From Geobacteraceae bacterium (lineage in GTDB: Bacteria; Desulfobacterota; Desulfuromonadia; Geobacterales; DSM-12255): a stretch of DNA of 45,390 nucleotides. Of the stretch, positions 1 through 45,390 are shown piece after piece. The stretch spans positions 13,660 to 59,049 of the forward strand of contig JACABD010000023.1 of the NCBI GenBank assembly GCA_013377075.1, written 5' to 3'. Positions within the stretch are counted from its first letter, which is position 1; each line of letters begins with the position of its first letter. Under the pieces are notes generated by a model, which was given only the letters and a program-made list of their open reading frames with translations, searched no databases and was not told the DNA's origin. Made by a program: the position numbers and the translations under genes.

Positions 1-1458
1 CGTGACATTTGTTGATGGCGGGATGTTGGCAAGGGTAAATGTCATGCTGCTGCCGTCCCTGGAGATTGCCGGATCAACGGCTGCGATGCCGTTGATTCTG
101 ACAGAGCCCTTCTCAAAGCGGAAGCCCGGAGGAAGTATATCGGTAACTACCGGGGAAAATATTGTCCCGACAGTAGAGCTGTTTTCGAGAGTAATGTCGT
201 AACTTACATGTTCACCGGCAGAGACAATCCCTTTACCTGCGCTCTTGCTCAACCAGAGGGTGCCGATTTTCGGGTCAAGGGGGATATCAACCCGAATGGC
301 AGGGCCCGATGCGACGGAGAAGACTTCGCCGCGGGAGCCGGGCTCCAGAATTGCAAACGGAGCACCGGGCAGAACCTGAATAGCCTGTGTAGTGGCTTTA
401 GACGGGGCGCTATAGGTTGCAGGAGGAGTTACTCTGAGAATGTAGTTTCCCGGATTGACAAACGGGAACCTGTAGCTACCGGGGGCAAATGAGTAGCTGT
501 TATTATCATGATCTATGGCAGTTCCGCCAGAGACAATCTTGTTTGGATAGCTGTTGGCTGGCAGGCCGTTATCGCCGAAAACGGTTGCAGCAGTGCCGTC
601 TGCATTGAGAAGCTCAACTGTTGCGCCGTCAACCGGCTTGCCGGTCATGGAGTCAAAGACTATACCGAACGGATCCACCAGGGCTGTGTCAGTGGAGCTG
701 TCGGTCGGATCAGCACTATCGATATAGTGAGCACTTATTGGGCTTGGCTCGGAAACTGAGAGCATCCCTTTGTTAGCAAGGCCAGTGGCAGCGGGTGCAG
801 TCTGGATGTAGCCGACAAATATGCCGGTGTCCGGGCCGGTTTCGGTGATTTTCAGTATTTCGGTGTCGCCTGTTTTCGGATCAGTCAGGGTGACATAGAC
901 GGTTTCGGCAACGGATTTATCAAGGTTTTGATCCGGGTCGGTCACTCTGACAAAGAGGGGTTCTCCTGCATGATAGATGGCTGTTTTTATGAGTGGAACC
1001 GATGAAAGGTTTATCGGTGTGCCTGTTCCCACTGCCACGGGAGGATTGACTGCGACCAAGGAGCCGGACGCGTTTTTGTACCATGACTGGCCTACAGTGG
1101 TGCTGACAGCGCCCGGAACGCCAGGGGCATATTTGAGAAACTCTATGGTTGAAGCGGTGCGGCCAGTCTGCTTGATAGCTGTGGCGCTACTGCTGCTTGG
1201 CTGGTATTCGGTTGTACTGAGGGTTGCTGTGTTGATGATCTGGTTGTTGGCTGAAACAGCCTGGAGCGGCGCGAGGCAGATTATGAAGAGCGCCGTCCAG
1301 AGCAATTTCAGAAGGTTTTTTGAACGACGTGAAGCCGGATGCACCCCGGCAACATGGGCTGGCGCAAAAACGCCAGCCTCACCCATGATATGGGCGAACG
1401 CACCGGCAAAGTTGCCGATGAGCCTGTTGCAGAGATTATGAATCCGGGTTTGGAGCAC
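1..1458 (-). CDS. Secreted DUF11-like surface protein, 5' part (runs off the window edge)
   Basis: The minus-strand frame stays open from 1458 to the window edge (486 codons seen, no stop). I chose the GTG at 1458 because a GAGG Shine-Dalgarno sits 7 nt before it and the previous gene ends 14 nt upstream; in-frame alternatives are ATG 1386 and GTG 1344. The N-terminus is long and basic before a hydrophobic stretch (LLKLLWTALFIICLAP) and an AVSA-type cleavage site, so export is likely. The mature protein opens with an NQIINTATL motif shared with the next two upstream proteins. A middle segment resembles Ig-like or carboxypeptidase-regulatory-like beta domains. The visible end (GEHVSYDITLENSS, TDILPPGFRFEKGS) is a DUF11-type repeat. 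Probably a large cell-surface or matrix protein. Last gene visible of the block starting at 5202. Confidence 0.75.
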   Translation of the reverse strand, partial: MLQTRIHNLCNRLIGNFAGAFAHIMGEAGVFAPAHVAGVHPASRRSKNLLKLLWTALFIICLAPLQAVSANNQIINTATLSTTEYQPSSSSATAIKQTGRTASTIEFLKYAPGVPGAVSTTVGQSWYKNASGSLVAVNPPVAVGTGTPINLSSVPLIKTAIYHAGEPLFVRVTDPDQNLDKSVAETVYVTLTDPKTGDTEILKITETGPDTGIFVGYIQTAPAATGLANKGMLSVSEPSPISAHYIDSADPTDSSTDTALVDPFGIVFDSMTGKPVDGATVELLNADGTAATVFGDNGLPANSYPNKIVSGGTAIDHDNNSYSFAPGSYRFPFVNPGNYILRVTPPATYSAPSKATTQAIQVLPGAPFAILEPGSRGEVFSVASGPAIRVDIPLDPKIGTLWLSKSAGKGIVSAGEHVSYDITLENSSTVGTIFSPVVTDILPPGFRFEKGSVRINGIAAVDPAISRDGSSMTFTLANIPPSTNVT

Positions 1459-1472
1459 TAACTACCTCAATC

Positions 1473-2672
1473 TTATGGTTTGACTTGCACTATGTAATAG
1501 ACAAAAACGGATGTGCCGGGGTCTATCGAATGGTTAGGCAAGTAACCGACAGGAACTGAAAGGACACCGGTTCCGGCGTTATAGAGGCCAGTAGCTGATA
1601 AATTGGTAATTATGCCGCCTGCACTCTCGTAAGCTATGTCGGTTCCGCCGTACTGACCTGTAAGGAAGGTTACATAGGTTATTGGCAACTGATCGGCGAT
1701 GCCTGCACCGGTAACAATGACAGGACCCTGGTTGGCAGCAAAGAGCATGTACTCAAGCTTATCGTTCGGTGCGGCCGGTACACCGCCTTGGAAATAGTCA
1801 TGTCCACCGTGATTCAGTTTCCCGGCAACATCGCCAGCAGCGTTGGTTGTTGTATTGCGGACGTATTTGAGAAGTTTTGCGTTGCCGCTGGTGAAAGTGT
1901 CGGTAATTGATCCTGATGTGACAGTTGCTCCAGTGGTGGGTGAAGTCGCTTTCAGATTTTTGCTGACAGTAACAGGATCTGATGGATGGGCCGGGTCCTG
2001 GGTGCCGGCAGTAACATTAACCGTTACTGTTACATATTCCCCAACCTGAACACCGGCTGCAACTGGGCCGCCATAGGCTGGAGAGAAGTCAATGTAGCTG
2101 ATGCCGCCAGTTGCAGGATTGTTGACCACTGTGCCGACTGTGTAACCGGTGGCACCACCGATGGATATCGTTTTGCCGGTTACCAGGCCGTTGATCATGC
2201 CTGGATGTGCTACAGCTCCGCTACCATCGAAAGGCACAATAAGTCTGGTTGTTGTGCCAACTGCGGAGGTGATTGTTGCCCCCAGTGCTACCGGGCTTGA
2301 CGGGCTGGCAACGATCGCACCGGCGCCGCTTGTGTTGGTTTGTCCGGTTATGGTGGTAACAAGATTGAAAGAATCCATACCGTTTGAGTTATTGGTCAGA
2401 ATAAAGGTATTGTTCAGATTGGAAGCCGCGCCGGCATAAGGAATTGGGGTTGGTGTCGGTCCCAGATTGATTGTCGGATTGGCCGGCACGAGGGCGTAAA
2501 GAACAACTGCCGTTGCCTGTGATGTTTTGACGGTACCATCGTTATAGGTAAGGGTTGCGGTATTGATGATCTGGGTGTTGGCAGCTATCGTTGCCGCTTG
2601 GGCCGATTCTGTCGAGAGCAAGAGGGCAGCTGCTAGTGAAAGCAACGGTAATATTTTGAAAAGTCGTTTCAT
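1473..2672 (-). CDS. Exported DUF11-like beta-rich protein (399 aa)
   Basis: Starts with a clear signal peptide (MKRLFKILPLLSLAAALLLS, then ESAQA before the mature end). The start is supported by an AAGGAGAAG Shine-Dalgarno. The mature N-terminus has the NTQIINTATLTYNDG motif also seen in the neighbours, followed by Thr/Ser/Gly-rich beta sequence with almost no cysteine. The C-terminal segment (KLEYMLFAANQGPVIVTGAGIADQ, quoted in part, ending VYYIVQVKP) fits a DUF11/conserved-repeat domain, a fold used in surface and matrix proteins. It lies 57 nt downstream of the 454-aa paralogue and 14 nt upstream of the partial gene. Specific function unknown. Confidence 0.75.
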   Translation of the reverse strand: MKRLFKILPLLSLAAALLLSTESAQAATIAANTQIINTATLTYNDGTVKTSQATAVVLYALVPANPTINLGPTPTPIPYAGAASNLNNTFILTNNSNGMDSFNLVTTITGQTNTSGAGAIVASPSSPVALGATITSAVGTTTRLIVPFDGSGAVAHPGMINGLVTGKTISIGGATGYTVGTVVNNPATGGISYIDFSPAYGGPVAAGVQVGEYVTVTVNVTAGTQDPAHPSDPVTVSKNLKATSPTTGATVTSGSITDTFTSGNAKLLKYVRNTTTNAAGDVAGKLNHGGHDYFQGGVPAAPNDKLEYMLFAANQGPVIVTGAGIADQLPITYVTFLTGQYGGTDIAYESAGGIITNLSATGLYNAGTGVLSVPVGYLPNHSIDPGTSVFVYYIVQVKP

Positions 2673-2691
2673 ATGGCTTCTCCTTGAAGAA

Positions 2692-2715
2692 CCCGCCCCC
2701 GTTTTAAAGGGCGGA
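2692..2715 (-). repeat. GC-rich hairpin between two surface-protein genes
   Basis: CCGCCC and GGGCGG arms flank an A/T loop in the 57-nt gap. On the transcribed minus strand it is not followed by a clean T-run, so it may be an mRNA-stabilising or partial attenuating hairpin rather than a full terminator. Confidence 0.3.
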
Positions 2716-2729
2716 GTTAATCTATTGAA

Positions 2730-4094
2730 TTAGTTGACCTTCACACGGTAAATGATTGTATATACCGACCCGCCACCAGTAAGTGTTCCGCCTGTTCCTA
2801 CAGCGCTGCCTGTGCCAAGGTAGAAGTTAAAGGCATTGCCTGCTTGTGAACGAGGATTTGCGCCGTACGTCAGCTTGCCATAGCCGACTCCTGCTGTACC
2901 TGTGCCGCCAACCTGAATATTGTTGGCATTTATAGTTGCAAAATTATCTGTGTCAGCAGCAAGTAAGGTAGTTGTGCCAACGGCAACCATGGAGGTGTAG
3001 TTCGGGATAGCATCGCCAATTGAGACCACTGATGCATCACCAGCTCCCAGGTTTTGAACGGTGACCTGATATTGAAGAATTTCGCCAGGCAGCGCAGTTG
3101 CAGTAGCAGCATATGTTCCGCAGGAAGCGCCGGTTGAGGTGCAGTTAGCAACCTTTTTGCTGATGGTCAGCTGGGTTCCCTTGAAGGTTGTGGTGTTTGT
3201 TAGATTAGTACTTGGACTTGTACCGGCTGAGTCTTTGGTGCCGATTGTATCGATGATAGTGCCGTTACCTGTTCCGGTTCCGCTGGCGGTAATAGTGCCA
3301 TTAACAGTAACCTGCAGGTAGACGCGCTCGGCAATAGTCTGTCCGACGATGTCAGAAGAGCTAAGAGTGGTTAGCGCAGGCCCGGCAGACACGCCAGTCA
3401 ATCCTGCGAATGCAGCGATTGTTATTGTTGCCGGGGTTGTTTCTGCGCCTGGGTTGGCCGGGGCAGTGCCGGTTGAAGTTCCGGTAACAACGAAAGGCCC
3501 TTTGCCATTAATCATAAGCAGTGTGTTGGTGGTGATGCCATTGAGTGAGCCAAAAGGAACTGAAATTTTGCTGGTTCCGTCCCAGGCAATGCCGATAGTT
3601 GAGCCAATGGCGACATTGGAAAGTGTATTTGTGCCGGTAGCAGTGGTGATCTGGGTGCCCGTGTTGGTTGCAGCCATTGCAGTGCCGTTGTAACGATAGA
3701 CTGCATAATCAAGGGTCTGGGCACTCAGATTTGATGCGGCGCTGAAAGTAGGTGTGATCTGGTAATTATCAGTGCCGTTTGCGGTGGATGTAAGTGAGTA
3801 ATACTGGTAGAGAGCTGCTGATCCGGCATTTACAGTCAGATCAGAGAGGGTGGTTACGTTGAGTGCAGCTTTTTGCAGTAGAACAGTGACAGTTGCGGAT
3901 GCGGTCTGCGAGTAACTGGCATTCGCAGTATCCTTGTACGTAACAGTAATTCTGTTAAGGATTGTTGCGTTTGCTGCTGCCTGGTTGAGAGGAGCCGCAT
4001 CCGCGCGCTCAGTTCCTGTTGCCAGCAGAGCTGAGAGCGCCAAGGCTGTTAACATGGTTTTTCTGAATGGAAATCTTGATGGTGTGATGTTCAT
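2730..4094 (-). CDS. Exported DUF11-like beta-rich protein (454 aa)
   Basis: The ATG at 4094 is preferred because AAAGGAG precedes it at normal spacing and the protein then begins with a compact signal peptide (FPFRKTMLTALALSALLATG, then RADA). A longer in-frame reading starts at 4163 but overlaps the small ORF 4141-4209 and adds a polar segment unlike a signal peptide. The mature protein starts with ANATILNRITVTYKD, parallel to the NTATLTYNDG motif of the next gene. The middle is a long Thr/Gly/Ser-rich beta region. The C-terminal third (PGEILQYQVTVQNLGAGDAS, later YTIIYRVKVN) is a typical DUF11 domain. Paralogue of the 399-aa protein; probably a surface or matrix component. Confidence 0.75.
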   Translation of the reverse strand: MNITPSRFPFRKTMLTALALSALLATGTERADAAPLNQAAANATILNRITVTYKDTANASYSQTASATVTVLLQKAALNVTTLSDLTVNAGSAALYQYYSLTSTANGTDNYQITPTFSAASNLSAQTLDYAVYRYNGTAMAATNTGTQITTATGTNTLSNVAIGSTIGIAWDGTSKISVPFGSLNGITTNTLLMINGKGPFVVTGTSTGTAPANPGAETTPATITIAAFAGLTGVSAGPALTTLSSSDIVGQTIAERVYLQVTVNGTITASGTGTGNGTIIDTIGTKDSAGTSPSTNLTNTTTFKGTQLTISKKVANCTSTGASCGTYAATATALPGEILQYQVTVQNLGAGDASVVSIGDAIPNYTSMVAVGTTTLLAADTDNFATINANNIQVGGTGTAGVGYGKLTYGANPRSQAGNAFNFYLGTGSAVGTGGTLTGGGSVYTIIYRVKVN

Positions 4095-4140
4095 TTTCTT
4101 CTCCTTTGACTGATTTTGCTGTTTGTTGAAATTTCTGATT

Positions 4141-4209
4141 TTACTGTTCATTGTCGGCTCCATTTTCCGAAGTAGTGGTTGGTTGTCTGGCTCTGATTCT
4201 GTCGATCAT
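4141..4209 (-). CDS. Possible 22-aa leader peptide or small protein
   Basis: ATG at 4209 is preceded by AAGGAG at 6-nt spacing, as good as any ribosome site here. It opens a 22-codon frame (MIDRIRARQPTTTSENGADN plus EQ) ending in TAA at 4141-4143, between the 166-aa and 454-aa genes. It has no signal peptide or cysteine. The sequence after its stop carries a second good Shine-Dalgarno for the next gene. It could couple translation between the two genes or be a remnant; only the ribosome site and position support it. Confidence 0.35.
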   Translation of the reverse strand: MIDRIRARQPTTTSENGADNEQ

Positions 4210-4248
4210 GTTTATCTCCTTTATGCCTTAATGGTTTGTGGTTTATGT

Positions 4249-4749
4249 CTACTTAACCTTTACCCTGAAATGTACGGAACCCTTCTCTCCTGCGGCTATT
4301 GATGGGATTACCCAGCTAATGTCGGTATACTCTTCGGGAGTCGCTGCTTTCTTTTGCATCTTCCCGTCAGCCGATTTCATCTCGTAGGTGAGGAGTGTCG
4401 CTTTTTTGTAGTTTTTGCCGTTATCGATCGAGAAGGTCAGTTCACCTACTTCGCTGGCACTGCCAGGGATATAGGCCGTTCCTGCCGGGATCGGATCGGT
4501 GATTTTTACGTCCTTGGCCGCTTCATTCCCGGTGTTGTTGTAACTCACGGTGTAGATGATCTCTTCTCCAGGCTGAAAATTCTTTGCCGTAACCTTCTTT
4601 TTCACCTGTTTGCCATTGGCTGTTACGGTCACCTCTTTTTCAGCCTTGATGGAGATTGATACCTTCGGCTGTGCCCAGGCTGCCAGTGGCAGGGCAAGCA
4701 TGGCAATTGCTACGCATGTTGCGAGAATGTTTCTGATTTTTCCGTTCAT
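4249..4749 (-). CDS. Small exported single-domain DUF11 protein (166 aa)
   Basis: Signal peptide at residues 1-26 (NILATCVAIAMLALPLAAWA, then Q). The rest is essentially one DUF11-type domain: a Lys-rich strand region (KAEKEVTVTANGKQVKKKVT), then PGEEIIYTVSYNNTG, then ITDPIPAGTAYIPGSA, and a final HFRVKVK strand. AAGGAG precedes the ATG at normal spacing. First large gene of the block; it overlaps the upstream 65-aa reading frame by an ATGA junction. The lysines and TYT-type strand motifs are compatible with isopeptide-stabilised surface domains, but that is only suggestive. Confidence 0.8.
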   Translation of the reverse strand: MNGKIRNILATCVAIAMLALPLAAWAQPKVSISIKAEKEVTVTANGKQVKKKVTAKNFQPGEEIIYTVSYNNTGNEAAKDVKITDPIPAGTAYIPGSASEVGELTFSIDNGKNYKKATLLTYEMKSADGKMQKKAATPEEYTDISWVIPSIAAGEKGSVHFRVKVK

Positions 4750-4943
4750 AAGTTGTCTCCTTTTGTCATCTTTATTTGCTGGTTATATTTAGCTGCTTTT
4801 GATGTTTGAGTGAAACTGCTGCTATTGATCGATTGCGTGCTGTCTGCAATCCGTTCATAGCCCGTCGGCTTCCCGCCACCTCCATGGACGGGAGGGTGTA
4901 GCCGGTGCAACCTGCTTGTATTTGGAATCATTTTCTCGTTCAC
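4746..4943 (-). CDS. Possible 65-aa ORF in the leader of the surface-protein block
   Basis: A GTG at 4943 has CAGGAG 5 nt upstream, and the frame ends in a 4-nt ATGA overlap with the 166-aa gene, a typical sign of translational coupling. The product is polar, without a signal peptide, membrane segment or recognisable domain. Its middle coincides with a strongly base-paired segment (4861-4904), which suggests the DNA could be conserved for RNA structure rather than protein. Treat as either a coupled small ORF or a structured leader. Confidence 0.3.
   Translation of the reverse strand: MNEKMIPNTSRLHRLHPPVHGGGGKPTGYERIADSTQSINSSSFTQTSKAAKYNQQIKMTKGDNL
4861..4904 (-). promoter_or_regulatory. Structured leader with two competing hairpins
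   Basis: On the transcribed minus strand, pairing 4865-4869 with 4900-4904 (CGGCT/AGCCG) and 4879-4883 with 4891-4895 (CCTCC/GGAGG) forms one hairpin. Pairing 4861-4866 with 4887-4892 (CCCGTC/GACGGG) forms another that uses some of the same bases. This is the pattern of a switchable leader. I could not match it to the c-di-GMP/cGAMP GEMM class or another riboswitch I know. Confidence 0.3.
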
Positions 4944-4995
4944 TGGTACTCCTGTAGATGGTTAATATTGTTCATGAATCTGCAAGTGAAACGCT

Positions 4996-5202
4996 CTATT
5001 GCCCCTTGCCTGGCGACTTTTCCCCGGTGACCACTTTTTCGTAGACCGGGCAGTCCGGGCTTCCTTCCATGCAGTATCTTGCAATTTTCGGGATTGAGCT
5101 GCTGTTGATGCTATGGCAGTAACAGTCCGTAAAAGGCGTGACAGCATAGATGCATATGTTTTCATGCTTCTTTTCTGGGGATGAACTCGTGGCTTTTTTC
5201 AT
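4996..5202 (-). CDS. Small cysteine-rich protein (68 aa)
   Basis: Short soluble protein with ordered cysteines: CIYAV, DCYCHSI, RYC and DCPVYEK. The spacing (CxC, then YC and CPVY about 15-25 residues later) looks like a small metal- or redox-binding protein rather than random frame. No signal peptide. A second frame (4962-5165) overlaps but lacks such a pattern. A candidate sigma-54 promoter ends just upstream: its predicted transcription start (about 5203) is next to this ATG, so the mRNA would be nearly leaderless. First gene of the minus-strand block; function unknown. Confidence 0.5.
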   Translation of the reverse strand: MKKATSSSPEKKHENICIYAVTPFTDCYCHSINSSSIPKIARYCMEGSPDCPVYEKVVTGEKSPGKGQ

Positions 5203-5214
5203 GTTCTCATTAGA

Positions 5215-5229
5215 GCATTTACCGTGCCA
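5215..5229 (-). promoter_or_regulatory. Sigma-54 (-24/-12) promoter for the surface-protein block
   Basis: The minus strand reads TGGCACGGTAAATGC, against consensus TGGCACG-N4-TTGC: GG and GC are exactly 10 nt apart, with one mismatch in the -12 element. Transcription would start near 5203 and run into the small cysteine-rich gene and the DUF11 genes. A sigma-54 activator gene ends about 190 bp upstream. Confidence 0.65.
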
Positions 5230-5309
5230 CTTTAATGATAATTAAAAGGTGTGTAATTACGATAAGTTATGTGTTGTGGGGGGGGTAATGTTTATCGAGT
5301 GATTCAGGA

Positions 5310-5330
5310 AGATATCGAAAATAGATATCT
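5310..5330. promoter_or_regulatory. Inverted repeat, candidate activator-binding site (UAS)
   Basis: AGATATC and GATATCT form a perfect 7-bp inverted repeat with a 7-nt spacer. It lies about 80-100 bp upstream of the -24 element at 5229, the usual position for binding sites of NtrC-type activators. The activator gene itself begins its 3' end at 5423. Confidence 0.45.
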
Positions 5331-5422
5331 AGATTGGATAGTAAGTCTGCCGGGATAGGGGATAAAGTGAGTTAACTGACTGATATTTCGACTAAATCAT
5401 AGACCGGCTTTTGTATTAAAAG

Positions 5423-6805
5423 TCAGTCGCTGGCCGCAATTCCATGCTTTTCAAGATGACGGCGGAAGGTGTAGTAGTTCATACCGAGCATGGCAGCGGT
5501 TTTCATTCGCTTGCCGCCGCAGTAAAGGAGAGCCTGTTCAAGCGACCACTTTTCCAGTTTGTCCATTTCGCAGGGGAAAGGTGGCGGCGCTGGACGATGA
5601 GAAAGATCTGAAATCAGGGGGGAGTGTTCATGATGGTCGGTATCAGCAGCAAGATCCGATATGGTCACTGTTTCTTTCGCATATAGCGCGGCTTGCCTTA
5701 TTACGCTCTTTAGCTGGCGGATATTGCCGGGCCATGGCATTTTTGTGAGTTGACTGGCAGCATTATCATCTAACGGCGGAAGTTCTCTTCCCAGTTCAGC
5801 GCAGGTGTCACTCAAAAAGGTGAGAGCCATTGGCAGTATGCTTTCAGGTATTTCCCGCAGAGGAGGCAGCCGCAGGGTAAAGTCTGCCAGCCGGTAGTAG
5901 AGGTCTTCCCTGAAAAGGCGGTTCTTTGCAAGCCCTTTGAGGTTACAGTTGCTGGAGGATATGATCCTGACGTCGGCAGTTTTTTCGCTGCTGCTGCCGA
6001 CCGGAGTGTAGCGTTTTTCTTCAACGCAGCGCAGAAGTTTTGCTTGCACCCCGGCAGGAGCTGTTTCAATGTCATCGAGAAAAAGGGTTCCGCCGGCTGC
6101 AGTCTCGATCAGCCCGGTTCTGGTGCGGTCTGCGCCGGTAAATGAGCCTTTTATGTGGCCGAAGAGTTCGCTTTCGACAAGCTGCTCAGGTATGGCGCCT
6201 AACTGAACGGTGACAAGCGGACCTTTTCTTCGTTGGCTTAAGGAGTGTATGATACCCGCCAGACGTGACTTTCCAGTGCCGGTTTCACCCTGGAGCAGGA
6301 TATTGAATGAGCTGTGGGCAACCCTGGCAACCTGGGTTGCTACTGCCTGCTGAGCTTTTCCGCCTCCAAGCTGAACGGCAATTGAGTTAACCAGCTCTTC
6401 GGAGAGTTCCATGATTTCGCGGCGCTGGAGTATCGGTATGGCAGTTTTGGCGATAATGTCCAGCATCTGGTCAGTATCTACAGGTTTGCGGATAAAGGCG
6501 GCTACCCCGAGCTCTATTGCTTTTAGCAGGTAAACTGTTTCTGAAAAGGCGGTGCAGAAGATGAAAGGGGTGTCAGGAGAGAGTGTCTTTAGCTTTGCTG
6601 CCAGCTCAAGACCATCCATGACCGGCATTCTAATGTCGCTGATTATCAGGTCAGGGTGCTTCTGTTCAAATAGTTTCAGCGCTTCACGACCGTTTCCAGC
6701 CTGATAGATTCTGGCGTAATGCAGCTCCAGAAAGGCCGCCGTTTCATGGCGCAGTTCGTCTTCATCTTCAACCAGTAATATTGTCAGTTGTTTAAGGTCG
6801 CTCAT
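5423..6805 (-). CDS. NtrC-family sigma-54-dependent response regulator (460 aa)
   Basis: Three domains. Receiver (about 1-125) has the acidic pair E13/D14, phosphoacceptor D57 in ISDIRMP, and KPVD. The AAA+ domain (about 145-375) has Walker A GETGTGKS, the sigma-54 loop as GSFTGA (Ser for the usual Ala), Walker [10 protein letters not shown], and [10 protein letters not shown]. The C-terminal Fis-type helix-turn-helix (about 415-458) carries [15 protein letters not shown]. It activates sigma-54 RNA polymerase after phosphorylation. It overlaps the upstream kinase gene by 4 nt, so the two form a pair. The likeliest local target is the sigma-54 promoter at 5215-5229. Confidence 0.93.
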
Positions 6806-8073
6806 TTCATTGCCCTCAAAGGGAGTTTAATTCTGAAGACTGCGCCATCCCTTGATTTCTGCAGGCTCAGTGAACCGCCAAGACTTTCCTGCATTATCAT
6901 CCGCGACATGTAAAGTCCTATGCCGGTCCCCATCTGCTTTTCTTTTGTAGTGAAATAGGGATCAAAGATACGACTGGCAATATTTTCCTGGATGCCGCAA
7001 CCGTTGTCACCTATGTCAATAATCATCATATTGCCGCTCTTGATTGATGTTTCTACGGTAATTCGTCCAACTGCCGGTTTGCCATGGCTTGTTCTGGATT
7101 CCAATATGGCATCACGGGCATTACCGAGCAGGTTAAGGATAACCTGTTTGAACTCGTTGGGAAAGCCCATGGTAGTTTGATCTACGGTATCGTTTGTCTT
7201 GATTTGAACCTTGATTCCTGTTGGGGTGAACTGGGGTTCAAAGAGTTTTATGGCATCGGCTATGCATTTGTAAGGAGAAAATTCTTCGGTAATTTTGTCT
7301 GTATTGTAATAGCCGCGAAACTCTTCAATGGTGTCAGTCATATATTTGATCTGTCGCATTGCGTTCGTCTTGAACTCATCTAGCTGTTCCTGCGATATAG
7401 ATTTCATTGAGCCGACCGCATGCATCCGCTGGACAATCATGGCGAGTGTTGCAAGTGGCTGGCGCCACTGGTGAGCTATTGCACCGATCATCTCTCCCAT
7501 GGCTACCAGCCTTGCCTGGTTGGCAAGCAGCCGTTCCTGTTCTGTTCTTCTCCGGGCTTCTTCATCGATTTTCCCCAATAGCGATTGGTTGAGTCGATGA
7601 AGTTCCTGTTCTACCAACTTTCTTGCAGTAATGTCTTCCTTGAAAGCAATGTAATGGGTGATCTTTCCCTCATGGTTTTTAATAGGGGTGATTTTTGCCT
7701 GTTCAATGAAAATTGCACCGTTTTTCTTGCGGTTTATAAACTCCCCCTCCCATATTCTGCCGTCGATTATGGTTTCCCAGAGAGTTTTGTGCAGCTCAGG
7801 CGGATTCAATTCTGTCTTTATTATTCGCGGATTACTGCCGAGAGCCTCTTCGGGGGTATAGCCGGTTATCTGTGAGAACGCTGGATTAACAAACTGGACT
7901 GTTCCCGCAAGGTCGGTAATGACAATGGAGATAGGACTCTGTTCAACAGCCAGCGAAAGTATGGAGACTATATCACTGTCTTTGACCAGTGATTCATGGA
8001 CGTTGCCGAACAGAATTGTTTCGTTGTCTGCGAAATCGGTATCAACGTTTTTGGTGGGGTTATTCTTTTTCAT
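6802..8073 (-). CDS. PAS-domain sensor histidine kinase (423 aa)
   Basis: Soluble kinase with no membrane segment. A PAS domain (about 40-160; SIVITDLAGTVQFVNPAFSQ, then YIAFKEDITARK) is followed by a phosphorylation helix with the less common H-box AHQWRQPL and then a HATPase domain with NLLGNARDAI (N box), DIGDNGCGI and TGIGLYM. AAGGGA precedes the ATG at 8073. It presumably senses a cytoplasmic or redox signal through PAS and phosphorylates the overlapping NtrC-type regulator. Confidence 0.92.
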   Translation of the reverse strand: MKKNNPTKNVDTDFADNETILFGNVHESLVKDSDIVSILSLAVEQSPISIVITDLAGTVQFVNPAFSQITGYTPEEALGSNPRIIKTELNPPELHKTLWETIIDGRIWEGEFINRKKNGAIFIEQAKITPIKNHEGKITHYIAFKEDITARKLVEQELHRLNQSLLGKIDEEARRRTEQERLLANQARLVAMGEMIGAIAHQWRQPLATLAMIVQRMHAVGSMKSISQEQLDEFKTNAMRQIKYMTDTIEEFRGYYNTDKITEEFSPYKCIADAIKLFEPQFTPTGIKVQIKTNDTVDQTTMGFPNEFKQVILNLLGNARDAILESRTSHGKPAVGRITVETSIKSGNMMIIDIGDNGCGIQENIASRIFDPYFTTKEKQMGTGIGLYMSRMIMQESLGGSLSLQKSRDGAVFRIKLPLRAMK

Positions 8074-8346
8074 GATTTCCCTTTGGTGCCAGAGCAGTCT
8101 GCCGATCGCCTGAGCGGGTTTGAAACGCTACAGAAGGAGAGTGCGATCATCAATCAGGGTAACAGTTTGCATGATATGTATTTTTAAAAAAAATGCGACA
8201 AGAATGAATTTAGAAACAGCATTTTTTGTCGATATGATTGATACAGAAATTTTTGCTGGTAAAACAATTATGTAAAAAAACTGTGCTATTATTGAACAGA
8301 AGCGCTACAATTCTTTTACCAAACCCTCAATTATAAGGATACGGTC

Positions 8347-9552
8347 ATGGCAATAGATGAGAAAATAAGGCGTCCCATAGGGCAGATTCTTATTGATGGT
8401 GGTTTTATCAATAAAGGTGATCTTGCGCTGGCACTTGATGTACAGAGGCATTCAAACGAGCTGCTTGGTCAGGTGCTTGTTAATATGGGGGTTCTGGAAA
8501 AGGCTGATCTGGAGGCTGCTCTTTCTGTTCAGGATCACCTCTCAACCCTGGATGATGCCATCAGGTCTGCTGCCGGCATCAGAAAGATGCTGGGTTCACT
8601 TCTTCTTTTGACAGGGAAGTTGACTCAGGAGCAGCTCGATTTTGCCCTTGAAGAACAGAAAATCACAGGTGAAAAGCTAGGCGATATTCTCGTCAGGATG
8701 GGGTTGTTAACCGGCAGTCAGGTCGATTCTGTTCTTCGCTTTCAGCAGTTTCAGCAGCAGGGGGTAACTACGCCAACACCTCTCAGGCTTGGTGAGTTGC
8801 TCGTCTCCTGTGGCCATATCACGCGGGAACAACTTGCCGATGCACTGAAAAAACAGCAGATCTCGCAGAAAAAACTCGGGGAGGTTCTAGTAGAGGAGGG
8901 TTATGCTCACCTCCATCACGTAAATAAAGGGATTAATCTTCAGCGAAAGCTTTTGAGAGCAGTACTGGTGGCAGTTGTGTCGCTTTCAGCTCTTTCCATG
9001 GAAGGTTGCGGTGGTGGTGGTGGCGTGGGTGGCGTGTCTGTTGCACCATCAACTGCCTCTGCAACAATCAGTTCACATCAGGGTTCCTCTCCCTTGCTGA
9101 AGACTAACTATTTTCAGATTTCCGACAGCGACTACAAGTTCGCGTCTATTCCTACATTCTACTATTCAACTGACAATGCAAGTTTCTGGTCGATTCAGGC
9201 AAGTATTGCCAATTCAATCACTGACATCAATTCACGCTGTGTCTACAGAATAGATGTCCAGAAATCCGGAGCAGTACTTCCAGAGTTGAATAAAACGTTT
9301 TCAATAGAAGGTGGAGGGGCTTTGGAGAAATTCCCAGGGACTTTTCTGCTCCTTGACGGTAAAGAGTCCAGCTTAAAAAAAGTGGAGCAAGGGACAATTA
9401 CATTTACCAGCGATTCAGTTATGTCAGATCATGTAAGCGGCAGTTTTGATGTGACAGTCACCGATTATGATTCTCAGGTCAGACCGGCTCCGTCATATTA
9501 CTTAAAAGGTGTTTTCAGCTTCAAGGTTGGCGGTTACGGAACTGCCAGTTGA
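8347..9552 (+). CDS. Tandem GspE/MshE N-terminal-type motifs fused through one TM to an exported domain (401 aa)
   Basis: Residues about 9-195 hold six copies of a LGxxL(V/L)xxGxLxxxxLxxALxxQ motif, for example LGQVLVNMGVLEKADLEAAL, LGDILVRMGLLTGSQ and LGELLVSCGHITREQLADAL. This is the pattern of the N-terminal domain of type II secretion/type IV pilus ATPases (T2SSE_N/MshEN); some such domains bind c-di-GMP. No ATPase domain follows. Instead there is one hydrophobic segment (about 202-219), a Cys-Gly5 stretch (around 221; the lipobox is poor), and a 180-residue beta-rich domain. Predicted topology: cytoplasmic motif region, single membrane pass, periplasmic domain. Start ATG 8347 follows an AAGGATA site. 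Confidence 0.75.
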   Translation: MAIDEKIRRPIGQILIDGGFINKGDLALALDVQRHSNELLGQVLVNMGVLEKADLEAALSVQDHLSTLDDAIRSAAGIRKMLGSLLLLTGKLTQEQLDFALEEQKITGEKLGDILVRMGLLTGSQVDSVLRFQQFQQQGVTTPTPLRLGELLVSCGHITREQLADALKKQQISQKKLGEVLVEEGYAHLHHVNKGINLQRKLLRAVLVAVVSLSALSMEGCGGGGGVGGVSVAPSTASATISSHQGSSPLLKTNYFQISDSDYKFASIPTFYYSTDNASFWSIQASIANSITDINSRCVYRIDVQKSGAVLPELNKTFSIEGGGALEKFPGTFLLLDGKESSLKKVEQGTITFTSDSVMSDHVSGSFDVTVTDYDSQVRPAPSYYLKGVFSFKVGGYGTAS

Positions 9553-9576
9553 GGTTTTAAGTAAGTACAAATGGAG

Positions 9577-10179
9577 TCAGGCCCTGGTGATTATCTTGAT
9601 AAATCTTGCAAGATAATCAACTCCTGACCAGATTGTGATGACAAAAGCGATCCAGAGATAGAACATCCCCACATTATGCATGTTTGCAATGAGAAGTGGC
9701 TGCTCTGAAGAAAAAAACCAGTGGTAGTCGTAGTGCAGCAGCAGGGCAATTATGGCAACTATCTGAAAGATGGTCTTGAATTTCCCAAGCTCACTTGCCT
9801 CAATAACAATCCCTTCCGACGATGCAATTCCCCGCAGGCCGGTAATAATAATTTCACGACCAAGTATGACAAGAACCATCCATGCCGGAACCCTGTCAAG
9901 GGGGATGATCATTATCAGTGCAGTCATTACGATCAGCTTGTCAGCGATAGGGTCGAGAAACTTTCCGAATACAGTGACAATCCCCATTTTTCTGGCGACA
10001 AAACCATCGAGCCAGTCAGTAAATGATGCGGCTGAGAAGAGGGCTGCTGCCCAGAAAGAGGGCTCACGTTCTCCATTTAGAAGAAGATAGACCATAAGAG
10101 GGATAACCGCGATCCTTATCATAGTGAGGATGTTAGGTATGTTCCAGATTGAGTGCGGCTTTATCGCAGATTGAGTCAT
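9577..10179 (-). CDS. pgsA: CDP-diacylglycerol-glycerol-3-phosphate 3-phosphatidyltransferase
   Basis: The CDP-alcohol phosphatidyltransferase signature is complete: D55, D58, G59, A62, R63, G72, D76 and D80 in DWLDGFVARK...GKFLDPIAD. Length (200 aa) and several membrane segments are normal for PgsA. It transfers phosphatidyl from CDP-diacylglycerol to glycerol-3-phosphate in the inner membrane, the committed step to phosphatidylglycerol and cardiolipin. It lies 14 nt downstream of the transglycosylase gene on the same strand, so the two are probably co-transcribed. Confidence 0.95.
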   Translation of the reverse strand: MTQSAIKPHSIWNIPNILTMIRIAVIPLMVYLLLNGEREPSFWAAALFSAASFTDWLDGFVARKMGIVTVFGKFLDPIADKLIVMTALIMIIPLDRVPAWMVLVILGREIIITGLRGIASSEGIVIEASELGKFKTIFQIVAIIALLLHYDYHWFFSSEQPLLIANMHNVGMFYLWIAFVITIWSGVDYLARFIKIITRA

Positions 10180-10193
10180 TTATATAACCGGTT

Positions 10194-10799
10194 TTAGTTA
10201 GCTGCGTAATTTTTCTGATAATTCAAAACTTTGCTCACATAGTTTCTTGTCTCCTCGTAAGGAGGAACCCCGCCATGTTTTGCAACTTTGGTGAGGCCTG
10301 CATTGTAGGCGGCAAGAGCCAGTGTTACATTCCCCTTAAACGTATCAAGAAGGAACCTCAAGTAACGTACCCCGCCACGGATGTTATCAGAAGGGTTGAA
10401 CGAGTCGGCAACCTTGAGGTCATGTGCTGTGCCGGGCATGAGCTGCATGAGCCCGGCTGCTCCCTTATTTGACAGGGCATTTGGATTGTATCCGGATTCG
10501 GCATGAATCACCGCTTTTACCAGGGCTTTATCTACACCGAACTCAGTGGCACATGAATTGATTATATGGTCGAATTCAGCGGGATTTCTGGATATTTTAC
10601 CCAAACCGAAGTTTGTTCTCAGTCTCTTGTCTTTCTGAATATCACGCATGAATACTTTGAATTTATGATCAGTTGGGGCGTCTGTAAAGTGCAGAACACC
10701 TTCACTGTCTTCATATTTGTATATGTCAGCAGAGGAGAGCGCCGGGGAGATGGCAAGGAGTAGGGCTAAAGTTGATAAAACAAGTCTATGGATTGGCAT
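10194..10799 (-). CDS. Lytic murein transglycosylase with DUF4124 domain (201 aa)
   Basis: I chose ATG 10799, which has AAGG 7 nt upstream and opens a signal peptide (HRLVLSTLALLLAISPALSS). The 32 extra residues of the longest frame are not signal-like. A DUF4124 segment (ADIYKYEDSEGVLHFTDAPT) follows, then an SLT-type goose-lysozyme fold with catalytic Glu in HAESGYN, the GAAGLMQLMPGTA motif and AAYNAG. It cleaves peptidoglycan glycosidic bonds with anhydro-sugar formation in the periplasm. Upstream of pgsA in the same direction. Confidence 0.9.
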   Translation of the reverse strand: MPIHRLVLSTLALLLAISPALSSADIYKYEDSEGVLHFTDAPTDHKFKVFMRDIQKDKRLRTNFGLGKISRNPAEFDHIINSCATEFGVDKALVKAVIHAESGYNPNALSNKGAAGLMQLMPGTAHDLKVADSFNPSDNIRGGVRYLRFLLDTFKGNVTLALAAYNAGLTKVAKHGGVPPYEETRNYVSKVLNYQKNYAAN

Positions 10800-10888
10800 A
10801 AATTTACCTTGTTTCATAGATATAGCTGATTTGCAGCTGCTTGACAAGAAGCAATCTGGCGGAGTCAGTGCTGTTAATGAAATATTGT

Positions 10889-10917
10889 TTGACAAATTTG
10901 CAGGGAATATTTAGATA
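10889..10917 (+). promoter_or_regulatory. Possible sigma-70 promoter of the ArsR gene
   Basis: A perfect TTGACA (10889-10894) is followed, after 17 nt, by TAGATA, a weak -10. It lies 33 nt before the chosen start of the ArsR gene. Confidence 0.4.
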
Positions 10918-10949
10918 TATGAATACTTTTCAAAAATATGGAGGCTGCT

Positions 10950-11225
10950 ATGGCATTTGATAAAGATAAAGGGTTTGTTAAAGAGGCCGAGATATTGAAA
11001 GTTCTGGGCCATCCTGTCAGGCTGAAAATAGTATCAGGTCTATGCACGAAAGAGTGCAATGTTAAAAATATATGGGAGTGTCTCGGATTACCGCAGGCTA
11101 CGGTTTCACAGCACCTGGCGCTTCTCAAGAACAAGGGGATCATTGAGGGGAAAAGAGGAGGGGCAGAGGTCTTTTATTCTGTTGTTGACCCTCTTGCAAA
11201 GAAGATTGTCGAGATTCTTGCCTGA
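10950..11225 (+). CDS. ArsR-family winged-helix regulator (91 aa)
   Basis: ATG 10950 is preferred over 10938 because GGAGG lies 5 nt upstream of it. The protein is a single winged helix-turn-helix: LKVLGHPVRLKIVSGL, recognition helix region LPQATVSQHLALLKNKGII, and a beta wing GKRGGAEVFYSV. Three cysteines occur in CTKECNVKNIWEC, next to the helix that carries the metal or thiol switch in several ArsR members, so metal or sulfur/redox sensing is possible. No obvious target gene follows; the next gene is convergent. Autoregulation is plausible. Confidence 0.85.
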   Translation: MAFDKDKGFVKEAEILKVLGHPVRLKIVSGLCTKECNVKNIWECLGLPQATVSQHLALLKNKGIIEGKRGGAEVFYSVVDPLAKKIVEILA

Positions 11226-11230
11226 TTCAC

Positions 11231-12040
11231 TTATTTTACGCCGACTCCATAGACCACATGATAAGTAGCCCGTATGCCGGAATCAGTTCCATAATTATCT
11301 CTGTAAATATTCATCATCCTGAGCATGTCAGTTCTTCCTGAAAGGCCACTGTTTCCTTTTCGAGATGCATTCCCTGCGCCAATGCCCTTTAACGAACGAA
11401 TCAGGGAGGGTACATCGGGATGCATCTCGGTTTCAACTCCATCAAACAACCTCACTTTATCAAATCCTGCGCTGTTCATCGCTGCATCTACTTGATCCAT
11501 AGACGCAAAACTATGGGTTCTATCCAGACTGTTTTTTCCTGTCTCGATCAACGCATTCCTGTAGGACTCTTTCAATTCGAAAAGTGTCTTCTCTCCAAAA
11601 AGGGCAAAAATAAAACTGCTGCCAGGTTTTAGCGACCTGTAAACCTCTGCAAACGCGGATGCAAGGGGAGATATCCACTGATAGGTCGAGGTCGACACTG
11701 CCAGGTCAAATGAGCTGTACCGAAACGGGAGCTTTTCAGCATCACCGCAGACAAAGTCTGAGTTTGCAATTGCCTTCATTCTGGCTCTGGCAACATTTGT
11801 CATTCCAAAGGCCAGATCAATCCCTGTCAATTGGGCAGCAGGGTAGAGAATAGCAATTTTCTCAAGCAATCTTCCCGTACCAGAACCTATGTCAAGGATA
11901 TTGGAAGGCTTTTCAGAGTAAGTCTGTATTATTTCAAGTAATCTGTCAGAGACCGTTTGCTGGACAATTGCAAGTGAGTCATACTGTCCGGCGTGAGAGC
12001 CAAATGACTTTTTCACAAGTTCTTTTTCAATCTGAGTCAT
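11231..12040 (-). CDS. bioC: Malonyl-ACP O-methyltransferase, BioC type (269 aa)
   Basis: Class I SAM-dependent methyltransferase with the glycine-rich motif ILDIGSGTGRLLEKI (about 43-57), acidic GIDLAFGM, and the BioC-like FDLAVSTSTYQWI region. The third gene of a bioF-bioH-bioC operon, overlapping bioH by 14 nt, which supports the role of methylating malonyl-ACP to start pimelate synthesis disguised as a fatty acid. The family alone would not exclude another methyltransferase; the operon and BirA-type operator make BioC likely. Confidence 0.88.
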   Translation of the reverse strand: MTQIEKELVKKSFGSHAGQYDSLAIVQQTVSDRLLEIIQTYSEKPSNILDIGSGTGRLLEKIAILYPAAQLTGIDLAFGMTNVARARMKAIANSDFVCGDAEKLPFRYSSFDLAVSTSTYQWISPLASAFAEVYRSLKPGSSFIFALFGEKTLFELKESYRNALIETGKNSLDRTHSFASMDQVDAAMNSAGFDKVRLFDGVETEMHPDVPSLIRSLKGIGAGNASRKGNSGLSGRTDMLRMMNIYRDNYGTDSGIRATYHVVYGVGVK

Positions 12041-12839
12041 CTACTCTCCTAAAAATAAATCTACTGACTTCAAAGTTGAACCTTTCCGGTTCGGTCAAAA
12101 ATGGAGCGTGGCCTGCATGTTCAAAGCATACAAGGGTTGAATCTGGAAGTTGGCTCTGCACAAACTCGGATGCTTTTACCGGGCAGATTGTGTCATCGCT
12201 GCCGTGTATCAGAAGTACCGGGCAGGTAATTGACGGCAGCAGATCCACAAGGTTACACTCTGTCAGTACTTTCAATGCTGATAGAGCAATATTCAGAGGA
12301 GGGAGTATGCTGACACTGTTTGCGGCAATTGCCTTTAAATCGGCAACTGCAACCTCCTGTTCAGAAAACATGTTTTTAAAAAATTGGCCGGATGTTTCCT
12401 TGTAATCACGTTTTATGCGAATCTTCATCCCGCGGGCCTCGTCTTCTGGCAGGCCGCAGGAGTAGTCATCCGAATTGCTGAACTTTGGTGTTCCAGATAT
12501 AAGAACAAGTCCTGCCACCCTTTCTTCAAGTTCAATTGCAGAGATTATTGCCAGTTGAGATCCCATTGACCATCCGGCAATGAAAAATCTTTCAATGTTT
12601 AGATAGTCCATCAGAGCCTTTATATCGCTTAAGCAGGAGCTGTAGCTGAATTCATCAGCCTGGGAGCGGCCATGGCCACTCAGATCCATGGTGATTACCC
12701 TGAGTTTTGAGGAGAGCTGCTGTTGGTAGTGCCATACTTTCATTGACATCATCCAGCCATGAAGAAAAAGTATTGGAACGCCGGAACCAGTGTCGCTGAA
12801 GCTTATCGTTGATCCGTCTTTCGCATTAATAGTCGGCAT
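12027..12839 (-). CDS. bioH: Pimeloyl-ACP methyl ester esterase, BioH type (270 aa)
   Basis: Alpha/beta hydrolase with oxyanion-hole HGWMM, nucleophile elbow GWSMGS, acid in HGSDDTICP and catalytic His in HAGHAPFL. It would free pimeloyl-ACP by removing the methyl group added by BioC. The start overlaps the bioF stop by 1 nt, and the end overlaps bioC by 14 nt. Family assignment is certain; the BioH role rests on its place between bioF and bioC. Confidence 0.85.
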   Translation of the reverse strand: MPTINAKDGSTISFSDTGSGVPILFLHGWMMSMKVWHYQQQLSSKLRVITMDLSGHGRSQADEFSYSSCLSDIKALMDYLNIERFFIAGWSMGSQLAIISAIELEERVAGLVLISGTPKFSNSDDYSCGLPEDEARGMKIRIKRDYKETSGQFFKNMFSEQEVAVADLKAIAANSVSILPPLNIALSALKVLTECNLVDLLPSITCPVLLIHGSDDTICPVKASEFVQSQLPDSTLVCFEHAGHAPFLTEPERFNFEVSRFIFRRVDDSD

Positions 12840-14014
12840 CAGTTGATGACTCCGAGTTTTCTGGCTGAGGCTATGATCTTTGCAGCTGCGAATCTTAGAT
12901 CGTTTTCTTCATGATTTGCCATTACAGTGCACCTTAGTCTGCAACTGCCTGAAGGAACGGTGGGAGGGCGGATTCCCTGTACAAAAACACCATCTTCCAG
13001 AAGAACTTTGGAAAATTCCATTGTCTCTTTTGCTCCGCCGACCATGACGGGGAGAATCTGTGTGCAGCTCCCCATGGTATTTAAACCGGCTTTTTCGAGC
13101 AGTCCTGCAAAGAGGGCGCGATTAGACTCAAGTGCAGCTCTTAGGTGCTCCCCTTCAGATGATGTAGAAATGTCGATGGCAGCAATTGACGCCGCAAGGG
13201 CGGCTGGTGGCAGAGATGTCGAGAAGATGAAGCTTCTGGAGCAATTTTTAAGATAGTCTGTCAGCTCCCGAGAGCCGGCCACATATGCGCCGCAGCTTCC
13301 AAGCCCTTTGCCAAGCGTACCCATCTGAATGTCAACATCACGGGTCACCCCGAGAAGGTCAGCGCTGCCTCTTCCATGATTCCCCATGACACCGGTGGCG
13401 TGGGCGTCATCCACCATAAGAAGTGTATTGAAATCTCTTTTGATTTCTGCAAGTTCTTTTAGCGGGGCAATGTCACCATCCATGCTGAATATGCCATCTG
13501 TAATTATAAGCCGTCTGCCGGTATTTTTGTCTTGTTCAAGAAGTTCTCTTAGCGTTTTGTGGTCGTTGTGGGGGTAGCGTACAAGGCGGGCCCTTGAGAG
13601 AATCGCTCCATCAACAATGCTGGCATGATTCAGGCGATCAGAATAGATTGTGTCACCTCTGCCAACTAATGCCTGAATAGTGCCGGTATTTGCAGCGTAA
13701 CCGGAGTTGAAGAGAATGGCTGATTCAGTCCCCTTGAACCTTGCAATGCTGGTTTCGAGCTGTTCATGGAGCGCTAGGTTTCCTGAAACAAGGCGTGAGG
13801 CGCCACTGCCGCTTCCGTAGCTGTTTATTGCTTCTATTGAAGCGGCTTTAAGTGCCGGATGATCTGAGAGTCCAAGATAGTTGTTGGAGCAGAGAAGGAT
13901 GACATCCCTGCCGTTGACAGTTGCATGTCCAGACGGCAAGGGATTTACTGTTTTGAGTGAGCGAAGAAGGCTTGATTTTTGAAGCCTGATTAACTCTTCT
14001 TTGAAAAAAGACAT
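12839..14014 (-). CDS. bioF: 8-amino-7-oxononanoate synthase (391 aa)
   Basis: PLP-dependent alpha-oxoamine synthase: [15 protein letters not shown] near the N-terminus, [23 protein letters not shown], and the PLP lysine in [14 protein letters not shown]. It condenses pimeloyl-ACP (or -CoA) with alanine to 8-amino-7-oxononanoate. ATG 14014 is chosen because GGAGG lies 5 nt upstream; the frame extends 9 codons further without a ribosome site. First gene of the bio operon, behind the BirA-type operator at 14056-14085. Confidence 0.92.
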
Positions 14015-14055
14015 CTGTGCCTCCATTGTTGTATTTAGCACGACAAGGGAGATTT

Positions 14056-14085
14056 CGTCAACCTTGAGAATGTAGCAGGTTGACG
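14056..14085. promoter_or_regulatory. BirA-type biotin operator
   Basis: CGTCAACC, 14 nt, GGTTGACG: a perfect 8-bp inverted repeat with the AACC-N14/15-GGTT geometry known for the biotin repressor/ligase BirA. It lies 42 bp upstream of bioF and no other gene is close downstream of it on the minus strand. Biotin repression of bioFHC is therefore likely. Confidence 0.7.
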
Positions 14086-14127
14086 ATAGGCCTCTTTAAT
14101 CAGAGTCAAAGGTGGTGGTGTTTTGCA

Positions 14128-14556
14128 CTATACCGGCATGGTAATGTTGTAGTTGAGCCAGTAACGTGAAGAACTTATGATCATGGACTGGTAATTTTGA
14201 AAATCAATCGGTTTGACAATGTAGCTGTTTGCGCCGAGATTGTAGCATTCGCTCAGATCCCTTTCCTGGCTGGATGAACTCATGATGACGACAGGAATAT
14301 TTCGTGTATCGTCATGTGATTTAAGTTTTTTAAGCACCTGTGGCCCTGTCAGTCTTGGCAGCTTTATGTCCAGAAAAATAACCTTTGGCAGCAGGTTTTT
14401 TATGACTTCGCCTGACGGATCAAACAGATAATCCAGGGTTTCCGCACCATCATAAATAACCTTGATCCTTATTGATGGGTTTTCCTGTTTCAATACGCGT
14501 ACGGCCAGATCTGCATCCTCATGGCAATCTTCAATAAGAAGAATGTCTGTTTTCAT
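14128..14556 (-). CDS. Single-domain CheY/Rcp1-like response regulator (142 aa)
   Basis: Receiver domain only: acidic E9/D10, phosphoacceptor D63 in IFLDIKLPRLTG, Ser in VVIMSSSSQE, and Lys in YIVKPIDF. The inserted loop with LDYLFDPSGE is typical of the Rcp1-like subgroup that works with phytochrome-type or other hybrid kinases. No output domain. Divergent from the XRE/S24-like repressor; one copy of the shared palindrome (14596-14610) lies about 40 bp upstream of its start, so it may be a target of that repressor. Confidence 0.9.
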   Translation of the reverse strand: MKTDILLIEDCHEDADLAVRVLKQENPSIRIKVIYDGAETLDYLFDPSGEVIKNLLPKVIFLDIKLPRLTGPQVLKKLKSHDDTRNIPVVIMSSSSQERDLSECYNLGANSYIVKPIDFQNYQSMIISSSRYWLNYNITMPV

Positions 14557-14595
14557 AATATGTTCTCCTCGATATCCCGGCTTGATTTAATAAAA

Positions 14596-14610
14596 TATCT
14601 CTATGAGATA
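14596..14610. promoter_or_regulatory. Palindromic operator copy 1 (perfect)
   Basis: TATCTCTATGAGATA, a perfect 6-3-6 palindrome, 40 bp upstream of the response-regulator ATG. The same core recurs at 14728-14742 and 14915-14927. Confidence 0.6.
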
Positions 14611-14727
14611 AAATGGTTGAAGGTATGACGATAATTTGGTAAAAACTAGCTTGCTAAATATTTGGTGAAGTTTAGATTTGAATATGGTGTTACTGAGCAA
14701 TATTGATGCCGAATAAGTCGTAAAAAA

Positions 14728-14742
14728 TATTTCTATGCGATA
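14728..14742. promoter_or_regulatory. Palindromic operator copy 2 (two mismatches)
   Basis: TATTTCTATGCGATA matches copy 1 at 13 of 15 positions and ends 15 bp before the chosen start of the repressor gene, so occupancy would block its translation-start region or promoter. Confidence 0.55.
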
Positions 14743-14757
14743 ATGCGGGGGGGTGCT

Positions 14758-15372
14758 GTGGAGAGTATTGGAGACCGAATCAGAGAAATACGCAGGTCCA
14801 GAAAAATGACACAAAAGGCTTTTTCGGCTTCGCTTGGTATCGTACAGGGGTTTATCTGCTCCATAGAAAAAGGGCGAAAGGTGCCATCAAATACTCTGGT
14901 AATAGCACTGCAAAATCTCTATGAGATAAATTCACAATGGCTCGAAAGTGGCGTTGGAGAGATGTATCAGAAAAGTAGGCCAGTTTTGCCATCAGTGCCT
15001 GTTAATGCTATTCCACTTTATCAGGTAGCACCTGTTTCACTTGAATCAACTTCAGCCAATGTAGTAGCGGAATATATCTCTTTACCGCAGTTCACACCTG
15101 GCTGTTTTGCCTTTACCTATAGCGGGGATTTCATGTCACCGACCATCAGAGATGGTGATATAGTTGTTGTGAAACCGGATACAGAGCCGGTTTCAGGAGA
15201 GATAATATTGATTGTAGGGCAGTGGGGTGAATCTTTTCTCCGGCGGTTCAGGAGGAAGGGGGATGAGGTTTTCTGTTCTGCTGATAACTCTTCATATTCG
15301 AGTTTCAAGCCGGATCCGACCAGTAAAATTCTCGGAACTGTTCAAGCTGTCTGGAGAAGGATTAAAATATAG
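14758..15372 (+). CDS. XRE/S24-like repressor lacking the Ser-Lys dyad (204 aa)
   Basis: The N-terminal XRE helix-turn-helix (about 4-65) reads IGDRIREIRRSRKMTQ...ASLGIVQGFICSIEKGRK. The C-terminal domain (about 95-200) is LexA/CI-like (peptidase S24): GDFMSPTIRDGDIVVV and FLRRFRRKGDEV. In active members these read GDSMxPT and VKRLxR, so Phe replaces the catalytic Ser and Arg the Lys; self-cleavage should be impossible. GTG 14758 is chosen because a G-rich site lies just upstream; ATG 14743 is the alternative. Three copies of one palindrome around and inside the gene point to autoregulation. Could be a host regulator derived from a phage repressor. Confidence 0.85.
   Translation: MESIGDRIREIRRSRKMTQKAFSASLGIVQGFICSIEKGRKVPSNTLVIALQNLYEINSQWLESGVGEMYQKSRPVLPSVPVNAIPLYQVAPVSLESTSANVVAEYISLPQFTPGCFAFTYSGDFMSPTIRDGDIVVVKPDTEPVSGEIILIVGQWGESFLRRFRRKGDEVFCSADNSSYSSFKPDPTSKILGTVQAVWRRIKI
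14915..14927. promoter_or_regulatory. Palindromic operator copy 3, inside the repressor gene
   Basis: ATCTCTATGAGAT, identical to the 13-nt core of copy 1, lies inside the coding sequence about 160 bp past the start codon. Internal operators of this kind can allow looping or act as a roadblock; chance occurrence beside two other copies is unlikely. Confidence 0.5.
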
Positions 15373-15448
15373 TTAAAATCTATTAATGGTCGACTGGTAA
15401 ATTTACTGAATTTGACCGATATTGACGTTTTTTGGCAATTTAGTGCCG

Positions 15449-17752
15449 CTATTTGATGCAGACTCTCCTAACCTCTTTTATGTCAGTGAGTCCTTGGAAG
15501 CATTTGAGGATGCCGTCCTGTTTCAGTGTTGTCATGCCGTCAGACATTGCCTGGCGGCGGATAAACTCAACTTCACCCTTCTTTTTGATCAGACTCCTCA
15601 TTTCGTCAGTCCCTGTAAGTATCTCATGGAGGCCAAGTCTCCCCTTGTATCCTGAGTCATTGCATTTTGGGCAGCCGACAGGTCTGACCAGTATTATATC
15701 GGCAGGGTTCAGCCCTGTTGCTTCGAAGTCTGCTCTGCCGTATTCCTCGATTATATCCTCTAGCTCCTGAGGATGTGGCTTGTAACTGTCCTTGCAGTTT
15801 GTGCAGATCCTTCTGGCAAGCCTCTGAGCAAGTATGCAAAGAATTGCGTCGGAGAAGCTGAACGGATCCATCCCCATGTCAAGAAGGCGGGTAACAGTTT
15901 CCGGTGCCGAGTTCGTATGCAGTGTCGAAAACACAAGGTGGCCGGTCAGTGAGGCCTCAATCCCCATTGCTGTTGTCTCCTCATCCCGCATCTCACCAAC
16001 CATGATGACATCAGGGTCGGCACGAAGGAATGCTCGAAGCGCAGTTGCGAATGTAAAGTTTATCTTGTTGTTGACCTGAACCTGCCTGAGCCCTTTTTGT
16101 GTGATTTCAACAGGATCCTCTGCTGTCCAGATCTTGGTTTCAGGGGTGTTGATTGTTGAAATTGCCGAGTGCAGGGTGGTCGTCTTACCGGAGCCGGTCG
16201 GCCCGACTACCAGTATAAGTCCGTATGGTTTTTCTATTGCGTGTTCAAAAGCCTTCATGTTCCTCTCGGTAAGGCCGAGGTTCCCAAAAGGTATCGGTTC
16301 GCCGGAGGCAAGTATCCTCATGACAACATCTTCGAGTTGTCCGGCTGTAGGGAGAGTTGCAACCCTCAGTTCTACGTCAATCGGGCCGAATTTCTTGAAG
16401 TCAATTTTACCGTCCTGGGGTTTGCGTCGTTCGGCAATATCAAGGCCTGACATGATCTTGATCCGTGAAGTCAGGGCGTACTTGTATTTGTAGGGGATAC
16501 GCTGATAGATTTTGCATCTGCCGTCGATCCTTATCCTCACCATGACGTCATTTTTGCCTGGATATGGCTCGATATGAATATCAGATGCCTTGGCGTTATA
16601 GGCCTCACAGATGATCTTGTTGACAAGCTGGACAATTACGCTGTCCTGTTCTGAAACTTTTTGTACTTCAGACTCGACATCCGGTTCTTCACCGGACTCC
16701 AGTTTACTGAGAAGTTCATGAATGCTTCCTGAACCTGACTCACCGGCTGAAGAAATGTTGTAGAAATTGTCAATGAACTTTTCGATGTCATCCCTGAATG
16801 CGCCGACAAAGCTGAGCCTTTTGTATTCGGGGTAAACAAATTTTATGAGATCCTGTTTACCAAGATCGGTCGGGTCTTCCATGGCGAGATGAAGAATGCC
16901 GTTTTCCACCTTTACCGGAACCCAGCGTTCTTTTTTAAGACGATCGGATTTAATCTTCGAGAGGATCTCCTCGATATGTGGGAGGGTTGAATCAAATTCA
17001 ATGAATTCGGTGCCGAAATACAGGCTTAATGCTTTTGCCATTTCATCGCGGCTGATCTTCATTTCACGAACTATGAGAAGGTCAAGGCCAATGGAAGCGG
17101 CATCCGGGTGTGCTGAGAGTTTTTGTATGTCATTTTCGTCGATAAGGTTTTTATCGAGAAGATAGTTGTATCTTGACTTGGCGCGTATCAGCTTGGTCGA
17201 AGCATTGAGGCGGTGGATGTTATAGATTGCTATGGAGAGTGATGCCGCAAGTTCATTTGCATAGCCAAGGTCAACTTCGCTGAAAATTTCAGACCCTTTC
17301 TTGTTTATAAGCTGGATGACACCAATCAGGTTGCTATTGAATTTCATTGGAACGCAGAGAACCTGACGTGTCCGGTAACCGGTCTTTTGATCCCATGATA
17401 TGTCGAATCTGAGATCAGAGCCTGTCATACTAAGTTCATGCTGATCGTAGGCGTCCTTTATGTTTACCACTGTTGCAGTCAAAGCACAGTAGCCTGAAAG
17501 ACTGCTGGAGTTTATCGGCACGATTATCTGGGTAACTTCAGCACCTGATTTTACACGGGAAATAAGAGCATTGCGTTTCGTGTCAGCAACATAAATAGTC
17601 ATCCTGTCAGCATCAAAAAGAGCAGCTATGCTGTCTTTGAGGAGGATGAGAATGTCGTTGAGGTTTGTGGCGGAGTGAATGTCATTAATTCGCTCCATGA
17701 ATTTTTTTCTGAACTCAAGCTGTTGTTTGAGATGCTCGGTTTCTGTGCTCAT
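15449..17752 (-). CDS. GspE/PilB-family ATPase with N-terminal GAF domain (767 aa)
   Basis: An N-terminal GAF domain (about 20-180) is followed by a GspE N-terminal domain (about 190-340) and the secretion/pilus ATPase (about 370-760). The ATPase has Walker A GPTGSGKTTT, Asp box AEDPVEI, Walker B region ADPDVIMVGEMRD and His box TGHLVFSTLHTN. Two CxxC pairs (CTNCKDSYKP, GCPKCNDSGYKGR) form the zinc site of GspE/PilB. Shine-Dalgarno AGAGG precedes ATG 17752. No pilin, platform or secretin gene is adjacent. Probably powers assembly of a type IV pilus or type II system elsewhere, with input from the GAF domain. Confidence 0.92.
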   Translation of the reverse strand: MSTETEHLKQQLEFRKKFMERINDIHSATNLNDILILLKDSIAALFDADRMTIYVADTKRNALISRVKSGAEVTQIIVPINSSSLSGYCALTATVVNIKDAYDQHELSMTGSDLRFDISWDQKTGYRTRQVLCVPMKFNSNLIGVIQLINKKGSEIFSEVDLGYANELAASLSIAIYNIHRLNASTKLIRAKSRYNYLLDKNLIDENDIQKLSAHPDAASIGLDLLIVREMKISRDEMAKALSLYFGTEFIEFDSTLPHIEEILSKIKSDRLKKERWVPVKVENGILHLAMEDPTDLGKQDLIKFVYPEYKRLSFVGAFRDDIEKFIDNFYNISSAGESGSGSIHELLSKLESGEEPDVESEVQKVSEQDSVIVQLVNKIICEAYNAKASDIHIEPYPGKNDVMVRIRIDGRCKIYQRIPYKYKYALTSRIKIMSGLDIAERRKPQDGKIDFKKFGPIDVELRVATLPTAGQLEDVVMRILASGEPIPFGNLGLTERNMKAFEHAIEKPYGLILVVGPTGSGKTTTLHSAISTINTPETKIWTAEDPVEITQKGLRQVQVNNKINFTFATALRAFLRADPDVIMVGEMRDEETTAMGIEASLTGHLVFSTLHTNSAPETVTRLLDMGMDPFSFSDAILCILAQRLARRICTNCKDSYKPHPQELEDIIEEYGRADFEATGLNPADIILVRPVGCPKCNDSGYKGRLGLHEILTGTDEMRSLIKKKGEVEFIRRQAMSDGMTTLKQDGILKCFQGLTDIKEVRRVCIK

Positions 17753-17868
17753 AAAAACCTCTCCTGGAAGTTCTTTTAATGCTTTTGTGAGTTCGGTTAC
17801 AATAGAACATATTTACTTTTTTTCAAGTAGATATACTAACATGATGCTATATTTAGTACGTGTATATA

Positions 17869-17897
17869 TTGACAGATGGTAGAATATTTATTAAAAA
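17869..17897 (+). promoter_or_regulatory. Possible sigma-70 promoter of the cytochrome/efflux operon
   Basis: Perfect TTGACA at 17869-17874, then after 17 nt TAAAAA (4 of 6 to TATAAT), about 50 bp before the cytochrome ATG and its GGAGG site. Only the -35 is strong. Confidence 0.4.
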
Positions 17898-17949
17898 AGA
17901 TGCTGCCATATTGGTATAAGTTTGCATTAAGCTGGCTACAGGAGGAAGC

Positions 17950-19401
17950 ATGAAGAGTTATTCCAAGTTGTTACCGATTTTATCACTGGTTATTTTATTC
18001 GCACTACAAGTCTCGGCAGCAGCTGAACCTGCAGTTTTTTCGTTTGACAAGGCACAATATACTTACTATCCGTCGCTCATTCAGTGGGATAAGAGCGATG
18101 TGCCGTTTACGCCGCCGCAGACCTGCGGAGGCTGTCATCCAAGACAGTATAACGAATGGAAGGGCTCAGTTCATAACATGGCGTTGATCGATCCAATCTA
18201 TCAGGGTGAGCTTAACAAGGCTGGCAAGGCTGTCGGACACACAATAACCCGCCAGTGCGAGGGGTGTCACTCTCCTGCAGGAATGGTGACCGGTGAAATC
18301 AAGGGGGCAGGGCTTAAAGGTCTTTCGGAAATGGCTCTGGCCGGAGTTTCCTGTGATATCTGCCATTCTATCAGCGCTGTTACTCATCTGCAGACCCCGA
18401 CCCATGAGCCTGAAAATGGTTCAATGTTTCTTTCTCCAGGCAAGGATGGAAAACCTGTGAAACGGGCTCCATACAAGCCTTCCGAGAACTGCGGCGGCGG
18501 TTTTCACCAGTGCGAACAGACCAGTTTTAAACTAAAATCCGAGATCTGTGCATCATGCCATAATGTTTACCACTTTGATGCACACTTTCCTATTGAGGCG
18601 ACTCAGAACGAGTGGAAGGCCGGGGCCTATGCCCAGGCTGATATTCTCTGTCAGGACTGCCACATGGTTGACACAAAGACTTTTCTTGAGGTTGCTGATA
18701 CCTTCAGAAAACCGAAAAGGGAGGAATATCGTCACTACTTTAACGGCGCCAACTATCTCCTCTCATACCTGGGGGCGGAAGCGGCAAAAATCTCCGGTGA
18801 CAGCAGACTGGCTAAAAACCTTATGGCTCAGTACGACATGGCCATTGAAAGGCTGAAAAGCTCCGCTGATCTTGAAGTTACACCGGTTTACAGAAACGGT
18901 GCACTTGCCGAAATAAAGGTGCGGACAAGGAACATCAGAGCCGGTCACAATCTGCCGACATCGCTTACAAACATCCGCCAGATGTGGCTTGAGGTCGTGG
19001 CAAGGGATGAAAATGGCAAGGTTGTCCTTTCCACAGGCCAGGTGAAGGGGGATGGCACTCTTCCGGATGATGTCAGAATCTTCAACTCTGACGGCATGGG
19101 GAGTGATTTCCACTTCTCCGTCCATCCCTGGGTGATTACTTCATTCTCCAGACACGACACCATACCGCCAAAGGGCCATAAGGATGTCTATTACGGTGTT
19201 AATCCCGGTATTGGCACAAAGAGTATCTCTGTTGAGGTAAAGCTTCGTTATCGCCAGGCAGACCAGAAAATTGCTGAAGCTCTGCTGGCCGCGGTCCCAA
19301 AGGATATCGACCTGAAAGCTGTCTATGGGCTGGAAAATGTGCCAACCCTGCCGGTGGTTGACATGGTGGTCAGTAACAGCATATTTAAGACAGCAAACTG
19401 A
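17950..19401 (+). CDS. Periplasmic pentaheme c-type cytochrome, c554-like (483 aa)
   Basis: Signal peptide (LLPILSLVILFALQVSAAA). Five CxxCH heme motifs: CGGCH (~59), CEGCH (~103), CDICH (~135), CASCH (~200), CQDCH (~234). A sixth cysteine pair, CGGGFHQC (~181), is not a standard heme site. The layout resembles cytochrome c554/multiheme families; the C-terminal half is a beta domain (IRAGHNLPTSLTN, WLEVVARDENG) without heme. It would carry electrons in the periplasm. GGAGG lies 5 nt before ATG. It shares 1 nt with the adaptor gene that follows, so it heads the operon to 24272. Confidence 0.88.
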   Translation: MKSYSKLLPILSLVILFALQVSAAAEPAVFSFDKAQYTYYPSLIQWDKSDVPFTPPQTCGGCHPRQYNEWKGSVHNMALIDPIYQGELNKAGKAVGHTITRQCEGCHSPAGMVTGEIKGAGLKGLSEMALAGVSCDICHSISAVTHLQTPTHEPENGSMFLSPGKDGKPVKRAPYKPSENCGGGFHQCEQTSFKLKSEICASCHNVYHFDAHFPIEATQNEWKAGAYAQADILCQDCHMVDTKTFLEVADTFRKPKREEYRHYFNGANYLLSYLGAEAAKISGDSRLAKNLMAQYDMAIERLKSSADLEVTPVYRNGALAEIKVRTRNIRAGHNLPTSLTNIRQMWLEVVARDENGKVVLSTGQVKGDGTLPDDVRIFNSDGMGSDFHFSVHPWVITSFSRHDTIPPKGHKDVYYGVNPGIGTKSISVEVKLRYRQADQKIAEALLAAVPKDIDLKAVYGLENVPTLPVVDMVVSNSIFKTAN

Positions 19402-20609
19402 TGACTGTAGATATTTCCAGGCTGAAAATTGACAGGGGGAGTCAGGTCGCAACCGGTTCTTCGAAGAGTCGGCGCCGCTATATCATCATGCTGCTGCTTG
19501 CAGTGGTGCTGATTGCCTTCATTTTCAAGGCTGTTTCCATGCGTGCAATCGAGATCGAGACAGCCACTGTCACCATGCAATATCCGAGCAGCTCCTTCAC
19601 ACTTCTTAATGCCAGCGGCTATGTGGTTGCCCAGCGAAAGGCTGCACTTGCTTCAAAGGCTACCGGGCGCCTGGAATGGCTCGGTGTGGAAGAGGGGAGC
19701 CGTGTAAAAAGCGGCCAGGTGATAGCGCGGCTTGAGGGGCTTGATTCAGAAGCGTTGCAGAAACAGGCGAAGGCGTTGGTCGGTTCGGCAGCAGCAAACC
19801 GCGACCAGGCTGATGTGGAACTTAAGGATTCTGTGCGTTCCCTGAAGAGAAACCGGGAACTGCTGGCGCAAGGGATAGTTGCCCAGGCTGACTATGACGT
19901 TGCCGAGGCACGGGAAAACCGCGCCAGAGCCGCACTGGCTGCGGCAGAAGCTAATATATCCGTCTCAAGGGCAGCGCTTCAGGGAGCTGATGTGTCTGTC
20001 GACTACACAAAAATCCGAGCCCCCTTTGATGCTGTAGTCCTTACCAAAAATGCCGATGTCGGCGATATTGTCACCCCCCTTGGTGCGGCTGCCAATGCCA
20101 AGGCTTCTGTTGTCACCATTGCCGATCTTGCCTCCCTTCGGGTCGAAGTCGATGTCTCGGAATCGAGCCTGGAAAAGGTAAAGATCGGGCAGCCCTGTGA
20201 AATCCTCCTTGACGCACTTCCCCATAACCGCTTCAAGGGTCTTGTGCACTCGATTGTGCCGACAGCTGACAGAAGCAAGGCAACGGTGATGGTAAAGGTC
20301 AGTTTTGTTGATCGTGACCAGAGGATTCTCCCTGAGATGAGTGCCAAGGTTGCATTTCTTGAGCGTGCTGTGACCGGCGAGGAGCAAAAACCCAGGGTCA
20401 TGTTGCCTAAAAACGCGCCATTGGAGAGTGATGGTAAAAAGATCGTTTATCTGCTTGTTGATAACAGGGTCATTGAGACAAAGATTGAAGTTGTTGGCGG
20501 CAGTGGTGATCTGGTTGAGGTGAAAGGGGTCAAAGTCGGTGACAAAGTAGCTCTTAAGCCCCTTGGCAAGCTTTCCAACGGAACAAAGGTTAAAGTCGCA
20601 CAAAAGTAA
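19401..20609 (+). CDS. MacA/HlyD-type periplasmic adaptor (402 aa)
   Basis: Membrane-fusion protein: one N-terminal TM (about 27-46), lipoyl half-motifs (GYVVAQRKAALASKATGRLE and the second half after the hairpin), an alpha-helical hairpin (about 110-190), the beta-barrel domain with KIRAPFDAVVLTKNADVGD, and a membrane-proximal C-terminus. It bridges the inner-membrane ABC transporter to an outer-membrane component. The ATG shares one base with the cytochrome stop. The matching ATPase and permease are two genes downstream; no TolC-like gene is nearby. Confidence 0.9.
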   Translation: MTVDISRLKIDRGSQVATGSSKSRRRYIIMLLLAVVLIAFIFKAVSMRAIEIETATVTMQYPSSSFTLLNASGYVVAQRKAALASKATGRLEWLGVEEGSRVKSGQVIARLEGLDSEALQKQAKALVGSAAANRDQADVELKDSVRSLKRNRELLAQGIVAQADYDVAEARENRARAALAAAEANISVSRAALQGADVSVDYTKIRAPFDAVVLTKNADVGDIVTPLGAAANAKASVVTIADLASLRVEVDVSESSLEKVKIGQPCEILLDALPHNRFKGLVHSIVPTADRSKATVMVKVSFVDRDQRILPEMSAKVAFLERAVTGEEQKPRVMLPKNAPLESDGKKIVYLLVDNRVIETKIEVVGGSGDLVEVKGVKVGDKVALKPLGKLSNGTKVKVAQK

Positions 20610-20622
20610 ACCGGGGGCGCAA

Positions 20623-22404
20623 ATGCAGAATACCTTTTCAAAACCGATTGTCAGGGAGATTGCCTTGAGACTGAACTCCCTGATTCTGTTGCTGCCCGTA
20701 TGCATTTTACTTTTTGCAGCCTCAGCCTATTCGGCGCCATCTTCCGATTTCAGAAAAATCAAGGTTGCAGTTCTCGACTTTCAGCAGAACGGCCAGTTTG
20801 AAACCAGCGATATCGGCAAGATAGTAGCTGAATGGTTTACAACTACCCTTGTTGATTCCGGTCGTTTCGAGATCATTGAACGCCGCCTTCTCCAGCAGAT
20901 TCTCGATGAACAGAAAATCGGTGCGTCAGGGCTTATCGATCCGAGGAGCGCATCGCAACTTGGACGTCTTCTCGGAGTCAATACCGTGGTGAGCGGCACT
21001 GTACAGAGTTATGATCGAACATTCGAGCTGAATACCCGGCTCATAGATGTCGAGACAGGTTCCATAATAATTGCTGAAAGTGTCAAGGCAAGTTCAACCT
21101 CCTCCCTTAACGCCCTTGTCAAGCAGGTTGCTGACAAGATGATCCGCTACTTTCCCTTGAACGGATATGTGGTCCAGCGAACAGGTGAAAAGGGGGTCAT
21201 CGATCTTGGACGTAAGGCCGGTATTCATCCGGGAATGGTTTTCAAGGTTTTTGTCGAAGGCAAACCGTTGAAGCATCCAATGACCGGGGAGATCCTCTCT
21301 GTTGAAAGAATCGAGAAGGGGGTCATCAGAATCAAAGAGGTAAAGGACAAGACTTCAATCGGTGATATTGAAAAGGAGAACTGCCAGAACTGCATTAAGG
21401 TCGGTCATCTTGTCAGTGCCGTTCTTGCCGAAGATGATATGCCGTCCGAACCGTCTCCAGCACCAAGTACCGAGCCTGCTCCTGCGCCGGTCAAGGTAGC
21501 GCCGCCACCTCCTAAAACTTCTCTGCCTGCCGGTGTTTTTAAAATATTAAATGGCACCAGAAATGATATCAAGGCTACTGCTGTTGCAAACAACGGTTCA
21601 TTTGCCGCTACTGTCGATACAAGCGGCAATATCTCCCTCTGGGATATCAAGACCTGGAATCTGATAGAGACCTTCAAAGACAGCCGTGGGGCACTGAATG
21701 CAGTTGCCTTCAGCCCTGACTCGAAACTTGTTGTGACTGGTGGAAACGACAAGGAAGCGATAGTCTGGAGTATTGTCGACAAAAAGCCGATCTACAAGCA
21801 GAAGGTCAGGGATAAGATAACATCTATTGTCTTTGCCGGAGATTCTGCCGTTGCCATAGGCACTGACAGTAAACGATTCTTTGTCTGGGAGTATAAAAGT
21901 GGCGGGGATCCGCTCAGGGTCTCGACCGGCAGGGAAATACTTGCTCTTGCAGCAAGCCCTGACGGCAGGCAGATCGCAACCGGCAGTAGCGATAATGAAG
22001 TCTCGATCTGGGACAGTGCAAAAGGCGAAAAAATCCACAGCCTCAAGGGACATGACGGCAATATCAGGACCATACTTTATAGCCCCGGTGGCAAGTGGCT
22101 TTTTTCAGGGGCTGAGGACAAGCAGGTCATTATCTGGGATCCGCTCTCAGGCCGCCAGATTCGCAAACTCTCCGGTCATAACAATGACGTGCTATTCCTT
22201 GCTGTCAGCTCAGACGGTAGAAGGCTTGCCTCTTCAGATTCCAAAAAGAGTGATGGAACCATGATTGTCTGGGATACAACCAGTGGCGCCGAACTGAAAC
22301 GATTCACTTCGCCCAAGAGAGTTAGTTCCTTTGCCATGACACCTAACGGCAGGTATGCTCTTGGCGGTGTGGATAAAGATATGTATGTATTCTCTCTTGA
22401 TTAA
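20623..22404 (+). CDS. CsgG-like domain fused to WD40 repeats (593 aa)
   Basis: ATG 20623 follows a GGGGG site; a longer frame begins inside the adaptor gene. Signal peptide (SLILLLPVCILLFAASAYSA, no lipobox). Residues about 27-160 resemble the CsgG family (KVAVLDFQQNG, ERRLLQQILDEQ, LGVNTVVSGTVQSYDRTFEL). About 175-270 resembles a FlgT-type C-terminal domain (GRKAGIHPGMVFKVF). A Pro-rich linker leads to a WD40-like propeller (about 330-590; SLWDIKTW, IVWSIVDK, SIWDSAKG, IIWDPLSG, IVWDTTSG). A periplasmic or outer-membrane scaffold is likely. Sits between adaptor and ATPase genes in one operon. Confidence 0.85.
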   Translation: MQNTFSKPIVREIALRLNSLILLLPVCILLFAASAYSAPSSDFRKIKVAVLDFQQNGQFETSDIGKIVAEWFTTTLVDSGRFEIIERRLLQQILDEQKIGASGLIDPRSASQLGRLLGVNTVVSGTVQSYDRTFELNTRLIDVETGSIIIAESVKASSTSSLNALVKQVADKMIRYFPLNGYVVQRTGEKGVIDLGRKAGIHPGMVFKVFVEGKPLKHPMTGEILSVERIEKGVIRIKEVKDKTSIGDIEKENCQNCIKVGHLVSAVLAEDDMPSEPSPAPSTEPAPAPVKVAPPPPKTSLPAGVFKILNGTRNDIKATAVANNGSFAATVDTSGNISLWDIKTWNLIETFKDSRGALNAVAFSPDSKLVVTGGNDKEAIVWSIVDKKPIYKQKVRDKITSIVFAGDSAVAIGTDSKRFFVWEYKSGGDPLRVSTGREILALAASPDGRQIATGSSDNEVSIWDSAKGEKIHSLKGHDGNIRTILYSPGGKWLFSGAEDKQVIIWDPLSGRQIRKLSGHNNDVLFLAVSSDGRRLASSDSKKSDGTMIVWDTTSGAELKRFTSPKRVSSFAMTPNGRYALGGVDKDMYVFSLD

Positions 22405-22406
22405 AG

Positions 22407-23111
22407 GTGGTGGCTATCGACTCTGAAATTGTCAGATTAATCGATGTTTCAAAGAGCTATTATCGCGGCAGTCAGATGATTCCTGTCCTTGAAGGGATAA
22501 GTTTCGACATAGTTGCCGGTGAATTCCTTGCTCTCATGGGCCCATCCGGTTCGGGTAAAAGCACCCTGTTAAATCTCATTGCCGGGATCGACAAGCCTGA
22601 CAGCGGAATCATAGCTGTTAACGGCGTCGATATCACCACCCTTTCCGAATCGGATCTGGCTGCCTGGCGGGCTGCCAATGTCGGTTTTATCTTCCAGTTC
22701 TATAACCTGATCCCGGTGCTCACCGCCTTTGAGAATGTCGAACTCCCCCTTCTTTTGACCGGTCTTTCCAGAAAGAAACGCAAAGAACATGTGGAGACAG
22801 TGCTCTCCCTTGTCAGCCTCAGTGACCGGATGGATCACTATCCGTCGGAACTCTCCGGAGGCCAGCAGCAGCGAGTGGCGATTGCCAGGGCAATGGTTGC
22901 AGACCCGCCGATCCTTGTTGCTGACGAGCCTACAGGTGATCTGGACAGAGTTTCCGCCGCAGAAATCCTTGGTCTCATGTCCAGGTTGGTTGAGGATTTC
23001 GGCAAGACCATCATCATGGTGACCCATGACCCGAAATCAGCCGAAAAGGCCGGCCGGATCGTACACCTTGAAAAAGGGGAGCTGGTTTCATCCTCTTTTT
23101 CCCATCAGTAG
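22407..23111 (+). CDS. ABC transporter ATPase, LolD/MacB type (234 aa)
   Basis: Complete nucleotide-binding domain: Walker A GPSGSGKST, Q-loop region FIFQFYNLIPVL, signature LSGGQQQRVAIARAM, Walker B ILVADEPTGDLD and switch His in MVTHDPKS. Start GTG 22407 lies 2 nt after the previous stop; translation is probably coupled. It should pair with the FtsX-type permease that follows by 3 nt. Because permease and ATPase are separate, the layout is closer to LolCDE or MacB-split systems than to one-chain MacB. Confidence 0.95.
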   Translation: MVAIDSEIVRLIDVSKSYYRGSQMIPVLEGISFDIVAGEFLALMGPSGSGKSTLLNLIAGIDKPDSGIIAVNGVDITTLSESDLAAWRAANVGFIFQFYNLIPVLTAFENVELPLLLTGLSRKKRKEHVETVLSLVSLSDRMDHYPSELSGGQQQRVAIARAMVADPPILVADEPTGDLDRVSAAEILGLMSRLVEDFGKTIIMVTHDPKSAEKAGRIVHLEKGELVSSSFSHQ

Positions 23112-23114
23112 CCG

Positions 23115-24272
23115 ATGTTTATCATCAAGCTGATAATCCGCAACGCTTTTCGCCATAAACTCCGCGCCATGCTTACTGTCACCGGTGTTGCAATCGCCAT
23201 CCTTGCCTTCGGACTGCTTAAGACCCTTGTCAGCCTCTGGTATCTGGGTGTTGAAGCATCTTCATCCACGCGGCTTGTGACGCGCAGCTCCATTTCCCTG
23301 GTCTTTTCCATGCCTGTCTCATACAAAGAGCGGATTCGCCATGTCCCCGGTGTTACCGGTGTCAGCACGATGAACTGGTTTGGCGGTGTTTATGTAACAG
23401 AGAAGAACTTCTTCCCGAATTTCGCTGTTGAGCCCGAATCATTTCTCAAAGTCTATCCGGAATTCATCCTTGATGAGCGGGAGAAAAAAAGCTTTCTTAC
23501 TGACCGAACCGGTGCTGTTGCCGGTCGAAAACTGGCTGCAAAGTATGGCTGGAAGATCGGCGACAGAATATCGCTGAAAGGGACGATCTTTCCCGGTGAA
23601 TGGAATTTTGTGCTGCGCGGCATTTACCATGGGGCCCAGAAGAGCACCGATGAATCCCAGTTCTTCTTCAACTGGGACTACCTGAATGAGACAATGCGCA
23701 AAACAGTGCCAAGGCGTGCCGATCAGGTCGGTATCTATGTTGTTGCCGTAGCAAGGCCGGATCAGGCGGCAGAGGTTGCCGAGGAGATAGATGCCACCTT
23801 CAAAAACTCCCTTGCTGAAACACGCACCGAGACGGAGAAAGCCTTCCAGCTCAGCTTTGTCGCCATGACCGAGGCCATCATGATAGCCATCCAGATTGTC
23901 TCCTATGTGGTCATCGTCATCATCATGGTGGTTGCAGCAAACACCATGGCAATGACCGCCAGGGAGCGGATCGCAGAGTATGCAACATTGAAAGTCCTCG
24001 GTTTCAAGGGGTATCATATTGCAGGGGCGGTATTCGGCGAGTCGCTGTTCATCGCCATGCTTGGCGGCATTGCAGGTGTTCTGCTCACATTCCCGGCAGC
24101 AGGCTGGCTTGAGAGCACGCTCTCACAGTTTTTCCCCGTATTCCAGATCGCGCCGTCAACGGTTATCCTCCAGTTTGTTGCCGCCCTTATTGTTGGGCTT
24201 GTTGCCGGAATCTTCCCCACCTGGCGTGGGGCGACGATTCAGATTGCCCAGGGGCTGAGGCGGATTGGGTAG
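23115..24272 (+). CDS. FtsX/MacB-family ABC permease (385 aa)
   Basis: Four-TM type: TM1 near residues 17-38 (MLTVTGVAIAILAFGLLKTL), a large periplasmic domain (about 45-260), then three C-terminal TM segments with the FtsX-type MTARERIAEYATLKVLGFKG loop and a final IFPTWRGATIQIAQGLR. Works with the preceding ATPase and adaptor. Last gene of the cytochrome operon; a rho-independent terminator follows at 24356-24386. Confidence 0.93.
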   Translation: MFIIKLIIRNAFRHKLRAMLTVTGVAIAILAFGLLKTLVSLWYLGVEASSSTRLVTRSSISLVFSMPVSYKERIRHVPGVTGVSTMNWFGGVYVTEKNFFPNFAVEPESFLKVYPEFILDEREKKSFLTDRTGAVAGRKLAAKYGWKIGDRISLKGTIFPGEWNFVLRGIYHGAQKSTDESQFFFNWDYLNETMRKTVPRRADQVGIYVVAVARPDQAAEVAEEIDATFKNSLAETRTETEKAFQLSFVAMTEAIMIAIQIVSYVVIVIIMVVAANTMAMTARERIAEYATLKVLGFKGYHIAGAVFGESLFIAMLGGIAGVLLTFPAAGWLESTLSQFFPVFQIAPSTVILQFVAALIVGLVAGIFPTWRGATIQIAQGLRRIG

Positions 24273-24355
24273 GGTGGGATGACAACACTAATTCGCTGCT
24301 GAAGAAGCTGCAATCTGTTGTTGCTCTTTTACTAGTTTGGAAGATTCAGACAAAT

Positions 24356-24386
24356 CAGCCCCGTATCAAATACTGGGGCTGTTTTT
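24356..24386 (+). terminator. Rho-independent terminator of the cytochrome/ABC operon
   Basis: CAGCCCC-GTAT / ATAC-(T)-GGGGCTG stem with a 3-nt loop and one bulge, followed by TTTTT. It also lies just beyond the stop of the convergent small RHH gene. Confidence 0.85.
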
Positions 24387-24399
24387 GTGGTGGCGGGTT

Positions 24400-24582
24400 T
24401 CAGCTGGCGCTTCTTAGCTCATTCTGTTCAAACTGCATGGCAATGACGCTCATCGCTTCACGCATGATGTCGGAAACGCTTCTGTGGGTGCGCTCTACCA
24501 GGCTTTCAAGGTCCTTGCGCTCTTCGTCACTGATTCGCATTGAAATTACATTATATCTTGGATTTTCTCTCATCTTACCCAT
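24400..24582 (-). CDS. Small ribbon-helix-helix (CopG-like) DNA-binding protein (60 aa)
   Basis: ATG 24582 is chosen: CAGGAG precedes it, and the longer frame to 24657 would cross the -24/-12 promoter at 24633-24648. The core, YNVISMRISDEERKDLESLV then HRSVSDIMREAMSVIA, fits RHH_1: a basic beta strand and two helices, usually a dimeric repressor. No toxin gene is adjacent (next minus-strand frames are shadows), so it is not an evident antitoxin. Convergent with the ABC operon, divergent from the polyferredoxin fusion. Confidence 0.75.
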   Translation of the reverse strand: MGKMRENPRYNVISMRISDEERKDLESLVERTHRSVSDIMREAMSVIAMQFEQNELRSAS

Positions 24583-24632
24583 TGTCTTACTCTCCTGATT
24601 TTTTTCAATTTGATAACTTGTATTCATGGTAT

Positions 24633-24648
24633 AGCCAATCCCGTGCCA
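24633..24648 (-). promoter_or_regulatory. Sigma-54 promoter of the RHH gene
   Basis: Minus strand TGGCACGGGATTGGCT against TGGCACG-N4-TTGCW: exact GG-N10-GC spacing, one mismatch. The predicted start is about 24622, giving a 40-nt leader containing the CAGGAG site of the RHH gene. Confidence 0.65.
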
Positions 24649-24738
24649 AAATTTCATGTATACGCCCTTGTCGTATTCAATGGCTTCCTAATTGCACAAG
24701 TTATATGACCAGCAAGCATTTCAGTTTTACTCCATCCT

Positions 24739-27321
24739 TTGTCAGCCTTGAATTTCAGCGGGAACAGACCTGTAGTGAACATACCATTATCTGATTTGAA
24801 ATCGATTAACCTCTTTTCCGGCCTTGTCGAAAGCGACCTGTTGCGTATCTCTTTATGTCTGCAAAAATGTGTATTTTTGTCCAATTCGGTCATTTTGTCC
24901 AAAAGTGATGAGGCTGACTCACTCTATTTCGTCATTAGTGGCACAGTACGGGTCGAACTGACGGATTCCTCCGGGCAGATCTTCAATATTGTCGAAATCG
25001 GCCCTGGCGAACATTTTGGCGAACGTGCCATACTTACCGGAGAGCCGCGCACTGCCGATGTACGGGCCATCACAGCACAAGTCGTTGTCGCCAAATTGCC
25101 GCGGGAGGATTTCGAGGGTCTGCTCTTAGAGGCACCGCTTCTCTATGCAAACCTCTGCAGGTATCTGGCCATGCAGCTTGGCAGCTGGGCCCAGCGTCAT
25201 CGCCGTGAAGAAAGCGAACACAGGGAGGTAATGACCAATCTGAGCGGCTGGCAGCTGCTTCCGGAGTTCGGCTCCTTTCCGGGAAATTCCGCCTGGGTCA
25301 GAAATCTCAACAGCCGTCTGGCAGCTCTCGGTAATTCTGAAAAAAATGTCCTCATCCTGGGCGAGCCGGGCACATGGAAGGATCTTGCTGCCCGGCTGAT
25401 TCATTTTCATGGCGGTGCTGTCAGGCCGGTGCTCTTCCTCGACTGTGCGACGCCGCCACCTCTGGCTCCGCTGGTGGAACGGTCAAAGTGTGCTGACTCA
25501 ATTGGCTTGAGTCAGTCTCTGGCGCTCTTTGGCAAAGCAGCTGAAAAGGCAGACTCAGTGCGGGCTCGCAAAGGTATGCTTGAACTGGCATCGGGTGGCG
25601 ATTTAATCCTGCGCAATATCGACTGCCTGACAGCTGGGGTGCAAAGCTCGCTGTTGTCATATATTGACGAGGGGAGGGGAGGGGAAAGCTCTTTCAGAAA
25701 CGGCCCGGTAAGGATTATCGCAACCAGTGGCGCACCCCTGGCAAGGCAGGCTGAAAGCGGCATCTTCAATGAAGCCCTGTATGCAAAGCTCTGCCAGGAG
25801 ACCATTGTCATGTCACCGCTGCGCAAGCGCAAAAGGGATATACCTGTCATTGCCAGAAGCCTGCTCCGCACCCTCAATGGCAAGTATCACAAGGGGGTGG
25901 TCAGGCTTTCCCAGGATGCCCATAACCGCCTGGTTGACCACGACTGGCCCCTGAACGGCACCGAGCTTTATCAGGTCCTGAGCCGTGCCGTGCTGGTCTG
26001 CTCAGGGGAAGCGATACTTTCCGAGCATATTTTTCTTCAGGGAAAGCAGTTCCAATCGGGCCGGCTCAATCTGCTCTCTCTGCCGGATCTGGAGCGGCTT
26101 GCCAGGCGGCCGGAATTCCCGCGCCTGCTTCGCTGGACAACTGTGCCGCTCTTTCTGCTGGTTCTCTTCGGTACGCTGCTTGGGGCTGAAACTGACAATG
26201 CCGCAAATCTTGCGGTCTGGACCCTCTGGTGGCCGGCTCTGCTTCTGACCGGGTTTCTCTTTGCCCGTGGCTGGTGCAGTTATTGCCCGCTTGAGGCAAT
26301 GGGAGAATTTTTCGGCACACGCATCGGCGTGGGGCATGAGCCGTCATCGTGGTTGCAGAAATACGGAACTGCCATCAGTCTCTCGCTCTTTGTTATTATT
26401 TTCCTTGCAGAACAGGCAACAGGGATGTTTTCCCACCCATACGCCACTGGTCTTTTGCTGCTGATTCTCCTTGTCAGCACTGTCGGCGGCGACCTATTGC
26501 TTGGCCGCCGTGGATGGTGCAAGCACCTCTGTCCCCTCGGGAGGATCGTCAGTCTTGCTTCGCGCATCTCTTTTCTGGAGATGCACAGTAATCATAATGT
26601 CTGTGCAAGCCGCTGCAAGGTTGATGACTGTGTCAAAGAGAAGGGGTGTCCCATGGGGCTGCACCCGTCAGGGATCGATAATTCCGACCACTGTGTTCTC
26701 TGCCTCGACTGCGTCCGCAACTGCCCCCACCACTCCATGGAGCTTGACCTGCGCAGCCCTGCCAGCGGCCTCTCAAACCATGGCCGCAGCGGTTTTGTTG
26801 AGGCGATGTTCAGCATCACCGTTGTCGGGCTGATTATCGCCGTCAAGTTAACGCCGTACTTCTATCACGGTCGCGTTCAATCGGCTCTCTGGAGCATGGG
26901 GGAGTTCTTTACGGCCATGCTCATAACAGGCTCATTTGCAGCATGTGCAATGATCTTCTCCATTGGGGTGCGGCGCCAGAGGTGGAAAGCATCCTTTGCC
27001 ATCTGCGGAACCGCATACATTCCCATCGCCCTGACCGGACTTTTTATCTTTTACTTCAGGGAGTTTGTCTTGAGGGGAGAAAATCTTGTCCCCTGGATGC
27101 TACGCGGATTCCATCTTGGCCGGCTGTTCGATGCAGAACGGTTGACACCGGAGCTCGGTACGCTGCGAATGCTTGTCCCACCCATCATCATAGCCGGTGG
27201 TCTCTTCTCGATCAGCTCCCTCTCCAGTCTGGCGAAAGAGTACAACCTGAGCAGCATCAGCTACTTTGGGCATCGACTGCTGCTTATAGTGGCTACGGTG
27301 CTGCTGGTTTGTTTGGTATGA
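24739..27321 (+). CDS. cNMP-binding / degenerate AAA+ / membrane polyferredoxin fusion (up to 860 aa)
   Basis: Domain order: cyclic-nucleotide-binding-like beta barrel (about 17-135; VISGTVRVELTDSSG, GPGEHFGERAILTGEPRTA); a sigma-54-AAA+-like region (about 185-430) with altered Walker A GEPGTWKD and no GAFTGA; then a NapH/CcoG-like membrane part from about 470, with WCSYCPLEAMGEFFG (~510), WCKHLCPLGRIVSL (~594), a cluster CASRCKVDDCVKEKGCP (~622) and a 4Fe-4S motif CVLCLDCVRNCP (~653). Several more TM segments end the protein. It is probably a membrane electron-transfer protein with a cytoplasmic regulatory head; it should not activate sigma-54. Start unclear: TTG 24739 is the longest, GTG 24775 an alternative, and neither has a good ribosome site. 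Confidence 0.85.
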   Translation: MSALNFSGNRPVVNIPLSDLKSINLFSGLVESDLLRISLCLQKCVFLSNSVILSKSDEADSLYFVISGTVRVELTDSSGQIFNIVEIGPGEHFGERAILTGEPRTADVRAITAQVVVAKLPREDFEGLLLEAPLLYANLCRYLAMQLGSWAQRHRREESEHREVMTNLSGWQLLPEFGSFPGNSAWVRNLNSRLAALGNSEKNVLILGEPGTWKDLAARLIHFHGGAVRPVLFLDCATPPPLAPLVERSKCADSIGLSQSLALFGKAAEKADSVRARKGMLELASGGDLILRNIDCLTAGVQSSLLSYIDEGRGGESSFRNGPVRIIATSGAPLARQAESGIFNEALYAKLCQETIVMSPLRKRKRDIPVIARSLLRTLNGKYHKGVVRLSQDAHNRLVDHDWPLNGTELYQVLSRAVLVCSGEAILSEHIFLQGKQFQSGRLNLLSLPDLERLARRPEFPRLLRWTTVPLFLLVLFGTLLGAETDNAANLAVWTLWWPALLLTGFLFARGWCSYCPLEAMGEFFGTRIGVGHEPSSWLQKYGTAISLSLFVIIFLAEQATGMFSHPYATGLLLLILLVSTVGGDLLLGRRGWCKHLCPLGRIVSLASRISFLEMHSNHNVCASRCKVDDCVKEKGCPMGLHPSGIDNSDHCVLCLDCVRNCPHHSMELDLRSPASGLSNHGRSGFVEAMFSITVVGLIIAVKLTPYFYHGRVQSALWSMGEFFTAMLITGSFAACAMIFSIGVRRQRWKASFAICGTAYIPIALTGLFIFYFREFVLRGENLVPWMLRGFHLGRLFDAERLTPELGTLRMLVPPIIIAGGLFSISSLSSLAKEYNLSSISYFGHRLLLIVATVLLVCLV

Positions 27322-27385
27322 ATGAATGAAAAAGGCAGGTAATGGTATGGTGGTAAACATGTCTTCAGATAAGGCGATTTGAAGG

Positions 27386-27433
27386 GGGGCCAAGTCTCCA
27401 AAACTCAAATTTGAGATTTTAAGACTTGGCCCC
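27386..27433. repeat. Long near-perfect palindrome (REP-like)
   Basis: GGGGCCAAGTCT and AGACTTGGCCCC form a perfect 12-bp stem around an inner CTCAAATTTGAG palindrome. It lies between two convergent genes. It can terminate from both sides, but its sequence style resembles dispersed REP elements moved by Y1 transposases; no such transposase is in the window. Confidence 0.6.
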
Positions 27434-27478
27434 TGATCGTGGTTTCGAGTTGTCGATATAAAAGATTGAGACGGACTT

Positions 27479-28420
27479 CTACTCGAAGAGCCTGAAATTG
27501 TAGGTATTGTTTATTTTACCGTAGACGCCCCCGTTACTCATAGTTCCGACCCAGGTTTCGCCCCACTTCCTATTGTTGATGATGATATTTCCGTCTTTAA
27601 ACGTGCCATCCAGTTTTACTACACCTGCAGCCCTATTTTTATAGTTTCTCTGATCCATGTAAAAAGTTGAACCTTCTGTAGATGTTACATCGATAGTACC
27701 GTTTTGTCCCCCGAGTGCATCTGTCTCCCAACGTAATGTTTTTCCGCTCACAAACAACGCTGGCAAGTGGTGGGCCCTTTCCTTTATAGTAACCGAAGCT
27801 TCCGGTTTGTCGAATATTAGAAAAGCATATTTATTGTTTATTTTACCGGAGATTACCCCGTTATTTACAGTTCCGACCCAGGTTTCACCCCACTTTCTAT
27901 TGTTGATGATTACATTACCATCTTTAAACATGCCATCCAGTTTTACTACACCGGCAGCCGTATTTTTATTGTTTCTCTGATCCAGGTAAAAGGTTGAACC
28001 TTCTGTAGACGTTACGTGGATGGTACCGTTTTGCCCTCCGAGTGCATCTGTCTCCCACCTCAGTGTTTTACCGCTAATAAATGGGGTTATTAAATGTTCG
28101 TGGGTGCCTCTGGAATCGCGGATAGCCAATTCACGCTCCCGTTGTTGGCGCTCAGATGCGGCTTGATGTTCCCGCTCTTCATGTCGGGCTCGCTCTTCGG
28201 CAGCCAGACGCCTCGTCTGCTCCTCGATGGCTCGGGTCCGTGCCATTTCCTCAGCAGCTTTACGACGCGCCTGCTCGTTCCGTTCATATATTCTCATGGC
28301 TTCCACGCGCTCAGTTTCACTCATCCGGTCCCAGTTAGCCTGGGGAACGCCGTACATAAAGGGGGTGCAGGCAGCAAGAAAAAGTAGCAGGAGCAGGCCG
28401 AAAACGGAAATTCTTTTCAT
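27479..28420 (-). CDS. Lipoprotein with Arg/Glu-rich stalk and two near-identical beta repeats (313 aa)
   Basis: Signal peptide with lipobox LAAC (Cys18), so lipid-anchored. Residues about 36-108 are a charged helical, probably coiled-coil, stalk (RRKAAEEMARTRAIEEQTRR). Two repeats follow, about 116-204 and 225-312, each starting SGKTLRWETDALGGQNGTI and containing RKWGETWVGT and GKINN. Each is a small beta domain of unknown function. No close gene partner. Confidence is high for lipoprotein export, low for function. Confidence 0.8.
   Translation of the reverse strand: MKRISVFGLLLLLFLAACTPFMYGVPQANWDRMSETERVEAMRIYERNEQARRKAAEEMARTRAIEEQTRRLAAEERARHEEREHQAASERQQRERELAIRDSRGTHEHLITPFISGKTLRWETDALGGQNGTIHVTSTEGSTFYLDQRNNKNTAAGVVKLDGMFKDGNVIINNRKWGETWVGTVNNGVISGKINNKYAFLIFDKPEASVTIKERAHHLPALFVSGKTLRWETDALGGQNGTIDVTSTEGSTFYMDQRNYKNRAAGVVKLDGTFKDGNIIINNRKWGETWVGTMSNGGVYGKINNTYNFRLFE
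27485..27748 (-). repeat. Internal duplication, copy B of the lipoprotein beta domain
   Basis: DNA for residues 225-312, closely matching 27809-28075 at both DNA and protein level (for example the identical GKTLRWETDALGGQNGTI segment). The low divergence points to a recent or gene-conversion-maintained duplication. Confidence 0.75.
27809..28075 (-). repeat. Internal duplication, copy A of the lipoprotein beta domain
   Basis: DNA for residues 116-204; the partner copy is 27485-27748. A 20-residue spacer (KPEASVTIKERAHHLPALFV) separates the two units. Confidence 0.75.
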
Positions 28421-28968
28421 TAGTAGGTCTCCATGGATAACATTGGTGTAGGTACGAGTATTTTCATTTTTCCGATTGATGCTACAGGTGATAAAGGATA
28501 GCGGTGTTAAGTCAGTTTGAAAGAGTTGTTTGTAGGGTGGTTGGTTTTATGTAAAACGAATAATGTGTAAATGCCTATTAACCGAGAATGTATCACCCCG
28601 AATAGCAGCCAGTCAACGACAAATCATGAGGTATGTAGTGAGCTTATGTGGGGTAGGGAAAATTGATAACAGATACATACGGGGTCTGCCCTTGACAAGA
28701 TAAATTAACAGCAAATTCAAGGCCGTAAAAAGTCTTGTGCATACATTCCACACTCTTACACGTAAAAACGCTGTGAAGCCTAACACTACAGGGCTTAACG
28801 GTGTTTTTGATTTGATCGCTGAATGGCACCGTTGGAAATTATCTAGTTATATTCAGGACAGGCTCCGTGGATTGCTAGTTTTTACTTGCAAACTGGTTAC
28901 GATCGGCACCCTGTGGATTTATGTTAGCGCTGAATTTTAAAGCACTGTATAATCTTAATAATTGATTC
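28421..28968. other. 548-nt gene-free stretch
   Basis: Short open frames on both strands here lack ribosome sites and family resemblance. I see an imperfect hairpin (28764-28808; arms AAAAACGCTGTGAAGCC and GGCTTAACGGTGTTTTT) and a GGGGTCTGCCCTTGACAAG string (28681-28699) that resembles scars of REP-type elements. The 3' end carries a probable promoter for the next gene. Confidence 0.4.
28924..28953 (+). promoter_or_regulatory. Possible sigma-70 promoter of the DAC-like gene
   Basis: Perfect -10 TATAAT (28948-28953), preceded directly by TG, with a weak TTAGCG -35 at 18-nt spacing. It lies 33 nt before the chosen GTG start. Confidence 0.4.
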
Positions 28969-28986
28969 GTGTGTCGGAGGTGGCTT

Positions 28987-30252
28987 GTGCCTGTAACTGT
29001 TTTTGAGGCAATAAGGGGTGATGTTAGCTCTTTTCTGGGCAGAGCAGATGTTGATCTGCTTGAAGGTGAGGTTCAGGCTGACGACTGTATTCAGCAATTG
29101 GTCAACATTGAGAACCGAAGTTACACCTTTCTTGCCCGTCGTCCGGATTTGCCTTTTACCAAGGCAGAGGAGTCCTTTTCCCGTGAATTGATGACTGCTT
29201 TTGCCGGTCTTTATACAGGATTCAAGCTGGAAGGTTTTGCTGCCCATTTCCGTACCGCACTGCTTGCTTCGATCATGGACATAACCGTTGCCCGCTCACT
29301 GCGTGGTGATCGTAGTAAAGGTTTTTGGCCTATTCAGCAGTTGATCCAGTTGCTAAAGAAGCTCTCCTACCAGAGGTACGAAGGGACACCGGCAACAACC
29401 GGTTTCATCATTCACCGGACTACACCGGCAAAGCTCAAGAGTATCGTGAAGTTACGCTCCCATGTGCTGGTGCCGCTCACTCCCCCACAGGTAGTTACCA
29501 CCAGATTCTTCGACAATCCACTGACTTATCGACTGATTGATGGTACGAACCAGTTTTTTATTGCCAATATTCAGATGCAGGTGTCTGGAGCACTCAGGAT
29601 CGGTGACCATGCCGGGCAGAACAGTGTGGAACGCCTCACCCAGCGCGAACTTTTCTCCATCGTGAACCGATGCGGGATTGGCAGTTTTGCCCTTACTGTC
29701 AATGAATCTTCTGAAATCGAAGTACTTACCTCTCCGGCAAGGATTCTTGTTCGGAGAATGGGGGGGTGGAAAATATTCGACCCGGATATTTTCCGCTCTT
29801 TTCTCTGTGGCGTACTCGATGAAACTTCTGTCGACGATCTGCTCTGGACTGCATACGCCCTTTCCAAAAGCAGGCATGGTACGGTTATCCTGATCAATGG
29901 CGCCGGTAGCAGGGGGCTTGCAGCACTTAAGAAGGGCTCTGTCGGCGGTGATGATCCTGTCTGCAGGGCTCTGGTTAACAGGGCGAAACGAAGGAGTATC
30001 ACCGAGCTGAAGAAGAGCGGCACACTGCTCCGGATTCTGACCTCAGACGGCATGACGGTTTTTAATAATAACGGCAGATTGGTGGAGACCGGTTTTATCA
30101 TTGATACCTCCCATGTTCGCGAGGTTATAACCGGTGGCGGGCGCACTGCTGCGGCCAGTGCAGCCTCTTTTTTCGGGAAGGTTATCAAGGTCTCCCAGGA
30201 TGGACATATTGAGCTGTATGAGAAAGGCCGGATGATTTACCGATTCGGTTAG
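28987..30252 (+). CDS. Protein with a diadenylate-cyclase-like (DisA_N-type) C-terminal domain (421 aa)
   Basis: GTG 28987 is chosen because GGAGG lies 6 nt upstream. Residues about 1-200 are a soluble domain I do not recognise. The C-terminal part (about 285-421) follows the order of DAC domains: TVILINGAG, then SDGMTVFNNNG (cf. the DGA motif), then GGGRTAAASAASFFG (cf. the GTRHRAA region) and KVIKVSQDGHIELYEKG (cf. the VSEExG-type segment). The RHR triplet needed for cyclisation is replaced, so it may bind a nucleotide without making c-di-AMP. Single-gene unit ended by the terminator at 30272. Resemblance is by eye and moderate. Confidence 0.6.
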   Translation: MPVTVFEAIRGDVSSFLGRADVDLLEGEVQADDCIQQLVNIENRSYTFLARRPDLPFTKAEESFSRELMTAFAGLYTGFKLEGFAAHFRTALLASIMDITVARSLRGDRSKGFWPIQQLIQLLKKLSYQRYEGTPATTGFIIHRTTPAKLKSIVKLRSHVLVPLTPPQVVTTRFFDNPLTYRLIDGTNQFFIANIQMQVSGALRIGDHAGQNSVERLTQRELFSIVNRCGIGSFALTVNESSEIEVLTSPARILVRRMGGWKIFDPDIFRSFLCGVLDETSVDDLLWTAYALSKSRHGTVILINGAGSRGLAALKKGSVGGDDPVCRALVNRAKRRSITELKKSGTLLRILTSDGMTVFNNNGRLVETGFIIDTSHVREVITGGGRTAAASAASFFGKVIKVSQDGHIELYEKGRMIYRFG

Positions 30253-30271
30253 CAGGTGATTTACAGATAAA

Positions 30272-30300
30272 AAGGCCTGCAGAGGAATTCTGCAGGCCTT
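30272..30300. terminator. Bidirectional terminator between the DAC-like gene and tatA
   Basis: AAGGCCTGCAGA / TCTGCAGGCCTT perfect 12-bp stem, 5-nt loop. It serves convergent transcripts; T-runs are weak on both sides. Confidence 0.7.
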
Positions 30301-30320
30301 GTCATATCTATGATCTGATT

Positions 30321-30482
30321 TTACTGCTCCGGTAGCTTGACAGGTTCTTCCGTTGCTGCTTTTTTAAAATTTCTCAGGCTGCTGCCAAGCGCCTGCCCTA
30401 GCTGGGGCAGTTTCCCCGGGCCGACTACGATGAGTAAGATGGCCAGAATGATGCACATCTCCGGCATACCGATACCAAACAT
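30321..30482 (-). CDS. tatA: TatA-type translocase subunit in the hydrogenase operon (53 aa)
   Basis: Too short to be found by length filters. Reads [20 protein letters not shown], then [20 protein letters not shown]: the single N-terminal TM, the Gly-Pro hinge and the amphipathic helix of TatA/TatE. ATG 30482 directly follows the protease stop (TAAATG) with GGGGGAG just upstream, so it is translated with the operon. It fits the twin-arginine signals on the hydrogenase small and HybA subunits, suggesting a dedicated Tat component. Confidence 0.88.
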
Positions 30483-30968
30483 TTACTCCCCCCTTTTTGT
30501 TACGATAACTCCATTAATAGCAAGATCCGCAGAGATGATCTGGGCTACCTCTTTCAGCCTGCTCTTTACGACATCTGACAGCTGATCGCTGGCATCGAGT
30601 GATGCAGGGATAACACCGAGCAGAGTGACTTTCTCCGGGCAAAAACCGCGCAGCTCGCTCATCAAAAGCGTCTCCTGAATGCCGATCTGATGGGGTGAGA
30701 GCTTGACCGGAATCTTGTCGAGCATGATCTCATCCTTCTCATAGCGCCTCAGCTCACCCGGTGCTCCATTCCCTTCGATAACGTCAAGTATGTAGATATG
30801 ATCCGCTTCCTCAAACTTGTGGGTCACCATGATCCCCAGTGTGCCGCCGTCGTATAGCTCGACTTTTTCGGGAAAGTCGTAGTTTTCTTCCAGATATCTG
30901 ATGGCGTGAACTCCGAATCCCTCGTCAGAAAGAAGCAGGTTACCAGCGCCGAAAATCAATGTTTTCAT
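30483..30968 (-). CDS. hybD: [NiFe]-hydrogenase maturation endopeptidase (161 aa)
   Basis: HyaD/HybD family: GAGNLLLSDEGFG with metal-binding E16, ILDVIEG with D62, and KLSPHQIG with H93, the three nickel ligands. It removes the C-terminal peptide of the large subunit after nickel insertion, after the His of DPCxxCxxH. Sits downstream of the large subunit gene, separated by a palindromic repeat, and upstream of tatA. Confidence 0.95.
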   Translation of the reverse strand: MKTLIFGAGNLLLSDEGFGVHAIRYLEENYDFPEKVELYDGGTLGIMVTHKFEEADHIYILDVIEGNGAPGELRRYEKDEIMLDKIPVKLSPHQIGIQETLLMSELRGFCPEKVTLLGVIPASLDASDQLSDVVKSRLKEVAQIISADLAINGVIVTKRGE

Positions 30969-30989
30969 AAGGTTCCTTTTTTTACCATA

Positions 30990-31110
30990 ATAACGTCCGA
31001 TTTTGAGCCGAGGTCAAGGAAGGTGAGCAACCACGCGGAGGCGTAGCAGCGCTACACCGCACAAGATGGTTGCGATGCCTGACGCCGAAATCGGCCAAAA
31101 GCGGCGTTAT
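30990..31110. repeat. 121-bp palindromic repeat element A
   Basis: ATAACG...CGTTAT ends, then matching CCGATTT/AAATCGG, CAACC/GGTTG and a central GTAGC-AGC-GCTAC hairpin: one long interrupted hairpin with MITE-like design. It fills the gap between large-subunit and protease genes, and its end supplies the TAA stop of the large subunit (31107-31109). No coding frame or transposase. Confidence 0.6.
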
Positions 31111-32789
31111 AGTACTTTTACCTTTGTAATTTCTTTCCCTTCCGGATCAATCGTATGCACTGCACAGGCAATACACGGGTCGAAAGAGTGGATGGTGCGC
31201 AGTACCTCAAGCGGCTTGTCTTCCTGGACTACCGGGTTGCCGACAAGTGATGCCTCGTATGGTCCCATGACCCCTTTCTCATCACGTGGAGAAGCGTTCC
31301 AGGTGGATGGCACTACGGCCTGATAGTTCTTGATCTTCTTGTTGTCTATAACCATCCAGTGGGAGAGGGTGCCGCGGGGTGCCTCGTGGAAACCGACCCC
31401 TTTGTATTCGCCCTTTGGAATTTCGGTATGGTTGGCGTAGGTCTTGTCTCCCTTGCCGAGATTTTCAACGAGCTTATCAAGCTGATCAATAGCCATATCG
31501 GAGAGGAGATGGGCTCTGATAGCCCGTGCTCCGAGGCGACCCATGGTTGAGTGGAGGTCGGAGAGCTGGATGCCGATCTTCTGACAGGTGCTGTCTACCA
31601 GCTTCTTGACTTTCACATTCCCAGTAGCGTAGGCGGCAAAGAGCTGAGCCGGTGGGCCCACCTGGATAGGTTTACCTTCAAAACGTGGCGATTTGCACCA
31701 GCTGTACTTGCCGTTCTCCTGGAAGTCGGTGTACTCGGGTTTTGTCTCACCTTCCCATGGATGATGTGACGAAGAGCCTTCATACCAGGCGTGGGCAACA
31801 CCTTCACTGATGTTGTTGATCAGGTATGGGTCCTGATGGGTGGTGATCGGCTTGAAGGTTTTCAGGTCGCCGTTAAAGAAGACGCCACCGTTCATGGCGA
31901 ATTTGGTGTTTTTGGTGTCTTCAGGGAACTCCGGAACCGCCATGTAGTTGGTCACACCGGCGCCGTATTTGAACCACTCCTTGTAGGATGAGGCAATGGC
32001 GATCATGTCAGGATAGTAGACCTTCTGCACAAAATCACGGGTCTCTTCCATGAGGGTGCGCAGATAGGCAATCCGCTCCATGTTGAGGGTGGCCATGTTT
32101 TCGAGGTTGATAGCTGTAGCCACGCCGCCGACCACCAGGTTCTGGATGTGGGGGTTTTTACCGCCGAGAATGGCGACTGCCTGGGCAGCTTTCCGCTGGT
32201 AGTCGAGGGCTTTGAGGTAGTGGGCAGTGGCAATAAGATTCACTTCGGGAGAGAGTTTCATTGCCGGATGTCCCCAGTAACCCGAGGCAAAGATGCCGAG
32301 CTTGCCACCGGCAACAAAGGCTTTCAGTTTGTCCTGAACAGCCTTGAACTCCTTTTCGGAGTTTCCCGGCCAATCGGAGAGGCTCTGGGCGATCTGGGCA
32401 GCCTTTTTCGGGTCAGCTTTGAGTGCCGAGACAATGTCGACCCAGTCAAGGGCGGAGAGGTGGTAGAAGTGGACGATATGATCCTGAACCGAGTGCTGGG
32501 CGATCATGATGTTCCTAATGTACTGGGCATTCATCGGTACTTCAACCTTGAGGGCGTTCTCCACCGACCTGATTGAAGAGATAGCATGAACGGTGGTGCA
32601 GACGCCGCAGAAGCGCTGTGCTAGCGACCAGGCATCCTCTGGCGGTTTGCCTTTGAGGATGGTCTCGATGCCGCGCCACATCTGGGCTGACGACCATGCT
32701 TTGGAAACCTTGCCGTTATCTACTTCAACATCAATACGCAGGTGACCCTCTATGCGGGTGATTGGATCCAGAGTTATTCTTTTTGACAT
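31107..32789 (-). CDS. hybC: [NiFe]-hydrogenase large subunit (560 aa)
   Basis: Group 1 uptake hydrogenase. The N-terminal site RFCGVCTTVH (C61, C64) and C-terminal DPCIACAVH (C539, C542, H545) give the four nickel-iron ligands. A 15-residue tail (TIDPEGKEITKVKVL) follows His545 and is the expected substrate of the maturation protease. GGAG precedes ATG 32789. The active site oxidises H2 in the periplasm after Tat co-export with the small subunit. In Geobacter this gene is called hybL. Confidence 0.98.
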   Translation of the reverse strand: MSKRITLDPITRIEGHLRIDVEVDNGKVSKAWSSAQMWRGIETILKGKPPEDAWSLAQRFCGVCTTVHAISSIRSVENALKVEVPMNAQYIRNIMIAQHSVQDHIVHFYHLSALDWVDIVSALKADPKKAAQIAQSLSDWPGNSEKEFKAVQDKLKAFVAGGKLGIFASGYWGHPAMKLSPEVNLIATAHYLKALDYQRKAAQAVAILGGKNPHIQNLVVGGVATAINLENMATLNMERIAYLRTLMEETRDFVQKVYYPDMIAIASSYKEWFKYGAGVTNYMAVPEFPEDTKNTKFAMNGGVFFNGDLKTFKPITTHQDPYLINNISEGVAHAWYEGSSSHHPWEGETKPEYTDFQENGKYSWCKSPRFEGKPIQVGPPAQLFAAYATGNVKVKKLVDSTCQKIGIQLSDLHSTMGRLGARAIRAHLLSDMAIDQLDKLVENLGKGDKTYANHTEIPKGEYKGVGFHEAPRGTLSHWMVIDNKKIKNYQAVVPSTWNASPRDEKGVMGPYEASLVGNPVVQEDKPLEVLRTIHSFDPCIACAVHTIDPEGKEITKVKVL

Positions 32790-32833
32790 TTTATTTCTCC
32801 TGAATGTTTTTTGGAAACGTGATGAACTTTTTC

Positions 32834-32942
32834 ATAACTCCTCCTGTCCTCCCCTTATCTTAAGGGGAGGGACGCCTTATCAATCGACGAGCTGCGTTAG
32901 CACGTCCCCCCTCTTAAGCTAAGAGGGGACAGGGGGCGTTAT
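32834..32942. repeat. 109-bp palindromic repeat element B
   Basis: Outer arms ATAAC...CCTGTCC and GGACAGG...GTTAT enclose two inner hairpins (CTCCCCTTA/TAAGGGGAG and CCCCTCTTA/TAAGAGGGG), a cloverleaf-like layout. It fills the gap between the membrane-subunit and large-subunit genes, ending 3 nt before the membrane-subunit stop (32946). Confidence 0.6.
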
Positions 32943-32945
32943 GTA

Positions 32946-34211
32946 CTAGTGCCCATTAGCGTGATGGTTCGGGTTCGGCAGAACCGGTATAACCTTGACA
33001 AGAACCTGGTAGCCAAGAAGTTCAAGGGAGACGATTCCCGCAGTTATCATGAGCTCGGCGAACGAAGGGAAATAGTGCCATCCCTGGCCCGGATTAAAGC
33101 CGATGAGATAGACGTTGAAACGGTACAGAGCTCCGCCGAGCACCATCATTGCCGCTGATATAAAGAGCCAGCGGGGCGAGCGTCTCATTGTTTCACTAAA
33201 GAGGATAAATGATCCGCAAGCTATGAGCAGAAACTCAAGAAGGAAAAAGTTAGAGTAGAAGTCGAATTTCACGGCTGCTGCCAGCTGGCCGCGCCATGCC
33301 AGGTCACCTATTCTGACCGTAAGCCAGATAAGAGTCAGCCAGGGGATAATCTTAGAAAGTCCGCTCAGCTCTTTAACCTCAAAGGACCTGCCAAAACCGT
33401 ATGAGGAGATAATCGATTCGAGGATGACGATCCCATAGCCGATATAAACGCAGTTGATCAAAAAGAGCAGTGGCAGAAAACCGGTGTGCCAGAGCGGGTT
33501 GAGTTTGGTGGCGGCGATAAGCAGCAGTGAACCGAGAGATGACTGGTGCATTGTCGGCAGGGTGATGCCAAGGACGATGAAAAAGACCAGAAACTTCTCA
33601 AGACGCGGGCGGAGCCAGGCTGCAGAGCTTTTTACCCACTCCAGCCCTGATGCCATTTTTGCTTCATCGGGCACAAGGCGTGGATGGAGCCAGGTGGTTA
33701 CCTTCCTTAGTGTATTCCCCTTGCTGTTTTCCATGGACCAGAGCACTGCGGGGAGAAATTCGATGGCCAGAACCAGGGTGTAGGTCATGACGCAGAGGGC
33801 AACTTCGAACATTGCTGAATTGATCTGCCAGCGGGACGGCATGAAGAAGCCGTATGAGTTCCAGTAGCGGCCAAGGTCAATCATGACCGAGAAGCCGGCC
33901 AGGCCGTAGCCAAAGAGTGATGTGAGCAGGGCTGAGCGGATAAGCGGGTGATATTTCCAGTGGTTGCGGATGTAGATGAGGATTGCGACTGCATAACCAC
34001 CGCAGGCAATGGCTGTGCCGGTGGCAACGTCGTAGGCGATCCAGATTCCCCATGGATAGCCGTCGCTCATGTTTGATACTGCGCCGATCCCTTTTACATA
34101 GCGGACACCGATGAAGAAGAAGCCAATGAGGGTCAGGGTAAGAAGGACAAAGAAGGATTTGGTAAAGATCTTCCCTTCCTGTTTGATGAACTGTTCATGA
34201 TGTCCGGCCAT
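32946..34211 (-). CDS. hybB: Hydrogenase membrane subunit, HybB/NrfD family (421 aa)
   Basis: About ten hydrophobic segments, NrfD/PsrC-like, with GYPWGIWIAYDVATGTAIAC near the N-terminus typical of HybB. No heme motifs. It passes electrons from the FeS subunit HybA to quinone and anchors the complex. The ATG shares 1 nt with the hybA stop. Confidence 0.95.
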   Translation of the reverse strand: MAGHHEQFIKQEGKIFTKSFFVLLTLTLIGFFFIGVRYVKGIGAVSNMSDGYPWGIWIAYDVATGTAIACGGYAVAILIYIRNHWKYHPLIRSALLTSLFGYGLAGFSVMIDLGRYWNSYGFFMPSRWQINSAMFEVALCVMTYTLVLAIEFLPAVLWSMENSKGNTLRKVTTWLHPRLVPDEAKMASGLEWVKSSAAWLRPRLEKFLVFFIVLGITLPTMHQSSLGSLLLIAATKLNPLWHTGFLPLLFLINCVYIGYGIVILESIISSYGFGRSFEVKELSGLSKIIPWLTLIWLTVRIGDLAWRGQLAAAVKFDFYSNFFLLEFLLIACGSFILFSETMRRSPRWLFISAAMMVLGGALYRFNVYLIGFNPGQGWHYFPSFAELMITAGIVSLELLGYQVLVKVIPVLPNPNHHANGH

Positions 34212-35164
34212 TATTTGTGCTCCTCCCCTTTGCCGGAATTCTCATCCGCTGTTTTCTTTTGGTCGGATATTTCATCCTGCTTCTTCTGGTTCTTTATGGC
34301 TATGAAGCAGAGTGTTGAGTAAAGAGCTACCGGAGCGATGAAGCCTTTGTAAATGGTGTGCTGAATCCTTTCGGAAAACTCGGCAGGAGCAGCTGTGGGC
34401 AGAACAGGGAGTCCGAGCTTGTTGTACGGTACTGCAGCCAGATAGAGGTGGTTTGTGCCGCCAAGTTCGTGCTCGCCGTAAACGGACTGAATATAACGGC
34501 CCGGATTTTCTTTCAGGCGGGTATGGGCAATTTCCAGTAGATCCTTTCTTTTGCCAAAGGTGATCGCTCCCACCGGACAGGTTTCGGCGCAGGCGGTGAT
34601 CCCTTTTTGTTTAAGATTAGTGCTCTTGCAGAGGTCACACTTGACGATCTGTGGAACGGTCTTTTCCCACTGGAATTTAGGAATGTTGAAAGAACAGCCG
34701 ACCTGGCAGTAACGGCAACCGATGCAGGTGTCCTTGTTGTAGTCGATGATTCCGGTAATCTTGTCCTTTGACATGGCGCTTACCGGGCAGACCGAGACGC
34801 ATGAAGGTTTCTGGCAGTGCATACAGGAGTATTTAACATAGGACCATTTTGCATCGGACTCCTTGTAGAGTTTGATCAGAGTCCTTGTGCTGCCGGAAAG
34901 ATCCTGCGGTGCATCCCAGATGCCATCCTTGTCGAATGGCGCCTTTTCATAGGATAGATTGCCAAAATCGCCGTTTACCCGTTTGCAGGCGGTCATGCAG
35001 GCCTTGCAACCGACGCACATGGTGGCGTCATAGAGCATTCCCAGCGCCTCGTTATTGACCTGTCCATGTTCTGATGCGCCTGCAATACCGGCTTTGCAGG
35101 TCAAAAGAGCAGCGCCGCCAAAACCGATTGTTTTCAAAAAACCTCTGCGGCTCTGTTTACTCAT
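34211..35164 (-). CDS. hybA: Hydrogenase FeS electron-transfer subunit HybA (317 aa)
   Basis: ATG 35164 is chosen: GAGGAG precedes it and a Tat signal follows at once (SRRGFLKTIGFGG). Four ferredoxin cysteine groups: CVGCKACMTACK, CMHCQKPSCVSVCP, CIGCRYCQVGCS, and CDLCKS with CAETCP. A C-terminal hydrophobic helix (APVALYSTLCFIAI) anchors it. It connects the small subunit to HybB. It overlaps the small-subunit stop by 8 nt. Confidence 0.95.
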   Translation of the reverse strand: MSKQSRRGFLKTIGFGGAALLTCKAGIAGASEHGQVNNEALGMLYDATMCVGCKACMTACKRVNGDFGNLSYEKAPFDKDGIWDAPQDLSGSTRTLIKLYKESDAKWSYVKYSCMHCQKPSCVSVCPVSAMSKDKITGIIDYNKDTCIGCRYCQVGCSFNIPKFQWEKTVPQIVKCDLCKSTNLKQKGITACAETCPVGAITFGKRKDLLEIAHTRLKENPGRYIQSVYGEHELGGTNHLYLAAVPYNKLGLPVLPTAAPAEFSERIQHTIYKGFIAPVALYSTLCFIAIKNQKKQDEISDQKKTADENSGKGEEHK

Positions 35165-36272
35165 CCTTTTTCTCCTCATCACCCATGTCGCTGTCTTTAG
35201 GAAGTTTCTTTGCCAGCATTGCCCCGGCTCCAAGGGCTGCCCCGGCGGCAAGACCGAGAACTCCGGTGGTAAGAGGATCAGCCCCCTTGCCCTTATCCTT
35301 GAGGTTTACATTGGCATAGGTGTCAGGTGGTGTCGGCATGTGGATCTGAACCTTTTCTGAAATAGGCTTCTTGAAGAGGATATCAGGTTCTGTGCAGCCG
35401 ATGCAGGGATGACCGATCGAAACCGGCCAGGCACCGACGTCGTTGAAACGCTGTACCGAGCAGTTGGCGAAAGTCTCAGGCCCTTTGCAGCCGAGCTTGT
35501 AGAGGCAGTAACCTTCAGCATGGGTTGGATCGCCGTATTTAAGTGCAAAACGGCCTGCGTCGAAGTGTGGACGACGCTCGCAGTGTTCGTGAATTTTGCG
35601 GCCATAGGCAAACATTGGTCGGCCCAGGGCATCAAGATCAGGCAGTTTCTTGAAGGTGAGGAAATACATGACAGTTGAGAGGAAGCTGTGGGGGTTTGGC
35701 GGGCAGCCGGGGATGTTGATGATAGGCTTGTCTTTGATAATGTCTCTTACTCCGACTGCTCCGGTCGGGTTCGGTGCTACTGACTGAATGCCGCCGTAGC
35801 TGGCGCAGGTGCCGACCGGGATTATGGCTGCCGCACCTTCTGCAAGATGTCTCAAACTTTCCAGCGAGGTCTTTCCTGCTACCTTGCAGTAAATGCCGTT
35901 ATCTTTAGTCGGGATAGCACCTTCGACTACGAGAATATACTTCCCCTTGTTGGCGGTCATGGAGTCGTGGAGGGATTTCTCTGCCTGATGTCCGGAGCCT
36001 GCCATCAGTGTCTCGTGGTAGTCGAGGGAGATCATGTCGAGAATCAGGGTTGATATTGTCGGGTGGGACGAGCGAAGGAGCGATTCGGAACATCCGGTGC
36101 ACTCCTGAAAGTGAAGCCAGATAACAGCCGGGTTCTTGTTGGTTTCTACTGCTTCTGCAAGCTTTACATGCATGGCTAACGGTAGCCCCAGCATTGCCGT
36201 GACGGATGCGCACGTTTTCATGAAATCTCTTCGGGTTACTCCGGCACAGAAATACTCTTCGTCTTTTTTCAT
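35157..36272 (-). CDS. hybO: [NiFe]-hydrogenase small subunit (371 aa)
   Basis: ATG 36272 is chosen: AAAGGA precedes it, a Tat signal TRRDFMKTCASV follows, and the longer frame would start inside the sigma-54 promoter. FeS cysteines include CTGCSESLLR (proximal cluster), GTCASYGG, PGCPPNPHS, and CPxIGCTEPD-type HPCIGCTEPD. A C-terminal hydrophobic stretch (GVLGLAAGAALGAGAMLA) serves as membrane anchor. Relays electrons from the NiFe site. First gene of the operon; called hybS in Geobacter. Confidence 0.97.
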   Translation of the reverse strand: MKKDEEYFCAGVTRRDFMKTCASVTAMLGLPLAMHVKLAEAVETNKNPAVIWLHFQECTGCSESLLRSSHPTISTLILDMISLDYHETLMAGSGHQAEKSLHDSMTANKGKYILVVEGAIPTKDNGIYCKVAGKTSLESLRHLAEGAAAIIPVGTCASYGGIQSVAPNPTGAVGVRDIIKDKPIINIPGCPPNPHSFLSTVMYFLTFKKLPDLDALGRPMFAYGRKIHEHCERRPHFDAGRFALKYGDPTHAEGYCLYKLGCKGPETFANCSVQRFNDVGAWPVSIGHPCIGCTEPDILFKKPISEKVQIHMPTPPDTYANVNLKDKGKGADPLTTGVLGLAAGAALGAGAMLAKKLPKDSDMGDEEKKDE

Positions 36273-36328
36273 ATTCAGTCCTTTTTGGTAGAGTGTCAGC
36301 CCTGATGCAAAAAGCTCGTACCAATACA

Positions 36329-36343
36329 GCAACTCCCTTGCCA
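36329..36343 (-). promoter_or_regulatory. Sigma-54 promoter of the hydrogenase operon
   Basis: Minus strand TGGCAAGGGAGTTGC followed by T, against TGGCACG-N4-TTGCW: exact spacing, perfect -12, one mismatch in -24. Predicted start about 36317, giving a 45-nt leader to ATG 36272. A divergent sigma-54 activator gene starts at 36615. Confidence 0.75.
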
Positions 36344-36451
36344 AAGTTTAATGATAAATGTAACTGTTTTTGGATCCGCTAATTAGCCGAAATTACGATG
36401 TTTTGTGATTGTGATCTCGGTAAGTTATATTTCAGGCTATTCCACTCTTGC

Positions 36452-36487
36452 ATCCTTTTGTCTTTATCTGTATCTTTTTGTCCATAT
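36452..36487. promoter_or_regulatory. Tandem direct repeats, candidate activator sites
   Basis: ATCCTTTTGTCTTTAT and ATCTTTTTGTCCATAT match at 13 of 16 positions and begin exactly 20 bp apart, i.e. two helical turns. They lie about 110-145 bp upstream of the hydrogenase -24 element, an ordinary distance for NtrC-type activator binding. Confidence 0.4.
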
Positions 36488-36505
36488 GTGACTGACGTCT
36501 AAACC

Positions 36506-36579
36506 AACCCCCCTCTATCCCCCCTTGACAGGGGGGAGGTTTTAAAGTCTCCCCTGTTAAGGGGAGATTTAGAGGGGTT
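36506..36579. repeat. 74-bp palindromic repeat element C
   Basis: Outer arms AACCCCCCTCTA and TAGAGGGGTT enclose two hairpins (CCCCCCTT/AGGGGGG and CTCCCCT/AGGGGAG), the same cloverleaf plan as the element at 32834-32942. It lies just upstream of the activator gene. Confidence 0.55.
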
Positions 36580-36614
36580 TGATTTGAAAGTTTGATTGTT
36601 TCTGAGGAGGAATT

Positions 36615-37964
36615 GTGGCAAAGGCAAAAATACTAATCTGCGATGATGAGGCGGAAATCCTTCGCTATCTGAAGAAAATACTTGAAGGTGAGGGGTATCA
36701 TGTGGAGACTTACAGCTCCGGTACTGAGCTGATCAGTCGACTCGAAGGCTCCGGATTTGCCGATCTGCTCCTACAGGATATGCGCCTTCCCGATATGGAT
36801 GGTCTGACTATTTTTAACCAGACCAGAAGAATAAGGCCCGATCTGCCGGTGGTCATAATGACCGCCTACGGGTCCATAGATACGGCAGTGGATGCCATAA
36901 AACTCGGAGCCTACGACTACATCACCAAACCGTTCCCCAAGGAGAAGCTTTTGGGGATTCTTGCCAATATCTTCGAACGGCAGCAGCTTAAGGAGGAGAA
37001 CCGCAAGCTCAAGGAGGATCTGCAGGTTAAGGCACCACAACTGGTATTCAGGAGCCGCCAGTTCCGCGAAATTTACGACTTCACTCTGCAGGTTGCGGCC
37101 AGTGACAGTAATATTCTTATCCTTGGTGAATCGGGAACAGGCAAGGAGCTGATTGCCTCAACCATCCACAATTCGAGCCAGCGCCGTGGGAAAACCTTCT
37201 ACTCAATTAACTGCGCCGCACTGACCGAGACACTTTTGGAAAGTCAGCTCTTCGGCCATGTCCGTGGTGCCTTTACTGGAGCCTTTTCCACCCAGAAGGG
37301 TATTCTTGCCGAGTCCGATGGCTGCACTCTGTTTCTCGATGAAGTAGGTGACATGAGCCTGGCTGTGCAGGCAAAACTGCTGCGGGTAATTCAGGAGGGG
37401 GAGTTCATTCCTGTCGGCAGCACCAGGCCACAATCGGTGGATATCCGTTTTGTGGCTGCCACCAACAGGGATCTTGAGCAGGAGATGCGCTCAGGCCGTT
37501 TCCGTGAAGACTTCTACTACCGCTTGAATGTTATTACCATAAACCTGCCGCCGCTACGTGAGCGTCCTGATGATATCGAGCCGATGGCGTTGCATTTCCT
37601 TGAGCGCTTTTCCAAGCGGATGAAAAAACAGGTGACAGCAATTTCTGCGGCTGCTCTGGAAATGCTGATAAACTACCAGTGGCCGGGAAATGCCAGGGAG
37701 CTTGAGAATGTCATGGAGCGCGCCGTCATTCTTGCCCGTACAAATGAAATTACTGTTGACACGCTGCCAATCTGGAAAAAGGATGGCTCCCAGCTTGCAA
37801 ATGCCAGTGGCGGTTCACTTTCGCTGGAGGCTCTGGAAAAGGAGCATATCCGTGCTGTATATGAGGCAAACAGCCAGAACAAGAGCAAAACTGCGGAACT
37901 GCTCGGAATATCGCGCAAAACCCTTGACCGGAAAATTGTCGAATACGGGCTGGGCAGTCGATGA
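36615..37964 (+). CDS. NtrC-family sigma-54-dependent response regulator (449 aa), probable hydrogenase activator
   Basis: Receiver domain (about 1-120) with D10/D11 and phosphoacceptor D55 in [16 protein letters not shown]+ domain (about 140-375): Walker A GESGTGKE, intact sigma-54 loop GAFTGA, Walker [24 protein letters not shown]-terminal Fis-type HTH (about 405-446; [16 protein letters not shown]). GTG start follows GAGGAGGAA. Followed by its kinase gene and divergent from the hydrogenase operon, whose promoter is sigma-54 type; HoxA/HydG-like control of the hydrogenase is the simplest reading. Confidence 0.93.
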
Positions 37965-38013
37965 GATTTATCCAGTTATCCCTCGACGCATCTGACTTGC
38001 GAGGCGTATTGCC

Positions 38014-40005
38014 ATGTTGAAACGGCGCTTTCCCATCAGAACCAAGCTGACGGTTGCCACCATTTTACCACTTTCCGTGGCAATACTCATCTGCACCATA
38101 GCCAGCTTCTCCATCCTCCTGACAAAGATAGGTTCCCAGGCCCAGGAGAAAGTCCGCAGTGACTTGAATGCAGCCCGGGAGATTTACCAGCGCGAGATAG
38201 ACCACCTCCGCGATATTGTCCGCTTTACGGCAACAACCCCTTACGTTGCCGACTCTCTGAAAAAGATTGATAAAGCCCACCTTGGCGCAGTTCTTGAGCC
38301 GCTTTTGAACAGCGAAAAACTTGATCTTTTTGGCGTTGTCGATGCTGGCGGAACAGTTGTCTTCCGTGCCCATAACCGCACTACTACCGGTGATGACCTT
38401 TCCAGGGATTATCTTGTCAAACGTGCCTTGAAAGGGGAAACCATTGCCGGTACAACTGTACTGCCCAAGTCAAGGCTGGAAAAGGAAGGGGAATATATTA
38501 CGAGTCGGGCGCTGATAAATATCCGTCCAACTAAATTTGCCGTACCTTCAACCAAAACTGTTGAGGATAGCGGCATGTTTCTCATTGCCGCCGCACCTGT
38601 AAGGGCACGAGGTGGGGCCATTGTCGGTGCTATCTACTGCGCAGTCCTTCTTAACAATAACAACGAGCTGGTAGACAGGATAAAAAATGTCGTTTCAGAA
38701 GGTGGCAAAGCCGATAACAAAAGTTCGGCCACCTCCTCCATTATTCTCAATGATGTCCGCATTGCCACCAATGTCATCGGCTCTGACAGTCAGCGCTCCA
38801 TCGGCACCAGGATCTCCGAGGAGGTTTACCGGCGGGTTGTGCTGATGAACGAAAAGTGGATTGACCGGGCTTTTGTGGTGAACGACTGGTATTTTAGTGC
38901 CTATGAACCGATTAGTTCACTTGAAGGTGCGCCCCTTGGCGCTTTCTATGTTGGTATGCTGGAGAAACCATATACCCGTCTGAAATTTAATATTATTCTT
39001 TTGATCAGCTCTGTACTTTTGATCAGCGGTTTGATGGGAACTGTCGTTGCCCGTGCAGCCGCTTCCCGCCTTGCATATCCGATCAAGGAGCTTGAGTCTT
39101 TTGCACGCAATCTTGCTGCCGGACGCCGTGGTGAGCGAATCGAAAAGGTAAGTGACGATGAGATTGGTGATCTGGCAGACGCCTTCAACAGGATGTCTGC
39201 GGCCTTGACTGAAAAGGAGACCGAAATCCTTGAGCTCAACAGGAGCCTGGAGGTGAAGGTTCATATCCGCACAGCAGAACTTGAGGAGAAGAGCAGGCTT
39301 CTCGTCGAGGCCAAGGAGGATCTGTCCAAAGCCGAGCGACTGGCCGCCATTGGTGAGCTGGCAGCCGGTGTTGCCCATGAGATCAACAACCCGCTTTCCA
39401 TAATCAGGGGTAACAGTGAGCTGCTGCAGATGGATCTACCCCCGGATTCCAGCTCCCTTGAAGAGGTCGACATCATATCCAGAGCCGTTGGCAGGATAGA
39501 GAGGATTGTTGCTAATCTGCTCAAATTTGCACGGCGCGAAAACAAGCGGATCGGCAGGGTGGAGATTGCTTCCATGCTTGAGGAAATTCTCTCCCAGGTC
39601 GGTCATCAGGTCCCTCTGGAGGGGATTACCATTGAGAGATGTCTGGACCAAAATGTCGAGATTGAGGGTGATTCCGACCAGTTGCACCAAGTGTTCACCA
39701 ACCTTGTTCTTAACGCAGTACAATCAATGCCAGAAGGCGGCCTGTTGACGGTTTCTGACTGTAGTGCGGCTGATGACGGAGGGTGCGAGGTTATTGTCAG
39801 CGATACAGGTACGGGAATATCTGCAGAAAATCTCGAAAAGATCTTCAACCCGTTCTTCACCACCAGAAGTCAAGGGACAGGGCTTGGACTCTCCGTCTCC
39901 TACGGTATAGTTAAGGACCATGATGGAGAGATTACAGTTGAGAGTCGTCAGGGAGTTGGTACGAGCTTTAAAGTAAAACTGCCGCTGTCACAGTCTGATA
40001 AATAA
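38014..40005 (+). CDS. Membrane sensor histidine kinase with Cache-type periplasmic domain (663 aa)
   Basis: TM1 about 12-35, a large periplasmic domain (about 36-320) with Cache-like sequence, TM2 about 325-345, then HAMP (YPIKELESFARNLAAGRRGE), a coiled coil, HisKA with H-box VAHEINNPLSIIRGNSEL, and HATPase (NLVLNAVQSM, SDTGTGI, GTGLGLSVSY). It senses an extracellular or periplasmic ligand and should phosphorylate the regulator encoded 49 nt upstream. The start follows a GAGG site. Confidence 0.92.
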   Translation: MLKRRFPIRTKLTVATILPLSVAILICTIASFSILLTKIGSQAQEKVRSDLNAAREIYQREIDHLRDIVRFTATTPYVADSLKKIDKAHLGAVLEPLLNSEKLDLFGVVDAGGTVVFRAHNRTTTGDDLSRDYLVKRALKGETIAGTTVLPKSRLEKEGEYITSRALINIRPTKFAVPSTKTVEDSGMFLIAAAPVRARGGAIVGAIYCAVLLNNNNELVDRIKNVVSEGGKADNKSSATSSIILNDVRIATNVIGSDSQRSIGTRISEEVYRRVVLMNEKWIDRAFVVNDWYFSAYEPISSLEGAPLGAFYVGMLEKPYTRLKFNIILLISSVLLISGLMGTVVARAAASRLAYPIKELESFARNLAAGRRGERIEKVSDDEIGDLADAFNRMSAALTEKETEILELNRSLEVKVHIRTAELEEKSRLLVEAKEDLSKAERLAAIGELAAGVAHEINNPLSIIRGNSELLQMDLPPDSSSLEEVDIISRAVGRIERIVANLLKFARRENKRIGRVEIASMLEEILSQVGHQVPLEGITIERCLDQNVEIEGDSDQLHQVFTNLVLNAVQSMPEGGLLTVSDCSAADDGGCEVIVSDTGTGISAENLEKIFNPFFTTRSQGTGLGLSVSYGIVKDHDGEITVESRQGVGTSFKVKLPLSQSDK

Positions 40006-40098
40006 AGTCATTTAAAGTAACGCTTGATCTTACACTGATGTTTACAGGCCTGACAAAGATGGTTTTGTTATAAACGCCAGCAAGGAACCGGGCAACCT

Positions 40099-41265
40099 AT
40101 GCCAATCCCGATCTCATACAGCTTTCGAAATCTTTGGACACGGCGGATGACAACCGTGCTTACCGCCTCCGGCATGGGCATGGTTGTATTTGTTTTTGCA
40201 GCCACGCTGATGCTTGCTGACGGCTTGCAGAAGACCCTTGTGGAGACCGGCTCTCCGGAGAATGTGGTTGTTATAAGGCGTGCCGCCCAGTCGGAGGTGC
40301 AAAGCGGTGTGGAGCGGATTCAGGCTTCCATAGTCGAGAGCCGTCCTGAAGTTGCAATCGGCGCTGACGGCAGGCCGCTTCTGGCAAAGGAGCTGGTGGT
40401 GCTGATCAATCTGTTGAAGAGGGGAACCGGTAAGCCTGCCAATGTCGTTATCCGTGGCATTGGTGAGGCATCGCTGGCAATACGCCCACAGGTGAAACTG
40501 GTTATGGGGAGAATGCCCCGCCCGGGCTCTTCGGAAATTATTACCGGTCAGGGGATTGCAAAACGTTTCGAAGGTACTGGGATCGGCGAGCATCTCCGCT
40601 TTGCCATGCGTGACTGGACTGTGGTCGGTGTTTTCGATGCCGGCAGCACCGGTTTCTCTTCAGAAATATGGGGGGATGCAGACCAGTTGATGCAGTCTTT
40701 CCGCCGGCCCGTCTACTCATCGGTCACTTTCAGGCTGAAGGCGATATCTCTTTTTGACAGCTTCAAAGCGGCTGTTGAGGAAGATCCACGTATGACGGTT
40801 GAGGCCAAACGGGAAACGAAGTACTATCTCGATCAGTCGGAAGCGATGGCCAAATTCCTCCGTATTCTCGGGATGGCACTGACGGTGATCTTCTCCCTCG
40901 GAGCTGTCATCGGTGCCATGATCACCATGTATGCTGCAGTTGCCAACAGAATAGTTGAAATCGGCACACTGCGGGCCCTTGGTTTTCAGCGGCGCAGCAT
41001 TCTGCTGGCGTTTGTCATGGAGTCACTTTTCCTTGGTCTGATTGGCGGTTTGGCCGGTGTTTTTGCCGCATCTTTTCTGCAACTGCTGACGATTTCAACC
41101 ATGAACTGGCAATCATTTGCAGAACTGGCATTTTCTTTTACACTTTCATTAGACGTAGTAGTAAAATCAATATTGTTTTCACTCTTTATGGGTCTTGCAG
41201 GCGGATTGCTTCCCGCTTTTCGGGCAGCACGAATGAATATTGTCGAGGCGCTGCGAGCTAACTGA
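40099..41265 (+). CDS. Orphan FtsX/MacB-family permease (388 aa)
   Basis: TM1 at about 15-38 (TTVLTASGMGMVVFVFAATL), a periplasmic MacB-type domain (about 45-245), and three C-terminal TM segments with NRIVEIGTLRALGFQRRSIL, typical of FtsX-like permeases. It resembles the permease at 23115-24272 but no ATPase or adaptor gene adjoins it. It might share the ATPase at 22407 or use one elsewhere. Followed after 15 nt by the two-TM protein. Confidence 0.88.
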   Translation: MPIPISYSFRNLWTRRMTTVLTASGMGMVVFVFAATLMLADGLQKTLVETGSPENVVVIRRAAQSEVQSGVERIQASIVESRPEVAIGADGRPLLAKELVVLINLLKRGTGKPANVVIRGIGEASLAIRPQVKLVMGRMPRPGSSEIITGQGIAKRFEGTGIGEHLRFAMRDWTVVGVFDAGSTGFSSEIWGDADQLMQSFRRPVYSSVTFRLKAISLFDSFKAAVEEDPRMTVEAKRETKYYLDQSEAMAKFLRILGMALTVIFSLGAVIGAMITMYAAVANRIVEIGTLRALGFQRRSILLAFVMESLFLGLIGGLAGVFAASFLQLLTISTMNWQSFAELAFSFTLSLDVVVKSILFSLFMGLAGGLLPAFRAARMNIVEALRAN

Positions 41266-41280
41266 AACTTTGGAGTAGTC

Positions 41281-42024
41281 ATGTTCAAATTACATAAACG
41301 TTCAGAAGTTATGGTTCTGTTGATGCTGCTGGCTTCCCTCACTCTTTACGGCATTGACTATTTTGTTTTCGGAAATGAGCGGGAGATAGGCTTTAGTTTT
41401 ATTGGCAATCTGGCATTTCTGCCGATCTACGTCCTTTTTGTAACCTTCATGATTGAGCGGATACTCAAGCAGCGGGAGAAGGATGTACTGCGCCAGAAGA
41501 TGAACATGGTCATCGGCGTCTTTTTTAGCGAGGTGGGGACCCCCTTTTTGAAGGATGGTTTCTGTTTTCTTATGGATAAAGAAGGGCTCGCTGATCGGGT
41601 GAAGATAACTGCCCAATGGAGCGATGCCGAGTTCACAGGACTATCGCATTTTCTAGATAAAGGTGATATGCGAATGGATAGTCGCCTCTGCAGCATGGAT
41701 GATTTGAAAGCGTTCTTTGTCTCCAAACGCAATTTCATGCTCGGTCTTCTGGAAAATCCCAACCTGCTTGAGCATGACGGCTTTACCGAACTGCTCTGGG
41801 CGGTGTTTCATCTTCTGGAGGAACTCCAGTACAGGCAGTCACTGGTCGGTCTCCCGGACGCGGACATGGACCACCTTTCCGGTGACATAAGACGGGCCTA
41901 TACCCATCTCTTGAAGCAGTGGGTCGTTTACCTCCAACACCTGAAAAGCGATTACCCTTATCTTTATTCTCTTGCTGTTAGACATAATCCGCTGAACCCT
42001 GAGGCAAGGGTTGTGCTCTCTTGA
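41281..42024 (+). CDS. Protein of unknown function with two N-terminal TM segments (247 aa)
   Basis: Two hydrophobic segments (about 10-28 and 42-62) precede a soluble, mostly helical domain (about 65-247) rich in Leu and acidic residues (LLWAVFHLLEELQYRQSL, LLKQWVVYLQHLKSDYPYLY). No cofactor or catalytic motif visible. Close downstream of the orphan permease, so possibly co-transcribed. I do not recognise the family. Confidence 0.75.
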   Translation: MFKLHKRSEVMVLLMLLASLTLYGIDYFVFGNEREIGFSFIGNLAFLPIYVLFVTFMIERILKQREKDVLRQKMNMVIGVFFSEVGTPFLKDGFCFLMDKEGLADRVKITAQWSDAEFTGLSHFLDKGDMRMDSRLCSMDDLKAFFVSKRNFMLGLLENPNLLEHDGFTELLWAVFHLLEELQYRQSLVGLPDADMDHLSGDIRRAYTHLLKQWVVYLQHLKSDYPYLYSLAVRHNPLNPEARVVLS

Positions 42025-42151
42025 TAGACCGCCAAAAAATTATTTTCATCATAATCTGTTTACCCCTTTATTTTCCTTGAGGGGATGATTATCTATGTTA
42101 ATATCTGGCCGCTTGGCCATTGATCAAAACAGGAATCAGATGAGGGGGAAT

Positions 42152-43120
42152 ATGATAAGAAAACTAGCTTTATTTGGTTGCGCAGCACTTCTGGTGTCAT
42201 TGACTGCCGGTCTTTTCATGGTGGCTGAAGCTGAGGCCAGAGCCGGTGGTGGGAGCCGCTCCATGGGAAGCCGCGGTTCACGCAGCTATTCACAACCAGC
42301 ATCGCCATCAACTTCTCCAAGTCCCTATCAGGCTGCTCCGCAGCAGGCACGTCCAATGACTCCGCCACCTTATCAGCAGCCCCAGCCAGCAGGTGGTGGT
42401 TTTATGCGCAGCATGGCCGGTGGTCTTGTCGGCGGAATGCTTGGCGGCATGCTCTTTAGAAGCATGGGGTTTGGCGGTGGTGGCGGTATGGGTGGTGGAG
42501 GCGGAGGTATAGGCCTTTTCGAAATTCTTTTGCTTGCCGGAATAGGCTATTTTATCTACCGCTATATTAAATCAAAGCGTCAGCAAGAGCAGCAGGGTGA
42601 GTACACCAGTTACAACTCCATCCCGAATACCTATGACGTAACACCTCAGCAGGCTCAACTCTCCACCCAGGATGACCTTGACCGCGGACTCTCTCATATC
42701 AGGCAGATGGATGCCGGTTTCAGCGAAGAGCGTTTTACAGATCAGGTTATGGATATGTTCTTTAAAGTTCAGGGTGCCTGGATGAACCGCGATCTCTCGC
42801 CGGTAAACGCCATCATTACCGACGAAATGCGCCGTATCTTCCAGGAGGATCTTGATCGTCTTATTCGCGAGAAAAAGGTTAACAGACTCGAAAATATTGC
42901 CGTAAGAACCGTTGAGATCAGCGAAGCGTGGCAGGAGCAGGGGCAGGACTATATTACGGCGCTTATTTACGCCAATCTGCTCGACTATACGACAGATGAT
43001 GTTTCCGGTCAGGTCGTTTCAGGCAGCAAGACCGACCCTGTAAAGTTCGAGGAGTTCTGGACATTCACAAGGTCGGTTGGAACGGGTGTATGGAAGCTGA
43101 GCGGAATTAATCAGAAATAA
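42152..43120 (+). CDS. Tim44-like domain protein with Gly-rich region (322 aa)
   Basis: ATG 42152 is chosen: GAGGGGG precedes it and a signal-like segment follows (IRKLALFGCAALLVSLTAGL). Then a Ser/Pro/Gln-rich stretch, a Gly/Met-rich region (GGLVGGMLGGMLFRSMGFGG), a TM (LFEILLLAGIGYFIYRYI), and a C-terminal Tim44-like domain (about 190-320; FTDQVMDMFFKVQGAWMNRD, FEEFWTFTRSVGTGVWKLSG). This layout is common in bacteria; the molecular role is not settled. Ended by a strong terminator. Confidence 0.85.
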   Translation: MIRKLALFGCAALLVSLTAGLFMVAEAEARAGGGSRSMGSRGSRSYSQPASPSTSPSPYQAAPQQARPMTPPPYQQPQPAGGGFMRSMAGGLVGGMLGGMLFRSMGFGGGGGMGGGGGGIGLFEILLLAGIGYFIYRYIKSKRQQEQQGEYTSYNSIPNTYDVTPQQAQLSTQDDLDRGLSHIRQMDAGFSEERFTDQVMDMFFKVQGAWMNRDLSPVNAIITDEMRRIFQEDLDRLIREKKVNRLENIAVRTVEISEAWQEQGQDYITALIYANLLDYTTDDVSGQVVSGSKTDPVKFEEFWTFTRSVGTGVWKLSGINQK

Positions 43121-43145
43121 GCAGATGTAGTGGATAATTGATGAG

Positions 43146-43177
43146 AGAAGCGGCTGTTATGGCCGCTTCTTTTTTTT
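43146..43177 (+). terminator. Rho-independent terminator after the Tim44-like gene
   Basis: AGAAGCGGC / GCCGCTTCT 9-bp stem, 7-nt loop, then eight or more T. Confidence 0.9.
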
Positions 43178-43216
43178 AAGTTACTGTTGCCTGAGCAAAA
43201 TGGGGCCGCAACGGGG

Positions 43217-45190
43217 TCAGGTGGTAAGCAGGGCGCCGCTCAGTTCGTTGTCTGCCTGCCTGATAAACCTCCCCATGTCAGCATCGTCCAGCGAAGCCAT
43301 CTCCCCCAGGGTGACGCTCTTCAGGGTGTTTATCTCACAGTCACAGCTGTTGTAGGTGGTTGAGTAGAAGGCGATGCGCTTCTCTCTGTCGAGCCCCATC
43401 TGTAGCAGCTGCTCTGCCCCTTTTCGGATCAGCTGCAGTTTGTTGTGCAGGTCATCAATATTCTTTACTGTCCAGACCCCCAGATAGATAGGGCTGCTGA
43501 CATTTCTGACATCACCGATCAGCTCACCCCGTAGCAGTTCATCCTTGTTGCGACGTAGATAGGGGACAAAGTCAAGGTGCTCGGCAAACTTCCTGTCAGT
43601 TGTGAAAAAATTGCCACTCTCCGGGTCCATGGTAAAGATCATGGTGCGGCCAACAGCCTGACCATAGCTCTGGAATAGTACGTCCTTATACTCCTGGAAG
43701 GGGACGTGCTCGGAGAGGTAGGTCTCATTTCTACTGATGCGTCTGGTCATCCCCAGCAGCCAGGATGCGATAGACGGGTTGTCGATTCGGCATTCTTTGA
43801 TTTCAGTCCTGAGGGATTCAAATGGCTTGCCGCCAAAGCGGTAGAGCATCACACTCTGGTAGATGTCGCGCAGGTTATTGTACCTGCTGAAGTGGTAGAG
43901 AAGGTCATAGCTGAAAAGCTCCATCTGTCTGAGCTGCCAGATAAAGGTGGCAATATCGGTTCTGCTGCTCTCCGGGCTTATGCCGATTTTCCTGGTTGAG
44001 TTGATGAACCTTATGTAGCGGCTGCCAAGATCTGCGAGCAGTGCCGAGTCCTTGTCAGCGCTTGTCTTCATGGTAATGATCCAGCTGGTGAATTCACCCT
44101 CGATGCTTTCGACGACAATGTTGTCAGCGCCAAAGGTCGAGTAGGTCTGGGTAGTGCCTATCCCCTCGCCGGACATGCTCCCCTTGGTAGTCTTGCCGAC
44201 AAAGAGTGGTATCTTGTCAGCCCCCGTCATCAGTCGCTCCGCAGCTATGCCGATACCGTTGTCAGTGATGGTGAGGGTGACCGTATCATTATGCTGCTCC
44301 AGTACAAATTCCAGCAGACCGCGCCTGTTTGCCGATTTTATGGCATCCATGGCATTAGCGACGATATTTATCAGGGCGCGGCTGGTTTTGGTGTAACTTC
44401 CGCTTACCGGTGCAACTCTGTTTTTGAGGATCAGCCTCACTTCGCAGCTGCTGTCAACCGCCTCCACAAAAGGGATGACACGTTCTATAAGCAGATCCTT
44501 GATAGATACCTTGTGGGATAGGTGGGTGGTGTCCTCGTACATGTTGAGGGTATTGAGGAGCGCCGTGGTCTCACGGTTTATGTCTTCGGTAACCTTGTTG
44601 ATGTTGTCCACCGACATGATGGCCGAGAGGTCAAAAAGAACCCTGAGGGACTTTTTTACGTCGTGGCGGACCTTTGAAAACTCTTCAATAATGGAGATTT
44701 CCGGGCGTTTCGATGAAACCACCTTCTGTCGGAGTCTGCTGGCTGTTACCGACATGAGGTGAAATTTCATCTTCCGGTAGACAGTGAGGTCTTCGATGAC
44801 AAAGCCCTTCCCCTTGAAAAAATCAATGGAGCTGATGAGTTTGTCCCAGACGTAGAGGTAGATATGGGCTTCAGGAGCTACTGTCTCGGCAAGATAGTGG
44901 ACGAGGGCTGTACCGATTCCTTTCCCCTTGCCAAAGGGGCTGGTCACCTGGCGGTAGATATGAAATTTGCTCTGGTCCGGTGTCGCATAGACAAGCATGA
45001 AGCCGAGCAGTTCCCCTCGCTCGTCCCAGACCAGACTGTGCTCGTAATCAATGTCGATGGATTTGTCGAGAATGTAGGGGGACGGGATCAGCAGCGTGTC
45101 GATATTGAGAAGGGGGAGGGTGGCGATCGCCTTTTCGTAATCGGGGGTAAGTTTTTTTATGTAGGGGAATTGATCAGGGTGCCATTCCAT
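43217..45190 (-). CDS. GNAT-like / histidine-kinase-like fusion with unknown C-terminal domain (657 aa)
   Basis: ATG 45190 is chosen because the longer GTG reading (45274) begins next to the terminator at 45277-45319. Residues about 40-145 form a GNAT-type acetyltransferase (LGFMLVYATPDQSKFHIYRQ, GKGKGIGTALVHYLAE, FFKGKGFVIED). About 175-400 is kinase-like: a possible phospho-His in VRHDVKKSLRVL, N box NIVANAMDAI, DNGIGI, GEGIGTTQ. The last 250 residues match nothing I know. It may acetylate or bind acyl-CoA and signal through the ATPase domain. No partner regulator is adjacent on the visible side. Confidence 0.8.
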   Translation of the reverse strand: MEWHPDQFPYIKKLTPDYEKAIATLPLLNIDTLLIPSPYILDKSIDIDYEHSLVWDERGELLGFMLVYATPDQSKFHIYRQVTSPFGKGKGIGTALVHYLAETVAPEAHIYLYVWDKLISSIDFFKGKGFVIEDLTVYRKMKFHLMSVTASRLRQKVVSSKRPEISIIEEFSKVRHDVKKSLRVLFDLSAIMSVDNINKVTEDINRETTALLNTLNMYEDTTHLSHKVSIKDLLIERVIPFVEAVDSSCEVRLILKNRVAPVSGSYTKTSRALINIVANAMDAIKSANRRGLLEFVLEQHNDTVTLTITDNGIGIAAERLMTGADKIPLFVGKTTKGSMSGEGIGTTQTYSTFGADNIVVESIEGEFTSWIITMKTSADKDSALLADLGSRYIRFINSTRKIGISPESSRTDIATFIWQLRQMELFSYDLLYHFSRYNNLRDIYQSVMLYRFGGKPFESLRTEIKECRIDNPSIASWLLGMTRRISRNETYLSEHVPFQEYKDVLFQSYGQAVGRTMIFTMDPESGNFFTTDRKFAEHLDFVPYLRRNKDELLRGELIGDVRNVSSPIYLGVWTVKNIDDLHNKLQLIRKGAEQLLQMGLDREKRIAFYSTTYNSCDCEINTLKSVTLGEMASLDDADMGRFIRQADNELSGALLTT

Positions 45191-45276
45191 GGGTGTCTGC
45201 CGCCTTTCGTTGTATAAGGGGATTCCATGGTTATTTGTAGCATATTCCGCAGCGGTTGCAGTGTGAAATATCACAT

Positions 45277-45319
45277 AAAAAACGGGGGCGGAATCAGATG
45301 ATTCAGCCCCCGTTTTTTT
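45277..45319. terminator. Bidirectional terminator between the last two minus-strand genes
   Basis: AAAAAACGGGGGC / GCCCCCGTTTTTT with an inner GAATC-AGAT-GATTC stem; A/T runs on both sides. Probably ends the gene entering from the right. Confidence 0.9.
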
Positions 45320-45339
45320 ACAAATAATTAAACTGTTGA

Positions 45340-45390
45340 TCAGTGATCAATAGCCTTTGCCATGCCCAGACCGGTGTTCTGGCGGACATA
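45340..45390 (-). CDS. C-terminal 16 residues of an unidentified gene
   Basis: The minus frame reads YVRQNTGLGMAKAIDH then TGA and runs off the window edge. It sits just upstream of a strong terminator, which supports a real gene end. Too short to identify. Confidence 0.55.
   Translation of the reverse strand, partial: YVRQNTGLGMAKAIDH

Follow-up and report, generated by a model that had tools for sequence, protein, structure and literature searches.

A single gene of a Geobacteraceae bacterium encodes a CRP-like cyclic-nucleotide-binding (cNMP) domain, a sigma-54-activator AAA+ domain and a nine-helix membrane polyferredoxin, in this order from the N- to the C-terminus. The gene lies in a stretch of 45,390 nucleotides, the whole of which is hereafter called the window. 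The best explanation for this architecture is a cytoplasm-facing, signal-controlled membrane redox protein, to which we give in its full form about an even chance. Under this explanation we infer ligand binding, loss of ATP hydrolysis, gating, the electron partners and the direction of electron flow; the anatomy, the motif losses, the conservation and the genes neighboring the relatives were established computationally. Pfam domain search bears out the three-part order within one chain that the first-pass annotation had proposed. The gene is one intact open frame with a TTG start; the true start is probably a downstream GTG, because the first residues of homologues align near residue 13 of the called frame in a 19-row alignment (Table 1). 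The annotation knew of no described system with this order, and full-text literature searches aimed at the architecture likewise found none combining a cNMP head, a pseudo-AAA+ module and a polyferredoxin.

Table 1. Positions in the window of the fusion gene, its domains and motifs, and associated regulatory features
Feature	Position	Strand	Basis or remark
sigma-54 (-24/-12) promoter-like site TGGCTTCCTAATTGCA, 9/11 consensus positions	24681..24696	+	site scan
fusion gene: cNMP-binding head, pseudo-AAA+ module, membrane polyferredoxin	24739..27321	+	860 aa as called
likely true start codon GTG, residue 13 of called frame	24775..24777	+	homologue alignment, inference
CRP-like cyclic-nucleotide-binding domain with C-helix, residues ~20-150	24796..25188	+	Pfam, structure model, fold match
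phosphate-binding cassette GERAILTGEPRTA, residues 94-106	25018..25056	+	alignment, pocket pattern
sigma-54-activator-type AAA+ core, degenerate catalytic motifs, residues 182-361	25282..25821	+	Pfam, motif alignment, fold match
altered Walker A GEPGTWKD, residues 208-215	25360..25383	+	motif alignment
lost Walker B, DLILRN, residues 288-293	25600..25617	+	motif alignment
AAA+ lid, residues 362-434, sensor-II arginine absent	25822..26040	+	Pfam AAA_lid_14, alignment
membrane polyferredoxin module, nine predicted helices, residues 459-860	26113..27318	+	Pfam, helix prediction, structure model
CX2CP motif, C513/C516, predicted cytoplasmic	26275..26289	+	alignment, pattern check
CX3CP motif, C594/C598, predicted cytoplasmic	26518..26535	+	alignment, pattern check
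atypical cluster motif CX3CX4CX5CP, C622-C637	26602..26652	+	alignment, pattern check
classical [4Fe-4S] motif CX2CX2CX3CP, C652-C662	26692..26727	+	alignment, pattern check
NtrC-type response regulator, candidate activator of the site at 24681	36615..37964	+	neighborhood in relatives; functional link inferred
Cache-HAMP histidine kinase, probable partner of the NtrC-type regulator	38014..40005	+	neighborhood comparison

Full-length homologues with 56–65% identity and the same three-part order were found in 18 of 57 related genomes; the alternative that the parts are always separate in homologues therefore fails. Within the order, the fusion was detected at E<1e-200 in 31 of 141 genomes (its own included), and four divergent homologues beyond these 31 genomes are also fused. 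Carriers of homologues include named Geomonas and Citrifermentans strains. Elsewhere in the phylum there are stand-alone polyferredoxins of the same superfamily (about 460 aa). The presence of relatives in many related bacteria suggests a widespread, undescribed form of signal control over electron flow. Two loci that are copies of others (L116 of L051, L048 of L111) were left out of the neighborhood, motif and tree work.

The head contains a cNMP_binding match in Pfam (residues 46–129, 4.9e-21), and the predicted structure of the domain has pLDDT values of mostly 76–91. Its fold, the barrel noticed at first pass, matches cAMP-bound GlxR (Z 20.6, rmsd 1.8, 144 residues); the solved structures among the matches listed for the head are CRP-type proteins crystallized with cAMP (Z about 20). 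Like the CRP-type receptors GlxR, Clr and mycobacterial CRP, the head has a beta-roll, a GE..R[ST]A cassette and a long C-helix, and it is predicted to bind a cyclic nucleotide. Unlike them, it is joined to a pseudo-AAA+ and a membrane redox module, and no helix-turn-helix was found in the window protein by Pfam search. By pattern check, the pocket motif is retained in 41 of the 42 untruncated members of the wider clade (L138, where the pattern also caught a doubtful stretch, is not counted), whereas the pocket arginine is mostly absent in members outside the clade. Some relatives possess extra input domains, namely GAF+cNMP heads in L141 and L147 and an FHA+cNMP head in L146, where a Ser/Thr kinase gene adjoins the fusion.

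The central module is recognized by Sigma54_activ_2 (residues 182–361, 9.5e-16), Sigma54_activat (residues 182–354, 6.2e-15) and AAA_lid_14 (1.1e-12); NorR and NifA models also match the fusion, at 6.5e-29 and 1.1e-27, respectively, far below their cut-offs. The core matches NtrC4 in fold (Z 23.2, rmsd 3.2, 237 residues). The fusion thus has the AAA+ core and lid fold (Z 23) of sigma-54 activators (bEBPs such as NtrC, FleQ and PspF) but lacks a DNA-binding domain and is membrane-anchored. The altered Walker A and the missing GAFTGA loop noticed at first pass were both confirmed, and the Walker B pair (DLILRN replaces LFLDEI, leaving no Asp-Glu), the first arginine finger and the sensor-II arginine are lost as well. 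None of the 58 heads compared has the GAFTGA loop, an undamaged Walker B acidic pair or the first arginine finger, and 55 of them, that of the window protein included, lack the sensor-II arginine. Since 14 genuine activators taken as a control keep all three motifs, some as GAFTDA, GSFTGA, GAFSGA or DD, the motif comparison identifies the AAA+ part as a putative pseudo-ATPase throughout the family, one that has presumably lost ATP hydrolysis. The 58 heads leave out L141 (removed by the filter because of a match starting too near the beginning of the frame), the truncated L129 and the partial L130, as well as L131, L150, L160, L161, L162 and L166, which have no AAA+ head; the 11 control activators in the motif alignment are the loci with the best AAA+-only matches of the homologue search. 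The altered Walker A itself is kept, with a mean column identity of 96% in 23 rows. Its tryptophan, singled out for a homologue survey by the first-pass annotation, is conserved in 35 of 35 members of the window branch but is absent from the 23 other heads.

In the membrane part, Fer4_5 matches residues 571–609 (7.4e-7; PF12801 scores 29.5 bits against a cut-off of 22), whereas a Fer4_7 match at residues 651–674 is below its cut-off. Together with a weak match to TIGR02163 napH (38.2 bits, with the cut-off of this NapH/MauN subfamily at 213.05), the Fer4_5 hit agrees with the NapH-like character assigned earlier. The "at least two" ferredoxin-type cysteine groups of that annotation are in fact four, all invariant in the 19-row alignment; their cysteines are putative ligands of [4Fe-4S] clusters. 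By pattern check, the first motif is present in 70 of 70 sequences and the second in 69 of 70; for groups three and four the pattern failed in 8 of the 17 distant rows and in one of the 11 stand-alone rows. A heme site in this module is unlikely, because H845 is the single invariant histidine outside the cluster loop in the 19-row alignment. Neither sequence nor fold match of the predicted structure found a useful solved relative of the module. CcoG is counted among the Fer4_5 membrane polyferredoxins, and NapH, NosR, RdhC (PceC) and CcoG share with the fusion the helices, the pairs of Cys-Pro motifs predicted to face the cytoplasm, the iron-sulfur loops and Fer4_5. The NapH/NosR/RdhC family is defined by two CX3CP motifs in the passages of PMC5928378 devoted to it, whereas the first motif of the fusion is CX2CP and its third cluster motif also differs. 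Compared with NosR and PceC, the fusion has a cytoplasmic sensor head instead of their N-terminal extracytoplasmic FMN-binding domain, and no FMN-binding domain is among its Pfam matches.

Under the proposed mechanism, the C-terminal 400 residues would form a NapH/NosR-type polyferredoxin with all iron-sulfur groups on the cytoplasmic side. It would shuttle electrons between the membrane, where the quinone pool is the likeliest partner, and a soluble carrier of low potential, such as ferredoxin or a flavodoxin-like protein. In the passages concerned of PMC5928378 and PMC8238504, NapH is described as quinol-oxidizing and NapH-like proteins as modular electron conduits. The N-terminal domain would bind a cyclic nucleotide second messenger, and the AAA+ module, being neither an ATPase nor sigma-54-contacting any longer, may act as a rigid relay or oligomerization scaffold that conveys the state of the head to the iron-sulfur loop, opening or closing electron flow. 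Expression of the gene itself would depend on a sigma-54 promoter and an NtrC-type regulator. The first-pass annotation had left two gating options, a nucleotide or a pseudo-ATPase head; cNMP input is the likelier, because the pocket is so widely kept and cNMP-metabolizing genes adjoin the sister-branch fusions. More tentatively, and with slightly less than even confidence, we propose that second-messenger-gated electron valves form an undescribed class of wide distribution, in which an allosteric cyclic-nucleotide switch (in relatives, phospho-peptide or GAF ligands) would act through a dead sigma-54-activator AAA+ module; the sister branch would combine sensor-cyclase, phosphodiesterase and valve in one complete cassette. 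The known targets of second messengers are mainly transcription, channels and enzymes, and Geobacter-group bacteria live by electron transfer. If the proposal is true, a direct second-messenger switch on a membrane iron-sulfur carrier would set electron flow post-translationally in this group, and the fusion would clearly exemplify reuse of the sigma-54 activator AAA+ fold for signal relay alone.

Sigma-54-like sites were found upstream of 14 of 35 branch members (window included) versus 22 of 395 other genes, and a scan with shuffling as control detected sites of 10/11 or better at 7 of 39 loci versus a shuffle mean of 0.14. A sigma-54 promoter controlled by an NtrC-type regulator probably drives the fusion gene. 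In L032 and L036, relatives (61%) of the window's NtrC-type regulator are arranged head-to-head with the fusion, and regulators of this family occur within 1.2 kb of it in five of 59 fused loci (these two, L051, L134 and L136); the distance in the window is 9.3 kb. Such a regulator, the upstream site and an AAA+ part clearly of the activator family would also suit a signal running in reverse, in which the polyferredoxin is the sensor and reads the redox state of the membrane or of the ferredoxin pool. The pseudo-AAA+ head would then bind genuine sigma-54 activators, e.g., the NtrC-type regulator nearby, or mix with them, acting from the membrane as a brake on transcription or a tether for it, and the cNMP domain would supply a second input. 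NosR, too, was first described as a regulator, according to the part of PMC5928378 that deals with it. However, the helix-turn-helix, GAFTGA and the first arginine finger are all absent, 54 of the 59 fused loci, many of which are short, have no such regulator within 1.2 kb by heuristic gene calls, and the several input domains on the heads fit a receiver; we consider this direction of signaling unlikely.

The loss of the AAA+ catalytic motifs and the existence of stand-alone versions of the membrane module could indicate an ordinary redox protein of the NapH/CcoG-like kind, with a head that has decayed to a fossil and aids only folding or assembly. Conservation of the head is, however, similar to that of the membrane part, with a mean column identity of 0.74 for the cNMP domain, 0.77 for the AAA core and 0.88 for the lid, versus 0.78–0.80 for the first four helices, 0.89 for the cluster loop and 0.70 for the C-terminal helices. 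Retention of the pocket and the signaling genes that match the heads next door in relatives also argue against decay, which makes a fossil head quite unlikely.

Among the sister branch, an Apyc1-like cNMP phosphodiesterase was found near the fusion in five of seven rows (two of them from one genome), and its closest resemblance among solved MBL enzymes is to Apyc1. Of 141 genomes of the order, three encode the corresponding family, PF23023, always next to a fusion (hypergeometric p 9e-6, or 2e-5 if the truncated G101 counts as a fusion, with kinship uncorrected). Cyclase genes are located near the fusion in the sister-branch loci L120, L121, L122 and truncated L129, and in L148 from another lineage. 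Neither a cyclase nor a phosphodiesterase was found beside the window gene, and two cyclases used as queries gave no match in the window at E<=1e-5, which counts against the proposed mechanism. Class III cyclases (PF00211) are present in 15 of 31 window-branch genomes of the order (not found in the other 16 at E<=1e-8) versus 68 of 110 others; a positive co-occurrence with the window branch was thus not seen, and class I cyclases occur in none of the 141 genomes.

A cNMP domain on a membrane effector, with a class III cyclase and an Apyc1-like phosphodiesterase near sister-branch fusions, resembles the Pycsar antiphage system. As an effector of this kind, the membrane protein would respond to a cyclic nucleotide that a cyclase produces upon infection and would damage the redox balance of the cell. 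PADLOC PycC models match the neighboring cyclases and its PycTIR model matches the cNMP domain, but these matches cover generic domains. The cyclases examined bear receiver, CHASE2 or Cache-HAMP sensor domains, the effector is an iron-sulfur protein, the window gene lacks the same-operon pyrimidine cyclase of Pycsar and has a sigma-54-like site, so that an antiphage role is very improbable. Finally, an artefactual join of two normal genes by sequencing or assembly has a negligible likelihood and is refuted, as is the frameshift envisaged at first pass: no supporting evidence was found, the frame is intact, and the same order recurs in the 18 related genomes, of which G031, G033 and G043 are listed with one contig, and also in additional genomes from the order, the class and the phylum.

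No conserved operon partner of the window branch was seen in the neighborhoods compared, and no branch-wide conserved neighbor names an electron donor or acceptor; gene calls around the relatives were heuristic and picked some antisense frames in GC-rich loci. In L051 a GAF-GGDEF gene comes after the fusion, and GGDEF genes lie near some other loci. A GGDEF cyclase was dropped as a constant partner, since in L164 and L165 the GGDEF-regulator-EB_dh set is accompanied by a polyferredoxin of the stand-alone type. Judging by names from translations, five Geomonas loci and two others share an upstream ABC set, while the window has a different one. A relative of the window's hydrogenase large subunit is 5.1 kb from the fusion in L111, the neighbor of the window in the tree, but none lies close to the fusion at the 57 remaining fused loci; a wider link is therefore not supported, and a local one between fusion and hydrogenase is possible. 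A flavodoxin-like gene with a weak WrbA match and nothing in Pfam abuts the fusion in L139 and L143, and a multi-heme cytochrome gene lies 1.2 kb from it in L144.

The fusion of a cNMP-binding head, an AAA+ module and a membrane polyferredoxin is a real and conserved architecture. A single uninterrupted frame encodes 860 aa, and the Pfam domains found along it (see the table) bear out the three-part order described in the first-pass annotation; a Pfam search found no helix-turn-helix in the protein. Since the first residues of homologues align at GTG 24775, this codon is probably the true start. A join between two genes is rejected by the intact frame and by full-length matches (56–65% identity) in 18 of 57 other genomes, three of which are listed with one contig. 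When the membrane part alone was used as query against 141 genomes of the order, 31 of them, including the source genome, matched at E<1e-200, and four further genomes (G070, G075, G104 and G097) matched at 1e-96 to 1e-110. The open frames of these matches (782–984 aa, the shortest in genome G112) are long enough to hold a head. Two other matches in the order are partial, one truncated (G101) and one starting 85 bases from a contig end (G123), and the next match beneath the fusion-type set stands at 2.7e-12. At E<=1e-14, matches occur in 61 of 277 genomes of the class and in 73 of 395 in a phylum sample; some of these proteins are fused, others are ~460-aa stand-alone polyferredoxins, and others again carry different N-termini. 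Two strict peptide patterns, which detect close relatives only, hit 22 loci among 84,980 species genomes, all titled Geobacter, Geomonas, Citrifermentans, Oryzomonas, Geobacteraceae, Desulfuromonas or Desulfuromonadales. No description was found in the titles and abstract openings of papers listed by full-text searches of open-licence literature, and the architecture is undescribed as far as searched.

Features of the fusion gene and its surroundings in the window
Feature	Position	Strand	Remark
Fusion gene	24739-27321	+	
cNMP-binding domain	residues 46-129		Pfam
Sigma-54-type AAA+ core	residues 182-361		Pfam
AAA+ lid	residues 362-434		Pfam
Fer4_5	residues 571-609		Pfam
-24/-12 site TGGCTTCCTAATTGCA	24681-24696		9 of 11, upstream of fusion
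WD40 propeller joined to CsgG-like domain	20563-22404	+	
427-aa protein	28969-30252	+	1.6 kb from fusion
Putative maturation protease	30483-30968	-	from translation
Putative [NiFe] hydrogenase large subunit	31107-32789	-	from translation
NtrC-type regulator	36615-37964		9.3 kb from fusion; relative of that at L032/L036 (61%)
Kinase of that regulator	38014-40005		53%
Protein of unknown function	41281-42024		

The cNMP head looks functional, judging from its residues and its modelled fold. The cassette GE..R[ST]A is kept in 34 of the 35 members of the window branch (locus L050 has RSS) and in all seven sister-group members tested (L118–L123, L133); among 16 distant members checked it is clear in L148 only. 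Of the 50 structure entries listed, all that match the head portion of the model are CRP-type proteins crystallised with cAMP (GlxR 3r6s: Z 20.6, rmsd 1.8, 144 aligned).

By its motifs, the AAA+ module is a pseudo-ATPase, and an old one. We aligned 58 heads with genuine sigma-54 activators, and none kept an intact GAFTGA (four share at least three of its six letters), both Walker B acids or the first arginine finger (a position gapped in five). The first Walker B acid is Asp in two heads and Glu in eleven, the second residue being N, H or other throughout; Arg occupies the second finger position in eight heads and sensor II in three (L125, L134, L136). All 14 control activators kept Walker A, loop, acidic pair, finger and sensor-II Arg, some with GAFTDA, GSFTGA, GAFSGA, or DD for DE. 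The altered Walker A and missing GAFTGA noted earlier are upheld. The Walker A lysine persists in 55 heads, and the glycine is Trp in 35, exactly the 35-row window branch of the tree (support 95/79), where the Trp is constant and to which it is confined. Because GxxGxGK survives in 19 of the 23 other heads, Walker B was probably lost before Walker A, whose mean column identity is 96% (23 rows).

Hydropathy gives ten segments, or nine once an overlapping pair at 561–590 is merged. If the head lies inside, the Cys-Pro motifs and the cluster loops, two of each, are all predicted on the cytoplasmic side. The helices of the AlphaFold2 models (mean pLDDT 72 and 76) match hydropathy, with the cluster loop below 50 in part; the membrane model had no convincing neighbour among solved structures. 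The NapH likeness proposed earlier holds as a resemblance to NapH, NosR and RdhC, for which PMC5928378 and PMC8238504 propose quinol oxidation or an electron conduit. Unlike these, the membrane part has CX2CP as its first motif (70/70 sequences), and with a score of 38 on the napH model (cut-off 213) the fusion is not classed as NapH. By analogy it may act as a NapH-type conduit. The best reading, rather than a result, is that a second messenger would gate electron transfer by the fusion, an evenly balanced proposition.

The neighbouring genes in relatives fit the heads. The sister branch comprises seven rows (L118–L123 and truncated L129; L118 and L119 share one genome), five of which have a metallo-beta-lactamase-fold gene 0–2.7 kb from the fusion. 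In the two tested, Apyc1 is the top Pfam match (1.2e-33 and 4.5e-26), and Apyc1 chains are the closest solved relatives of one (3.4e-26); PMC9117128 describes broad-specificity cleavage of cyclic mononucleotides by Apyc1. The Apyc1 profile, PF23023, occurs in 3 of 141 order genomes (E<=1e-10), always within 3 kb of the fusion (hypergeometric p 9e-6, rising to 2e-5 with truncated G101 included among the fusions; kinship uncorrected). In L120, L121, L122 and L129 the fusion has a class III cyclase gene nearby, and in L148, of another lineage, one stands divergently at 252 bp; the cyclases examined carry receiver (L120, L121), CHASE2 (L129) or Cache-HAMP (L148) domains. Downstream of L146, a relative with an FHA+cNMP head, comes a Ser/Thr kinase gene, and such a gene also follows its close relative L163, which a contig end cuts off; L141 and L147 have GAF domains in addition to cNMP.

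No cyclase or phosphodiesterase was found near the window gene, and heuristic gene calls showed no partner conserved across its branch. Among order genomes, some incomplete, the class III cyclase profile PF00211 (E<=1e-8) occurs in 15 of 31 from the window branch vs 68 of 110 others, and a class I cyclase in 0 of 141. The window-branch ligand would therefore either be made by another enzyme or not be a classical cNMP. The 427-aa protein, without a confident family, resembles DAC (DisA-type, diadenylate cyclase) below threshold at its C-terminus (residues 298–421, E 0.069) and is possibly another nucleotide-signalling gene.

Sites of the -24/-12 type scoring at least 9/11 precede 14 of 35 window-branch members, window included, vs 22 of 395 other genes in those loci, while the opposite strand gives 2 of 35 (Fisher p 4e-8, kinship uncorrected); none was found in six sister-group or 16 distant members, and most Geomonas members likewise lack one. 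In L032 and L036, the fusion is head-to-head with an NtrC-type regulator gene. In the window, the hydrogenase-like genes and further genes up to 36344, all on the minus strand, stand between the fusion and the regulator/kinase pair, and L111 also has a relative of the large-subunit gene 5.1 kb from its fusion. As read from translation, a flavodoxin-like gene abuts the fusion in L139 and L143, with no Pfam match and, in L143, a weak WrbA match; in L144 a multi-heme cytochrome gene lies 1.2 kb off.

Polyferredoxins with non-AAA+ N-termini of other kinds (L160, L161, L162, L150) indicate that the membrane module accepts other heads too, and L148:6921-9791 has an additional N-terminal stretch ahead of the three parts. 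A stand-alone polyferredoxin (L051:15994-17526, likewise L164 and L165) accompanies GAF-GGDEF, NtrC-type regulator, EB_dh-like, CarboxypepD_reg and HEAT-like genes, apparently a separate redox gene set. The WD40–CsgG-like gene lies within an ABC/MFP-like set, and the protein of unknown function shares its family with L051:2787-4510, one L051 copy being joined to an ion-channel domain.
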